64,000 nucleotides of DNA, taken from Cyanodermella asteris (Eukaryota > Ascomycota > Lecanoromycetes > Ostropales > Stictidaceae). How positions within the stretch are numbered: the first letter of the stretch is position 1; every line of letters starts with the position of its first letter. The notes below the pieces were generated by a model that saw only the letters and a program-made list of their open reading frames with translations, ran no database searches and had not been told where the DNA came from. A program made the translations under genes and the position numbers. Of this stretch, positions 1 to 64,000 are shown piece after piece. The stretch is from assembly GCA_900618795.1 (NCBI GenBank), contig UYJD01000010.1, positions 1,249,956 through 1,313,955 on the forward strand, read 5' to 3'.

Positions 1-2
1 AG

Positions 3-1016
3 GTTCTCCACTGGGCTAGAATTCACCGAGCGACGGATCCGCGCGATCATGTATATGCCTTACTCGGCCATCCCAATGCTAGGGTGGATGGTATGTTATT
101 GATCGAGCCAGACTACACTATTTCGACAAAGGATGTGTATACAGGGATAGCGATAAGCCTGGTGGAGCAGACGCACAGCCTTCACCTGCTAGCTTTTGTG
201 GACCACCATGAAGAGCCTAGCGTGCTAGCTTTGCCGACATGGGTGCCAGACTGGCACGCGGAGAACCTGGTTGCACCTCTACGCTATCCTACCAATGCAG
301 CTTCAGCAATGTGCAGTGTTTCACTCAATCCCTCAGAAGAAGGTGTGACATTGGAATCTCGTGGCTGGTTGGTGGACAGATTGTCAACGTTTTCGGACAT
401 GCTAGACCCAAGCGGACTCACTATTAGCAACATTCAGCATGAGCTGCAGAAGAAGATTCCGTTCCTAATTGACCACATCTGGGAGATGGTGGGGCCGCCG
501 CCTGGAACTCCGTCCACCTTCCCGGAAGACTTCATTGCATCTCTCAGCCTCGTTCTTACTGGCGGCTACTGGAATGATCAAGCCTCAACATCGGGCGACC
601 GACAAGACCAGCAACAGGCAGACTGTGCGGCATGGATTTTGGAGCACGACAGAATCAAAATAGACAAATATCCAAGTAAATTCTTTGCTAAGCTATCGGA
701 CGACGAGAAATCTCGTCTCAAGGCAATGGCTGACCGGGGCTCCGCACATCAGTTCGTTCAAGACATGACCTGGAATTCGATGTGTCGCAAGGTGTTTCGG
801 ACGACCAACGGCTGCATTGGCTTGGGCCCTCGCATCATGAGAAAGGACGACTGCTGCGTTGTGCTTCCAGGCTCAAAATATCCCCTCCTGATGAGACAGG
901 TTGATGGAGGGTTTGAGCTTGTAGGCCCAACACTCCTCGACGGATTCATGAACGGCGAAGCTGAAGAGCTGTGTCGGACAGGAAAATTCTTCGAGGAAAA
1001 GTTCAAAATAATCTGA
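3..1016 (+). CDS. HET-domain (heterokaryon incompatibility) protein, 5' end outside window
   Basis: The frame is open from the window edge to the TGA at 1014-1016, so this is the C-terminal part of a larger protein. The first codons read ATDPRDHVYALLG followed by IEPDYT, the conserved end of the fungal HET domain (usually S/TDPRDKVYALLGL...PDY). Further on are LPTWVPDW and a C-terminal block with GLGP, DDCCVVLPG, VGPTLLDGFMNGEA, typical of HET family tails. HET proteins act in self/non-self recognition and can trigger cell death when incompatible alleles meet; the partner allele cannot be read from sequence. No in-frame stop or frameshift is seen. The first ATG inside the window is at 93, but the open frame and the motif upstream show it is internal. 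Family is confident; its specific role is unknown. Confidence 0.85.
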   Translation, partial: VLHWARIHRATDPRDHVYALLGHPNARVDGMLLIEPDYTISTKDVYTGIAISLVEQTHSLHLLAFVDHHEEPSVLALPTWVPDWHAENLVAPLRYPTNAASAMCSVSLNPSEEGVTLESRGWLVDRLSTFSDMLDPSGLTISNIQHELQKKIPFLIDHIWEMVGPPPGTPSTFPEDFIASLSLVLTGGYWNDQASTSGDRQDQQQADCAAWILEHDRIKIDKYPSKFFAKLSDDEKSRLKAMADRGSAHQFVQDMTWNSMCRKVFRTTNGCIGLGPRIMRKDDCCVVLPGSKYPLLMRQVDGGFELVGPTLLDGFMNGEAEELCRTGKFFEEKFKII

Positions 1017-1168
1017 ACGCTTGACTCCGAAGACTGCTTGCCAATATGGACTCATCAAAAAGAAAGCGACGCATGCCTGCACTGGGACTCGCACCTGAGT
1101 AGAAACTGTTAGTGCTGTACCAAAACACAAAATCTCAACCACTGACCGCACTGCGCAGAAAAACACCA

Positions 1169-1885
1169 TCATCGACTTGCTAGACTGGTTCCAGGATCAG
1201 CAGACTCTGGGCTCTCTTCGAGGATGAGTAGACTTTGGGTTCTCGCCAGCTCTTTGACCTCACCCTGCAACTCTGCTATCTGGTCCATCATAAACTCATC
1301 CCTTCGCGCGCTACCTTGACTCTCACGCCCTGCCCGCATTATCGCAGCTTGCTGACGCTGCATCTGTGTCGCCAACACCTGAACCCGGTCCGACACCTCC
1401 TCCAACTCGTGCCTCAGACTCCTGAGCTGTCTCCTGATCATTATGGACCTGTCGTTCTCTCTCCTCTGCTGCCTTATCGCTGCCAGCTGCACATTGTGAA
1501 CCATGCTCAACAACTCAGCCTCCCAAACGCTTGGTAACGTCTCTGCCATTGGATCATTTGGGACAGCTTGTTCCCCCGTTCCAGCTTTGTCGATGTCCAT
1601 AGCATCAATGTCTTCGATCTTCGGTGGCTCGGCAAAAGGGTTCTGAAGCACCTTGCGGCGGATGCGCAGGAACCAGAGAAATTTCTTCCATTTGCGGTGT
1701 TTGTTGTCTTCGAGGTAGATTTGGTGCAGCTTCCATTGCTGTGTGCGCTTCTCATGAGCAGCGACGTCGGCCCTCCACCCGGCCATGAGAGCAGCCCAAC
1801 GCTTATACAAGGGATGATTGAGCGGGAAATCATCGGGTATGGTGTAATTGAAGACGCTGGTCGGGTAATTATCGGATCCGTCCAT
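1169..1885 (-). CDS. Hypothetical coiled-coil protein
   Basis: About 238 aa starting at the ATG at 1885 (MDGSDNYPTSVFNY). The reading frame extends further upstream but without a better ATG start. The N-terminal half is rich in Trp and basic residues (for example WKKFLWFLRIRRKV). The C-terminal half, roughly residues 135-225, is a strongly predicted coiled coil rich in Arg, Gln, Glu and Leu (for example RQLRSLRHELEEVSDRVQVL). No signal peptide or membrane segment is evident and no domain is recognised. It converges on the HET gene, with about 150 bases between the two stop codons. The long uninterrupted frame with fungal-like codon use supports a real gene; function is unknown. Confidence 0.55.
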   Translation of the reverse strand: MDGSDNYPTSVFNYTIPDDFPLNHPLYKRWAALMAGWRADVAAHEKRTQQWKLHQIYLEDNKHRKWKKFLWFLRIRRKVLQNPFAEPPKIEDIDAMDIDKAGTGEQAVPNDPMAETLPSVWEAELLSMVHNVQLAAIRQQRRENDRSIMIRRQLRSLRHELEEVSDRVQVLATQMQRQQAAIMRAGRESQGSARRDEFMMDQIAELQGEVKELARTQSLLILEESPESADPGTSLASR

Positions 1886-2713
1886 GTTAGTGATTTGTGT
1901 TGTGTAATCGACGAAACGAATGTGAGGTTGATGAAGAAAAAAGGCGAGGATGGCTTGGAGAGCTAGCGAGCGATGACTGAAAAATAGCTTACGACTTTTA
2001 AAACAAACAAGCGAGGGACTGGAGGGGAGGAGGAAGACGCGCCGGCGCGCTGACGGGCGTATATTAATATCTGGTGGGCCATTGGTCGGGCGGTTGAGAT
2101 CCAAGGTTCGAGGTCATGAAACGAAGCCGCAGAGTTGGTCGACCACAGTTGTTCGTGTCAGATACCAGTTTCGTGCGGGTCATTCCCGCAGAAAAGCCGC
2201 GACCATGACTGTCATGACGCTGACAGAACACTGAACTGGTCGGTTGCTGTCGCTCTGGTTGTGGCAGAGGCCAGAGGAGCAGTTCGGGAGTAGTCGAAAT
2301 GGGCAGATTGGACAAAGATGGGACCGGCAACCAGCCCTTCAGCTTTTCTCACGTCACATGGCTGCAAGTCCAAAAAGTGTACAGGGAGTGCATTGCGCCG
2401 ACACGGAGGAAGGAATCGCGCTGGCACTTCCGGAAGATGGCAGTGGCTTACGCTCTGACCGTTGGAGGGTAAAAGAGGCCTGAAACAAGTCAGTTGAGAT
2501 CCAAATGCAACCAATATCCAGTGGATCCTGCGAAAAGAACTTCCTGCACACTCATCCCATCATCCTACCATCATATCACTTCGAGTCCGAATCAACACGA
2601 AGCGCCTACAACAAAGCAACTCACCATCGATGCCACCACACCACTTCACCTTCAAACCAAGCTTCAAACCCACAACCAACCCCCCAAAGCCACCACCCCA
2701 AACAACTACAACA
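1886..2713. other. Divergent intergenic region
   Basis: About 830 bases between two divergently transcribed genes of unknown function. Short overlapping frames exist on both strands but none has a recognisable domain or consistent coding character. It probably holds both promoters. CT/CA-rich sequence at 2560-2700 looks like the 5' leader of the plus-strand gene. Confidence 0.4.
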
Positions 2714-3079
2714 ATGTTCGAAAACTTCCTCTCCAAGGTCCGCGCCACCTGGACTCGAAGAGGCCCCTCAAACCCCCTCGCCCCAACCACCCTCGAGCTC
2801 CTCCGCGCTCTCGCCCCGAAACCGACCCGCTCCGCGTCACCCATAACCATGCGCTTCCATCACCCTCTTACCGACACGCACTGGCACCTTGCTGCAGCCA
2901 ACAACCCGAAGAAGCCACCAACTTTTGGAGAGATACCGCACAAGGGAGCCTTCAAGCCGACGAGACGACCGAGGCATCAGGCTTTCCAACCGCCAAAGTG
3001 CGTGTTTGAGATTGAGGGGAAGCCGTTGACGATGGAGCAGAGGGCTTGGGCGATTGCGCAGGCTGCTTATTGGGTTTGA
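2714..3079 (+). CDS. Small hypothetical protein
   Basis: About 121 aa. The ATG at 2714 (MFENFLSKVRATW) follows an A-rich context (actacaacaATG) typical of a fungal start; upstream in-frame sequence is a Pro/Thr-rich low-complexity leader and was excluded. The product is basic, with a short amphipathic N-terminus and a C-terminal block (FEIEGKPLTMEQRAWAIAQAAYWV) that looks folded. No family is recognised. It could be a small mitochondrial protein given the basic N-terminus, but that is a guess. It is isolated, transcribed away from the coiled-coil gene upstream. Confidence 0.5.
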   Translation: MFENFLSKVRATWTRRGPSNPLAPTTLELLRALAPKPTRSASPITMRFHHPLTDTHWHLAAANNPKKPPTFGEIPHKGAFKPTRRPRHQAFQPPKCVFEIEGKPLTMEQRAWAIAQAAYWV

Positions 3080-3561
3080 AGGGCACATGGAGCGGACGAG
3101 AACGGACAGAAGCAAACAAACAAGCAAGAGAGAAAGAAGAACAAACAGCCTTGCGTCGAAAAACAAGCGTTAGCAACTGTACACGACTCGAGTAAATAGA
3201 GAGTGTTGAATGAAGAGATGTCGCGAGAAGAAATGTGTTCTGTCATGAATCGTTTGAATCGTTCCGAATGGGAAGAGGACAGCGCAACAGGCTCCCAGGA
3301 GCTGATCGAGAAATAACCTCCTGGAAAGATCGTTGCATGGCGTACTAGCATATGTGGATCGAAAGTGCCAGCTCACCTGCTAATGAAAATCAAAGCTATC
3401 GGTAAGTAACGTCTACTTGCATGCTATCCGTGCCTGCCTCGTTGGACCGGTGGAAAATAGCCATGCCACGAAATATGGCCCAGCCGGTAGAATGTGCTTC
3501 CTTCCTCCCAACGCCGTTCGTGCAGCTCATATAATTGATTGTGCGGGTATATCTTCGTGGA
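3080..3561. other. Convergent intergenic region
   Basis: About 480 bases between convergent genes. I see only short frames, no repeats and no RNA gene; it probably holds two 3' untranslated regions. Confidence 0.4.
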
Positions 3562-5958
3562 TTAATCCATGATTCCAAGTCTGCTCATGTACTCCGCATG
3601 CCTACTCGAATACTGTTTTCCAGAATCCTTATTCAACGCAGCACTGATCCTCTCCTGTTGGATTCTTTCCGCCTCCTGCCCAACATTGAGTTTACCTTTG
3701 TTCCAATTTAGGGCTGCGAGATGGCTGGCAATCGTCGTGACGCCCGTCGGCGGAGACGCCTGCCCCGCGATCGCCGGTCTAGCAGCACTTGGCGCAGTAG
3801 ACGAGAATGACACCGACCTATCCGCAGCTTGTGAGTTCGCCTTGGTAGACGCAGGCGGACTCCCCACCGCGGAGCCAGAAAAGTATCCTTCCGCCTCGAG
3901 ACTGGCGACAGTCCGTCTCTGTCCGTTGCTGGGTCTGAAGGCTTCGTTGCCTAGAGTGCGTCCGCGGATACTGCGAAGATCGCGCTGACCGTTGGCCTTC
4001 AGGAGGTAGCCTTCTGAATCCCGCATGCGTTGATTTCCGCTGCCGCTGCCGCTCGTTGTCGGTGTCGGCCAGCTTTTGAAGCTCCCTGAGCCTGATTCGA
4101 TGCGTTGTCGCTTGTTTGAATCGAAATGAGTTGGCGTTGATGTTGGCGTAATTTTCGCGTCGGCTTTGTTCGCTGCTAGCTTTGCGTGGCTGAGTTGTGG
4201 TGGGACGGCTTTGTTGCGTCCTCCGGAAACACCGCGGCGTATGAGATTTCCAGAATGGCCATTTGTAGTGCCTTGCGATCCGAAGCTCTCTTTCTTAGGT
4301 GCATATGGGTTTGTGCTTTTCGGTGTGTGAAAAGCCGTCCGTTGCTGCAAGGACGGCTTCTTGGAATGTGGGGACCGCTCAAGAAATCGAGCAGCGGTGT
4401 GCAGACTATTGGCTGGATAAGTGTCTTCTGCGAAGCGCCTGAATGGATTTGTGGATGCGGGTTGGACGACGATCGTGTCTTGGGATGGGTCGTAGTCTTC
4501 GTCTTCGCTATTGTCTTCCCGGACCGTCTTCTTGAGGTAAGCCTTCACTTCCTGCGAGTCCTCCTCACTGGCCACATCGCTGGCGGAAACGTCATTGGCG
4601 GGTGGATTGTGAGCGGATAATACAGGATCAGACACATACGGCTCCAGGCCTTCCATGCGATCGAATTTGCGCTTGGGCATCGTGCTTATGGTGCGTGGAG
4701 GCTCTGCTGACTCTAATTGACGCTTCAGAGCGGAGATCTGCTCAGTGGCCTGTTGAGTTTGTGATTCAAGTTTGCGCTCGAGCTTGTCGACTCGTGATGT
4801 TAGTGCTCGGACGATCATTTCCAGTTTCTCGAGTGAGCCTTCCTGGTGATGAATCCTGCCTTCGTGTTTCCGGATCGTCAAACCTTGGTCTCTGATCATC
4901 GTGTTCTGCTTGTCTAGAAGCAGTCCTTGCTTTTGCAGCTGGATTGTCTGGTTGTCAAGTCGCAATGCAATGTCGTCGCGGGCTTGGTTCTGGGTCTGAT
5001 TTTGATCGCGCACTTGTATCATAGGGCCATCATCATCATCTTCGTCGTCGTCATAGCCTTCATCTTCGTCAACATCCTCCTTGTAGTCTATACCAAGGTC
5101 ACGTAGATCTGTGGCTAGAGAAGCACGATCTGTCCGAGGTTGATGACTTTCGCTGGTGGTAGATTCTAACGTGCGGTCAATTGCGTTCTTCGTCCTCTGA
5201 TCGTCGTTGGCATGGATGCCGGTTTCTTGAGCAGACGGACCTGTTGTGCCTGCACGGATCGGTATTATCCTTGACCCTGACGGCGTCCTCACTGGGCTCT
5301 CTGGGAGTTGCCCTTCAGGTGAGTCGGACGTCAGCGTGTCTCCTTCGTCCCGTGACTCACTGGCGGCAGTCGTCGGCCTCGTATCTGGGAACGGTCCTAG
5401 CGGGGCGAAGATGGTAGAAATGGCCGAGGGGCTCTGCGGCTTTGCGTTTGATGCGGTTGTCCCCTGAGCAGGCAGCGAGGGCTTCTTCCCCGCAGGCCGT
5501 GCTGTCGCCGCCGTCCCGTCGATAATGAACGACTCCTCGTCGGCGTTCTTTCCACGCCGAATTTTGATCTGCGGATACATGAAGAAGACCATGTTTTTGT
5601 ATCGTTTGCCACGGGTCGCACGGATGCACTTGATGGCCACCTTGTTCCCGCATTCTGCAGTCGCAGCGCCAGCACGGTTTTGGCACGTTAAAAGTCTGAG
5701 CAAGCAGTCTTTCAGCTCGCCGTTGCCATCGAATTGATCGTGTCCTTGTTTGAGGTTCTCTTCGACGTCGCCCCACTGGTACTGGGCGGCTTTGTGCAGC
5801 ACGGCGCGACTACTAATCCGGTGCCATGAGTTTGGTGCTTGGAAGATGTAACCCTCACATTTTCTACACCAGTACGATGTAGGACTGTCGCGGCTGATGA
5901 TACCGTGTGGGGGTATTGAGTCAGCCTGGAATGCAGCAGAATTCATATTGTCGTCCAT
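3562..5958 (-). CDS. Hypothetical Cys-containing, coiled-coil, Ser/Pro-rich protein (possibly nuclear)
   Basis: About 798 aa from the ATG at 5958 (MDDNMNSAAF); the frame continues 10 codons upstream to a GTG but has no earlier ATG. Residues about 30-140 form the only region that looks folded. It has WCRKCEGYIF near the start, then a TCQNRAG/ECGNKVAIKC segment, so four or more Cys could bind a metal. Next come a long disordered Ser/Thr/Pro region, an acidic run (DEDEGYDDDEDDDDG, about residue 300), and a coiled coil (about 320-420) with Gln/Asp/Leu heptads such as LDNQTIQLQKQG. The C-terminal third is disordered and basic, including KRQR, a candidate nuclear localisation signal. I do not recognise the family; a role in chromatin or cell division would be speculation. 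Confidence 0.65.
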   Translation of the reverse strand: MDDNMNSAAFQADSIPPHGIISRDSPTSYWCRKCEGYIFQAPNSWHRISSRAVLHKAAQYQWGDVEENLKQGHDQFDGNGELKDCLLRLLTCQNRAGAATAECGNKVAIKCIRATRGKRYKNMVFFMYPQIKIRRGKNADEESFIIDGTAATARPAGKKPSLPAQGTTASNAKPQSPSAISTIFAPLGPFPDTRPTTAASESRDEGDTLTSDSPEGQLPESPVRTPSGSRIIPIRAGTTGPSAQETGIHANDDQRTKNAIDRTLESTTSESHQPRTDRASLATDLRDLGIDYKEDVDEDEGYDDDEDDDDGPMIQVRDQNQTQNQARDDIALRLDNQTIQLQKQGLLLDKQNTMIRDQGLTIRKHEGRIHHQEGSLEKLEMIVRALTSRVDKLERKLESQTQQATEQISALKRQLESAEPPRTISTMPKRKFDRMEGLEPYVSDPVLSAHNPPANDVSASDVASEEDSQEVKAYLKKTVREDNSEDEDYDPSQDTIVVQPASTNPFRRFAEDTYPANSLHTAARFLERSPHSKKPSLQQRTAFHTPKSTNPYAPKKESFGSQGTTNGHSGNLIRRGVSGGRNKAVPPQLSHAKLAANKADAKITPTSTPTHFDSNKRQRIESGSGSFKSWPTPTTSGSGSGNQRMRDSEGYLLKANGQRDLRSIRGRTLGNEAFRPSNGQRRTVASLEAEGYFSGSAVGSPPASTKANSQAADRSVSFSSTAPSAARPAIAGQASPPTGVTTIASHLAALNWNKGKLNVGQEAERIQQERISAALNKDSGKQYSSRHAEYMSRLGIMD

Positions 5959-6549
5959 GGATTCCCCCCTCGTCGACGCTTGGGTCACTGGCAGTCAGTA
6001 TAATGCACCTCGTGGCTGAGAGTTGCTTGATAGAATAGATAACTCCCCTCCTGTACTTATAGGCGGCTGTCATAAAACACGGGGTAGTGTGGCCTAAGAC
6101 TTCGAGTTCGGCGCAGTGTTTTCAGAAACCTCCGGCGATAGTATCACAGAAAGGCAAGACCTTCAACTACGGCCGGGGGTCCAACCAGGGAGTGGAACGT
6201 GCAGGAGGCGAGTATCGAGTCCCAGAGATGAGGAGTGAGATCAGCATGGCCTGACCCGAGAACGCTCCAACGGCTTGCACCGTGCAGCGTGCGCAAAGCC
6301 ATCCATGAATATGTGAATTCCAGCAATGCTGTGAAGCTGTGCCGAATTGATTTCACGTTCGGCGATACTCAAGTCGACGCGATCAGATCTCGGGGTTTCT
6401 TTCCGCCGATGTCGGAGATCGCTCCGTCTGACGCGAATCCCCCTCAATCGTCCAAGTTCGCGATGGGGGAGATACTTCTGCTCAGCCTTTTTGCTTGATT
6501 TCCTTCTCTCCTTTTTTCTCATCTTCATAACTCATTCAAACCTTTGTAC
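5959..6549. other. Divergent promoter region (hypothetical gene / palC)
   Basis: About 590 bases between divergent start codons. A pyrimidine-rich stretch (6490-6545) directly precedes the palC ATG and is probably its core promoter and leader. No PacC-type GCCARG cluster was noticed, and no gene is supported here. Confidence 0.4.
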
Positions 6550-8046
6550 ATGGCGTTCAATTTCTCCCTGCCCGCCACTTCGCCCCTCACCTTTTCCTCT
6601 TTCCTCCGCTGCGATTCACACCCTTCCCTCCTCTTAGCAGCAACTACCCACCGCACACTCCTCCGCAACAAACTAAAACAGCACAAACCTCTCTCTCCGG
6701 CTGATCGAGCGACCAATCTTCCACAGATCCTTTCCGCCATCAATGCCTACCTCCCCTACCTACTGGCCCTTGAGCAAGGTCTTGCCGGTCACCTCGTAGC
6801 CTCTGAATCCATATTTGTTGCCCTGACAACCGAGCCAGAGACTTCATGGCGGTCGTCTGTTCTCTCTTCACCCCCTCTGGCGGGCCGTCAGACGCCTCGG
6901 ATCAAAGGCAAAGGTCTGGATTATGAGATCCTGTTCGTGCTCGCTACGGCTGCGTATACGCATAGTCTCGATGCGAGGCGACATCTAGCGCCGTTTGTTG
7001 CGCCAAATGCGTCTTCGAGGTTCGGACCTGAGCAGAGGAAGGCGGCCGTGAATGCTGCAGTCAACGCTCTGCTTACGGCGCATTCGCTGTTTACCTATGC
7101 TGCCAAGTTCAGCGAAAGTGTGCCTGTTGGGAGCTTGCCTTCGAATGCTCCGGATGTGCAGACGAGTACGCTGGCGGCTCTTGCGGAGCTGTCGTGGGCC
7201 AGTGCCACGCTCCTGACGGTGGTGAAGGACGACGACTTCATCGTTGTGGCTGCTCAAGCACGCGATTCGGATGATCGCGAGTGGATGTACCGGCCACCAG
7301 AGATCCCGAAAGTCCGCGCTCACCTATTTGCGCGACTGTGTCTGGCATCTGCAGAACATGCAGGCAAAGCCGTCGCTCTACTCGGCGGCGCAGGCAACGT
7401 GAGGGACGACCTGATCAAGTATGCTCGCGATCTATCAGCAACGGCTCGAGCACGGAGTTGTCGCTTCTTCGGCGTCGATGCAGAAATCGCCGGAAAATTG
7501 GGAGACGCACTGGGCTGGCTCAACGCCGGTCGACGCAGTCTAGGACTGCCAGTAGGTAAAAGCAGCCTGAGCAGTGCCCCGACAGACGGCAGCGGCAAAG
7601 GCAAGTTCAAGCCCTCCCTGACAGCGATGAAGTCGTCCTGGAATGAGAGGAAAGAACGCAAGGAGCTCGAGAGCAAAAAGGGCCCGACCCTGGACGACCC
7701 GGGCCGTGTCGAGGAGGGGAGGATACTGGAGATTTTGGAGAAGAACTGGGGGAAGACGAATGACATGATTGGGCATCAGCTTGTGGTGGATGAGAATGCG
7801 TTGCTGCAAACGATACCTAGTGGGAGGGAGTTTCATCAGGAGAGGACCTGGAGTATGCCGTCGCTGAATGCGCAGGAGTTGGAGAAGCTGCGAGCGCCGG
7901 CCGATCGAGATGAGAGTGATATAGTTGGGGAGAGCGATGACAGCGACGATGATCAGCATGATTCCAGCATGCCTGGGTCGTGGAATGCCGACGCCGGCGC
8001 GGGTCCGGGGAGAAGCTCAACAGCCGCAAGTCAAGCCTACTATTGA
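6550..8046 (+). CDS. palC: pH-response regulator PalC (BRO1-domain protein)
   Basis: About 498 aa from the ATG at 6550 (MAFNFSLPATSP); the frame is open two codons upstream to a TTG, which is not used. The N-terminus, with LSPADRATNLPQILSAINAYLPYLLALEQGL, and the block LDYEILFVLATAAYTHSLDARRHL are typical of PalC, whose BRO1 domain fills the first 400 residues. Length matches the family (about 500 aa). PalC links the plasma-membrane alkaline-pH sensor complex to ESCRT-III (Vps32), upstream of PacC processing. The C-terminus is acidic and disordered (DIVGESDDSDDDQHDSS), as usual. It is intronless and converges on SEC10, with only 74 bases between the stop codons. Confidence 0.85.
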   Translation: MAFNFSLPATSPLTFSSFLRCDSHPSLLLAATTHRTLLRNKLKQHKPLSPADRATNLPQILSAINAYLPYLLALEQGLAGHLVASESIFVALTTEPETSWRSSVLSSPPLAGRQTPRIKGKGLDYEILFVLATAAYTHSLDARRHLAPFVAPNASSRFGPEQRKAAVNAAVNALLTAHSLFTYAAKFSESVPVGSLPSNAPDVQTSTLAALAELSWASATLLTVVKDDDFIVVAAQARDSDDREWMYRPPEIPKVRAHLFARLCLASAEHAGKAVALLGGAGNVRDDLIKYARDLSATARARSCRFFGVDAEIAGKLGDALGWLNAGRRSLGLPVGKSSLSSAPTDGSGKGKFKPSLTAMKSSWNERKERKELESKKGPTLDDPGRVEEGRILEILEKNWGKTNDMIGHQLVVDENALLQTIPSGREFHQERTWSMPSLNAQELEKLRAPADRDESDIVGESDDSDDDQHDSSMPGSWNADAGAGPGRSSTAASQAYY

Positions 8047-8120
8047 GCAGCACAAAAACTCGTTGCAGCACAAAATTTTCAAAATGCTTTTCGTGCTCAC
8101 AACGTACGACGCTCAAATGA

Positions 8121-10790
8121 TTATAAACCGTTCAGCACGCTCTGCACGCCGACGCTGCCGACATCCTCCCGTTTCAAAATGTAAGCCCTCAAATCCGCCC
8201 TTTCGCTGACCGGCTTGCCCTTCAATCTCTCCCTCAACGCCTCTGGCGCAATCACAAACATCGTACCGATCTCCGTCAGCGTCTCCAGAGTCGGAACAAA
8301 CGCAGCGCCCAGGTCCCACGCCGCCAGTACCTGCCTATACCTCGCAATGTCCTTCTGCACCATGATGCCACCAATGGCGCTAACGGTCCATTTCGAAAAG
8401 TGCGTCAGCAGAAGCGGGCGAAGTTGAAGCGCCAGCTCGGTCAGGAAAGCGGTCAGATTGGGCGATGGAGACAAGGCTAGAAGCGATGCGCGATGCATTC
8501 GCTCGAGGAAGGTGGAGATTGCGGTGCACGTCGGTGTTTGGTCGTTGGACATCAACATGTCGTCTTTGGGACGAAAGTCGGTCTTTGATTGCGTCGAGAG
8601 CATGCGCGTGACATAGTTGAGAGCAAGGTCGATGGTGCGCTGCATGAGGGTGTTCACCTTCTCCTCGAATTTGACCATGGCAGCCGTGGTGGTTTTCTCC
8701 ATCTCTCGGCGGGTGCTGCTAGACGACGCAGCGAGCGGGATTAGCACCGTGTTGATACAGGACTGCATCAGATGTAACGTCGTCACCGAAGCCGAAAGGT
8801 TCTCCAAGTACGAAAGATCCGGCTCGTTCCGTGACTTCTCCTGTGCAGCTGCCGCGTCGGCTGCCGCATCGAGAGCCGTCTCAACGTAAAGTTGTCCCAT
8901 GTGCAATAGTAGCAAATCCAGTAGAGCAGACACGTCTTTGGCAGTTTCGACACCACCGCTCAGCTCCAGCGTTCGGCCAACGGCTTCTGCAAGCCATTTC
9001 AGCATTCTCTTGGCGTTGCCGGTGCTCAGCAGCCCGTCGTCCTCGTTGAACTCCTGATCAGCTTGTTTGCGAGTACTGTCGTTGTCTCTGAGGCCGGCCA
9101 GGCGCATCATGCGAGCTTTCTGCTGGGGCGCCATGTCGGTCGAGTCCAGTCGTTCGACGTACGCTTCTCGGGCTGAAGCCAGCATGTCGCGGCCAGAGCT
9201 AGCCAGGGATGCCAAGTAGCCGGTTGGCGCTTTTCGTTTCCGGGAGTGGAAAGCGGTGAATTTGAAAAGGAGGGAGGAGTATAGTTCTTCGAGATTGCGT
9301 TTCTCGCGCTCGATATATGCGGACCCCACAAAGTAGGGTATGAATAGATCTTCGAACTGCTGGTCGAGGACGAGTGCCGATTGCGAGCTCAAGACGTCAG
9401 GATGCTCCGTCAGACCGTGCGATTTCAGGTCGTCGATGAAAGTGCCGATATATCCTCGCGCCGCTTGTAAAGACCGTAGGAACGCGAGCGTCGAAATAGA
9501 GCTGGCTTTTTCCAATACCTTCTCGAGCCTCTGCTGTATCGATTGCTGGAATACTCTCTGTAAAAATCGCCCCAAGACCACTTCGTAGTATGGAAATGAT
9601 TGTTTGATGATGCCCGCTTCCTCCACCAGTACCACCTTGACCTCGTCGATGAGGTTCTGTAGACTTGGCTCGATACCCGGGGAATCCGCATCGGGGTCCG
9701 TGAGCGCCTCCCACAGTTCCGGCTCGCCCGCGACCTCTTCCGTGATGAGATTGTTCCTGTCGATGAAGAATTGGTGCTGGTTCACGAACATGCCGATGAC
9801 GCTGGCACCACCACCAAAGTCCTCAAGCACCGTAGCGCACTCCCTCATCCCATCAAAATTAGCCCGCCGATAGAAATCATCAAATTGCGCCAACAAATCC
9901 TTCTCCAGCTCTTCACTGAATTTCTCGATAATCTCTCTCGTATTGAACTTTGACTTTCCCCGACCCTCACCATCTGCGTGCCCATTTGCAAGCCCATTAA
10001 CGCCGTTGAGACCATTAATCCCATTCGCCCTGTTGGTCCCATTCTGCCCCGTCTCACCCACCTCCTCCCAATGCTCCCCATCCAACCTCTGACTAATCTT
10101 CAACAGCTGCTTCGCAACCCTCGCACACTTGATCTTCTCCGCACTCGAATCATTCGCGCGGATATTCTCCAAACTAGCAAGGTCGCCCCTCTCGCTCACG
10201 TCCGCCCAGCACCGGACCAGGAATTTGGCGTCCTGAGCTCTCAATCGCTGCCGATCTAGTTCTTCCAATCTCTCTCCAATCCTCACCGCTCGCAACGCAC
10301 CATCGCCAGAGTGATCCCCACTGCCATTGGTCGCACCACCACCCCGTCCATTGAGACTTTCGTTCAGCGCCCTAAAGCTCCGGACACTCCCTTCCAACTT
10401 CCGACTCAAGTTCTTGACACTCCCCTCATGCTGCGCCTCCGCGCGTCTCACGGCTCCACTCAACTCCGTCTCCCGTCCCTCTAGATCGGAACTCAATTCC
10501 CTGAGTTGTTCCTGTGCATACTCCAGTCGGCGTATAAGCGGTTTCGGATCGAATGGCTGAGATGCGGCTTGGGCTTGTGCTACGGCGCCGGCGCCGGATC
10601 GTCGGTTCGACGGCACGGCGCTGTCGGACAGTTCTTCGATGAAGTCCTTGACTATAAAGTCCCGGGACGAGAAGGTTTCGAGGGTAAAACTGGGGCCTTG
10701 GGGGAAAAGGGTCCGGGTTGGGAGGGTGCTGCCGGAGCCGGAGTTGGAGTTCCGGATTGGGGATTGGGGGCGCTCGAGGCCTGGAGCCAT
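8121..10790 (-). CDS. SEC10: Exocyst complex component Sec10
   Basis: 889 aa from a clear ATG at 10790, intronless. The signature FSSRDFIVKDFIEELSDSAVP followed by FDPKPLIRRLEYAQEQL (residues about 40-100) is the conserved N-terminus of fungal Sec10, with a coiled coil after it. The rest is helical exocyst rod sequence, for example VVLGRFLQRVFQQSIQQRLE and LSYLENLSASVTTLHLMQ. Sec10 is one of eight subunits of the exocyst, which tethers secretory vesicles at hyphal tips, where it interacts with Sec15 downstream of the Rab Sec4. A SEC4 gene is present about 22 kb away in this window. A low-complexity Asn/Gly stretch (about residues 250-275) and a Ser/Thr-rich N-terminus are the only unusual features. 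Full length; confident. Confidence 0.92.
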   Translation of the reverse strand: MAPGLERPQSPIRNSNSGSGSTLPTRTLFPQGPSFTLETFSSRDFIVKDFIEELSDSAVPSNRRSGAGAVAQAQAASQPFDPKPLIRRLEYAQEQLRELSSDLEGRETELSGAVRRAEAQHEGSVKNLSRKLEGSVRSFRALNESLNGRGGGATNGSGDHSGDGALRAVRIGERLEELDRQRLRAQDAKFLVRCWADVSERGDLASLENIRANDSSAEKIKCARVAKQLLKISQRLDGEHWEEVGETGQNGTNRANGINGLNGVNGLANGHADGEGRGKSKFNTREIIEKFSEELEKDLLAQFDDFYRRANFDGMRECATVLEDFGGGASVIGMFVNQHQFFIDRNNLITEEVAGEPELWEALTDPDADSPGIEPSLQNLIDEVKVVLVEEAGIIKQSFPYYEVVLGRFLQRVFQQSIQQRLEKVLEKASSISTLAFLRSLQAARGYIGTFIDDLKSHGLTEHPDVLSSQSALVLDQQFEDLFIPYFVGSAYIEREKRNLEELYSSLLFKFTAFHSRKRKAPTGYLASLASSGRDMLASAREAYVERLDSTDMAPQQKARMMRLAGLRDNDSTRKQADQEFNEDDGLLSTGNAKRMLKWLAEAVGRTLELSGGVETAKDVSALLDLLLLHMGQLYVETALDAAADAAAAQEKSRNEPDLSYLENLSASVTTLHLMQSCINTVLIPLAASSSSTRREMEKTTTAAMVKFEEKVNTLMQRTIDLALNYVTRMLSTQSKTDFRPKDDMLMSNDQTPTCTAISTFLERMHRASLLALSPSPNLTAFLTELALQLRPLLLTHFSKWTVSAIGGIMVQKDIARYRQVLAAWDLGAAFVPTLETLTEIGTMFVIAPEALRERLKGKPVSERADLRAYILKREDVGSVGVQSVLNGL

Positions 10791-11537
10791 GGTGTGTGAG
10801 TTCGTGAATGTAAATTGGGATCGGTATTGGAATTGGAATTGGCCACGTAGAGATGAAACTATGGTTTAGTGGAAGAGGATGGCATGCCCAAGGTGCTCCT
10901 GACTCAGCCTGCGACTTGCGCGCAACAAGTTTTATGCATTCTTGGGTAGCTCATAAAATCGAAGGGAGTTTAGTGTTGAGTGGACGGCAAGGAGGAGGCA
11001 GGAGTAGAGGTTGTGTTTGAGATGACTGAGGCGGCGCGGCTCGGGCGGGTATTTCCATGCCAAGACTTCTCCTCAACGCCGTCGTCTTTCGCAGCGTTGC
11101 TTGGCCGTTGTTCACTGCCAACAAACATACTCACTATAAGCTATTGCAGATTGTTCGTTTCAGATCATCCGTAGCATTCATTTATCTCTGTTACTGGGCC
11201 CGTGAAGCCTCGATATCTGACGCAGTGTGCTGGAATCGTTGAATCATAAAAGTGGAATGTGATTGTGTGTACAGTCCAAATCTTTCTAATGTACAGTCTA
11301 GAAGTCAAGATACCCATTTTGACGCCCCGGTGGCCGTTTCCAAAAGTCCTGCCTCCGCTGAAATGCATCCAAAATCGACCACAAGACGCCGTACCTCCTG
11401 ATTCCCACATGCCGTCGTCCATGCACGAAATCCATGTCGTGCGTATCGTACAAATCGCCCTATGACCTAATATACAACCATTGCCGAGTCCATTGCGCCC
11501 GGCTATCTTGCCGGTCAAGTCGCTCTCGACGGGACTA
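10791..11537. other. Intergenic region between SEC10 and helicase genes
   Basis: About 750 bases. The left side is the SEC10 promoter; the right side is the 3' flank of the helicase. Short frames on both strands lack any recognisable domain. Confidence 0.4.
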
Positions 11538-14500
11538 TCAACTAGACCGGTTTCGTCCAGCCATTTCTTTTTTCAGTCGAGCTTTAGCCTCCCACTTGGC
11601 AGCCCACTCCAGCATCCCCAGAGAGATGGTCTCGTCCGTCTTTTTCGTCTCATGTTCCAAGGGAGTGTGGTCAAAGTCGAAGCTTTTCTTGACCCGCGCA
11701 AAGACGTCATCAACACTCTCTTCACCTTCGTCTTCGTAGCCCGGCATGCTCACCGGTCCGTTTCGGCAAACGTCCAGACCCAGGATGCTCACGACATTCT
11801 CGGCGAACAACGCCCGCACGGGATCTTCGCTGAGCAGTGTGCGCTTGCTAAGGTCACCGTAAGCCCGGACGAGCATACGCTCGATCGCCTTGCGCATCTC
11901 GATCAGGGTGCGTACGACCAGCCGGTCGTCGCTTTGAACGTACAGCGGTAGCCACTTATCCACGCTGAGTTGACGGCTGGTCTGCCAACTGTTACCCTTG
12001 AAGTTCAAGCTGCCACAAAAGAGTGCCACGGCCATGGGTGACACGAGAGTAGTATTGTTCATGATCAGGTCTTTCCCATCCGCAGCGCGGGAAAGGTTGT
12101 CAAAAATGGACAGGACAGGCTTTGGGGGTCCGGATTGGCGCTCCCGGCCCCTGTCACCCATTTCCGAGTTGACAGATTTCGGTGAAGGTCGAACATCCAT
12201 CTCGCTTTGAGTTCGCCAGTAGAATTGGAACCCCCCTGCCTTTGTGGCAAGTTTAGGGTAAAGTCCAGCAGTAGCCAGCGCCTTGATGACGTGGGGCTTC
12301 TTCGAGTGCACATTCAGGCTCGGGGCTCCATACTGGTGATTTGCGCGGTCGTCGTTATTCATCACAGGTATCAATCGTGCTTGCACCAACGAGGCCTCAA
12401 TCTGTGCAGCAACGTTCTCAATCTGCTGGAATGCACCCCAATGAATACCGTGGCGCGAAGCAAAATTGCGAGCAAGTGCAAACCCTTGATTGCGACGCAG
12501 AGACCTGACTTCTCTGAAAGCATTGAGCATCGCTATGTGGTCTGAGTTAGTGCCTGCCGCAAACTCGTTCATCGAGGCCTTGTACTGCCTCCTTAATTCG
12601 GGAGTAGGCGACATGGCAAACAGAGATCTCGAACCGCTAGCTGCTCCGAGGATGATCATCGGGTCCAAGCATCGGAACACGATCCCCAGAACCACCATCT
12701 TCCCTAGATCCGGATGGATGGGGAGGGTCGACAGCAGGCGACCCAATGGTGTGAGGGCTTCGTCCGGCGTGAGTGCGTCAATCTCGACAAGGTTGCGGAT
12801 TGCCGTTTCGACGGCCTCAGAATCAGGGGGCTCGATCGCATCGGCGAGGAACTCTCGTGGTGGCGATGGCCATTTTTGCGACACGACATCGAGAACGGTT
12901 TCCTGAAGATCCGTGCGAAGAAGCTCTGGAAGGCCGACCGCGCGGAGAGAGTCGTGACGAGCTTTTGAGAAAAGTGCGTAATAATGTCCGTTCTGCACAC
13001 GACCAGCGCGACCAGCACGCTGCTTCGCATTAGACTTGCTGACCCAAGTACAAGTCAGCGCAGACAGGCGTCGCGTGTGGTTGTACATAAGTTCTCGACA
13101 CTTTCCCGTGTCAACGACATATTGCACGTCCGGTATAGTGACCGACGTTTCGGCGATATTGGTGCTGAGGATGATCTTTCGCTGACCGGGCGCAGGCTTG
13201 TCGAAGACTGATCGCTGATCGCCACTGATACTCGAGTGTAGTGTAAATATCGAATACTTGTCACTTTGCGAAAAATCCACGCCAAGAGGTCTATTCGTAA
13301 GCAGTTTCTCCACGCTTTGAATCTCCTCCCAACCAGGCAGGAAAACGAGTATCGCCCCCTCTTCGGTCGTGCTGGCAAGATGAGCAATGGTTGCGGCAAC
13401 CAGGCGAATCGGGACGAGTTTGTCATTCTGGTCAGGCTCCCACTTTCCGTCCGTGGTAAGCGACTGCTTGCGCTTCCAGTCAATGACCCTGTTAGATCCC
13501 TGATCATCGAACAGCTCGCTGGATCCATTTTCTTCTGACTGCCCACTGCTCTGGCTCAATTCCCGCTCGACTTTCAGATATTCAGCTGTGTCATCGCCAT
13601 CTCGGATGTACTCGGTGAAGCGCTCTTGATGTTGCGCACGCATTTCGGCGTGTGCTTTCTCGAGGTACCTTTCACTCACGGGGAACGCTCGTCCAGGAAC
13701 TCTTAGAACAGGCGCCTCGGTGGTTGTCCCGTCCGGTTGGGGATTCTGGAAGTAGGGCGAGAACAGCGTTGGGTCAAGTGTTGCACTCATGAGGACGACC
13801 TTCGGTACTGCCTTTCCCTCATCGAGTCGAGCCGCGATGACTTGACGTAGAATGATCATCAAGAAGTCGATGAACTTATCACGTTCGTGGACCTCGTCGA
13901 TGATGATGTGAGATACCTTGTCCATTATGGCATCCGGGTTTGTCTGCAGTTGTGCCAATAGAATTCCAGTGGTGCAGAAATTAACACCACCTGGCTGCTG
14001 GTTTCGACTATTCTCTCCGCGGACGTGATATCCAATCGCGCTCCTCAACGGCTCTCCGCGTTCTGCGGCAACTCGATGGGCAACAGAGGTTGCGGCAATA
14101 CGACGGGGCTGCGTACATATGACATTACATTCCGTTCCACTACCAATGTCCGAAAAGTGGTCAAGGAGAATTTGGGGGACCTGTGTTGTCTTGCCACTAC
14201 CTGTTTCTCCAATAATGATGGTGAATTGGTTCTGGTCAATGATGTCCAGAACTTCCTGGCGGTAGGCGTTCATCGGAAGGCTCTGGCGAATTTTTCGGAT
14301 GTCGGCTAGCACTGCAGACGTTTCGTACTCATCCCGAGCTCGTTTCAGGTACTGGTTGCGGCGAGCCAGAATCGACTCTGGGAAAGGTGTGTATTGATAG
14401 ATCGCATCTTCGTCAACAATTTCTTCGGGTCCCAGAGGTTGATACTGGTCGTCCAACCCACCCGATCGAGCTTTCGACAGTGTGTTTCTCATCAAAGAAA

Positions 14501-15698
14501 GAGCTGTGTCGTCAACTGGGAAATCGTAACTCCAAGTGATTGGAGTCAGAATCTTCCCATTGCCCTCCTTCAGCGCGTCCAGGAATTCCTTTTTGAAGCT
14601 TGGCTCCTGTTCTATCACTTTCAGAGCACCACCCAATCTAGCTATAGCGGGCAAAGACTTTTTCATGGTGCTAACAACCGTCTCACCCAGTGGTTCATCA
14701 TTCAAAAGCAGTCCAGCTGCAAAGAGTGGCGCCTCGGAGCTCAGATCTTCGACCCTTTCCCTGGTCCTGGGATTCTTGAGCTTGTAGAATTTCCAGAACT
14801 GATCGACGTTTTCCAAATTTAGGGTCGTATCCGCCTTCACAACCAATGTTTCTGTCCCTTCCGCAATATGGTACTTCTCGGCTGCTTGCTTGAACTTGAT
14901 AGCGGCGAGCATATCAGCGGATGACGCTTGGTACGACACAGCACGAACGTCTATATTATGAGCGGGAAAGACGATCTGCGTTTGCCACGCCTGTCTTTTT
15001 CCGTGTCGCACTGTCCTTGTTCGTGTAATGCTTGGGAATTGATCATATCTGGCACAGTAGTTATAGACGTCATCCATCGCTTTCTTCTCTCCTGTTGTTT
15101 CGCTGTCATCCAGTTTGGTGATTTTGATAGGAAGAAAGTCCTTCAACTGTCCTGTTTGGTGAAGCTGGTGAGCCAGGTCTAACCAAGCGACTGAGCGCGA
15201 TTCTTTTGCTCTCGACGCTTGGCCGATTGCTGTCACCGGCTCCAAGGATGTATCCTTCCAAACTGCACGGAGGGTGGTCTGATTGGCCCAGCTGAATGTC
15301 TGTATAATCTCCTGCACTTTCGCCACGCGGGTAACCGCTTCGTGAAGCGCCTTGCGAGGGTCGTTGATAAGACCTTCGTAATCATGCTCTGATAATTCGT
15401 CTGCTGTCGGGAATCCGTCTCGTCTCCGGATGATTTCCGACGTATGTTTCGAATTTGGTTGTGCCTGCACATCTGTCTTTTTGCGCCCTTCTCGTTTGAT
15501 AGCATTCTTAGGTCTCTTCTTGCCTGCCTGTCCCTTAATGCCGGCATCTCCTGTTGCTGTTTTGGCTGTCTTGGTCGTCTTGACCGGTTTGGCTGTTTTG
15601 GCTGTTGAGTAGCTCCTTGCATCCAGCTTCACGACGTTAGGATCGGCCGGTACCAGCGTCGGGCGTTCCGACGCCGAGGACGTCGAAAGGGAAGCCAT
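11538..15698 (-). CDS. DEAH/RHA-family ATP-dependent RNA helicase
   Basis: About 1386 aa from the first in-frame ATG at 15698. Helicase motifs, in order: GETGSGKTTQ (Walker A, near residue 495), DEVHERD (motif II, near 600), SATLD (motif III), STNIAETSVTIPDV (motif V) and QRAGRAGRVQ (motif VI, near 890). HA2 and OB-fold regions follow, with LPIHPDLGKMVVLG and a C-terminal OB segment. The 490-residue N-terminus is Lys/Thr-rich, then has a dsRBD-like block (VYNYCARYDQFPSITR...). This layout matches the DHX29/DHX36/DHX57 group and yeast YLR419W, acting on structured RNA, possibly in translation. The frame stays open upstream of 15698 without another ATG, so a short 5' exon may be missing; the N-terminus is uncertain. 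Helicase identity is certain, cellular target is not. Confidence 0.9.
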   Translation of the reverse strand: MASLSTSSASERPTLVPADPNVVKLDARSYSTAKTAKPVKTTKTAKTATGDAGIKGQAGKKRPKNAIKREGRKKTDVQAQPNSKHTSEIIRRRDGFPTADELSEHDYEGLINDPRKALHEAVTRVAKVQEIIQTFSWANQTTLRAVWKDTSLEPVTAIGQASRAKESRSVAWLDLAHQLHQTGQLKDFLPIKITKLDDSETTGEKKAMDDVYNYCARYDQFPSITRTRTVRHGKRQAWQTQIVFPAHNIDVRAVSYQASSADMLAAIKFKQAAEKYHIAEGTETLVVKADTTLNLENVDQFWKFYKLKNPRTRERVEDLSSEAPLFAAGLLLNDEPLGETVVSTMKKSLPAIARLGGALKVIEQEPSFKKEFLDALKEGNGKILTPITWSYDFPVDDTALSLMRNTLSKARSGGLDDQYQPLGPEEIVDEDAIYQYTPFPESILARRNQYLKRARDEYETSAVLADIRKIRQSLPMNAYRQEVLDIIDQNQFTIIIGETGSGKTTQVPQILLDHFSDIGSGTECNVICTQPRRIAATSVAHRVAAERGEPLRSAIGYHVRGENSRNQQPGGVNFCTTGILLAQLQTNPDAIMDKVSHIIIDEVHERDKFIDFLMIILRQVIAARLDEGKAVPKVVLMSATLDPTLFSPYFQNPQPDGTTTEAPVLRVPGRAFPVSERYLEKAHAEMRAQHQERFTEYIRDGDDTAEYLKVERELSQSSGQSEENGSSELFDDQGSNRVIDWKRKQSLTTDGKWEPDQNDKLVPIRLVAATIAHLASTTEEGAILVFLPGWEEIQSVEKLLTNRPLGVDFSQSDKYSIFTLHSSISGDQRSVFDKPAPGQRKIILSTNIAETSVTIPDVQYVVDTGKCRELMYNHTRRLSALTCTWVSKSNAKQRAGRAGRVQNGHYYALFSKARHDSLRAVGLPELLRTDLQETVLDVVSQKWPSPPREFLADAIEPPDSEAVETAIRNLVEIDALTPDEALTPLGRLLSTLPIHPDLGKMVVLGIVFRCLDPMIILGAASGSRSLFAMSPTPELRRQYKASMNEFAAGTNSDHIAMLNAFREVRSLRRNQGFALARNFASRHGIHWGAFQQIENVAAQIEASLVQARLIPVMNNDDRANHQYGAPSLNVHSKKPHVIKALATAGLYPKLATKAGGFQFYWRTQSEMDVRPSPKSVNSEMGDRGRERQSGPPKPVLSIFDNLSRAADGKDLIMNNTTLVSPMAVALFCGSLNFKGNSWQTSRQLSVDKWLPLYVQSDDRLVVRTLIEMRKAIERMLVRAYGDLSKRTLLSEDPVRALFAENVVSILGLDVCRNGPVSMPGYEDEGEESVDDVFARVKKSFDFDHTPLEHETKKTDETISLGMLEWAAKWEAKARLKKEMAGRNRSS

Positions 15699-17114
15699 GC
15701 TGGCTGCTGGATTTGAATGTGAGGGCGCAGATAGACTCGACCGGGACACCCCATGCTGGGATCGCGTGCTCTGGGACGCTGTTCTCAAACGAGATGACGA
15801 AGGCGCGCCCAGCAAGGCGTTCCGTCTCTGTGCCCATCGTAAGAGCTGTTTCCATTGTAAGTACAGATACGGGTATGCTTCTTGCCAATTCTTCCGAGGG
15901 CCAGGGTTGACCTACCACCTGCCCCTTCATCGCGGGCCGACGCGAATGAAGTCGTCACAATACCGACTGTCGATACTTTGGGGCCGTGAAATGAGAGTAA
16001 GGAACGTATAACCGGTCAGAGTGGCGAGGAACGCTCTCGGGATCGGATGAGAAAGATGGGAATCAACTTTATTTCCTGCCAAGAACCAGTGTCGCGGAAC
16101 GCAAGTCCGGCGCGTTTCGGCCGTGCTCAGCGACCCCTTCGACCACCTCTCGGAGGATCCAAGTTCCGCAAAGACTCGATCATCGCTCCGGTTGTCCTGC
16201 GACAAAAATTTTGCCTCGGACGATGCTTGCACATTGATCTCGACATGCGTCCGTGTATGTCGGCTAGAAGTCGAATCTGAGCTCTTCACCAACTACAGAT
16301 TTAAGGGCGCACTCTCTCGTGGACGATTTGCGGATGCACTTCTTTTTCATATTACATACCAGAGCATGTTCCGGCTCACGCTCGAATCTTGTCTTGACGT
16401 TGTTGTAATCAGAGAATGGTTATGTACATGACTTCGACTAGTCAACGATGCATCTAGCAACGTACTTCACGGCTCGCAGCCGCCAGCAGGCAATGAAGAA
16501 ACCCGGAGCTGTTTTCCACTCCAAACTGATTTGCCCAAGGGCTGGTTGAACAGAATGCGGAAGACAACTTGTATAGAAGAAGGCCCCATCAACTCAAATG
16601 GCCCCGGTGTCTGGGCCCGCCGTATAAACAAGCTGGCGGGTTTTTCTTATTCTTCAGAATTTCCTGCAAGACCCTCCAAGCATTGATCCAATATTACATT
16701 TTTAGCATGCATAGTTTGCAATGCGCACTATCACTTTTCTTCGTTATTGGGGTTTTCTTGTGCTGGGTATCTCGATTCTTAACAAACTGTCCGAAAAGGG
16801 GGATAATTCGATCCAGCAAACCAAATTTTAAATGCTGTACCCAAACGTAGAATCTACTTGTATTTCAAGAACGATGACTGAAGGGTGAGAACGCCGTTTT
16901 TTGTCATTGCGGCCCGTGTCGATCGCGAGGGGGGCGGCGGCAACGAAGACGTGCTGTCAGATGGACCATGAAGTCTCCTATGCTGTAGTAGGCCACTAGA
17001 CGGTCTGCGGAGGGCAAACTGATGTTGTTGGCCTTGTCTCATTGCTGTCAACGCTGCAGAGGCGAGTGAAAGTCTCGACTTTCGTCCGCGAATCGCTCCT
17101 CGTCGGACCACACT
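15699..17114. other. Intergenic region upstream of the helicase
   Basis: About 1.4 kb. The first 230 bases may include an unrecognised first exon of the helicase. The remainder, including the 3' flank of the RhoGAP gene, has only short frames without recognisable domains. No repeat or RNA gene noticed. Confidence 0.4.
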
Positions 17115-19959
17115 CTATGCAGCCTGGTTTCCGGCAGAGGTAGGTGGTATGACAGCTCCTGATGCCAATGCTCTCAATCCTGCGTTGACCTCACTGGCTT
17201 TGGGTGTAGTCGGCTCAGGGTCCGTGATGTCTCCTTTGCCTGTATCCGCCGCGGCTTTGTAGGCTGGATCGATCGAAATGTTGGTTGTCTTTGGCGTCAC
17301 GTCCTCGCCGGCATTGAGCAATGAGTTCCTTTGCGCCGCCTCGCGGGCGGTGTGCAACTTCTCGCGATCCGAGTCGTTCATGTAGTCCTCGATCTTGCCT
17401 GGCACGACCGGAACGGCAGCAGAGGACAAGGTGGGGGCCTGTGATTTGACACTTGCGGAGGGCGCAGCCCCAGGCGGAGCATTGCCAGAATTAGGCGCAG
17501 CTGCAGCGGCTCGATCTGGGCTCATGTATTCTCCTAACGTCTCGGACAGAGGCGCATTGCTGAGATCCGCGGACACCTGGCGCGAGGGCGACTCGCCGTT
17601 AGCAACAGCGTCGAGGGTTTGGCTGCTTGGGCCCCGCTCTGCATAATTGCGATGGGGGCTCTTGGCACGCTCTTTCTCTGCTTCTTTCTCTTCGCGCTCT
17701 TTTATCTTGCGCTTGAGCCAGCTTATCGGGCCTTTGCTGCTTTCGGTGGTAGGCGATCTTTCTTCTGATGTGTAAGCATGATCTCGAGATGCGCGGCGCT
17801 GTGCGTCTGAATTCGGCTCAATCGCGCTGGAGCCATCGGCAATGTTGACGCTGGAGCCTCGCTTCCTCCAGCTGCTAGACGATGTCTTGCTAAGGTCTGC
17901 ATCCGAGTGACCGCCGAGATGTGAGGTCGATCCGTGACTTGCAGAAAGCGCTCTCTCGTCATGATTTCGTTTTGCGGATACGGAGAACCTCCATCGACGC
18001 TTTTTGTCTTTTTCAGGTGCTCCCGACCCGCCATCACCATCTAGCTCATTTCCAGTCGAGGTATCATACCTTTCTGCCTGTGAATCGCCCGACTCGGGGA
18101 GAGGCGACTGGTGCGGCTTCAAGGTGGCGCTCGCTTCGTTGAGTGGCTCCTCCGCAATAGGTTTCGGGGTGGTGTCGCCCCGTGGCGTGGCAACTGTTTC
18201 TGTGAGCACAACCCCGCTACCGCTCGCTCCACTGATCTGTCGCGATGGTTCATCACCACTAGTACCACCTGCATTACCGACGCGAGACGCGTCTGGATCC
18301 GCTGCTGAGAGTGAAGCGGCCGAGCTATGACCGTCGGGCTGAGCGCCAATGGCTGGTGGCTGTCGCTTTTTCCTCAGTTTGTTGGGCTGTCTGGCCTGTC
18401 CGTCGTCACTGGGAGGGGAACGCAGAAGATTTGAGAGACCCGTACGCATTTTGTTTGCTGCAACACTGGACGCGCCTGACCCCTCGGTGCCCAGCAAACG
18501 CTCTTTGCTCTGGTCGCGAATGGCGGAATCTCCTATAGATGGGGCAATTGAACCGACTCGTGGTTCAGGTGATGGGATTTCGGATCCAATGACTGCCACG
18601 CTCGGAGCAGGTGCAGGGGACTGTGATGGTGGCGACATCGTCGCTTCTGGGGTGACGGCAGGCGGCGTTGCGTTTGGTGACTCACCAGGTCTGGTGAAAC
18701 GACCTTGCGAAACAGCCGGCGACTTGCGAGATGGGACTGTGTTGCTGCGATGAACACAGACACCCGGCGTTCCCGGTGTGCCAGGCGTGCCCGGCGCGGC
18801 TGGAATGACTGAGGCGCGCGATCCTCGGGATGACACTGACAGATTGCGACGAATATCAGCAATACGAGAGCTATTCGTACTCCGGCTCGTCGTGGAAACT
18901 GACCTGCCCAAGACACCGGTCGCGCGTGTTGGGGTCGCGGGCGCAGCGAGAGGCGGCCCTGACTCGATGTCCCTCCTGGTCCTCTCATCTGCAGCGGTGC
19001 CTGGCATGCCAAGCAGAAAATTGTCTTGTTGGTCAATGAGAAAGATGACCACGTCCTGGCTTAGCCGATATTCTCCAGGAAGTTTGTCGTGATCCGGATG
19101 ATGTAACATGCCGGGCTGAAAGATGACCGCCAAGTTGGCCGCGGTCATCTGGTTGGTGTTTGATTTGGCAGCAAATATGGCCAACATGTCGAGAATGTAG
19201 AGAAGAAGCTGGCGATTCAATGGCGGCAGCTTTGTGATTAGTGACCGGTAGGTCTCGATCGTCGCATCGTAATCAAAGTTGCCAATGTCCGACTCTCGTG
19301 CCTCCACATTTCCGACCGCTTGAAGCTGGTGCTGACGCAAAGGCTCGCGAAAAGGTTCGTACAAGTCGAGAGGCACAATGGGTTCCGGAAGTTGATTCAG
19401 ATAGCGCCGCAAGACGTTTGCTGCATCGTGAACCGTATATCCATCCCAGTCGAGGCCCTTGCCGTACTTGTCGGGTGTGTTGAAGATCTCCTGTAACTGA
19501 TTCATCCGCCGTGCTGACCCCGCTAAGCGGAAGATGCCCTGAACTTCTGTAGCTAGAAACGAGTCAGTGGCCTGAACGACGGCGAAATGTCAAGTGATCT
19601 CCACCAGCCATGCTTACCTTGATGCTTGAGAAAGACGCCACATTTGGCGACAACAATCGGGATATACCCATATGTGTACCTGGTTCCATCCTCCTGTGTG
19701 AGCGAGATGGCGACGTTCGCATATCTAATACTTTGAGTGAGGGGAATGCCAAATATTGCGCCTGGAGCAGGCTGAGCGGGGCCCAAAGCTATAGAACGTC
19801 AGCCTAACTCAAGATTCGTCGTTCAGCGCTGGACTCACGAGTCGGGTCCTTTTTTCCCTTCTTCTTGAAGTTGTTCCACCATGATTTCAATGCCTGTGGT
19901 GTGTCGGAGGCAGGATGCTGCTGCGCAGCTGTGTATGGTGCTGATGAGCTGGCCGCCAT
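17115..19959 (-). CDS. Rho GTPase-activating protein, Sac7/Bag7 type
   Basis: Three exons on the minus strand: 19839-19959, 19618-19788 and 17115-19552. Introns of 50 and 65 nt have GTGAGT and GTAAGC donors and TAG acceptors, and the phases match, giving 909 aa. It starts MAASSSAPYTAAQQHPA. The GAP domain spans residues about 45-260 with FGIPLTQSIRYANVAISL, YGYIPIVVAKCGVFLK, the arginine-finger segment VQGIFRLAGSARR, and WDGYTVHDAANVLRRYLNQLPEP, matching Sac7/Bag7-like GAPs that switch off Rho1 and control cell-wall and actin polarity. The remaining 650 residues are disordered, Ser/Pro-rich and interrupted by basic patches (SWLKRKIKEREEKEAEKERAK). The large tail is usual in filamentous fungi. 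Domain assignment is confident; the exact GTPase target is inferred. Confidence 0.9.
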
Positions 19960-21167
19960 CTTGCTGTGTATGTGATGTTTGATGGGAGCTGCGGGAGCTG
20001 CCGTCGAAGTTTCGGTAGTGTGTAACTAACCAAGCAGTAATGTTGTATTCCCGATCGAGACGAAGCAAATCTCTGCTGGCTGTAACGTCGACGACTATGG
20101 CGACGCGATCGTGAGCGTTTACAAGTAAGGTAGATAGGTATACACAGCCCAACAGCTCTTCAGCCCACTGCTCGCGACGAGCCTGTGCGCCAGAGAGCAC
20201 CAGTGACCTTATCAGTTGTATTCACTCGAACGTGATAGCTCCTCTTGTCGCCCTTGTTGGTACAAATGCGTAGACCTTGCTGCAGTGTCGCGATTCAACG
20301 TACGGTTGCCAGTAGCGAGCTCCGTTGTCTTTGATGCCAGCTGCGAGTGCTGTCGAGCTGGCGGTCGCGTCAACCACTTCGACAAGAGATGTTATTGCAG
20401 TCGCTGGGTTGGTTGCCTCGCGACGAAGTCAATGTACAGGGAAGAGTGGCTGAGGAGGGCTCGACGTAGGAGGACGGAGTCTGAACAAGGCTTCCTTGCT
20501 AAGGCGCAGTTCAGTGTGGTGCGACAAGGACGACAGGTTGGTCAGGCCGAGGCTGGCTGCTGGGACGTGCCTTTCTGCGACGAAGCGACAGCGATGAGCG
20601 ATGCTAAGGGAAAGCTGGAGCAGGCGATTCTATTAGAGTAGTGAAGTTAACAGGTGAACAGCCGGTGGGAGCAGAGAGTGCGACAGGACTAGAACATGGC
20701 ATTGGGCCCTGAGCAGAGCAAGTGACGAGTCTGAGCCTGCGAGGGTCTGGCTGAGCTGCTTCCAATGCCGATGCCTGCTGCTGCTGCAATGATTTAGGCG
20801 GCGCCGGACAGGTAAGCAGAAGCACACGGGACGACGCCGGCAGAGAGTTCTTCCGTCGCCGGCTGCACGGTCCAGCTGGAGCTCAGTTCAGGCCATCGCT
20901 CAAAGTCCGCGTCAAGAATTTGTTGCTCACGCCGAAAGGTACTCATTCTTCGGCATTTCCTACGCCGCTCACTCACTTCGTCGAAGCAGGTCATTGCCAT
21001 CTCAGCCTCCGTTCGTCATTACTTCAGCTCCCGGCCTCACTCGCTCTATCAGCATAACCAAGTCCATAGCAATAGTCAAGAGAAGGAAGCTCGCCTGAGG
21101 ACGAATACACCTGCACATCAGGACGATCAATCGCCAATACACCCACTCCTCCAACACTCCACCCACA
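19960..21167. other. Divergent intergenic region (RhoGAP / TIM9)
   Basis: About 1.2 kb between divergent genes. One plus-strand frame of 141 codons (20216-20641) lacks an ATG, domain or plausible splicing. Probably promoters and long 5' leaders. Confidence 0.4.
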
Positions 21168-21604
21168 ATGAACGCTGGGTATGACACGCTCTTTTATACA
21201 CAAGGTCAGAGCAGAGGCAGATACTAACTGCGAACAGACTGACAGCTTCCGAGCAGCGCGAGCTCGAGACGCGGCTACAAGCTAAACAGATGAAAGAGTT
21301 CATGACCGTACGTTTGAAAATGACCCCATTATTGTTTATCGAACATAACACTGGCGACCTTCCTGCGTCATATTATATCCTCGCTGGCTGACACGCAATA
21401 CAGACATACTCAAACATGGTACAGCGATGCTTTGAAGACTGCTCGTCAGACTTTACGACCAAATCACTCACAGCCCGAGAGGAGGGCTGCTTGATGCGCT
21501 GTGTCGACAAATCGATGAAGGCTACAGAGAGATTGGGCCAGCGTTTCCAGGAAAAGAATGCCGAGATGATGCAGACAGGGGCGCTACCGGGCGCGGGCCG
21601 ATAA
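21168..21604 (+). CDS. TIM9: Mitochondrial import chaperone Tim9
   Basis: Three exons: 21168-21178 (only 11 coding bases), 21238-21307 and 21404-21604, with GTGGGT-type/GTACGT donors and CAG acceptors, giving 93 aa. The protein starts [20 protein letters not shown] and carries the twin CX3C motif of small Tim proteins: CFEDC, then 14 residues on, CLMRC. Size, spacing and the start with EQRELE are those of Tim9. It forms a hexamer with Tim10 in the mitochondrial intermembrane space and escorts hydrophobic precursors to the TIM22 and SAM complexes; a SAM50 gene lies 16 kb downstream. The C-terminal [10 protein letters not shown] is a short extension. The two upstream exons were found by splice-site reading, since a frame starting at the internal Met at 21416 would lose the first helix. 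Confidence 0.92.
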
Positions 21605-21989
21605 ATTGTTGCCGTTTGACACCCGGCCTCTGTGCTGGTTGTGTGCTGTGAGAGGCTGACGAGATATCACGATCAGCAATATTGAAGCGACCCGGCTTGG
21701 AGAACATCTTCAGCAATTGTACGATAGGCGATGACGAACCATGGACAAGTTCCAGCATTTGACCGTGAAGGTCTGGAAATGTGCTACAAGGTCAATGACC
21801 ATGAATGAAATATTTCTGCTTGGATAGACAGCACTACGCTCACTGCAAGAAGGCCGTCTCACTGTGAAGGCGGGAAACAGTAGCGTGCTGAGCGAAAACT
21901 TTCAAGCTCGGCTTACGATAATCATCGCCCATTGAACCGACTCCCAAACGAATGTGACTTTGCTTTGTGCATCGAGCTTCGGCTAAAGG
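21605..21989. other. Gene-free stretch
   Basis: About 385 bases after TIM9. It holds its 3' flank and sequence without recognisable coding content before the transporter relic. Confidence 0.3.
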
Positions 21990-22345
21990 AAGCAGAAAGC
22001 AAGTCTAAGCGCATACCCCAGCCTGGATTCCGGAGCCGAAGACGAAGGAAACGCAAAAACACCAATGATCCCGGACGTGTTCCCAAAGCCATCTTGCCAC
22101 GGAACGCTGATAGCCCACTCGCGGCGGCCTTTCACGTTCGTGGGAAACCCAGCGGACCGTCATCGGCACCACGCTCATGGAGCCGACCAGATACAAGACG
22201 ATGCCGGCGAATTCTGTCGATCGATTGGCCTGTATGGCTTACCAGTCTGGGAACGACATGATGTAGATTACTATCAGAGTCGAGATGACGTGCCAGTCGA
22301 TCCGAAAGATCAGGCTTGCAAACAAGTCTCTGTCCACGTCTTCAT
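21990..22345 (-). pseudogene. Relic of a Dal5-like (allantoate permease family) MFS transporter
   Basis: On the minus strand, 22342-22243 reads RIDWHVISTLIVIYIMSFPDW, matching the first transmembrane segment of Dal5-like anion:cation symporters (usual form KIDWHxxPxLxxxYxxSFLDR). It ends at a TGGTAAGC that may be an old splice donor. Sequence 22210-22010 then gives YLVGSMSVVPMTVRWVS and, one frame over, WAISVPWQDGFGNTSGIIGVFAF, which matches the late helix segment of the same family (usual form AIxxQIGFGNxxGIIxSNVF). The middle of the protein, several hundred residues, is absent and the two parts are in different frames. It cannot encode a transporter. Family call comes from motif likeness only; an aligned search would settle it. 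Confidence 0.6.
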
Positions 22346-23159
22346 TCACATGCTCAAGGCTGCTCTATCTGTCACTCAATGCCCGTTCTAAATCGAATAT
22401 CCAGGCTTGGGTCCTGCAATGTCATGGTGCCTTTCCGATTGTTTTGTAATAGCTCCGAGGACTTTGAATGCGGTATTCAGCGCGAAGCGAAAGTGACAAA
22501 AGAAGTCGTACGGCTTGAGATGGTACACAAATAGGTTGATAGCTTGTCTGCTTCTATGCACGACAACGTGATCAACTCCACAGCGTTGCTGATCCACCCC
22601 ACTGGAGGTCGATCCTTGAGCCCAGATAACTCAATGCTAAACTCATCAGGTGCGTGTGCAAGACTAGGGAGGCCGAAAAGCTAGTTGTCGGTAGGAACCT
22701 ATAGTTCAAAGATCGGCAATTACCGATCCGGCCCGAAGGTCACCAAACGGGCCGCCCCGTGCTCAGCATCTTGCGCGGCCTTCTGATTCGTACCGATCCG
22801 GTGCTTATCAAATCGACTATTTCGTTGACGACTCTCCCTGCAACGTGGTTCAACTTACTTGCGTCATGGGGTCAACATTACTTACATCAGCCTGCATCCT
22901 GCCGATTGCACAACGACCCGCATTCGACCATGTTGTTACACAGGAGAACATTCAGGTCGCCGAACAGCAGATCAGACCAGTTCTGAGCAAGACAGCCGTC
23001 ATCACCGGCTTCAATCAATGTCATCGCCGCTCTGCCAATGCCCGGGTCCCAGCGAAGCCAGGGCAAACGCCAGCGATGGTTCCTGACCTGAATCAATAGA
23101 GCAAGTGTCCAAGATACTGCTTGTCTGCTCAGCTAAGCGGATCCCAGTCACTTAGTCCT

Positions 23160-24475
23160 CCGGCGGGACGTGTCTGACAGATATCATCTCAACACGAGGG
23201 TGAATCCGTGTCGATTTTGTCGAATGAATCGGATTCTCGCGGTCGGTGCTACAGATATGGACGCCACTGTGCAGCATGGAGCGGGATGGCGGCAGTTGAA
23301 TGATCGCCTGTATGGAGAGGGGTTCTTCTTTCCACCAGATCCTAGCCCCGATGCTTGCGTGGGTGGTATGGCAGGTGTCTTTTCGTTGAAAGCTGTCAGA
23401 ACGACTGCAGGGTATATACAGATAGCGAGTATCTTGAAATTTCGAACTGACAATTTGAAGATCGCCATGAGCTGCGCCGGCACGAATGCATGGCGATACG
23501 GAACCATGAGGGAGTGGGTCATTGCAGTCACAATTGTCCTTGCTAATGGGACCGTCGTGCAGACTCGGACACGTCCCCGCAAATCCTCAGCTGGATGCGT
23601 TCTCACGCACCTTATGATCGGATCTGAAAGAACCTTGAGTCTCGTGACAGAGGCGATACTCAAGATCACGGCCGTAACCAGGAACGTGAATGTTGCAGTC
23701 ATCACTTTTCTCAATTGCCATGCAGCCGTGCGTGCCGGTGTGAAGCTGGCGAATGGGACCCATGCAACTTAGACCCTCGAACTGCTCTTCGAGCGAAGCA
23801 TCAGAGCCAACAATATATCAGGGCTTTCTCCTAAGCGCCAGTGGTCCGAATGACCAACGTCATTCCTGAAATTCTCCGCTTCACAAAAAAAACCGTTGAT
23901 GAACTCATTGATATTGGTTGAAAAGCTGCTCAGGAAATGGCTCGAGTGATTATGAGGCCACAGGAGAGCCTGAACAGGTACAAAATCTCTGGTCAGCAAG
24001 GAAAGTCGACGGCAGGGCCACCATAATGCTTGAAAAGAATGACTCGGACATTTTCATTTCGAGCGATGCAGCCGTGCTGATTTCTCGCGCGGCGGACTTG
24101 ATTGAGGTCTCGTACAAACAGCTTGATCAGGCTGACATAGTCGGCTCCGTAACAGCTCATGTAGGGGATGGCAACCTCCATGAGAAGATCATTTGTGAGA
24201 AGAAACGCGAGGAGAATGGTCGAAGATAATTGAAATCATTGAGTTTGGAGCAGTCAAGACGGATGAGACCGTCGCCGGGGAGCATGAATGGGTCTGAAGC
24301 TTCGTGACGCCCTTGTCAAAGAGCTCGGCTAATTTGTGGTCGATAGTATGAGCAAGCCAAGTCGAAACTCCCCGGCTTGTGTACGAGGTGAATTTGCGAA
24401 CGCTATTACTTTTCTGAATATCAAACTTGCACTCGATCTGCACCCTCAACTGCGACAAAGTCATCCGATCGGATT
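23160..24475 (+). pseudogene. Decayed D-lactate dehydrogenase (cytochrome), FAD-linked oxidase family
   Basis: Scattered segments in several frames line up in order with mitochondrial D-lactate dehydrogenase. They include RMNRILAVGATDMDATVQHG and FFFPPDPSPDACVGGMAG, then a 90-base non-matching insert that may be an old intron. After it come SCAGTNAWRYGTMREWVI and RPRKSSAGCVLTHLMIGSE (23470-23640), LWSARK (23980), IVGSVTAHVGDGNLHEKI (24140-24190), and finally an ETVAGEHE remnant of the TGEHG motif near 24270. Stops and frameshifts separate these blocks (for example after 23772 and 24229), and GEHG is GEHEW followed by a stop. No translation could give a full enzyme. The family normally oxidises D-lactate to pyruvate, passing electrons to cytochrome c. 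The extent is approximate. Confidence 0.8.
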
Positions 24476-25405
24476 CTACCTGACCGTCCGAATGTGATGG
24501 CCTTGGCTGGTCATTTAGATGACCTGGACGTGGCGGAGAAAGAGATCGCTGTTAATATGCAGCATTTGACATTGATTGAGGAACCAGAAGTGATGATACC
24601 GGTCGTGCCTATCCTGAGCTGTTATCATGTCGAAACCACCCTACCCGCGCAAAGCTGTACATAGATGCATAATGTGAGAAGATGCCCGAAAAAGCTCAAC
24701 GCCGGCCCTGGAGGCCAATCGCTGTACAGCGGGCAGGATAACCATTGAAGAGTCATTATCGATCGCTTTGTCTCTCCTGAAGGTGTGCAAAATTCCCATC
24801 TGCGCTTGGACTAGCTATTTTGGGAAGTATTGCAACGACTCTCGTTCCATTACCGGATGCAGTCAACTGCAGCAGAGAGCTCACCCGACAGGGATGTGCT
24901 TGTAAGCCACTCAGGTTGAAGCATGGGAAGACGCTTCGGCCCCACCCTGGACCTGACACTCCGTTTGTCGGAACAGGGGAGTCGACGCGTTCCAGATAGC
25001 AGTGCAGAGTACTGTAGCGGTTTACCCCGCCGCCGCATTGACGCTCGTCGCTTGTATGTGCGAGAGAAGCTCCGGCGCTTCTTCCGCCAGCCCGTGTGGG
25101 CAGTATTTATACTCGCTAGCATTTATGTCATGCATCTCGAGAAGAAAGAGGGGTGGTCTACGGCAGAGAATCGACAAACAGCCAAGACGAAAATTCTTCG
25201 AACTCACATACCTCACATTTGAGTGAAAGCTGACCAACGAAGGCTCGCAGTTCTTGCACCGTAGCTTCGCAAGAATTGTCTCTTTTCGAAAAGATCTTCC
25301 GGGTGTCATATATCCGTGCCGTCTGGTTGAGTTGCTTCGCACCTTTGGCCGATAGTCTGCTCAATATTTGCTCACCCGCTCACACTACGCACTCACATAC
25401 ACAGC
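24476..25405. other. Gene-free stretch before formaldehyde dehydrogenase
   Basis: About 930 bases. One short plus-strand frame (24480-24660) looks mildly protein-like but matches no family I know. The right end is the promoter and leader of the next gene. Confidence 0.35.
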
Positions 25406-26867
<1,462 letters not shown>

Positions 26868-28079
26868 GAGGCGGACTCTGTAGTCGAATGTTGTGATGAA
26901 AATGACGCTGTTAAAATAGCTCAACGAAGCTCGCGCATGACTGAATCAATGCAATTGTATAGTACACTAATTGGCAGTATTGACCGCGGAGATGATCTCA
27001 ATCGAGAAGAACATTGATGGGCATTCGACAATCGTATACCGAGAATGAAGGAATCGTGGCCCGCCCCAGAGAATCGACTTTGATCTTCTCTCCATCCACG
27101 TAGCTCAGAACGGCACGGCACAAAGCCCAAGCCATGTAAACAAACCCGACCACCAGGGTGACAGTTTACCACCTAGCAACAACAGGATCAGGTCACGCAA
27201 ATCAGGAGTCACTCCCTGTCTCAGTGCAATCATGTCAGTACCACACGCGCACCAACAACCAGGCCGCGCACCGCACCATTCGTAAGGTATGTTCCGCACA
27301 AAAAGGTACTAGTAGCAACGACCGTCTCAGATTCGGCACGTCCATAGTCTCACACCCACCGCGGTTATTTGCACCAATCGAGGGGGTCTCAAGGTCTAGT
27401 ATACGCTCAGGCTTGTGAAAAAGAGAAAAGGGTAAAAATAAAATAAAAAAGCCACAGGGTCTGACACCCGCGCCGGATACGTCACCTCACAGTGTCGGCT
27501 CCGGAATTGCGGCCTCGCCCCCCGGGACAGATTGCAGTCGTGAGAGCACTTGGAGATCAGACTGCATCTCGAGGTGGCGAGCAGCCAATTGGCGAATATT
27601 CCGGTATGCAGCCCGGCGTGCGGTCGGTAAGTAGTCTCAGGTCTGGGTTCAGGTTTGGCGATAATTGCCATGCCAAGTCGCTTTTCGTATTGCAGGGCCC
27701 CGAGATCGCAGATACAGCTACGCCGCGTCATAGTCACGGTACTTTGCGCATGGCCACGGTGTAGAGGAATAACTCGATGATTTGGATGTCGTGTATTATT
27801 CGAAAATCAATGGCTATGCAATAAGTGTATCTGATCTGCCCTGAACAACCATGCCCAGCCAGCGCGCCACGCAAAATGGGCGCCTTCGCTCACAAAAATG
27901 ACGCACGCAGGCACACACGCATAACGCCATGAGCGACATGTCGAAAAACCCAAGCACCACGATGCAACCCATGTAGTCATCAAATCGCACTGTCAAAGCA
28001 GGGAAAGCGGTAGCTCAGGTCGAGAACCTCAGCCAAGGCCCCTTAGTCTTTGTCCTGCCGTGTCTCATTGAGACCGAAC
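26868..28079. other. Convergent intergenic region
   Basis: About 1.2 kb between the formaldehyde dehydrogenase and the ubiquitin-like/AN1 gene, both pointing inward. Several short frames on both strands have no recognised content. An A-rich run at 27415-27450 is the only composition feature. Confidence 0.4.
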
Positions 28080-28646
28080 TCAGTAGCCCAAGCCCTGATT
28101 GGCATGCGTCCGCTCACTCTCCAGCTTGTACGTATTCCTCTCCTTGCTCTCCTTCTTGCAATCCTCCAAGTTCGGACACGCATGGTCCTCGAGCATGCGG
28201 TGTTTAGCGCAGAACCGACCCGCACAGAACCCGCAGTCGCCGACGATGGGCTGGACTTTATCCTTGCAGTCCTTCATGCCGCAGCGGATCTTCTTGGGGG
28301 CGCCACCGCGCAGGGGCGAACCGAGGGAGAGAGTTGCGTTGTCGGGCAGTTGTAGGGAGGCCAGGGTGGCGGAGGGGGATGTAAGTGGTCGGGAGGCGTA
28401 GGAGAGGCGAACGGAGCTTGGGGGCAGAGAGGTTCGGAGGGAGACGAGGTGGAGGAGGGCGGGGAGGGTGGTTGAAGTTGGAAGTGTGAGGGAGATTGCT
28501 GAGGTAGTTGTTAGTTACTGCGGTGTGGATTGTTGGGGTGCTGGTTTGGACTTACTTTCGCCGCTCAGTGTCTTGACGAAGATGGTCGTGTGATCGTCTG
28601 CGAAGCTGGATGTTGAGGAGACGGACGAGCGTCGGGATGCAACCAT
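28080..28646 (-). CDS. Ubiquitin-like domain fused to an AN1 zinc finger
   Basis: Two exons, 28556-28646 and 28080-28498, joined by a 57-nt intron (GTAAGT donor, CAG acceptor), giving 169 aa. Residues about 20-96 read as a ubiquitin fold: TIFVKTLSGETISLTL aligns with the first two strands of ubiquitin (IFVKTLTGKTITL), SLPPSSVRLSYASRPL with its middle, and it ends SLGSPLRGG, so a Gly-Gly lies at 95-96. Residues 103-138 are a complete AN1 finger: C103, C108, C119, C122, C127, H130, H136, C138. AN1 proteins bind ubiquitin, p97/Cdc48 or the proteasome. Animal ZFAND4 has the same domain order. Whether the Gly-Gly is cleaved is unknown, because the residue after it is Ala. A Ser-rich 20-residue N-terminus precedes the fold. 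Confidence 0.85.
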
Positions 28647-31256
28647 GTTGGCGGTTAGGTGGTATCGACTGGGCGGGGTGTCCGGTTGTCGGTGGCAAGT
28701 CGCTGGTGGGAGATGGCGATGGCGAAGGCGCAAGAGACGCAAGTGTGGTCTCAGAGGTTATGTATTGGTTTGGGTGCAAAGCAGTTGTGTCGTGTGAGAG
28801 GAAGCGTCAGAAAGGTGGTGAGGTGGCTAGTTATAGAGTAGTGAGAAGGGTTGATTGCAAACGTGACCTGTGACTGATGCGCGCAAGGCAGGGTGAAGCC
28901 GGGGGGGAGACTGGCGGATAAGTAGTAGCAACGCAGGGAGATCTAGGTTCACTGGTGTGAGACAAGAAGGGCGGACTGGCAGAACGAGGCCCGGCCGATG
29001 ACACGACGACGAGCGTGCACAGGACAAGAGACGCCCAAGACAAGACAAGACGACGCCCAGGACAAGAACAGGCCGGAATCATCGGCAGACGGCGCCTGTG
29101 GCCGTCCAGCAGCACTGCAGTAGTAGTTCAAAGGCCAGCCAGCCGCGGGATCGACCAAAAGCCAAAACGGTGGTCGTCGCCTCTCCACGCCTGTGCTGAC
29201 CAAGAACCGCCGCTCGCGCCTCATTGTATGCGCTTCGCCCTTCTTATCATGCCTGCGAATACGCACCGTTACGACGCTGCGAGTCGAAATCGCATCTTTC
29301 AGCCGAGGCGTCGGCCCAGATCGCCCGGAGATGTCTTCCGATCTTCCGTCGCCTTGTCCTTCTCCACCGAAACCTTGTCTTCCCGATGCGGCAACATAGA
29401 ATGAACATGCTTCGTACTCACTGATGAGTCTGCTCCAAATCCATTCGATTCGTGTCCAATGCCATTGAAAGAGAATCAAATGTTTACTTTGGCTTGCCTG
29501 TGATTCAGAGTTTGTAAAGCCAAGCCAGAAAAGCAGTGTCGCTGGGCCGGGCCTGCCGCGGCGGCCTTCAGGTGTGCGTGCCTCGCTCTGTCCACTCCAA
29601 CACGGACGTGGCACCACCTCAACTCCAAGTACATGGGCAGCTACATCTTGGCAAGCCATAGGACTCTAGTGGTGCGCACCATGGCAGCTCTAAAGAAGGC
29701 CTGCAGAAATGTCTGCAGCCGTGGGAGTACCACGAACCACGTATCTAGTCATGACTAGAAAATTAGGGTTCCAAAGATTGCGATGGATCGATGGGTATGT
29801 CTCTTGAGCGTCGAACTCAGAATATAGATTCCTTATGTATCTATATATCGGAAAGTCGTAATGTTCATCCTTGTTCACCTGAGATCATAGCCTCCCCACC
29901 GACGAGAACTGCACCGACTTAGTGCTGTATATATCCTTCACTGTGATTTTACAGCACAGTCTACCTGAGCTCACGAGCAATGACGAACCAGGCGCAGTGC
30001 GCATTACGATAGTGCTGTCATTATACATGTGTGGAGTCGTCACATGTTGCCACACATCGCGATCGGCCTATGATGAGAACAGTCGTTCTTCGGAGGCCTC
30101 CAGCGCCCCACGGTGCACGGAGAGCGTTACCTCATGAAACAGACTAAAAGTCGTTGCAACAAGCCTGTGATGAGAACAGATGTCCTTCGGAGCACTTTCA
30201 CCTGCGCTCTACAGCGTACGGGATTGTGAACCAGCATCTCTGGGGCTAGCGACATAATGATACTCTCTACCACACTGCGGCTGCCGGAGGAATGGTGGCT
30301 ATATGCACAAACTACTGCCCAAGAGAAGTTTCCATCCGAGTCCATCTTTGCTCTCTTACACGGATGCCAGCTGACTCCTACAGCCTGTTTCTCTGTCATA
30401 CAGGCATCGTCGCATTTGCAACGGGCCTGCTGGAGTCCATTTTCCTCCCCGGACTACCGCCGACTGCCGCATATCTTCCGAGCCATCCAGCAAGTCCGTC
30501 GCTTTAGCAATTTTGGATGTGAGGGCTTGCGTGTGTGCCCTGCCAAGTACCGGCCATTGTTTTTTGATCCCCTGGTCTGGAGAGAGCATGGCCGCGTTGT
30601 GGGGCTGAAGAAAGTATTTTTGGGTACCGTGATGTGTCCCCCCGGTCGAGCTCCATCTCAACCACGCGACGCGTGTGGTATGTCGACTTTTTACACGGTT
30701 CGGATCCGAGGAAGACATGTCCGTCTGTAAGGCTGAAGAGGGGAGTTTTGGATCCAACGCCGGGCTTGTCTTTTGTGAGCTTGCATCTCGAACAGAATGC
30801 AGTTTTCCCTCAGAGCCACTGTATACAGCTTGACTTGTACATATTTTCTCTCTGGGACCGTGGTCCCATTTCTGTTGATAAAATTCTGAATTCCTGTTTC
30901 GTTGAAACTTATGTGGGCACCGTTGAGAGCCAACACCCACGACCACGGATCCCACCTTCACAAACTCCAAAACAGGTTCTCAGCATGCCGGTTCACGATG
31001 GAATTTTAGGCCAAACTGCAATGCTGGTCCGAACCACAGTTGCAGTGCCCCCTATAATAATGCTGTTGACCTCTCTTCTCCTCCGTTCTCTCACAGACAA
31101 AACACAGACAAAACACACTTCTGCACAACTTCAAAAGCTCTCGTTTGACCACCACGCACTCTCGAGAAGCGTTCAAGTACCCAAAAGTACGCACCACACA
31201 CACTACAAAACCACAAACACCTCGAGTCAAAACACGACAGACCAGAAACCACAAAT
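28647..31256. other. Long gene-poor region
   Basis: About 2.6 kb without a gene I can support. A 236-codon minus-strand frame (28949-29659) has an ATG but no domain, odd composition and no plausible context; other frames start at GTG/TTG. A 30-base imperfect duplication is noted at 30066 and 30163. It presumably includes two promoters (for the AN1 gene and the next plus-strand gene). Confidence 0.4.
30066..30192. repeat. Imperfect direct repeat of about 30 bases
   Basis: The unit gcct(a/g)tgatgagaacag, followed by a variable trinucleotide and cttcggag, occurs at 30066-30095 and again at 30163-30192, about 97 bases apart, with about five differences. It may be the trace of an old local duplication. 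The TGATGA core resembles a box C of C/D snoRNAs, but no matching D box is at a suitable distance, so no RNA is called. Confidence 0.5.
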
Positions 31257-31826
31257 ATGGCTCGTTACATGGGCAACGGCGCCTTCCCCCTCGACGGCCC
31301 CAGCCGCAAAGCCATCGGCGCCCGCAAATATGCCCGCAATCACAAATACGACAGCAACCCGGCATGCATGCCCTTGCGCCTGCAGAGATCTGCCGAAGAG
31401 GAAATGCTGATCCACGCCGCCGCCATCGACGCCCAGCCGCTGGGCTACCTCCACAAGCCATTCAACTTCAACCACAACGATGCAAACGCCACCGGCGTAC
31501 ACAAGAAATCACACTTCGACCCCAAGAACGCAGCAGCCACGGTTACCTTCCACTTCACCGGCAAGCTGGAAGCCGACAAACAGCAAATGAAAGCCCTCCT
31601 CGCCGCAGGCCACGCTGCCATTACGGTTGCGTGCATGTTGCACGACGAGCGCCCGGAGATGGGCGCCGCGGGCGTGGTGCAGTATATGATGAGGATGAAT
31701 GGAACGGGCGAGCCCGTGAAGAAGCTTGTGGGGCAGATTGAGGAGGAGCTGTTCAAGAGGGAGTTTTATGTCGATTACCCGTCGGAGCAGGAGAAGCAGA
31801 GACTTGGACGCCGTTGGAAGCTTTGA
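31257..31826 (+). CDS. Hypothetical protein
   Basis: 189 aa from an ATG at 31257 in an A-rich start context (accacaaatATGG). The frame is uninterrupted, with good fungal codon use and a purine-rich 3' half. The protein begins MARYMGNGAFPLDGPSRKAIG. It has a His/Asn-rich middle (KPFNFNHNDANATGVHKK) and an Ala/Met-rich segment that looks helical (MKALLAAGHAAITVACMLHDE), ending basic (KQRLGRRWKL). No signal peptide or membrane segment. I do not recognise a family. The first seven residues would allow neither mitochondrial targeting nor myristoylation (no Gly2). Likely a real gene. Confidence 0.6.
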   Translation: MARYMGNGAFPLDGPSRKAIGARKYARNHKYDSNPACMPLRLQRSAEEEMLIHAAAIDAQPLGYLHKPFNFNHNDANATGVHKKSHFDPKNAAATVTFHFTGKLEADKQQMKALLAAGHAAITVACMLHDERPEMGAAGVVQYMMRMNGTGEPVKKLVGQIEEELFKREFYVDYPSEQEKQRLGRRWKL

Positions 31827-32492
31827 GAGAAGGGGATGAAGGAGGTGAAGGAGAACTGAACAGCCAGGCGTGATTGCCGCTTCATTGAAGGAAGTTGGAA
31901 GGCGGAAATGGAGAGACGATGATAAGATTGGATATGTTCATGGACAATGATGTTTCTTTGGTTGAATTTGGAAAATGCCGCTTGGTGGTGAATCAAGGCA
32001 GGGTTTTGGAAACCGGAAAAAAAAATGTATAGCACTTAGCGCAGAGAGCTTTAACAGCCTTGTGAGCGTCCTAGCCTCTAATAACATTCTGTATAATAGA
32101 CACACTTCGATCAAAGATCACGTTCAAAAGTCGAATCGAGCAAGCCTGTTTTCGATGTGACTATTAAAATTCGTACTGACCTGCGCAAAATGTCCATTCG
32201 TGCCTTGACGCCTACAACATATGCCCTGACTTCGGAATCCGGAACCCATTTCCCCTAACAAAAAGCTCCAGAAGCAACGCATTAATCTCGATCCTCTGCC
32301 GCAAGGCTGCGAAATGAGACTGGACAGGGAGGCTCCACGCACCGCCAATACCTCTATGAACCCGAGCATCACGTTGGCGTGTTCTCTGGCCAAACAAGTT
32401 TCTCCACACTTGCCTCTATCTTTGCTCCTCCTTCATCTTTCAAAATTTGTCAGCCTCGTGCCATTTCGTCCGCCATCTCGAGGAGGCTGCTA
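31827..32492. other. Convergent intergenic region
   Basis: About 670 bases of 3' flanks between the hypothetical gene and SEC4, with poly(A)-like runs near 32020. No coding or RNA feature seen. Confidence 0.4.
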
Positions 32493-33274
<782 letters not shown>

Positions 33275-34512
33275 GTTGATGCCTGGTCGTAGATTTCAAG
33301 TCCGAGGGGTAGGATGTATGGACCGTTGCGATATGTGGTAGCCTGTGTGTGGTGAGGCCTTGAAACTGGGGTGTGATGCGGCGGTCTGACGAACGTGACA
33401 CCTGTGAGACAGCGTCAGGGTAGATGGATGTTGGCGCAAGCAGCACGGGTGATGGTGCATGTGTTGAAGATGGTCGTTTGGGTTGGTGAAGGACAGGGCG
33501 GCGGCGCTGGCACAAGAATCACAGTGAAAGGGTGGAATAGAGTGGTAGGCGTTGGTGGAGGACTGAACTACGTCGGTTGTCAGCTTGGCGAATGGGAAGC
33601 CGCGATAGGGGATAGGGGGGCGAAGCGCAGCCCGTTCCTTGTCCGCGAAGCGATTTACCCGCCGGGCAGATGATTCTATTCAATCTGCAACTACAATAGA
33701 CCTACGCAACAATACATGTATGGATGCAGGGCTGAACTGGCCTACAAGGATCAGTGCGCAGGCACGTTCTTTGTGCAATTCTGCAGGTCCGCACAGGTCT
33801 CAAACCGTGGTTGACTTCATTCTTCGAGTCTGATCGCAATGACCTGGGCTCGGGAATGGCGTCGAGGAATCGATGTTTGTCCACTCCTGGGTTTCGTCTT
33901 ATTTGGCAAAAATGGACGATGGCACAAGACTCGCCTATCCAGGTGTTGAGCGGAATGAGACGGGGCCAGTACCGGGTTGCATTCAAGGAGCCTGTACAGC
34001 TTCTTCCCATTTCAGAAGTCTACCAAAAATGGCCTGCAGAGAGAAAAAAATACAGCCTTTTCTTCTGCACCGTCTGGAGCTGATTGCGTTATGAATCGAA
34101 TTATCCAAAGACTTTTTGTTCTTTCAGTGACCGAATTTGAGCATTGGGTACCGTGTTGCTGCAAGCGTCATGCGATTGATACACTGGCACCCCAAGTTCA
34201 ATAGACAAATACATAGGGGCATGGATCAAACTGACAGGGATTCATCAACGAGTGTCCTTGAACACTACATCATCATAGGTACTAGGCAAGAGCACGCAGC
34301 CGCTCCTCGACTCTTCAGAAGCCATACCGGCGCGGGCATACAAGGCTCCGAGAAAGCTCCGGAACGGCACAACCTGACTCCGCTCAGGCATCGGACATTG
34401 GTCTTACTGCGCACATGCGATTCAGCCGAGGAACACTTCACGCTCCACCACATGCTATGAAACACTCATCTGTCGCTGCTTCTAGGCAGCTCTATCCCTG
34501 CACCTCGCAGCC
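33275..34512. other. Divergent intergenic region (SEC4 / peroxin)
   Basis: About 1.2 kb with only short frames in conflicting phases and no recognisable content. Probably the two promoters plus untranslated leaders. Confidence 0.4.
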
Positions 34513-36138
34513 ATGGACGCCTCCGAGCCCAAGGTTATCAGAAACCACGATGAGCCCATCCCCCTCATAAATCCTCGAGCCGACCAATCACCCGAGGCCG
34601 CGGCCCAGAATCGTGATGGCAAGGCAGCAATGAAACAAGATGCCGTCCAGACGCCAAAGAGGAGTAAATTCTCTATCCAGGACAGACTCTTTTCAAAGTT
34701 CGTTCGCTCTGTTTGATTCATAATTCGCTTGCCGTTCTGCAACCCCCTCCCCTCCCATCCCAACATGTTGACCGCTTCCGCAATATACTATGCGTACTCA
34801 AAAAAGTCTTCGTCTTCTGCGGACGATTCCCCTGTTCGCAAGAGGGACAAGTTCAAAGCAGCTGCCATTGCTTTCAAAGAAGCCGCTTACCCAGAATCCA
34901 AGAATGCTGAGACTGCCATCAGGTTACTCGAACAAATTGTTCCTGCCGAGGATGTCGTGCCCAACGTCCACACCACCAAGGACATCCCAGCCATCAACAA
35001 ACCGAGCTTCAGCCTTCCGATCATGGCAACCAGCTTCCGGCGATTCAACGCAAGAATAGGTATCGTGTTTGTGTTCCAGGAGAACCTCACCCACCTTTTG
35101 GCTTGGACGTACCCAACTCAAACGCTGTCGCTCGGCCTTGCTCTTACCTTTCTCATCCTTAATCCAAGGTTGATACCCCTTGTGCCATTCCTCATCGCCC
35201 TCTTTTACGTCTTGATCCCATCTTATCTATCCCGGCATCCACCACCTCCGACGCCATCTTTGCCCCAGCTAGCAGCTTCCATCGACGGACCACCATTGGC
35301 GCCAGCGAAGCACATTACTCCGGCTGCCGACTTCTCATCCGACTTTCTGAGAAATATGCGGGATCTCCAGAATGTCATGACAGACTTTGCTGACGGGCAC
35401 GACGCTATCGTGGCTCTGATCAACCCAGCTACCAACTTCTCCGACGAGACGCGCAGCAGCGCCATCTTCCTCGTCCTCGTGTTTACCTGTGGAGCCCTTA
35501 CTCTCTTCGGCCAGTTCTTGCCTTGGAAGACTATGGCCGTCGTCACGACTTGGACACTCATCGGTCTCGGTCACCCGAAGGTACAGGCTCTGATAGCCGA
35601 GCACTACGATGGAACCATCAAGCCGACTGCCAGCTCTCTACATAGGCAGTTCGAACAGTGGATCTCACGCGATATCGTCCTTGGAGGAGCAGCAGAAAGC
35701 CGAGAAGTCGAGATCTTCGAGCTCCAGCGCCGCAGAGGTGCATCCGCATTCTCCAGCCCCGCCAACGCCGGCGGCGTAATAGAATACGAGCCCTGGGTCT
35801 TTGGGCCCAGCTGCTGGGAGCCACGTGCGCCTTCGCGCGTATCCGGTGCTCGTCCGAAAGGGTCCAGATTCTTCGAGGATGTTGCTGCGCCGGAAGGTTG
35901 GGAGTGGCAGAGCAAGAAATGGGTGCTGGATCTCGACAGCAAGGAATGGGTGGAGGCGAGGATGTTGGGGGATGTTGAGGTCGAAATGGAGGGTGAGAGG
36001 TGGGTTTACGATATTGAGGAGAATGGCGGAAGCCAGAAACGTGGCGAGTGGAGGAGGAGGCGCTGGGTGCGTTTGGTGCGCAGGAAGGTGTATCGCAGGT
36101 CGGACTTGAACCCGAAGTCACCGAAGAGAAAGGCCTGA
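34513..36138 (+). CDS. Peroxisomal membrane peroxin, Pex28/Pex29-like (Pex24 and dysferlin domains)
   Basis: Two exons, 34513-34697 and 34923-36138 (466 aa), joined across a 225-nt intron with an unusual GTTCGT donor and CAG acceptor. The join restores SIQDRLFSKLLEQIVPAED, the family's N-terminal signature. Residues about 85-260 hold the Pex24-type membrane region, with FRRFNARIGIVFVFQENLTHLLAW, paired hydrophobic segments (LSLGLALTFLILNPRLIPLV) and a later pair near residue 220. The C-terminus is a dysferlin-like domain with EYEPWVFGP, PEGWEWQSKKWVLD and GEWRRRRWVRLVRR. Such peroxins sit at ER-peroxisome contacts and control peroxisome number and size. Which family member (28, 29, 24) cannot be fixed by eye. 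The intron is long for this window, so the 5' structure is less certain than the domain call. Confidence 0.85.
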
Positions 36139-36309
36139 AAGGACCTGCATGAACATGAACGTTTATGAGCCAATGAAATTGATACAGGTTCACCCGTTCA
36201 CAGAGTTCAGACTGCGATGTATATCATCATCGCTTATGCTGTAGGGATTACCTCGGAGCGTGGATCAGGTTTGGGATGTGGTGGCGCATCATATTCCACC
36301 AATATGAGC

Positions 36310-37045
36310 TTACTGTGTAGTGACCGCGGGATCAATCACCCTATAATTCTCATCCAACCAGTTCGAGTCTTCCTTGTACCATCCCATCTCCTCCCACACC
36401 TGCGTCTCCCGCCTACTCCCCAACCTGATCCCAAAGTTTCGCAAACGACTCCGGCGTATGCCGAAATTGCGCACTATCCAACCCCCTTCATCGACCACAT
36501 ACACGACCTGACATTCCCAATCTGGCATCCCACAACCTGGCTACCCGGCTTTGCAGCAAGCACATCTACAAGCCGCTTACAAGCCAGGACCTGATCCTCC
36601 CAAACCCACTGGTGCAGCATATGGAAAGCACTGAAAAATTTGACCGTCTCCTTTCTGCGCGCAGTCTCCTCGTTCTTCCCGTCCAGGATATCGGCTTCTG
36701 CGTACTGCATGCTAAATCTGTCGCGGTCATGAAACAGCTCGTATCCGACGTCCTAGTGGCTGACTACATCGAGAGCGCGTAGGTTCCAGGCGGGTGCGAG
36801 GTCGAAGACGGGCCGGCGCAGGTCGTGGCCGATGAGTGAGCCGATTTCCATTATCATTGCGCCATTTTGGCGGCGCTAGATGATCTCCGGGTAGGCCGGG
36901 GCCGGTTGATGTTGGGGGCGAAAAACAGGCCGACGCCGGTGCAGGGGTAGGATCGGATGGCCCAGGCTTTCTTTCGCTGATGAGGGCCGTCGGGTCAGTT
37001 TCTCGTTCGCGGCTCTCGAAGTATGCTACCTTAATCCAAGGCTAA
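36310..37045 (-). pseudogene. Dead SAM-dependent methyltransferase
   Basis: Reading the minus strand from about 37045: EKxKAWAIRSYPCTGVGLFF-like sequence, a frameshift, then PAYPEII, a TAG (36876-36878), MIMEIGSLIGHDLRRPVFDLAP (motif I of the SAM fold) and LRALDVVSH. A second TAG (36753-36755) stands where the family has Trp, followed by DVGYELFHDRDRF, MQYAEADIL, MLHQWVWEDQVLACKRLV and GSQVVGCQIGN. A second frameshift precedes the tail, EEMGWYKEDSNWLDENYRVID. This order is that of small fungal methyltransferases often found near secondary-metabolite genes. At least two frameshifts and two stops make it non-functional. The second stop is a TGG-to-TAG change, which on the other strand is CpA to TpA. 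Confidence 0.75.
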
Positions 37046-37718
37046 AGGGCCACGGCTTGCCATTACGGTGTCAATGTACTTATCGAAGTCGGATATCTAC
37101 CATGGCGAGGCAGATGGCTCTTTGATCTTTGAGTAGGCAGGCTCACAGTGAGCGGCCTTGGTCTGAGCCGACATTGTCACGGGTTCTGGCGGAGTACCAT
37201 GGGCCTCAGCTTGAAATAATTTTGAAAATTGATGGGCTCAGCTTGGAGTGATTCGGAGAGTAATAGGCTTAGCTGAACAATGACATCTCGGGCGGGAGCT
37301 TTAATGCTTCCGCAGGCTCTTACTAAAAAGCCTCCTTTTCCGGTCTCATCACTTTCCTACTAGAGGAAAATATATGCATGGCGAGCTGACACTAGTCTTT
37401 GCAAAGATGCTGACCATATAACTACCCAAAGAGGCTCGTCAACTCCAAACATACCTCGAAGACTCTTCAGATCGGATTCTCTACTACCGATTCATCATAT
37501 ATCCAATAGGATCATCACATGCTTGACAAGCAAAGCAGCAAAAATATTTCATGCGCATCGACTTCAGTTAGCACTCTTTGCATGTTGGTGGTGACTACAA
37601 GTTGCCCACCTCGTGCTTGTTCGCATGTTGAGGTCGGTGCCAAGGAAATGCCTGACTCAGCAACTTCAATCTCATTCGAGCTCCCTCAGGCTCACACCTC
37701 GAGCAGCCACACAATTCA
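37046..37718. other. Intergenic region before SAM50
   Basis: About 670 bases with no gene. Three loosely similar units around ggctcagctt occur at 37201, 37234 and 37265. The right part is the SAM50 promoter. Confidence 0.4.
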
Positions 37719-39289
37719 ATGGCGGCCCCTTCATCCGCAGAACGGTCAACGGTAAGTAAACCCCCTCAGTAAAACGAATATTGCTGACCTGTCAGATCTT
37801 CGCTCAATTGAGCGAACGCGTTGACCCGAAGCTCCAAGAAGAGAAGGACCGCTTGCGCGAAGCGCAACAATCTCAAAACTCACAAGCCCGCCTTGCCGAC
37901 CTCGCCGACAGCAATGCGACACTTCCCTGCACAATCAATCAGGTCCGGGTCGTGGGTGCGCATCATACCCGATCTCTTTTCCTCTCTCATGCCCTGTCCC
38001 ATCTGCTCGTCAAAGACAAGCCATATACTCTCCAGACCCTCATTCGCGATGTCACCGTCGGCTCCGAACGGTTGAACCGGTTCGACATCTTCCACGAACC
38101 GGTATCCATGTTCATTGATAGACCTGATCGCCCCGATGCCTCCCCGACCGACTTGGACGTCTTTTTCTCCGTCACCGAGAAGAATCGTATCACATTTCAG
38201 TCTGGCACAGAAGTCGGGAATGCGGAAGGAAACGCTTACGCCAACGCTCAATTCCGGAACATCTTTGGCGGTGCTGAAGCCCTCAACCTCAGCCTGACAT
38301 ACGGAACGCGGACAAGATCGGCATACCAGGCCGTTGCGCAGACACCGATCCTCGGAAACCCCAACCTTTGGGTCGAGGGTGGAGGCCTTCTCAGCACAAC
38401 GCAGAAGCCGTGGGCAAGCCATGACGAGATTCAAAGAGGAGGGTGGTCATTATTGCGCTATCTGACAGAGTCTGGGCACAGACACGAATTAAAGTATGGC
38501 TGGAACTGGCGGACAATCACAGGCCTTACGATGAATGCCTCACCAAGCGTGCGCTACGAGGCCGGTCACAACGTCAAAAGCAGCATCTCTCACACATGGA
38601 CCCGCGACACAAGAGACAACCCGACGTTACCGTCCAACGGTATCCTTGCCAAAACAGTTAACGAGCTTGCCGGACTTGGGCCTCTTGGAGGCGATGTTGC
38701 TTTTTGGAAATCGGAAATCGACACTCAGGCTGCTGTTCCTTTGCCGTATTTGGGTCACCACGGCTGGACGTTCACGACGGGTCTTCGCGCAGGCATGCTG
38801 TGTCCTCTTCCTCTTGGTAACGACGGCAAGATCCATGCCTCACGGCTCAGCGACCGATTTGTTCTCGGCGGCCCCTCCGACGTCCGTGGTTTCCGCATTG
38901 CTGGTCTAGGACCACGAGATGGTCAAGATGCGGTCGGTGGCGATTTATACGCTGCAGGCAGTGCCAACATCATGTTCCCCTTACCGCGAGTCGGCAAGGA
39001 GAGACCTTTCCGAGGACAGGCATTTGTTACTGCAGGCCGACTGTGCGCCCTCTCAACACCGGACTACGATGCATCAAAGGGGTTCACCGTCTCGGAGGTC
39101 CAAAAGGGACTGCAGGACACAATAGGGCGTATGAGCAGCGAACTCCCGAGCACGTCTGTTGGACTCGGCCTCGTCTATGCGCACCCCATTGCACGATTTG
39201 AGGTTAACGTTTCGCTTCCGCTGGTGGCGAGAGCTGGCGAGCAGACACGCAAAGGCCTTTCATTTGGCGTCGGCATCAACATGCTTTGA
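37719..39289 (+). CDS. SAM50: Mitochondrial outer-membrane assembly protein Sam50 (Tob55)
   Basis: Two exons, 37719-37751 (MAAPSSAERST) and 37796-39289, separated by a 44-nt intron with a perfect GTAAGT donor and a CTGAC branch site; 508 aa. One POTRA-like N-terminal domain (about residues 45-130, with VRVVGAHHTRSLFLSHAL) precedes a 16-strand Omp85 barrel. The barrel carries the conserved LSDRFVLGGPSDVRGFR, the LRGF-type motif of Omp85 loop 6, and ends GLSFGVGINML with a terminal aromatic/hydrophobic beta-signal pattern. Sam50 is the core of the SAM complex that inserts beta-barrel proteins into the mitochondrial outer membrane, receiving substrates from Tim9/Tim10. Length is normal. The start was chosen because it joins in phase to the long exon. 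Confidence 0.93.
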
Positions 39290-39806
39290 TCATGCCGTGT
39301 ATAAATAGCTGCATCTTTCCGCTCAGCTCGTGCGGCATGACCCCACGTTGGTTCTGACTGCCCTGGCCGGTCTCAAAACCTCGACTCGAGCTTTCTTGGC
39401 GACAGCACGCTACTGTAAACATAGAAAACAAATTTGAAAACGCATTCATCTCATAATGTGTCACCGCAGTTTCTCTGCTTGTCTCGTCGTTGTGTTGAGC
39501 ATCCAGTCTGATGGGCCCAACATCAGCAGGTACCCGCAATCGTGTCTATGTAGAATAGACTGCTTGTCGCTGTCTTCTTGCATTTGAGAATCCGAGTCAG
39601 ACTGGGACTTGGCATTGAAAACGCTACATAGGCTTGTACTGCGCCAAAGGCCTCGAATATGTTGTCTGAATTTAGTTCATGGATTCGTAGTAAGCGAGGC
39701 TCGTTACAACTAGAGACACCAACAAGGATGCGGATGGCACAGCTGTCAATCGTTACGAGACATTGCGAAGGCTAATAGGATACTGGTCCCGACGGCCTGA
39801 ATCCTA
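39290..39806. other. Convergent 3' flanks of SAM50 and PSO2
   Basis: About 520 bases between convergent stop codons. No coding content or repeat seen. Confidence 0.4.
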
Positions 39807-42353
39807 TTACCAGCTCGTTGCGCCATCACCAACCTTGAAAAGCCCGTTCTTCCGCTTCTCCTGGTCCCACTTCTCGATCCAACCCTTCATTCGCTCCCTG
39901 CTCTTGGCACTTCCAATGTTCACCGTTGGGATGATTTTGTCTATCCTCAACGCACAACAAAACATGGTCAACTCCCTGAAACTGCTGTGCTCGCTGTACG
40001 GTACCCCGAAACAGCTTGCCTCACGAGTACTTCCCCTCTGAGGCACAAGCTCGTGCATGGTGTATCTGCTTTTCCAATTCTCGGAGTGTAGAACAGTCTG
40101 CACCAATGGACTCTCGGTGAACCTGCTGTTTGGTGGACGATAATTCCAGCCACTCGGCCTGAATCCAACGATGCGAGAAAAATGAGGTTTGTAGGACGTC
40201 AAATAGTCTGCTAAAGTTTCGGCGCGGATCTCCATCAGCATCTGCATGTGCACCTGTGCTTCGAGAGGATCGTTGGTCAAGCGCGCTGTCAGCTCCGGAT
40301 CTTCCAGCGCTGCACAAATTCGCTGTTTTCCAGAAGATGCGTAGATCTTGCTGTTCAGTGCCTTTGCAATGCCCAGGCACACTCGTTCTTTGCCGATACT
40401 ATAGGTTCCGATGATAACAAGGAGCCGGCCTCGTCCTTTCTTGCCACTTGTCTTGGTCTCTTCGGCAAGCGTATTGCCATCTTCGTCCTGTGTGGCGCTT
40501 CGCACAAACTTGGCCATCCCGGTCCCTGCGCGCTCCCGCTTCGTTCGTTCCCATGAATCGGATTCGTCGACTTGATCCTTACTCAAGCTGATGCACATGT
40601 CTGCACAGGCCTGTATGACCTCTTGTTGGAGTGGGAAAGAGTACTTCGGCGTCAGGTATGTCGTGTCAAGATAGCAGACATCCAGTTTCTGCTCGCGCTT
40701 CTTTCCACCCACAACATCGACAACATCTGGACGAAGAAGAGGGTGTTGAACATGAGCGGGACAAGCTCGGAAGTCCCCGCAGTGCAGCACTCGTTGGACA
40801 CGATTCTTGCCGAGGACCTTCTCGTACAGGAACAGGGAGCTTCCAGGACAATGATTTGCCGAGATCATGGTAACGTAAACGCCTTTCGTGTTCGGAACCT
40901 CGACCTTCTTCTCGAATTCCAGCGGTACGACATATTTCGCATCAACCCGTAGTTGCTGCCTGACGAGATTCGCAGTGACCTTGCTGCAGTAGATTGGCCC
41001 GTGGCACCAAGAAGACGTAAGACCAATGTAGTGATCGCTGTGAAAATGGCTCAGGAAGTACGCATTGCAGCCTTGAACCGCACCATATCGGAAGGCGTCG
41101 ACACATATTGAGAATCCAGGCAATATCTTGTAGAATGGGCACGTCCTTTTGAAGGCAGGCTTGCCTCTGGATGCCACTTCGTTCGCGGCCGCTGTCGCCC
41201 ATGCCGCATCCTCCGCATGATTTGACATCAGTTTCGTGAAAGCGGAACCACTCGAGTCCTCTCTACCGAGAGTGAAAGGATTTTGTTGGCCGGGTCTGGC
41301 AATGGAAGCTTTCGTGAAGCGCTTCGCCGGCATTGGCAGCTCGGATTTGACGTTTGCGGGCTGTATCAGAGGCTTCGGTAGAGGCTTGGGCCGTCCGTCG
41401 AGGCAGTTGTTGACATGAGTAGATGCTTGTTCAGCTGTGATGCCCGCTAATGAGACGTTGCACAGCGGACAAGGCGGTGTATCTGAGTCCAGAGCACATT
41501 CCTCACGAGCTCGGAGGGCTTCGTCCTTCGCATCCTCACTTTGCTCAATCCCATCATCCTGCTCCTCCAATCGTCTTTGCTCCTCCGCGAACCGCCGTTC
41601 TAAGAATTCTTCGCCCATTTCTTCTAACATGTCGTCGTCAATCATGTCGTCAAAATCTTCTATATCATCATCGTACATTGCACTGGTCGCGTGCTCCATC
41701 AGTGCGGGTGGCCCAGATGTATCAGCGTCCTCTTTCGGATCTCTCGCCACACCTTCGTGCTCGTCATCCTCGGTTTTCACGGGGACCTCATCCTGCGGCG
41801 ATTCCCGACCAGATTCGTGACTCTCGATAGATTCATCCTCCTCCTGCTTGACCGACAATGCTGGGCTGAGTGTTCGACCCAGCAACTTCTTTGCTGTCTT
41901 CCTCTTCTTGACTGGCCCACCATCTTCATTGAACCTGGACACGTCTTGTGACTGGGTACGAGTGTTCGTCGGTGGCGACTGGTCTCGAGGTGGAGTTGGA
42001 ACATGGCTCTCGAAGCTCTCCTCTGGGTATGGGTCGACGGGGTCTCGAAAGAACAGTGCATCTTCATTCTGTGACCCTCGCTCGGCTTTCTTGAAGAAGC
42101 TCAAGATGCTGCTGTTTCCTTTCGAAGCAAGTCCGGTCGTTTTGACTTTGGCCTTTGGCGTGGATATCCTGCGAGTTGCGTTACCGCCTGCAAGAGGCAA
42201 CTTGTCCCCGAACGCCATGCTTGCTTGTCGAGCTGCTCTCGGTGGCGACTGATCATGAGTGGCGGACCTCGACTCCGGAGAGGGAGGTCGACCGAGCAAT
42301 TGTTTGCTCGGCAGCTCACCTCCATCATCTGCCACACGCGGCTTGCGGAACAT
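39807..42353 (-). CDS. PSO2: DNA cross-link repair nuclease Pso2/Snm1
   Basis: 848 aa from the ATG at 42353 (MFRKPRVADDGG); a GTG three codons upstream is not the start. The disordered N-terminus is followed by a UBZ4-type finger (CPLCNVSLAGI...HVNNC, about residue 300), a ubiquitin-binding module that guides the protein to stalled forks. The metallo-beta-lactamase/beta-CASP nuclease follows, with LSHFHSDHYIGL (the HxHxDH metal motif), ANHCPGSS, HCGDFRA and LDTTYL. The DRMBL C-terminal region ends with VPYSEHSSFREL. Pso2/Snm1 trims DNA around interstrand cross-links. All metal ligands are present, so it should be active. An acidic stretch (DDDIEDFDDMIDDDMLEE) lies just before the finger. Intronless; full length for filamentous fungi. 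Confidence 0.93.
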   Translation of the reverse strand: MFRKPRVADDGGELPSKQLLGRPPSPESRSATHDQSPPRAARQASMAFGDKLPLAGGNATRRISTPKAKVKTTGLASKGNSSILSFFKKAERGSQNEDALFFRDPVDPYPEESFESHVPTPPRDQSPPTNTRTQSQDVSRFNEDGGPVKKRKTAKKLLGRTLSPALSVKQEEDESIESHESGRESPQDEVPVKTEDDEHEGVARDPKEDADTSGPPALMEHATSAMYDDDIEDFDDMIDDDMLEEMGEEFLERRFAEEQRRLEEQDDGIEQSEDAKDEALRAREECALDSDTPPCPLCNVSLAGITAEQASTHVNNCLDGRPKPLPKPLIQPANVKSELPMPAKRFTKASIARPGQQNPFTLGREDSSGSAFTKLMSNHAEDAAWATAAANEVASRGKPAFKRTCPFYKILPGFSICVDAFRYGAVQGCNAYFLSHFHSDHYIGLTSSWCHGPIYCSKVTANLVRQQLRVDAKYVVPLEFEKKVEVPNTKGVYVTMISANHCPGSSLFLYEKVLGKNRVQRVLHCGDFRACPAHVQHPLLRPDVVDVVGGKKREQKLDVCYLDTTYLTPKYSFPLQQEVIQACADMCISLSKDQVDESDSWERTKRERAGTGMAKFVRSATQDEDGNTLAEETKTSGKKGRGRLLVIIGTYSIGKERVCLGIAKALNSKIYASSGKQRICAALEDPELTARLTNDPLEAQVHMQMLMEIRAETLADYLTSYKPHFSRIVGFRPSGWNYRPPNSRFTESPLVQTVLHSENWKSRYTMHELVPQRGSTREASCFGVPYSEHSSFRELTMFCCALRIDKIIPTVNIGSAKSRERMKGWIEKWDQEKRKNGLFKVGDGATSW

Positions 42354-42858
42354 TATCAACACGAGACTCCACTAGTGCCCGCCTGTCGTCGGACAAGAGA
42401 ACGGGTATGGACCTGGCGCTTGACTGTGCAGCAAGACTGGCATCCTTGGCTGCAGCCGAGGTCTTGACAAGGCGGTTCGTCATTCTGCGTCAGGGAACAT
42501 GAACGGCATGAATTACATCGAGTCGTTATCATCCTCCGGTTGTTCCACTAGCGTTTCCCATGTTCCCCTCACTAGGTCTATGTGTCGACCAGCCACTGGA
42601 TACAAAGGACCGGGATGTGACCAAACATCCATGTTAACTTGTGTGACGACCCGGACACTCTTGCATTGCACAAGAGATGACACGAGTTTCTTTAATGTCA
42701 TGGCGTGTTGCCCCATGCTTCCGTTGCTCCGCTACCTCCTCTCCTATGTACGAATATCCGGAACGATTCCGCATAGTCCGTTCGAGTGATTCTGTCTGCT
42801 ACCTTTGCATTCGGCCACTTGCTATCCTTGTTGAACCTTTTGTCTCTGAATTCCCGTT
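42354..42858. other. Divergent promoter region (PSO2 / BVMO)
   Basis: About 500 bases between divergent start codons. No gene supported; short frames only. Confidence 0.4.
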
Positions 42859-44782
42859 ATGACGGGCCCAGTACCATGGCTGCAGGCTCGGGCAAGCAAC
42901 TCCGAGTTCACCAAATCGGCGGTGACCATCATCGGGGCGGGCATGTCAGGCATGTGCCTTGCAATCGATCTGCTCAATCGAGGCATCACGAACTTCGTCA
43001 TACTCGAGAAGAGTGCCGGAGTTGGTGGGACTTGGAGAGATAACAAGTATCCTGGTTGTGCCTGTGACGGTGAGTACTCGAGTAATCCAAGTGCACGTGG
43101 ATGCGACGGCTGGGTTAATGGAGTATCGGCCTGGGTGGTCGCACAAGTCAAATGTCTGACCTTCAGCAGTTTGGTCCGCGCTGTACTCCTACTCATTCGC
43201 CCAAAAGTCGACGTGGTCAAGGTTATACCCCGGCCAGGAAGAAATTCTGGTAAGATAGCTGACACTTCCCGCACTTGACGCCCTTGTCTCTGCTGCTCAT
43301 GCTCGTTAGTCCTACCTTGTGGAAGTGGCATCAAAGTACAACTTGTATCAATACATTCGATCCAACACTACTGTCGAAAATGCGTCATGGGACCAAGCAA
43401 CGGCGAAATGGCAGACCTCAGTGCGAGTCAGCGGTGAGAAAGATGCGGAATACAACAAAGCATACACTATCGAGTCAGACTTTCTCATTTCAGCAGTCGG
43501 CCAGCTCAATCAACCAAGCTGGCCAACTATTCCTGGGCTGGACACGTTCGCCGGCAAAATCATGCATAGTGCGAGGTGGGACTGGAGCTACGATCTCACT
43601 GATAAGAAGATCGCCGTTATCGGAAATGGTGCGACGGCCGTCCAAATCGTCCCGGAGCTGGCCAAGGTCGCGAGGAAACTCACGATTTTTCAACGAACAC
43701 CAAACTGGGTTACGTACAGGCTCGACCGGCCCGTGCCAGGCGTTGTGCAGTCCCTGTTCAAGTGGTTTCCGCCGTCGCAATGGCTAGCGAGGTCTCTGAT
43801 GATGGATGCTCGCGAGGGCTTCTACGACGCAGTGGCTCATGAAGGAGGCGAGATGTCCACAATGATCCGGAACCAGTGTCTAGAAGCGATAGAGAAGAAC
43901 TTTCCTGGGGAGAAGAATGCGGCCATACGTGATGCACTCATCCCAAAATACTCACCATTGTGCAAACGAGTCATTATCTCGGATGATTTTTACCCCACGC
44001 TAGCGCGAGACAATGTTGTTCTTGAGACGCGCTCCATCCAAGGCATCACAGAGACAGGCATTGAATTGGCGGATGGTGGAGGGCTCGAGCATGTTGACCT
44101 GATAATATGCGCGACCGGTTTCAAAACATTGCAGTTCTTCCATCCCATTCAGATTACAGGAGAAGGCGGAAGGACGTTGGACGACGTCTGGACTGACGGT
44201 GCACAAGCACTCTATGGTGCGTAAACTCAGCTCTTTCCCTGACTTCTACTGACTTCAATAGGCATGATGGTCGAATCGATGCCAAATTTCGGCTGCCTTT
44301 ACGGTCCGAACACTAACCTTGGCCACAGCAGCATCGTCCTCATGATCGAGCAGCAAACACGCTACCTCAACACTCTCATCGAAAAAGTGCTCACCACTCG
44401 ATCAGCCGGAAACAAGATGTTCAAGTTGATACCGAAGCGAGAACGAATCGAAGCCCACAACGCAGCTTTGCAAGAAAAGCTGAAGACTACTGTGTTTGCG
44501 GATCCGAGCTGCAACTCCTGGTACAAGACTGCAGATGGTAAGATCACCAACAACTGGTCTGACTCCGTAGTGGCGTATCAAAAAATGCTCTCAACCGTGG
44601 ACTGGTCGGACTTTGATGATGAAGAACAAATCACGGTCAAGAAAACTAAAGAGTATATTGGTCGGGTCAGAGAGGAGAGCTTGATCAGCGTGAGCCAGCT
44701 GAAGACGTTGGGAATTGTAGGAGCTCTGGCCGGGGCAGCAGCCATTGCAGCCAAAAAACTTCCAGCGCACTTGCGGCTCTGA
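42859..44782 (+). CDS. Type I Baeyer-Villiger monooxygenase (FAD/NADPH flavoprotein)
   Basis: Four exons: 42859-43069, 43170-43249, 43310-44216 and 44262-44782, giving about 572 aa. The FAD fold is [13 protein letters not shown]; the BVMO fingerprint FxGxxxHxxxW is exact ([11 protein letters not shown]); the NADPH fold is [16 protein letters not shown] and [12 protein letters not shown] follow. Such enzymes insert oxygen next to a carbonyl, giving esters or lactones; the substrate cannot be told. The first intron ends in CAGCAG, and using the second AG gives [14 protein letters not shown], which lines up best with the family (CDVPSHLYSYSF). The last 35 residues include a hydrophobic helix ([18 protein letters not shown]), possibly a membrane anchor. 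Its 3' end overlaps the broken P450 on the other strand by 98 bases, suggesting they were once partners in one pathway. Confidence 0.9.
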
Positions 44783-46124
44783 GACCACACAGTGTTGCAA
44801 TGCATTGCCGAGCCCCAATGCCGAAGGCCATATTGTCACGGTGCATGTCGGCATTCGCGGCCAACCAGCGCTCGGGCGCAAATTTCTGAGCATCTGCAAA
44901 CACGTCTTCGTTCCAGTGAAGCTGATAAGAACCAACACCTACGCTTGTACCAGCAGGAAACGTGAATCCCTTCCATTCCCAGCCCTCGGGCGGCACGATC
45001 CGAGGTAGCCGGGTGGGATTGGCAAGAGAGACCCGCAAGCCTTCGAGCACCACCGCTTTGAGATACGGAAGGCTTTATATCCGTGACTTATCCCTAGTGA
45101 ACTCGTCCCTGCTCCTGGCTTCCGTAACTTCTTTGCCAGGATCTGATCTTTGCAGGCACGGATAGCACGGCAATGAATTTAGCGACGCTCTGTTGGCATC
45201 TTGCCCGCAATCCCGCCTGCTACGGACGTCTGAGAATTGCTGCTCAACCTCGTGCTGGCTAAAGCCTGCCTCGAGCAGCTTCATCTGGTAGGTGCTGGCT
45301 TTGCCATCCTGGCGTTCGATGCTTGCTGCACAGTCTTGAACAAGTTTATGCGCATAAGCATCAACCTTTCCCAGTGACTCTGCTCCGCCGTCATCGAGAA
45401 ACAAACTCTCGCATACCCACTCAACCCGGTCGAACAGCCACTTTGGCAAGTAAAAGAAGCGGCCAAAGGAGACAAAGAAGTCGACAAATCGAGAAGCCGA
45501 CAGCTGCTCCGATTCCTCTTCCAGTCCCCCGTACCGCACCCCAAATAGATACTCGGACAGACTGTCCAACGCAAAGCATCTGGCCAAGTTCAGCACATTG
45601 ACCGGCCGACCCGATGCCGCTCCCTTTCGAAGCCGTTCAACAAAAACGTCTGCCGAGGCGTGAATCGAGTTACTGTTGGGGTATATGCTACCAGGAGCAA
45701 ACATATTGATCACTGCCCGCGCACGTGGCTTTCTGTACTCAGGGTCCAGAGCCGAGAAAATTGTAGGATGCCCCTGAATGTCGAAATTCGAATATCCAGG
45801 ATGCTTCAAGAACCCGCCCTTTTCTGCGTAGATTGGGTGTAATGCTGCGCCATCTGCGATGTCAACTTCGTTTGGACCAACGCGTACGATTGCGCCATAC
45901 GCCTGATGCACCTTCCAGACGATGGAAGCCTCGTCGCCCTTCCAGGCGTGGAACCAGAGCCAAAGCGGTGTCACACAGGCAAGGAACGGGCCTGGTACTG
46001 ACGATAGGGGATGCAAAAATCTTCTGTGAATACATACGGCACAGATCCATAGCAGAAGCGGTAAGACAATGGACGGTGTCAAGCTCCCCATGTCTGAGGA
46101 CGACAAAAGATACCCTAACGCCAT
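44685..46124 (-). pseudogene. Cytochrome P450 disrupted by an internal 103-bp inversion
   Basis: Starts at an ATG (46124) with a membrane anchor (SIVLPLLLWICAVCIHRRF) and the P450 segments VPGPFLA, GPNEVDIAD and FDIQGHPTIFSALDPEYRKPRARAV. The minus frame then runs to HEVEQQ. The I-helix DLIFAGTDSTAMNLATLCWH is encoded on the plus strand at 45143-45202, inside an inverted block (45134-45236). After it the minus frame resumes with KEVTEARSRDEF, a stop (TAA at 45075-45077), and LPYLKAVVLEGLRVSLANPTR (K-helix), FAPERW and FGIGARQC (heme-Cys loop). Past the Cys the sequence no longer resembles a P450 and is antisense to the BVMO. The type recalls pisatin-demethylase-like fungal P450s. It cannot make an active enzyme as it stands. 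Confidence 0.85.
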
Positions 46125-46764
46125 AATGGGCAGGGCGTCAATCGCAGATACAGAACAAGAATTCGATATCTACGCAAGATGGTCAAGCATCATGTGAGGC
46201 CGACGAGAAGACGAAGAATGTGAATGGGATAGTAAGACAGTGATCACGGGCTGAAGATGGCGCTTCGATCATGTGGGTCGAATAAGCAAAGCCTAATTGG
46301 TGAACCGCATGTACGAGAAGTATCATGGCAAGAAACTGCAAGTTGTGGGCACGCTCTGAGACGTCGTCTAGGAACATTTGTGCTCAATTCTGCGAAGATC
46401 GAGGCTCTCTCAAGCTCATTATTGGGACCGTTAGCAGTCTTAGAAGCATACCACCAATCAGACAAATTGCAATGTTCAGGCCAAGCTTGCTCACAACCAG
46501 CATCCGCCAAACGGCACAACGTCGGTCAAGTTGTATCCGCCACATTGACGTCACACATCGCCAGCCGGCCACAGCTTCAAGGCGGGCCTGAATCTTTGAG
46601 TACGACTCTTTCCCGTCAAGTCAGCCTCACCGGCACTCTTTGTCAAGCTCGTGACCAATCTTCTACAACCCGGCATCAATACCTGTATTGCGATCCGCTC
46701 TTCGTGTCCCATCCGTTGCATATTCCAGCCATCCAGGCTCAGTTCGAGCATCAAACGCTCAATC
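46125..46764. other. Divergent intergenic region (P450 / kelch)
   Basis: About 640 bases between divergent starts. A frame on the plus strand (46257-46796) has no ATG context or domain and is rejected. Probably promoters. Confidence 0.4.
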
Positions 46765-48069
46765 ATGGCAGAGGTTGCAGGAGCCTACGCTGCTGAGCAC
46801 GTCGTCGAAAGCGCCGGCGCCGCTGCGTACGGTGTCGCTAGAAGCACAATGCCAATTCGAGGGCGATGGACGCCCCTTGCACCCGAGCTTCCACTACCCC
46901 GTTCCTCACACAGCTTGTGTGTAATCCGAGGAAAAGCATACATCTTCGGTGGCGAGATTGAGCCCCGAGTTCCCGTCGACAATGACGTCCATATCTACAC
47001 GTTACCGTCAGGGATCGTGGAGTCGACAGACTACACCAGCGTCAAGCCGGATGGCGCTCCCTCGCCGCGAGTGGGTCATACCGCGGCATCGATTGGCCGG
47101 TGGATGTACGTCTTTGGTGGGCGAGGTGGAAAGGATATGAAGCCATTGGAGGAAAATGGTCGCGTCTGGTGTTTTGATACTCAAGACAACAGTTGGACGT
47201 ACCTTGATCCGACTGAAGGACCTTTCCCAGAAGCTCGATCGTACCACGCGTCGGCGGCCACTGAACATCCTTTGCCATCGCGGACCAAGACGGAACAGAA
47301 CCCAGCAGCCGCATCACTAGATCGCCATGGTACAGTCTTCATTCACGGAGGATGCCCTGCTTCAGGTCGCGCTGCAGATGTCTGGGGTTTCGACATCGCA
47401 GCTCGAGTATGGCGACAGTTTCCAGACGCGCCTGGTGCACCCCGAGGAGGTCCTGCACTCGCCTGCTCCGACAAGCGCTTATTCCGATATGGAGGCTTTG
47501 ACGGTAAGAGCCAGATTGGAGGACAAATGGACTACCTCGTGTTGGGAAAAGAAACGTTCGTGGACCAGTCCGGCGTCGCCGAGGCAGGCGTAGTACCTCA
47601 CCCGCGAGCCGGAGAATGGCAAAGCATCAAGATCGATGGCTCAGAAGGCAAGCATCCAGGTGCACGAAGCGTGGCAGGCATGCACCACGTTACCACCGGA
47701 CAAGGACGCAACTATCTAATCCTGTTGCTCGGCGAGAGGAATCCCAGCAACAAAGGCCATGAAGGTGCCGGGGAGTTTTGGGACGATGTATGGACGTTCC
47801 AGTTGAAGCCCGATGGGATGACGGCGGCGAGCTTCAAGGATGCCACGCGGTATCTTATTGGGATGAAGACAAGAGAGTACGATTGGGATGAGGTGGTGGT
47901 ACCCGAAGCCACGATGAGCGCAGGCCGCGCTGCGATGCCAGGCGCGCGTGGCTGGTTTGCCTCCAGCAGTGCAGGCGATTTGGACAAATCGAGTGTCGTT
48001 CTGTGGGGCGGCATCAACAGTAATAATGAAAGGTTGGGAGATGAGTTCATTTTGACACTGGATTCGTGA
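46765..48069 (+). CDS. Kelch-repeat beta-propeller protein
   Basis: 434 aa from the ATG at 46765 (MAEVAGAYAAEHV). The frame continues upstream to a GTG, but that part has no family character. Kelch blades are visible as repeated hydrophobic-GG units: LPRSSHSLCVIRGKAYIFGG, PSPRVGHTAASIGRWMYVFGG, GTVFIHGG, RRLFRYGG-like, and later NYLILLLGE and SVVLWGG, about six in all. This makes a galactose-oxidase/kelch-type propeller with no added enzymatic domain and no signal peptide. Such proteins act as scaffolds; the partner is unknown. Intronless. Its 3' end is followed about 35 bases later by a perfect 8-bp inverted repeat. Confidence 0.8.
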   Translation: MAEVAGAYAAEHVVESAGAAAYGVARSTMPIRGRWTPLAPELPLPRSSHSLCVIRGKAYIFGGEIEPRVPVDNDVHIYTLPSGIVESTDYTSVKPDGAPSPRVGHTAASIGRWMYVFGGRGGKDMKPLEENGRVWCFDTQDNSWTYLDPTEGPFPEARSYHASAATEHPLPSRTKTEQNPAAASLDRHGTVFIHGGCPASGRAADVWGFDIAARVWRQFPDAPGAPRGGPALACSDKRLFRYGGFDGKSQIGGQMDYLVLGKETFVDQSGVAEAGVVPHPRAGEWQSIKIDGSEGKHPGARSVAGMHHVTTGQGRNYLILLLGERNPSNKGHEGAGEFWDDVWTFQLKPDGMTAASFKDATRYLIGMKTREYDWDEVVVPEATMSAGRAAMPGARGWFASSSAGDLDKSSVVLWGGINSNNERLGDEFILTLDS

Positions 48070-48104
48070 TTGAACGACTCACTCATGCAACCGGAGGCAC
48101 GTTG

Positions 48105-48126
48105 TGCGTACGTTCTGCCGTACGCA
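48105..48126. other. Perfect inverted repeat just downstream of the kelch gene
   Basis: tgcgtacg (48105-48112) and cgtacgca (48119-48126) are exact reverse complements around a 6-base loop, about 36 bases after the kelch stop codon. It could form a hairpin in the 3' UTR RNA. No function is known. Confidence 0.6.
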
Positions 48127-48358
48127 TATTCAACGAAGGCGTCTTGAGGATGTGACCTGCTCGAATTGAACTCTTGCTCTATTGTGTTCTATAGCGGTAC
48201 TGAAAAGCGTCCTGTGATCAATCTCTATCACCAACTCGCATGGCTTGCCTGAACACGCGACGAGGAGGTGCCTCATCTTGGTGAAGATTGCAACTATGCT
48301 GTGATCCCGTGGTGTCTTCATTGACAGCCAAACAGATTCGATGTCCATATCAGAACTT

Positions 48359-49759
48359 TCATGTCGTGAGTATCTTCTTCAGGCGTTCGACCTGGGCCAA
48401 CACAGCGCTCCTGCTCGTTCCACCCTCGGCATCCTTCAGCTCCACAGCACGTTCGTAGTCCATGCACTCGACGATGTCAGCTTCCAGCTTCGAGTCAACG
48501 GACTGCCATTGCTCAGGTGTGAACTTGTCCATCGTCGTGTCCTCGTTCTCGGCCAAGGCAACACACCTTCCAGACACATGATGAGCCTCACGGAACGGAA
48601 TACCCTTGCGGACAAGGTAGTCGGCAATTTCAGTCGCGAGCATGTCCGGGGTCAAGGCAGCCAGCATCTTCTTGGGGTTCACCTTCAAGGTACTCAAGAC
48701 GCCTGTTGCAATCTGCAAAGAGTCGCCGACAGTCTTGACGTGATCGAGCAGGGGCTCAACGCTCTCTTGTAAGTCCTTGTTGTATGTCGTTGGAAGGCCC
48801 TTGATCGTACAGTACAGACCAGCCATCTGACCGAAAGCTCGGCCAGCCTTGCCTCTGAGAAGCTCAAGACTGTCTGCGTTCTTCTTCTGCGGCATCAATG
48901 ATGAACCGGTCGAGTAAGCGTCGCCAAGGGTGACGAAGCCGAACTCCAGCGACGAGTAGATGATCAAGTCCTCCGCCCATCGGCTGATCTTCAGCATGAC
49001 CGTGCTGCCCCATTGGAGGGTCTCGAAGACAAAGTCACGATCGCCGACTGCCTGCAACGAATTCGGTAGCACACCATCGAAACCAAGCTCCTTTGCGATG
49101 GCTTGACGATCAATCTTGAATGGGTTGCCTGCCAGAGCACCACTTCCCAGAGGGCTCTGATTCACCCGCTTCTTGACTTCGCGGACTCTGTCCAACTCGT
49201 TGGCAAGACCTGTGGCATGAGACAACAACCAGTGGCTCCATCTGATCGGCTGAGCCTTCTGCAAATGAGTGTACCCAGGCATCAAATACTCTATGTCCTG
49301 CTGCGCCCTCGCGGTAAAAACCCTAAGCAAGTCAACAAGATATCCCTCCAGCTTCGTCAACTCATCCCGCAACCACATCCTCATGTCTGTCGTAACCTGA
49401 TCGTTCCTGCTGCGACCCGTGTGCAGCTTGCCAGCAACACCCTTGCCAATAATCTCACCCAGCCGGCGTTCATTCGCCGTGTGAATGTCCTCATCATTGG
49501 CCTGCGGTACGAAAGTGCCGTCCTCCCATTCCTTGCCGACTGCCTTCAGACCCTTTTCGATCTGGAGGAACTCGTCCTGCGTCAGGACGCCGGTCTTGAC
49601 ATTGGCGCGCGCGAAGGCGATTGAGCCGAGAATGTCTTGCTTCCAGAAGATGCGGTCGTAGGGGAGCGATTCGTTGTATTTTACCATTAGAGGGTCCAGA
49701 CCGGTGGTGAATCGTCCGCCCCAAAGCATGTTTGCTGCTGGTGCTTTGCCGTCCGCCAT
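48359..49759 (-). CDS. ARG4: Argininosuccinate lyase
   Basis: 466 aa from the ATG at 49759 (MADGKAPAANMLWGGRFT), intronless. The superfamily signature GSSLMPQKKNAD is near residue 285; upstream are HTGRSRNDQV and YTHLQKAQPIRWSHW, which form the active site. The enzyme splits argininosuccinate into arginine and fumarate, the last step of arginine synthesis, and is also part of the urea cycle. Fungal enzymes are cytosolic and no targeting signal is seen. Length matches (yeast Arg4 is 463 aa). All catalytic blocks are intact. It converges on the kelch gene, with a 290-base gap between stop codons. Confidence 0.96.
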   Translation of the reverse strand: MADGKAPAANMLWGGRFTTGLDPLMVKYNESLPYDRIFWKQDILGSIAFARANVKTGVLTQDEFLQIEKGLKAVGKEWEDGTFVPQANDEDIHTANERRLGEIIGKGVAGKLHTGRSRNDQVTTDMRMWLRDELTKLEGYLVDLLRVFTARAQQDIEYLMPGYTHLQKAQPIRWSHWLLSHATGLANELDRVREVKKRVNQSPLGSGALAGNPFKIDRQAIAKELGFDGVLPNSLQAVGDRDFVFETLQWGSTVMLKISRWAEDLIIYSSLEFGFVTLGDAYSTGSSLMPQKKNADSLELLRGKAGRAFGQMAGLYCTIKGLPTTYNKDLQESVEPLLDHVKTVGDSLQIATGVLSTLKVNPKKMLAALTPDMLATEIADYLVRKGIPFREAHHVSGRCVALAENEDTTMDKFTPEQWQSVDSKLEADIVECMDYERAVELKDAEGGTSRSAVLAQVERLKKILTT

Positions 49760-50695
49760 GTTGCTGTCGGAGCAATTGATAGGCCCTGAGCGATACTGAG
49801 ATTGAGACTTGAATATCAGTGCTACTGGTGATGACGCAATATGTGCTAAGCTGGCTCAACTTTGGGGGGTACTATGTGTTGCGATGGTTTGGGCCACTTG
49901 AGTAGGTGGTTGGTGGTTTTCCGTCCGTGCAGTAATAACCTTCTCACCAACAACTGCGGGCGCTTTAGGCGTTTCGTAATACACAGCAGTTTATGGTCTT
50001 GTCGAGAGGTTCGCTTGACTGAAGCTCTTTGACAATGTAAAGACAATTCACAAGTCAGCTCGTTCAGAGGCAAATATCAATTAGCCAGAAAAAAAAAAGT
50101 GTATCTTATCTTCGGAGCAGCTCCGAGCATCGGCCATTCCGGTGCGCTTGAGGCGCTTCTTTCACGAACATACGACGCTATCTTGACGACCGGATTTATT
50201 TGCAACAACAGGAAACGGATGCATCACAGTATCACTCATATGCCACCAGTATAAGAACATCGTATTCGCACCCACTGTGTCCTCCTTGAGCCAGGAGATT
50301 TCCAATTGACCCCCAGAGCTTTTGAGCTCTCGCAGCGCTGCTCCTCGACATTGTCAAATCCATCCTCTTGCCCAGAAACAAACCAAGGTAGCCTCAACCA
50401 GCTTTTGCTGAGATGGCAGTCTTTCGACCAAATGTCTGAACCTGTGCGCGCTCAGCGCCATGTCCGACCAGATTTAACCCAAAGCCAAACCACGCATAAC
50501 CCATGCTCGTCATCGTCCATGAACCAACGTTGTGATCATTAACAGCTATTGTCAGATGACCGAAGCCCCATGCAAGAATATGAGACCACTGGTGTGGTCA
50601 GATTCAATATCGTGCGAATCCATTCATTGTCTCATTCACAGTAAATCGTCGTTGCCGTCTTCGGAGTTTACGAATCGCCCCTTGGACCAGACATC
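49760..50695. other. Intergenic region between ARG4 and bZIP genes
   Basis: About 935 bases. The left part is the ARG4 promoter; no TGACTC (Gcn4/Cpc1) site was clearly picked out by eye. The right part is the bZIP 3' flank. An A-run is at 50090-50100. No gene is supported. Confidence 0.4.
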
Positions 50696-52216
50696 TCAAG
50701 GCGGATCTCTGAGCGGGTATGTTCCGACCAGCTGCGGGTAGGCTTTGGCAAACTCAGATCCCATCGTCCAGTTCTCCATCTTGAGGATGTGTTCCAAGAA
50801 CCTGTCGCTCAGAACGTACTGGCCCCCACGCATGGCTGTGGGGTCAAATATGTTTTCATCACCGTACGGCCAATTGCAGCTGACGGTGCGTGTCAACGGG
50901 ACGAACAAGTCGTCAAAGTGATAATCCTGGGGCCTCGTAACAACCTTGTCACGCATGGCGGGCCAAAACATGGCATCTACCCAGGGACCATGGACAATTT
51001 TCATTTGTAGTTCCGTAGGGTGAAGCCAGTCGGGAACTCTGGAAAAGGTCTTCTCATCCTTGATCAGCGACCAGTACATGGTCGTGTACAACAGGTATGC
51101 CGAACCAACCTTCTCAGGCGGTTTCTGGAGATCAGGGAACATGCGACTGCTCAGGACCTGGCCGAAGAAGCGGCTCAAAGCTCCAACGTAATTTTTCTGG
51201 CCTGCAGGTACCGAGTCCGGATCCTTGATGTACCGCCAGTCCGGCATGTCTGGACCAAGCACATGAGCAGCCGACTGGCCCAGTCTCAACTTCTTGTCAA
51301 TCTCGGCACGGAAGGTCAGCACAATACTGTCCAGAGTGCAAGTTGGTCCCCCGTTCAGGGGTAGACGCTGGTGAAGTGGTGTGTTCTCATCGATGGTGTG
51401 CATTGCTGGCGTAGATGAGCCCGACAAGGCAGAGTGCGATGCTATCGTAACACGCGTGACCAGGTCGGCAGCCCTATCCGTGCCGGCCGCCCTGGGATCA
51501 CCAAGTCGGAGCAGATTCAAGGCTTCATGCTCATTATCGGTGATTCTATAAATGCTGGAAGCCATACCTAGGAGCGTAGGCTGCCCACTGGGTGACCGAG
51601 GTCTCGGTGCAAAGGCCGGAGCCGCCCGAGAATCTGGAGAGCCACTCGATTTGGTTTGCCATGGCATGGTATAAGTGGTGCTTGCTGCAGACGACGGGTC
51701 GACAGGATTCATGAATTGCTCGTGGTGAAAGCCGGCTCGTGGCACTGTCTGCAGGGAGGCAAGGGGACCCTGTTTCTGAGACAAAGCACCATTGGCGTCA
51801 GACGCTTCCAAAACACCGCCGACGACAGGCTGGATAAGCTGCATGACCGTGGCCAATCTACGTTTGATTTCGGCATTCTCGGCTTCGACCGCTTCTTTCT
51901 CCTTGATAACGCGTTGGAGTTCCTGGTAGGGCTGTTGCGATCTGAGATGCTCTATGGTACGCTCGAGACCCTCAATCTGCGCTCTGTTGCGCTCTCTGAT
52001 GTTTCTCTGGGCCTCACGATCATTCGCACGCTTCTTTGCAAGCTGCTCGGGCGTCAAATTGGCAACGCCACGGCCTCCTGGGCCATTTTTGCGCTTCCTC
52101 GCAGCGGAGGTGCGTAGATCGGTAGGCTCTGCATCGGCAGAAGCGCCGTCGCGATTGGTGTTGCCAGACGAGCCGGGACTGGTGACAGGGTTGGCAGTCT
52201 GCGAGTCAGGCAACAT
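50696..52216 (-). CDS. bZIP transcription factor with DUF3425-type C-terminal domain
   Basis: 506 aa from the ATG at 52216. The basic region is KKRANDREAQRNIRERNRAQIEGLE, with the N-x-x-(A/E)-x-x-(C/S/Q)-R pattern of AP-1-like factors, preceded by KRKNGPGGRG. A leucine-zipper-like coiled coil follows (residues about 85-125). The C-terminal third, with VPDWLHPTELQMKIVHGPWVDAMFWPAMRDK, is the DUF3425 domain found on many fungal bZIP proteins. The basic region reads NDREAQRNIRERNR, a Glu/Asn-rich variant of the Yap/AP-1 NREAQRAFRxR, which may alter DNA choice. It is nuclear by family. No target pathway can be inferred. Intronless. Confidence 0.88.
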   Translation of the reverse strand: MLPDSQTANPVTSPGSSGNTNRDGASADAEPTDLRTSAARKRKNGPGGRGVANLTPEQLAKKRANDREAQRNIRERNRAQIEGLERTIEHLRSQQPYQELQRVIKEKEAVEAENAEIKRRLATVMQLIQPVVGGVLEASDANGALSQKQGPLASLQTVPRAGFHHEQFMNPVDPSSAASTTYTMPWQTKSSGSPDSRAAPAFAPRPRSPSGQPTLLGMASSIYRITDNEHEALNLLRLGDPRAAGTDRAADLVTRVTIASHSALSGSSTPAMHTIDENTPLHQRLPLNGGPTCTLDSIVLTFRAEIDKKLRLGQSAAHVLGPDMPDWRYIKDPDSVPAGQKNYVGALSRFFGQVLSSRMFPDLQKPPEKVGSAYLLYTTMYWSLIKDEKTFSRVPDWLHPTELQMKIVHGPWVDAMFWPAMRDKVVTRPQDYHFDDLFVPLTRTVSCNWPYGDENIFDPTAMRGGQYVLSDRFLEHILKMENWTMGSEFAKAYPQLVGTYPLRDPP

Positions 52217-53802
52217 GGCCCTACTGGAGGGACTGGCAGCGTCCTGTTATATACGGGCGGGCAGGCGACTGGTCGCTGCGAAGAAACGTTGCGTGTCAGA
52301 GCGGGCAACGAAACTGGAGTAGCATGACTCGCGCCCGCACCAGCCAGCAGAGGAGATGCGCACGCGTCGATGAGACCTGCCGGGGTTGTTCGACGATGGT
52401 GGCCTGCAGGCGGATTACGATCACCCGCTCTGTGTCAGCCCATTGTCGTCTCGGAGTCGTAGGGGATGAGGATCAAGGGACGGTTTGTTCTGCTGTGTTC
52501 TGCTGGGTTGTGTGCTGCGCTGCTTGCGATTCCGATTGCGAAGCCGAATACTGCGGCTGTTCTGGCACGTGACCGCTCCAGGCTGTCAAAGAAACTTGTG
52601 TTGCCCGCATCTCTATGCCAGACTACTTGCGCATCTACCGACCTGGAAATTTCCTGTGCGTTCTCATAGCAAACTTGGCGGTGTTTGAAGTCAAGTAATT
52701 GGACGTACACGGCATTGGGAGCAGCCAATGATGTCTCCTACGAACGTATATCACGGCCTTTTTCCTAACCACCAAGCATCCAAGATTCAGCGACTTGTTT
52801 AGCCTCTTTGTGCATGATATTTCGCCGACGTGGGTCGGCGACAACGATCGAGCATGTCTGGATCGACCTTTCGTAGCATTGCATTACTTTGCAAGTAGAC
52901 CCGAGCCGTATGCTGAGAGCAAACGTGACTGTAGCTGTGGCCTACGGCGTCCCCTCATCGCTTGAACGGACAGGCTTGGCCTTCTCGCAATTTGCGTGGA
53001 CACACACAACCGTGGATGGACCTGCGGAACGTGGTTGTCACAGTCTCGAGGAGTCGAGAATGTCGTACTGGTTAGTTTGATTCAGCTACCGGATGTTTCT
53101 ACAGTAGGTATTCCAATATCTTGTGGCACGGAAAATCGCCCCGAAGGCGACCGTTGCCAAAACTTTTCCCGATCATCACATCACCATCAAGATCCAGTTT
53201 CGTGCGGTTTGTCAACTGTACACGTTTCGTTACTTTGGCAGCAGTCATTTCGCCCTCGAAATGAACGGATGAGTGAACCAAAGTTCAGCCATCCGGCAGC
53301 ACGAAGATGCGCCTCCTCCGGCTTCGCCCCGGAATTCCCGCGTTGCGTCCCTTTGTTGAGCTATGTCAGTAATGGTACAGCCACGAAGCTATGCAGCCCA
53401 AGCACACGGACCAATATCACCGCCAATTGCAGCGGTCTTGGTGTATCAATCTTCCCTTGAGATGCTTCCATCAAGCTTCTAGAATACGCAACTTATGCAG
53501 CTCGTGCGGGGTCGAACGCTCCACAACGCCCGCCCCTCTGGCCGAAGACGATCCACCTAGGACACAACGAGCAGCTCCAGCCTGGGCATCCAATCATGTG
53601 AGACTTTCCACGGCCTTCCTGCGAGGCTCTGATGCATCAACAAGATCAGGTCTGAGCGTGTTGACGTCTGTGGGCGGGATGCTCCACACGGGCATGTTCA
53701 GCTTGCAGCTGCGTTTTCCATCCCTCGAAAGTTAATATAAGCTGCGGACTTCGGGCTCTCCATCTTCGTCGTGGCCATTGTCTGATTGTATTGCGATTCA
53801 AA
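52217..53802. other. Divergent intergenic region (bZIP / invertase)
   Basis: About 1.6 kb between divergent starts, long for this window. No frame has domain support. It must hold the promoters of both genes; a TATA-like element is near the invertase. Confidence 0.4.
53733..53740 (+). promoter_or_regulatory. TATA-like element of the invertase gene
   Basis: taatataa about 63 bases upstream of the invertase ATG, in otherwise GC-balanced sequence. Position and composition fit a fungal TATA box, but no transcript start is shown. Confidence 0.35.
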
Positions 53803-55521
53803 ATGAAATTTGGAAACAGCGCACTCTTTTGTCAGCTTGCCTTTGGGGTGAGTGTACTTGCTCAAACGAGTCAATATGTCAACCCGGCCGTTCCCACCGG
53901 AACACCTATACCAGGAAATTACACCGGGCAACTGCGGCCACAAGTCCACTTCTCGCCCCCGCAACATTTCATGAACGATCCCAATGGCTTGTTTAGAGAC
54001 GCCAACGGAACATACCACCTCTACTACCAGTATGACGCGACCGGAATTGCTGCTGGCAATCAGCACTGGGGCCATGCCACCAGCAAAGACCTCTACCACT
54101 GGGAGAACCAGCCCATTGCTCTATTTCCTCCTCAAGAGACGCAGTACGTCTTCTCCGGAAGTGCCGTGACCGATCCGAACAACACCTCGGGCTTCTTTCC
54201 CAACCAGAATAATGGTGTGATCGCAATTTACACCCTTGCTCAATACTATGCCGACGGAAGCGCTGGGCCCCAAACGCAAAACATTGCTTGGTCGCTTGAC
54301 GGTGGCTACACGTTCCAGCCATATTCGGGCAATCCGGTAGTCAACAGCACCAGCAGTCAGTACCGTGATCCCAAGGTCATCCGCTATGACGACCACTGGG
54401 TCATGGTGGTCTCGTACGCTCAGGAATTCACGATTGAGTTTCTGACCAGTCCCGATCTCAAAAACTGGACCTTTGCCTCGAACTTTTCGCATCACGGGCT
54501 CCTTGGCACACAATATGAATGTCCCAGCCTCGTCCCAATTCCGGCTCGGGACTCCAATGGTGGTCTTGTCGACCACATGTGGCTTCTGCAAATCTCCATC
54601 CAGCCTGGTGCACCCTTGGGGGGCAGCGTTAGTCAGTACTTTCCGGGTCATTTCAACGGCACCCACTTCACGCCGGTCGACGGGGCAGCTCGTCTCACTG
54701 ATTTCGCGAAAGACAACTATGCGGGTCAGTTCTTCTATGGCATTGGTGAAGACGAGGATGCGCTGAGCATTGCTTGGGCAAGCAATTGGCAATACAGTCA
54801 ACGAGTGCCTACCGCCAGCGAAGGCTGGCGCAGCGCAATGAGTCTCCCTCGCCGCAACTACCTCACAAATGCGACTCGTGTCGGGTGGATCATGGTCAAT
54901 GAACCTGCAGACCTCAGCACAGTCCGTGGTCCATCGCTCAACCAGAGTTCATGGGAAGGAAACGGGAGTGCCATCGTTGACTACTCCTCGGTCTCGTCGA
55001 ATGCGCTGTATTTTGAAGCCAATGTCACGGGTATCAACGCCACAGCTCTTGGCCCAAACCCGACCTTGAACATGACGTTCTTAAGCCCTATCTCAGGAGA
55101 GCGTCTGCGGACCGGCTTCTACTTCAATGGGGATAATCCGTTCTTTTTAGACCGCAGCGGCGTCAATGGCTTCTCCAACGACGTCTTCTGGACAGACAAG
55201 TTCTCCGTTGCAGATGTGTACAACGGCACCAACTGGAGTGTCAGCGGTGTCATCGACAGAAGCATTTTGGAGGTCTTTGTCGATGGTGGGACGCATGCGG
55301 GCACGATGCTTTTCTATCCTGATGAGCCTCTGACCATCATGCGTATTGGAACGAGTGATCTGCCGGCTGGGACAAATGTCAGCATCGCTGTGTATGCATT
55401 GGATAGTGCTTGGGCGAAGTATGCAGATGAGCAGGGCACCGTGCGAGGGAATGTCACCGAGCTTGGAGCAGCAGGCAATGCGACCGGGAAACGACATCTG
55501 GTATACGAGGCGACTTTTTGA
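53803..55521 (+). CDS. Secreted beta-fructofuranosidase (invertase), GH32
   Basis: 572 aa from the ATG at 53803; the frame is open four codons upstream to a TTG. Residues 1-20 form a signal peptide ([20 protein letters not shown]). The GH32 five-blade propeller has all three catalytic signatures: HFMNDPNG (nucleophile Asp), RDPKV (transition-state stabiliser) and ECPSL (acid/base Glu). The C-terminal part is a beta-sandwich ending in [18 protein letters not shown]. Many N-glycosylation sites (NGT, NTS, NWT, NAT, NQS) fit an extracellular enzyme. It cleaves sucrose to glucose and fructose, helping the fungus use plant sugar. Intronless and intact. Fungal invertases and inulinases share these motifs, so activity on longer fructans cannot be excluded. 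Confidence 0.93.
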
Positions 55522-56290
55522 TTCAAGGTAGCATAGTCATGGCTTTGATATCCTGTCTGTTCTTCAGCATCCGCCGATTCGTGCTTTTGGTGAAGATCTC
55601 AGACTTTGCATGGTTTCGTGGTGAAAACCCGCGAGGGACGGGTGTGAAGCACAGGGCAGCTTTTTGTAGACGAACATGTAGACGAACAGATACAAGGACA
55701 AAGTCTTGTGGTCTCACGTAGTTTCCGTTGATGATGGTGAGGATCGAGTGGGTACTGTTGATATTTGTTCACATGCCCGTGCGCGTTGCCAAATTCTGGC
55801 CAACACAAATGTCGTCACTGATTCTGGCAGGCCATCGCACCTGTAAAGCCGTCACTTGAGAGCTCTCTCTTATTCCATCCATCTTCTGAAGGAATCAGTT
55901 GCGGGACAAGACCCTGCCGAGCTGCATCTACCGTGTTGATCGCTCGGTGCAATATCGGACTCCGATCGCAAGTCGACCACGAGGGTCCTTGTTGGTGCCG
56001 AGGGCAGCGAGCATGCCAAATGGCAAGCCTTGACGCGACCTGCTGCAGCCATCTATGCGAGGTCGAGTACTTATAGAAGCTGGTTTCGAGTGGACGTCTA
56101 CTTGCAAAGACATGTATGAATGATTGACCATTTGTGCTGTCAAAAAACCGTGTCACAGAGGAGCAATGCGAAATATAGCGATCGGATCGACTCTATCATT
56201 GAGATACAGGCGAACTGAGAAGGAATGATGCGACAAGCGTCTGGGTGCGCTTGCAGGCTATAAACTACTTACCGTTCGAAACCTCCGACG
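55522..56290. other. Intergenic region
   Basis: About 770 bases after the invertase with only short frames; no repeat or RNA gene seen. Confidence 0.4.
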
Positions 56291-57088
56291 ATGTCGACCT
56301 ATGCTGTCCTCGGTGCCATAGGCAACACCGGTTTCGAAGTCGTAAAGACGCTCTGGAAATCATCAGATACACACCTCAAAATCTGCGTCCGAAATGCCTC
56401 CAAGCTCGAAAGCACTTTTCAAGGAATCTCCTCGTCGTCGTCCGCATCCATATTCATAGGTTCCGTTTCGGACCCATCAACACTCACCCCTTGTCTTGAA
56501 GGCTGCTCCGCCATATTCATGACCGTCGCAACCAATACCAACACACCAGGACTGTCAATTGCACGTGAGACTGCAGCTGGAATAGTGAATGCCCTCGAAA
56601 AAGCTCGCTCGGAGGCCTAAGTGAGCGGCAGGAGCTAGGACTGTCCTCATGTCATCTGGCTGAGTTCCGCGACCTTGCACAAGCCGGCCGCGAAGCTGTT
56701 TCCTGCACTCCCGAGGGCAATCCTGTATCGTGCCGAGTGTTCTGTCTATGAGGACAGCCGCCTTGCGACGGAATATTTGTCGAAAGAAGCGCCGTGGATA
56801 CCCGTCACGAGGGCGTGTCCTGGAGCCATAGTCAAGGGCCGAAAAGCGGACTCTGTCTATGGAACGTGCGCGAGTAGCTTTACCATCAGTTATGCCGATT
56901 TGGCGGATGCGATGGTTAGGATGGCAACAGACGAGGATGTGAGATGGATTAGCGTTGGAGTGACCAGCAAAGGCGATGCCGAGATGTGGCAATTCTTCAC
57001 AGGCAACGTTCCTGAGGTACTGAAAGGCTTAGTCTTCTCTTATGTAACCGGGGCCTTTGTCCTGTACAAGAGGCTGGGATGGACATGA
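56291..57088 (+). pseudogene. NmrA-like NAD(P)-binding reductase with two in-frame stops
   Basis: A single frame runs from the ATG at 56291 to 57088 except for TAA at 56618-56620 and TAG at 56636-56638. It begins MSTYAVLGAIGNTGFEVVKTL, the NAD(P)-binding turn of NmrA-like atypical short-chain dehydrogenases. It continues GCSAIFMTVATNTN and, after the stops, CPHVIWLSSATL, VYEDSRLATEYL and SYADLADAMVRMA, the usual later blocks. The two stops would be Gln codons (CAA and CAG) before C-to-T change at CpA, the kind RIP makes. An 18-codon intron (donor GTGAAT at 56585, acceptor TAG at 56638) would remove both stops and keep the frame, but it would delete a normally conserved helix, so I judge this a pseudogene. 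A living gene is possible. Confidence 0.6.
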
Positions 57089-59544
57089 AAGGGAGCGGGA
57101 GCGAAAGCATGATCATATTACCGTCCGGGGCAGTCCTTCGGACCGGTCTGACGTTTGCGAGGCTGACACGGTACGTGGTAAATGCCATGAGCGGTCGTGG
57201 ACGAGCGCCAGTCCTCAACAACAAAATTCTATTGATCCTTTCGGTGCGCTAGTCTCAAGTAGAGCGACCGTCTGATTATACACAGCCATCTGCATAGCGC
57301 TAGCAGTCCCTTTGAAGCATATTCTGCGACTCGCAAGAATATGCTCATCCCGCCAGCAAGGTATGCAGTGCGAGTGCGGCGCATCGTTCGTGCCGCATCA
57401 ACAGTATGTGGCGCAAAGTCTTAGATGATATTACGAATTAATAGATCAGCCGACACCTCGATCTTGCGTCCTCGTGAGTGCGCACTTCCACCGTGAAACT
57501 GGAAAGGGTCCAGAGCGCCGCGCTCATAACGTCGCCTGAGTTGCTGGAACAGGCTTTGTTTCGAAATCGGATGTGTGCTAGGTTCCGTTTTCGGCAGTCC
57601 AATGGAATGCAGGCAGATCGCCACAGCTGGGCATACTGCAAGGACGTCCTTCACCATGATAGCTTCATGTCAGGTACGTGCTGGTGGTGGCTGATTGAGG
57701 TGGTTCATGCCGCATGTCCAAAGTCAAAGTCGAGCTGGCGCCATTATCCGCAACGACAAGAGCTCCGATGCACGATTTGACCCGTTTTACTGCAGCAAGC
57801 CGTGGCAAGCTGAGCATAACAATCCTCCAATGAACCGGCTTCCAACAATGATCCTGCTGCCTTGCACGACCTGCGATCGTTAGCTTGTGAAAGTGAAGAG
57901 CCTGAAACTCACCGACCTTGCCGGCTCTTGCGTGATCACGATTGGGGAGGCAGAGATCAATGTCGCAGCGAGCAAGCCAAGCAAAACAGCAAACGTCTTC
58001 ATAGTCGAAGTCTGTGGGTGGGTGCAGAGCAAAGAAGTGTGGAGGGTGAAAGAGAGACTTATTAATTCAAAGAGGCGAGCACGATGCCGGATCGAGCAAG
58101 CTGGGTGTCAAAGAAAGAGGGGAGTTTGTGCGGCCAAAGAAGTGAAGGGAAGACAGGCGTCCCTTGTGTGTAGGGCCTCGCTTGAGGAGACGCAAGAGAC
58201 TTGATACAGCTCGTAAGTTCCTATGTTGGAACATGTTCTGCAGGGGCTAGGAAGTATGGAGCGGTGATTACGCTGAGGCTTGGGTCATTTCAGCGAACTC
58301 AATTCCCAACCTTGGCCCCGACGTGAATGGCATATTGTGTGCAGGAACGAATCTTGGCTTGCTCACCTGCCACGAGGTGCCTCAATTCCCAAACATGGCT
58401 CGAGTAAGAGATGCGACGGCAAGTAGACTGGTGTCATCAAATTGTCCCAATATGCTCACGGACACGGCGTGGTTGCGAACTTGCCATCGGTCTCGAGGTT
58501 ATTTTACGCCCAGGACCTGGCTTGCCAGCACAAGGGGCCCTCGAGCTCTCATTGGCGTTAGTGCCTTTGTTTACAAGGGTGGGTGGACTGGCAAGCCGAC
58601 GACTTTGATCTGTCTCATGAGTTAAGGAATCGCTTCCAGGTTGCAGCAGAGTCGGTTGATGTTATCAAGAGGGGAGACGTGGCAAGGGAGGCTCGGGTCA
58701 GCCACACCATCTCGCCGTATCCGGCAGTCCTCCCTCTTTGCAAGTGTTTGGTGATGAGATGACAAAGACGAGAATTGGTACAAATGCCGAATCACACGCA
58801 AGGAAAGTCCTGAGAGCAAGGGAGAAGTACACCATGTTAGATAATCATCGCGTGGGGGCCGTCTACACATGGAAGACACAGTCGCCATGCAAGAGCAGAG
58901 AAGGGTTGTATACATGAGGCTCTAATAGCCAACTTTTCAGATGAATGCAGAACATTATCAGCGTCGCCAATGGGTTTCCTGTGTTTGTTGAGCAAACAGC
59001 AAGGCCTGAAAAGCACGGCCTTTCAGTCATTGTTCGAACGAATTTTCGGTATTGCAATGTCCGGCGGCCATTAACAGCCCGACCCCACAGGCTGCAGCCG
59101 CAGGCTGATTATCCAACCCGTATCTTCTTTAGCATGTCCAATGTTCGCGACACGAGATTGATGTCTGGGATAACATGGATTGTCAATCCGAGAGATGTGG
59201 ACAGATCAGGGTATTGATGACAGCCCTCAAGATCAGCATTTGAGCCGAGTCCTGACAATGTACATTTCATTGTCAGCTGATGGCCTTTCGAACATACAGA
59301 ACAAAGTGTCTAGTATAGACTTCGCTCTCTGTCCGATGGAGATGAGAATAACCATCTTCAGATCGAAGCGGACTTGGGCGGAAAATGAGATCCGGAGATC
59401 GGCTCCGATGAGATGCAGGCTTGGCGTCGCCAGCTCGCGGCGAAAAGAAAGTTGCTGTGATGTGCCGTGCAAGAACATATTCGCCTCCTGGACACTGTGG
59501 TTCTACCATCGATTTGTATTACCCCTGCAACCCCTCACAGTACA
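57089..59544. other. Long gene-free region
   Basis: About 2.45 kb. No frame carries a recognised domain. It contains paired hairpins (57316-57397). The right end is the promoter and leader of the RRM gene. Confidence 0.45.
57316..57397. repeat. Two adjacent inverted repeats
   Basis: agcatattct (57316-57325) is the exact reverse complement of agaatatgct (57336-57345). Inside it gcg and cgc also pair, leaving a 3-base loop. Thirty bases on, tgcggc (57375-57380) pairs with gccgca (57392-57397). The loop side of the first (actcgca) also complements tgcgagt at 57369-57375, so alternative pairings are possible. Origin and function are unknown. Confidence 0.6.
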
Positions 59545-60684
59545 ATGTAAGCACTTTGAAGTCTGGGACCGCGTTGGCATTTGAGATTTCTAACTTCAGT
59601 TCGCAGGTTCGCCTTCAGGAGGGCCGCGTCTCGTGCCCTTGCGACTCCGTTCTTGAATGGCCCCGTTCGTTCGGCGCAATTGCAGTCTCAAACCATCCGC
59701 ACATACTCGCTCCCCATCTCCAGAAGACCTCAGACCGTCTCATCTGCTATAACGTGGCAGCGACGTTTCGCCAGCGATGACAGCACCAATGTTGACGAGA
59801 CAAGAGCTGAGTCTGCCACGATAACGGAGCAATCCGTCCTCCAGTCAGATGCGGAAAATATCGAGGGAAGATCATCGAGTGAAGCTTCAGTGTCAGGAGA
59901 TACGTCTTCTTTCTCTGATGCGATCACAGCGGCGGCGGAGCGCACGCAGCAAGCTGTCCGGGACTCTAGTGCTCCGGAGGCTGTGGAAGAGGCGACGGCT
60001 ACCGCGACGGGGGCTATTGCAAATGCGGCTGGCGCTGGATCTGACACACCGGTCGTTCACACCGTCTTTGTGGGAAATCTCTTCTTCCACGTCGACGCCG
60101 AGGCGCTGGCGAAAAAGTTCGAACAGTTTGGTACCGTCACACACGCAAAGATAGCGAAGGACCCGCGTGGTATGAGTAAAGGGTAAGCTATTGTGCACCA
60201 CATCTTTGGCGACAGCCTGCTGACCTCGTACTCCAGATTCGGCTTTGTTGAATTCGCCGATGAGCAATCCATGAAGAATGCGCTTGAGCAGGCCAACAAT
60301 AAGATGTTTGAAGGTCGTTTGATGCTTGTAAACCCAGCTCACACCCAGATCAACAGCCGCCGCCGAACAGGCACTCGTGAGGCCAAGAAGACGGGCACGC
60401 CTTCGCGCACTCTCTGGATCGGAAACCTAGCCTATACCATGACGGATACGGACCTTAACAATCTATTCAGACCGCTCAAGAACGTCTTGGACGTCCGAGT
60501 TGCCATTGATCGCCGGACGGGCCAGGCGCGAGGCTTCGCACACGCCGACTTCCTTGATGTCGAGAGCGCTACGGCAGCATTCAAGCAGCTTGAAAGCACC
60601 GAGGTCAACGGACGATACCTGAGGGTGGATTACGGCAAGTCATATTCGTCTCACGGAGAGCGAGGAGCAAGGGACACTGAATGA
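59545..60684 (+). CDS. Mitochondrial two-RRM RNA-binding protein
   Basis: Exons 59545-59546, 59607-60182 and 60237-60684, 341 aa. The initiation codon appears split by an intron: AT at the end of exon 1 (tacaAT|gtaagc) joins G at 59607 to give M-FAFRRAASRALATPF. The 60-nt intron has GTAAGC, a CTAAC branch site and a CAG acceptor; total coding length divides by three. The N-terminus, rich in Arg, Ala and Phe with no acid, is a typical mitochondrial presequence. RRM1 (about 160-235) has VFVGNLFF and KGFGFVEF, formed by the second splice; RRM2 (about 250-325) has LWIGNLAY and RGFAHADF. RNP1 of RRM2 is degenerate. It likely binds RNA in mitochondria; targets unknown. No upstream ATG gives a better start. 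Confidence 0.8.
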
Positions 60685-61091
60685 TCCACATCCTGGTGTT
60701 TTCGCAACGGTAGAAGTGCATTAACGGCGTTGGAAGACGAGACTGGGTCCAAAATGGGGAATTTATTTGTACATTAATTCTTCGTTTCGGCTATCGAAAT
60801 AGCCATGTATCATGTGTCATCTTCCCTCATGAGGAATGCACCAAGCCCAGCACCGAGCAATGCCACCGCGTCTGATGAACTACAAAAGTGGTTCCTAGTG
60901 GTTGTGTGAACTGAGGGCACAGATGTGTTCCGTACCTGCAAGCCTGGATGTGTTGTGCCAATTCTGCCAGCATGGTTGCTCTGTGCATGGTGTCTGTGGC
61001 AGGCTATCTTAAGCTTCGATGCTTGGTCTCGATTTAGGTGCTCGGTTCCCCGACATGCAGAAATCTCGGACCGACTTTGCCACGCATCCCC
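60685..61091. other. Convergent 3' flanks (RRM gene / LSM2)
   Basis: About 400 bases, both genes pointing inward. No coding content seen. Confidence 0.4.
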
Positions 61092-61781
61092 TCAACGAGC
61101 CCTGGATGCTTGTTGAGCTGCCTCTCGTCGTGTGGCGTCTTCGAGCAATGCTGTATCAACCGCGTTGCCGAGTAAATGAACGTATCGAACCACGCTCCCT
61201 CTGATGAAGACGTTCTTGACGGAAGACTACACAGTAGACATCAGCAGCTGTCCCAAGTTCGGTCTCCGAGCTATCAAGTCGGCTGGAGATGCATGGTCCT
61301 TCCCGTGAACAGCAGTGCAATGCTTTCGTCGCGGTTCTAGTCGACAATATCGAATATGACGAGCGTGCGCAAACTGTTGATGGAGGTCTTGACTGTGTGC
61401 AGGCGCTCCAATGTTCGTATTTTGCTAGCGAAGACCTTGGAACGGAAGCGAAGGCAGTAGAACTCACCAGGTGCGGATATTTGAGCTCCTCAACGACTTG
61501 GATGTCGTCCAGCTTGATGTTGAGAAACTGGTCGACGCTCTTGAGTGTGCCGCGGATTTGAATGTCGTTCTTCAACTCGACCGTCACTTCGTGGTCAACC
61601 AGCGTCTTGAAAAAGCTAGAAAAGGTACAAGTCAGTTTCCGTCATGGTCCTTTGCTTCATCGACTCATACATGCGTGCTGGCACAGGCCATGAGTGCAAG
61701 TGGCGGGTCTGGTTTTCGTTTCCGCGTAGTGCGGTTTGTGGGGTTCGGCATTGGCTTGTGGACGTACCTGAAGAATAGCAT
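61092..61781 (-). CDS. LSM2: U6 snRNA-associated Sm-like protein LSm2
   Basis: Three exons on the minus strand: 61768-61781 (14 bases), 61468-61615 and 61092-61226, giving 98 aa. The splice joins restore MLFFSFFKTLVDHEVTVELK at the start. Sm motif 1 is VTVELKNDIQIRGTLKSVD followed by QFLNIKLDD, and Sm motif 2 is FIRGSVVRYVHL. This is the strongly conserved LSm2, part of the Lsm1-7 ring in mRNA decay and the Lsm2-8 ring bound to U6 snRNA. The short tail (AAQQASRAR) is normal. The three-exon structure with a tiny first exon resembles TIM9 in this window. Exon phases all agree. Confidence 0.95.
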
Positions 61782-62514
61782 TTTCGATGTACCGTTGAAG
61801 GAAGGTCGTAGTAAGTGAGTTGAGTTGAGGAAAGTTTGGGTCTCTGGTGTTGCAAATGGCGATGATTTGAGCGTGGAGGGATCACGGCTTGGCGCTCGAG
61901 AACCAGGCCGTTTCACTTTCGCGGTGGTGAAGATTGATGCAATCGTTCGACGTCGACGACTTGTAACGTTCAGATCTACACCCGATGAGACGTGCCATCA
62001 GTAGGAATCTCAGATGACTTGTTTGCGTGTTCCTTGCCGAGTTTTCACGATGCTTTGTGAGCTTACTTTTCAACTCCGCTGCCTGATCAATGCTACGGCT
62101 CGGCTTGAAGAACGACCACGCACAAATGCGAGAATGTGCATTGTGAGGGCAAAGTGAATTTAGTGGGGAGTTCTCCGTCGCGGTATCGAATTCACATTGG
62201 GCCGAGAGCATAAGACGTTGCTCTCAAGCCACGAAGCAGGAAAGATCCGAGCAATAAAGGCTGAAGGGTATCTCAATTCAATAATTCGCTTGTACCACTC
62301 CAGTTGAGTGGTATCAAAATGCTCATAATGCTAAACGTCTCGTCCGCCAGTAATGTCGTGGATATCAATATGCCGCCCAAATGCCCAGATGAAATTCCAA
62401 ACACGCAGTATATACGCAATCTGTGGTGATCACATACGTTGTCCTCGTAGCTTCACGTTGACTCGAAAGCCGTGATGCACCCGAGCCCGTCCTCCCGTCG
62501 GATGCCTCTGCTCA
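61782..62514. other. Intergenic region
   Basis: About 730 bases between LSM2 and the cysteine-rich gene, both on the minus strand. It holds the LSM2 promoter. No gene supported. Confidence 0.4.
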
Positions 62515-63411
62515 TCACCAGTCACTGGCCTCCATTGTCATATCCTCAAGCTCCGTGGGTATCTCCGGAGTCGTGCCGCAGTCCTCCAGCCAGCTGGCGA
62601 TCCTCCCCATGTTCTCGCCTTGGAGCTCCTTCTTGCCTTTGCCCAAGCTGAAGTTCTCCAACTCTGTATCGTCGGCGTAGCATGCTTCACACCAGACCCT
62701 GCCTTCGACACCAACCTCAATACAGCAAGCACGACAGACAGTCTTGCCTTTTGATGCTTCCAGGTCTGCCGTCAAGGGTGTGGCGCCGGAGAAGAAGGTC
62801 TGTCTGGCTGATATAATGGTTCGGCATCTCGGACCCTCGCAAACGCGAGTGCAAATATTGCATGTTCGTAACCTGCAAGTCTCACAGTCGGCGAATGATG
62901 GCAGTTCCTGTACTGACCTCGGGCGGCGATGGCAGAGGTGGCAGGCGGTCGTTGTCATGTTCAGCTGCGAGAGGCTATCGGATGAGTAGGTCAAGGCGGG
63001 AGTTGGCGGAATGACGGGTGACGATGTGAAGTGTGGTCGTTTGTTTGGGTGGGGTTGTGCAATGGGTCGTTGGAGGAAAGATGTCTTTGACTTTCGAGGC
63101 GAATTGAAAATGAAGGGTTGAGAGTGAGGCTGTGGGCTGGCAATATCTTCCGGCGGTGGAGGTCCGGAGAATGTGCTGCTGGCATCGGAGAGAGCGGGAG
63201 TAGGTGCTGTGGGCTGTGAGGAGAGTGTCTGACTTCCTGAAAGCCAGCTGAGATGGCAACTGCGAGTTGTTAGTATTGCGTGGTCTATTGGTGGTATTAC
63301 GAACCTCAGGCTAGTCTCTGCGTCAGGGCCTCGTTTCCGCTTCTTCGCACTCATGGTATTCTGCGATGTGCTGTCGGGTCCGTACGAGAAGGACCGTACT
63401 GGCGTCTGCAT
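62515..63411 (-). CDS. Cysteine-rich hypothetical protein
   Basis: 298 aa if read straight from the ATG at 63411; a later ATG (MSAKKRKRG, residue 20) is also possible. A likely 45-nt intron (63260-63304, donor GTTCGT, branch CTAAC, acceptor CAG) would drop 15 residues without a frame change. The N-terminal half is Ser/Pro-rich and basic (KKRKRG, a nuclear signal). The C-terminal half has paired Cys: CHLCHRR, CETCRLRTCNIC, CEGPRC, VCRACC, WCEAC, which look like a zinc-binding module of two or three ions. No named family is recognised; it is not a plain RING or FYVE by spacing. The acidic tail is EIPTELEDMTME. Probably a nuclear protein of unknown role. Confidence 0.6.
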   Translation of the reverse strand: MQTPVRSFSYGPDSTSQNTMSAKKRKRGPDAETSLRFVIPPIDHAILTTRSCHLSWLSGSQTLSSQPTAPTPALSDASSTFSGPPPPEDIASPQPHSQPFIFNSPRKSKTSFLQRPIAQPHPNKRPHFTSSPVIPPTPALTYSSDSLSQLNMTTTACHLCHRRPRSVQELPSFADCETCRLRTCNICTRVCEGPRCRTIISARQTFFSGATPLTADLEASKGKTVCRACCIEVGVEGRVWCEACYADDTELENFSLGKGKKELQGENMGRIASWLEDCGTTPEIPTELEDMTMEASDW

Positions 63412-63840
63412 TGCTGGTGTTGTCAGATGGAGACAGGTGGTGGGATGAGGGTAACGGTCGGTGGCTGGTTTGTAATTCGGAAGGGGTCAGCAGGTGCAGG
63501 ACAGCATCACCGAGCGGAATTGAATCTGAACGGCGAGCAATCCGAGAGATGTCTGGGTCGAAAGAGGTTGCTGGCGCGTGAGAGGAGTCGAGCAAAGTGG
63601 GTTGGCGGAGCTGGGATTAGCAGCTGAGGTACCTTGGGAGGGAGATGATGCAGCAGACCGAGATCGTGTCGGATTTGCGACGGAAAGGCGCCCGGGGTAA
63701 AGAAGCGGAAGAAAGGGAATTCGCAGGTCTTGGCGGCCGCTGTACCCCGAATCTACCGGAGCCGGAGCTGGACCGAGTAGCGCGCGACTTTCGTGTCTCG
63801 TGTCGGCTTTCTATATAGATAGACACGCGCTCTACGAGGA
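63412..63840. other. Upstream region of the cysteine-rich gene
   Basis: About 430 bases, mixed composition, with the promoter of the minus-strand gene. No gene seen. Confidence 0.35.
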
Positions 63841-64000
63841 CGCTAAGTACGTATTTTCGCTATTATATCGTGTATACCTTCTATATTACTACTCCGTTCT
63901 ACTAGGACTTATTATTTTAGCTCGATAATATTACGAGGTCGATCGTCTAACGTAGTTATTTTAACTCGTACTATTCTAGGTATGTCTAGTTACTGTAACG
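63841..64000. mobile_element. Edge of a RIP-mutated repeat (probable transposon relic)
   Basis: These 160 bases contain no CpA at all and about thirty TpA, while CpG is kept and TpG is rare. That is the mark of repeat-induced point mutation, which turns CpA to TpA in duplicated DNA. The AT-rich block starts abruptly after about 63800 and runs off the window, so the element's type cannot be seen. Confidence 0.7.

What the first reader, a model, noticed from the sequence alone, without database searches (positions are those of the whole stretch)
45134..45236. A 103-bp inversion inside a cytochrome P450 puts its I-helix on the other strand
The P450 reads on the minus strand up to HEVEQQ and again from KEVTEARSRDEF, but the I-helix (DLIFAGTDST..., with the oxygen-binding AGTDST) is encoded on the plus strand. 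Flipping exactly 45134-45236 rejoins EVEQQ to CQDLIFAG and RLR to KEV with no base lost or gained and no frame change. The event therefore looks recent and precise rather than ordinary decay, with no mobile element at the ends. It could be a fixed lesion, a strain polymorphism or even a reversible switch; the sequence cannot tell.
Basis: partly seen in the sequence, partly recalled or inferred. Interest (0 to 1): 0.9.

Follow-up and report, generated by a model that had tools for sequence, protein, structure and literature searches.

The report
Broken fungal P450 with flipped segment
A fungal cytochrome P450 gene carries a roughly 100-base piece in reversed orientation, but the same gene also has an early stop and seems to lack its tail, so it looks like an ordinary dead gene with one unusually tidy lesion rather than a genetic switch.

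Summary
A P450 gene lies on the minus strand of what reads as a fungal window, and its I-helix segment (QDLIFAGTDST...) is readable only on the plus strand, 45137-45235, where the minus-strand gene lacks it. Among 53,029 overlapping open 33-codon windows in six frames, this block is the only strong P450-like stretch outside the gene's own minus-strand frame. Spacing to the neighbouring pieces fits distant relatives: exact upstream, 2-4 codons long downstream. An in-place inversion of about 101-103 bp is the best reading. The ends cannot be fixed to the base: the outermost pair is self-complementary and no close homologue was found.

The gene also has an in-frame stop at 45077-45075, and its homology ends just after the haem cysteine with no recognisable tail. 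Neither orientation of the block yields a complete P450, so a switch is very unlikely. No inverted repeats beyond chance lie at the ends. Likeliest: a one-off microinversion, by break misjoining or short template switching, in a decaying gene. Assembly error, fixation and polymorphism could not be tested. New member of a known kind; low to moderate interest.

The parts
45237..46124 (-). N-terminal piece of the P450, from the start (hydrophobic N-terminus by eye) to just before the I-helix; 296 codons without a stop
   Evidence: translation; Pfam p450 E 1.7e-8, profile 7-234
45134..45236 (+). inverted block carrying the I-helix (AGTDST); 45135-45235 equally possible
45078..45133 (-). short segment after the block (EVTEARSRDEF...), back on the gene's own strand and in its frame
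   Evidence: no profile support on its own (C1, -2.8 bits)
45075..45077 (-). in-frame stop codon, a second lesion
44796..45074 (-). K-helix (EGLR) to haem-binding loop (FGIGARQC); P450 homology ends about 44796
   Evidence: Pfam p450 E 1.5e-21, profile 321-412; PDB P450s, best E 5e-11
44783..44795 (.). where the P450 tail would continue; a plus-strand ORF ends at 44782. Probable third lesion (truncation)
42859..44782 (+). neighbouring flavin monooxygenase (Baeyer-Villiger type) gene in several exons, convergent with the P450; its last ORF 44264-44782 is assigned by position and by eye only
   Evidence: NAD_binding_8 on 42859-43044 and FMO-like E 2.1e-16 on 43319-44224; PDB Baeyer-Villiger enzymes, best E 3.3e-30, for 43319-44221; no flavin-enzyme match for the last ORF

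Best explanation
A cytochrome P450 gene in a fungal chromosome has become a pseudogene. One lesion is an in-place microinversion of about 101-103 bp that put the I-helix codons on the other strand, probably by a one-off repair or replication accident (two breaks rejoined with the middle piece reversed, or a short template switch) with 0-1 bp of homology. An in-frame stop and, very probably, loss of the C-terminal tail are further lesions. Shown: the segment is on the opposite strand, single in the window, correctly placed, and the gene has a stop besides. Inferred: that it arose by inversion, the repair route, the order of the lesions, the loss of the tail, the fungal origin, and that the assembly is right.
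For: Order and strand of the pieces on Pfam p450. The block is the only strong P450-like window outside the gene's own frame among 53,029. Upstream spacing: Ser or Thr 14 residues before the I-helix A-G position in 10 of 10 usable relatives, Glu 11 before it in 8 of 10; the window has both at those distances (Glu counted, Ser by eye). Downstream: 49 codons in the window against 45 in 7 of 10 and 47 in 3 of 10 relatives; 20 codons where Pfam leaves 19 positions (my count). Stop. No recognisable tail: minus-strand windows below the haem site reach 0.3 bits, and none of 10 stop-free stretches in 44200-44830 matches p450 in Pfam (10 of 13 such stretches of 30 or more codons listed). No inverted repeat at the ends: longest perfect arm within 12 bases is 4 nt, reached by 74% of 3,000 random pairs of positions 102 apart; symmetric run 2 nt, reached by 73% of 5,000; 1-4 nt when the centre is shifted by up to 6.
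Against: The block scores below Pfam's cut-off on its own and an unrelated chain beats it in the PDB search. No close fungal homologue was found, so ends and native spacing rest on distant bacterial P450s, and the downstream spacing is 2-4 codons longer than in those. The tail's absence is less sure than the rest: one of 10 relatives' tails (L001) scores only 1.5 bits against a profile without it, so a divergent tail could be missed. The human-chimpanzee microinversions of PMC8755829 are 17-33 nt and all flanked by inverted repeats; this one is longer and lacks them.
Confidence: 0.82

Rival explanations
1. Assembly or sequencing artefact: the block is in native orientation in the organism and was reversed in the assembly.
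For: No reads or second assembly could be examined. [quoted passage not shown]
Against: No repeat of 20 nt or more at the ends and no inverted repeat above chance there. The same passage holds inversions shorter than a sequencing read to be safer. The stop is a separate defect in the same gene, so a pseudogene is likely anyway.
Confidence: 0.07
2. Reversible or programmed inversion acting as a switch for the P450.
For: The minus-strand frame stays open through the block as it stands (ORF 45075-46124).
Against: An open frame of that length arises in 25% of shuffles of the block. No inverted repeats at the ends above chance. The stop, and the tail that was not found, mean that no orientation gives a full enzyme. 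No recombinase or transposase family among 20 ORFs scanned (13 of 20 matched some family, 7 matched none; other ORFs of the window were not scanned, apart from the pieces).
Confidence: 0.01
3. The plus-strand block is not an inversion but a fragment of another P450 inserted in reverse while the native piece was lost, for example by conversion from a paralogue.
For: Not excluded: paralogues elsewhere in the genome could not be searched.
Against: Needs loss and gain of matching size at one place; the upstream spacing is exact against 10 relatives. No other P450-like stretch in this window.
Confidence: 0.05
4. The I-helix resemblance on the plus strand is chance.
For: Weak stand-alone scores.
Against: Best-scoring stretch outside the gene's own frame among 53,029 windows, and it lies at the gap. 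Codon usage leans the same way (plus frame 0.04 bits per codon, minus in-frame reading -0.15), but this is weak, since stretches of the N piece range from -0.27 to 0.29.
Confidence: 0.01

Closest known systems
Microinversions between human and chimpanzee (Potapova et al. 2022, PMC8755829; abstract and first part of the discussion read)
   Same: Short segment replaced in place by its reverse complement, mostly without other change
   Different: Theirs are 17-33 nt and all flanked by inverted repeats; this is about 101-103 bp, with no flanking repeat above chance, inside a former coding region
Avian microinversions (Braun et al. 2011, author name recalled; PMC3123225; passages read)
   Same: Same kind of event; the paper would use the word for inversions up to 50 kb in most vertebrate genomes
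   Different: Theirs are 5-38 bp and in non-coding DNA; the passages also cite mammal sets whose smallest are 23 and 31 bp, so longer ones are known
Short-range template-switch mutations in great apes (Walker et al. 2021, PMC7954356; passages read)
   Same: Copying of the opposite strand over short distances; fragment length up to 128, 5.5% of events without net length change
   Different: Median fragment 12 nt; here no ancestral sequence is at hand to fit the model
Cytochrome P450 (Pfam PF00067) pseudogene
   Same: P450 body with EGLR and FGIGARQC motifs
   Different: The loss includes an inverted I-helix segment besides a stop and a probable truncation

Membership tests
Cytochrome P450 (PF00067) | Profile match above curated cut-off | tested here: met
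   N piece 34.1 bits and piece after the stop 77.2 bits against 22.8
Cytochrome P450 (PF00067) | K-helix ExxR and haem loop with Cys (motifs recalled) | tested here: met
   EGLR and FGIGARQC in P0003
Cytochrome P450 (PF00067) | I-helix oxygen-binding motif in the gene's own frame | tested here: not met
   Present only on the plus strand
Cytochrome P450 (PF00067) | C-terminal region after the haem Cys | tested here: not met
   51-68 residues in 10 of 10 usable relatives; not recognised here by the 10-sequence profile or by Pfam in 10 stop-free stretches. A strongly divergent tail could be missed
Microinversion | Segment is the reverse complement of the ancestral segment, in place | tested here: inconclusive
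   Placement and spacing fit; no close homologue to compare
Microinversion | Inverted repeats flanking the segment (as in the set of PMC8755829; not needed by the wider definition) | tested here: not met
Programmed invertible switch | Inverted recombination sites at both ends | tested here: not met
Programmed invertible switch | At least one orientation gives a complete product | tested here: not met
   stop lies outside the block; tail not found
Programmed invertible switch | Both orientations present in a population | not testable with these tools
   no reads and no genome held

The most novel reading that the evidence does not exclude
An inversion of about 100 bp that arose without flanking inverted repeats is segregating among strains of this fungus and was the first hit that killed the P450, showing that clean, repeat-free inversions of this size are a real route of gene loss in fungi.
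Probability: 0.12. Interest if true: 0.35.

Novelty: new member of a known kind. Interest (0 to 1): 0.25.

Why it matters
If real, it is a clear example of a short inversion that gene predictors would misread as a divergent exon or an intron. It is longer than the two microinversion sets whose sizes I saw (17-33 nt and 5-38 bp), though longer ones are known, and it lacks the flanking repeats that one of those sets always shows, so it bears on how such events arise. It says little about the biology of the P450, which is broken in other ways too.

Tried and rejected
Relatives: viral contigs with the N piece and the piece after the stop, genome contigs with both, each by six short peptide patterns: no relative confirmed. 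Only distant bacterial and archaeal plasmid P450s came up (44 records, all under 60% identity, 40 listed); I chose and fetched 12, all bacterial. Two are not in the final profile: L008 (P450 split in two annotated ORFs; never used) and L012 (my script took a wrong reading frame). L012 was in the first profile and in the left-out controls; the scan was repeated without it, with the same outcome. L002 carries no annotation; its P450 was taken as the longest ORF over the match.

Repeat or hairpin basis: the repeat finder on 44950-45420 gave repeats of 8-18 nt, none with both arms at the two ends; a DNA fold of 45034-45336 is somewhat more stable than shuffles (z -2.19; 3 of 100 shuffles fold as well), not enough for a mechanism. 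The bacterial promoter/terminator scan found nothing and is not made for fungi. NCBIfam gave four distant bacterial P450-type models for the piece after the stop, nothing for the other two. PDB search of the N piece gave nothing at E 0.001 and only weak hits up to E 10 (15, best P450 3A5 at 0.026, one of the 15 not a P450).

Literature: seven searches (one search returned nothing). No listed title or abstract start reports such an inversion in a fungal P450; apart from the three papers named I saw listings only.

A structure prediction was considered and not run: without close homologues it would not fix the ends.

Full report
What is there. The window reads as fungal (inference): Pfam finds an integral peroxisomal membrane peroxin, an exocyst Sec10 subunit, a DUF3425 protein, argininosuccinate lyase and a DNA-repair metallo-beta-lactamase, and the flavin monooxygenase gene beside the P450 is split into exons (by eye). 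The species was not identified and no genome is held. The P450 lies on the minus strand between 46124 and about 44796.

The observation. From the start, 296 codons are open, ending in SQHEVEQQ at 45237. The I-helix follows on the plus strand, 45137-45235. The gene then returns to the minus strand in its own frame. Pfam p450 orders the pieces as 7-234, 269-300 and 321-412. On its own the block is weak evidence (Pfam E 0.038, under the cut-off; PDB P450 E 1.6 behind an unrelated hit at 0.34; no NCBIfam match). Its placement convinces. With a profile from 10 bacterial P450s, 53,029 overlapping stop-free 33-codon windows of all six frames were searched. The best plus-strand window is 45140-45238 (rank 52, 10.2 bits) and the block window 45137-45235 has rank 54 (10.1 bits); all 51 above rank 52 are the gene's own minus-strand 44700-45080. 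The best window starting outside 44600-46200 scores 3.6 bits, and minus-strand windows over the block reach -1.6. For comparison the gene's own N piece reaches 6.9 bits, and I-helix segments of the 10 usable relatives score 7.1 to 33.9 bits against profiles made without them (those profiles still held the wrong sequence L012).

Precision. In 10 of 10 usable relatives a Ser or Thr stands 14 residues before the I-helix A-G position, and in 8 of 10 a Glu stands 11 before it. The window has both at the same distances (Glu counted; Ser by eye). Downstream, the distance from that position to the LPYL motif is 49 codons against 45 (7 of 10) or 47 (3 of 10) in the relatives; against Pfam it is 20 codons for 19 positions (my count). 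So nothing sizeable was lost or gained at the joins, but exactness to the base is not shown. Bases 45134 and 45236 are complementary, so the inversion may equally be 45135-45235.

More than one lesion. An in-frame stop lies at 45077-45075 on the minus strand, outside the block. P450 homology ends two to three residues after the haem cysteine, at about 44796, and a plus-strand ORF ends at 44782. Relatives have 51-68 residues after that cysteine (10 of 10). Minus-strand windows below the haem site score at most 0.3 bits, while tail segments of the relatives score 1.5 to 43.1 bits against profiles without them, 9 of 10 at 7.0 or more. Pfam finds no p450 in 10 stop-free stretches of 44200-44830 (7 minus, 3 plus), nor in the plus-strand ORF 44264-44782. 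A divergent tail cannot be fully excluded, but the stop alone already breaks the gene in either orientation of the block.

The neighbour. The convergent gene is a Baeyer-Villiger-type flavin monooxygenase by its middle exon (best PDB E 3.3e-30; Pfam FMO-like E 2.1e-16). Its last ORF, 44264-44782, has no flavin-enzyme match in Pfam or the PDB and is assigned by position and by eye, so that the truncated P450 abuts this gene's end is likely but not shown.

Mechanism. No inverted repeats at the ends above chance: longest perfect arm within 12 bases is 4 nt, reached by 74% of 3,000 random pairs of positions 102 apart; symmetric arm 2 nt, reached by 73% of 5,000; 1-4 nt when the centre is shifted by up to 6 bases. 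Repeats of 20 nt or more within 40000-50000 do not touch the ends and no tandem array lies near. This fits a chance accident with 0-1 bp of homology, by misjoined breaks or short template switching, and speaks against a site-specific recombinase. That the frame stays open through the reversed block is expected in 25% of shuffles. One published set of microinversions is 17-33 nt and always flanked by inverted repeats (PMC8755829; abstract and first part of the discussion); another is 5-38 bp, in non-coding DNA, and its passages mention mammal sets that start at 23 and 31 bp (PMC3123225); template-switch fragments up to 128 nt are reported (PMC7954356, passages).

Verdict. Observation confirmed; inversion well supported; 'recent, precise, not ordinary decay' and 'switch' not supported. 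The order of the lesions, fixation in the species, and the correctness of the assembly remain open.

Noticed in passing
44780-44804: P450 homology stops just after the haem cysteine, about 13 bases from the end of a plus-strand ORF at 44782 that probably is the last exon of the convergent flavin monooxygenase: perhaps a deletion that joined the two gene ends.
   Followed up: partly
   Followed up: yes
42859-44782, plus strand: Baeyer-Villiger-type flavin monooxygenase in several exons beside the dead P450 (middle exon E 3.3e-30 to PDB enzymes); its last ORF matches no flavin enzyme in Pfam or the PDB.
   Followed up: partly
45034-45336: The stretch around the inverted block folds somewhat better than shuffles as single-stranded DNA (z -2.19), in part by a 7-base arm pair (45113-45119 with 45135-45141) that straddles the left end.
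   Followed up: partly
L008, 584-1932 (Synechococcus sp. PCC 7502 plasmid): A plasmid P450 annotated as two adjacent ORFs, possibly a broken gene.
   Followed up: no
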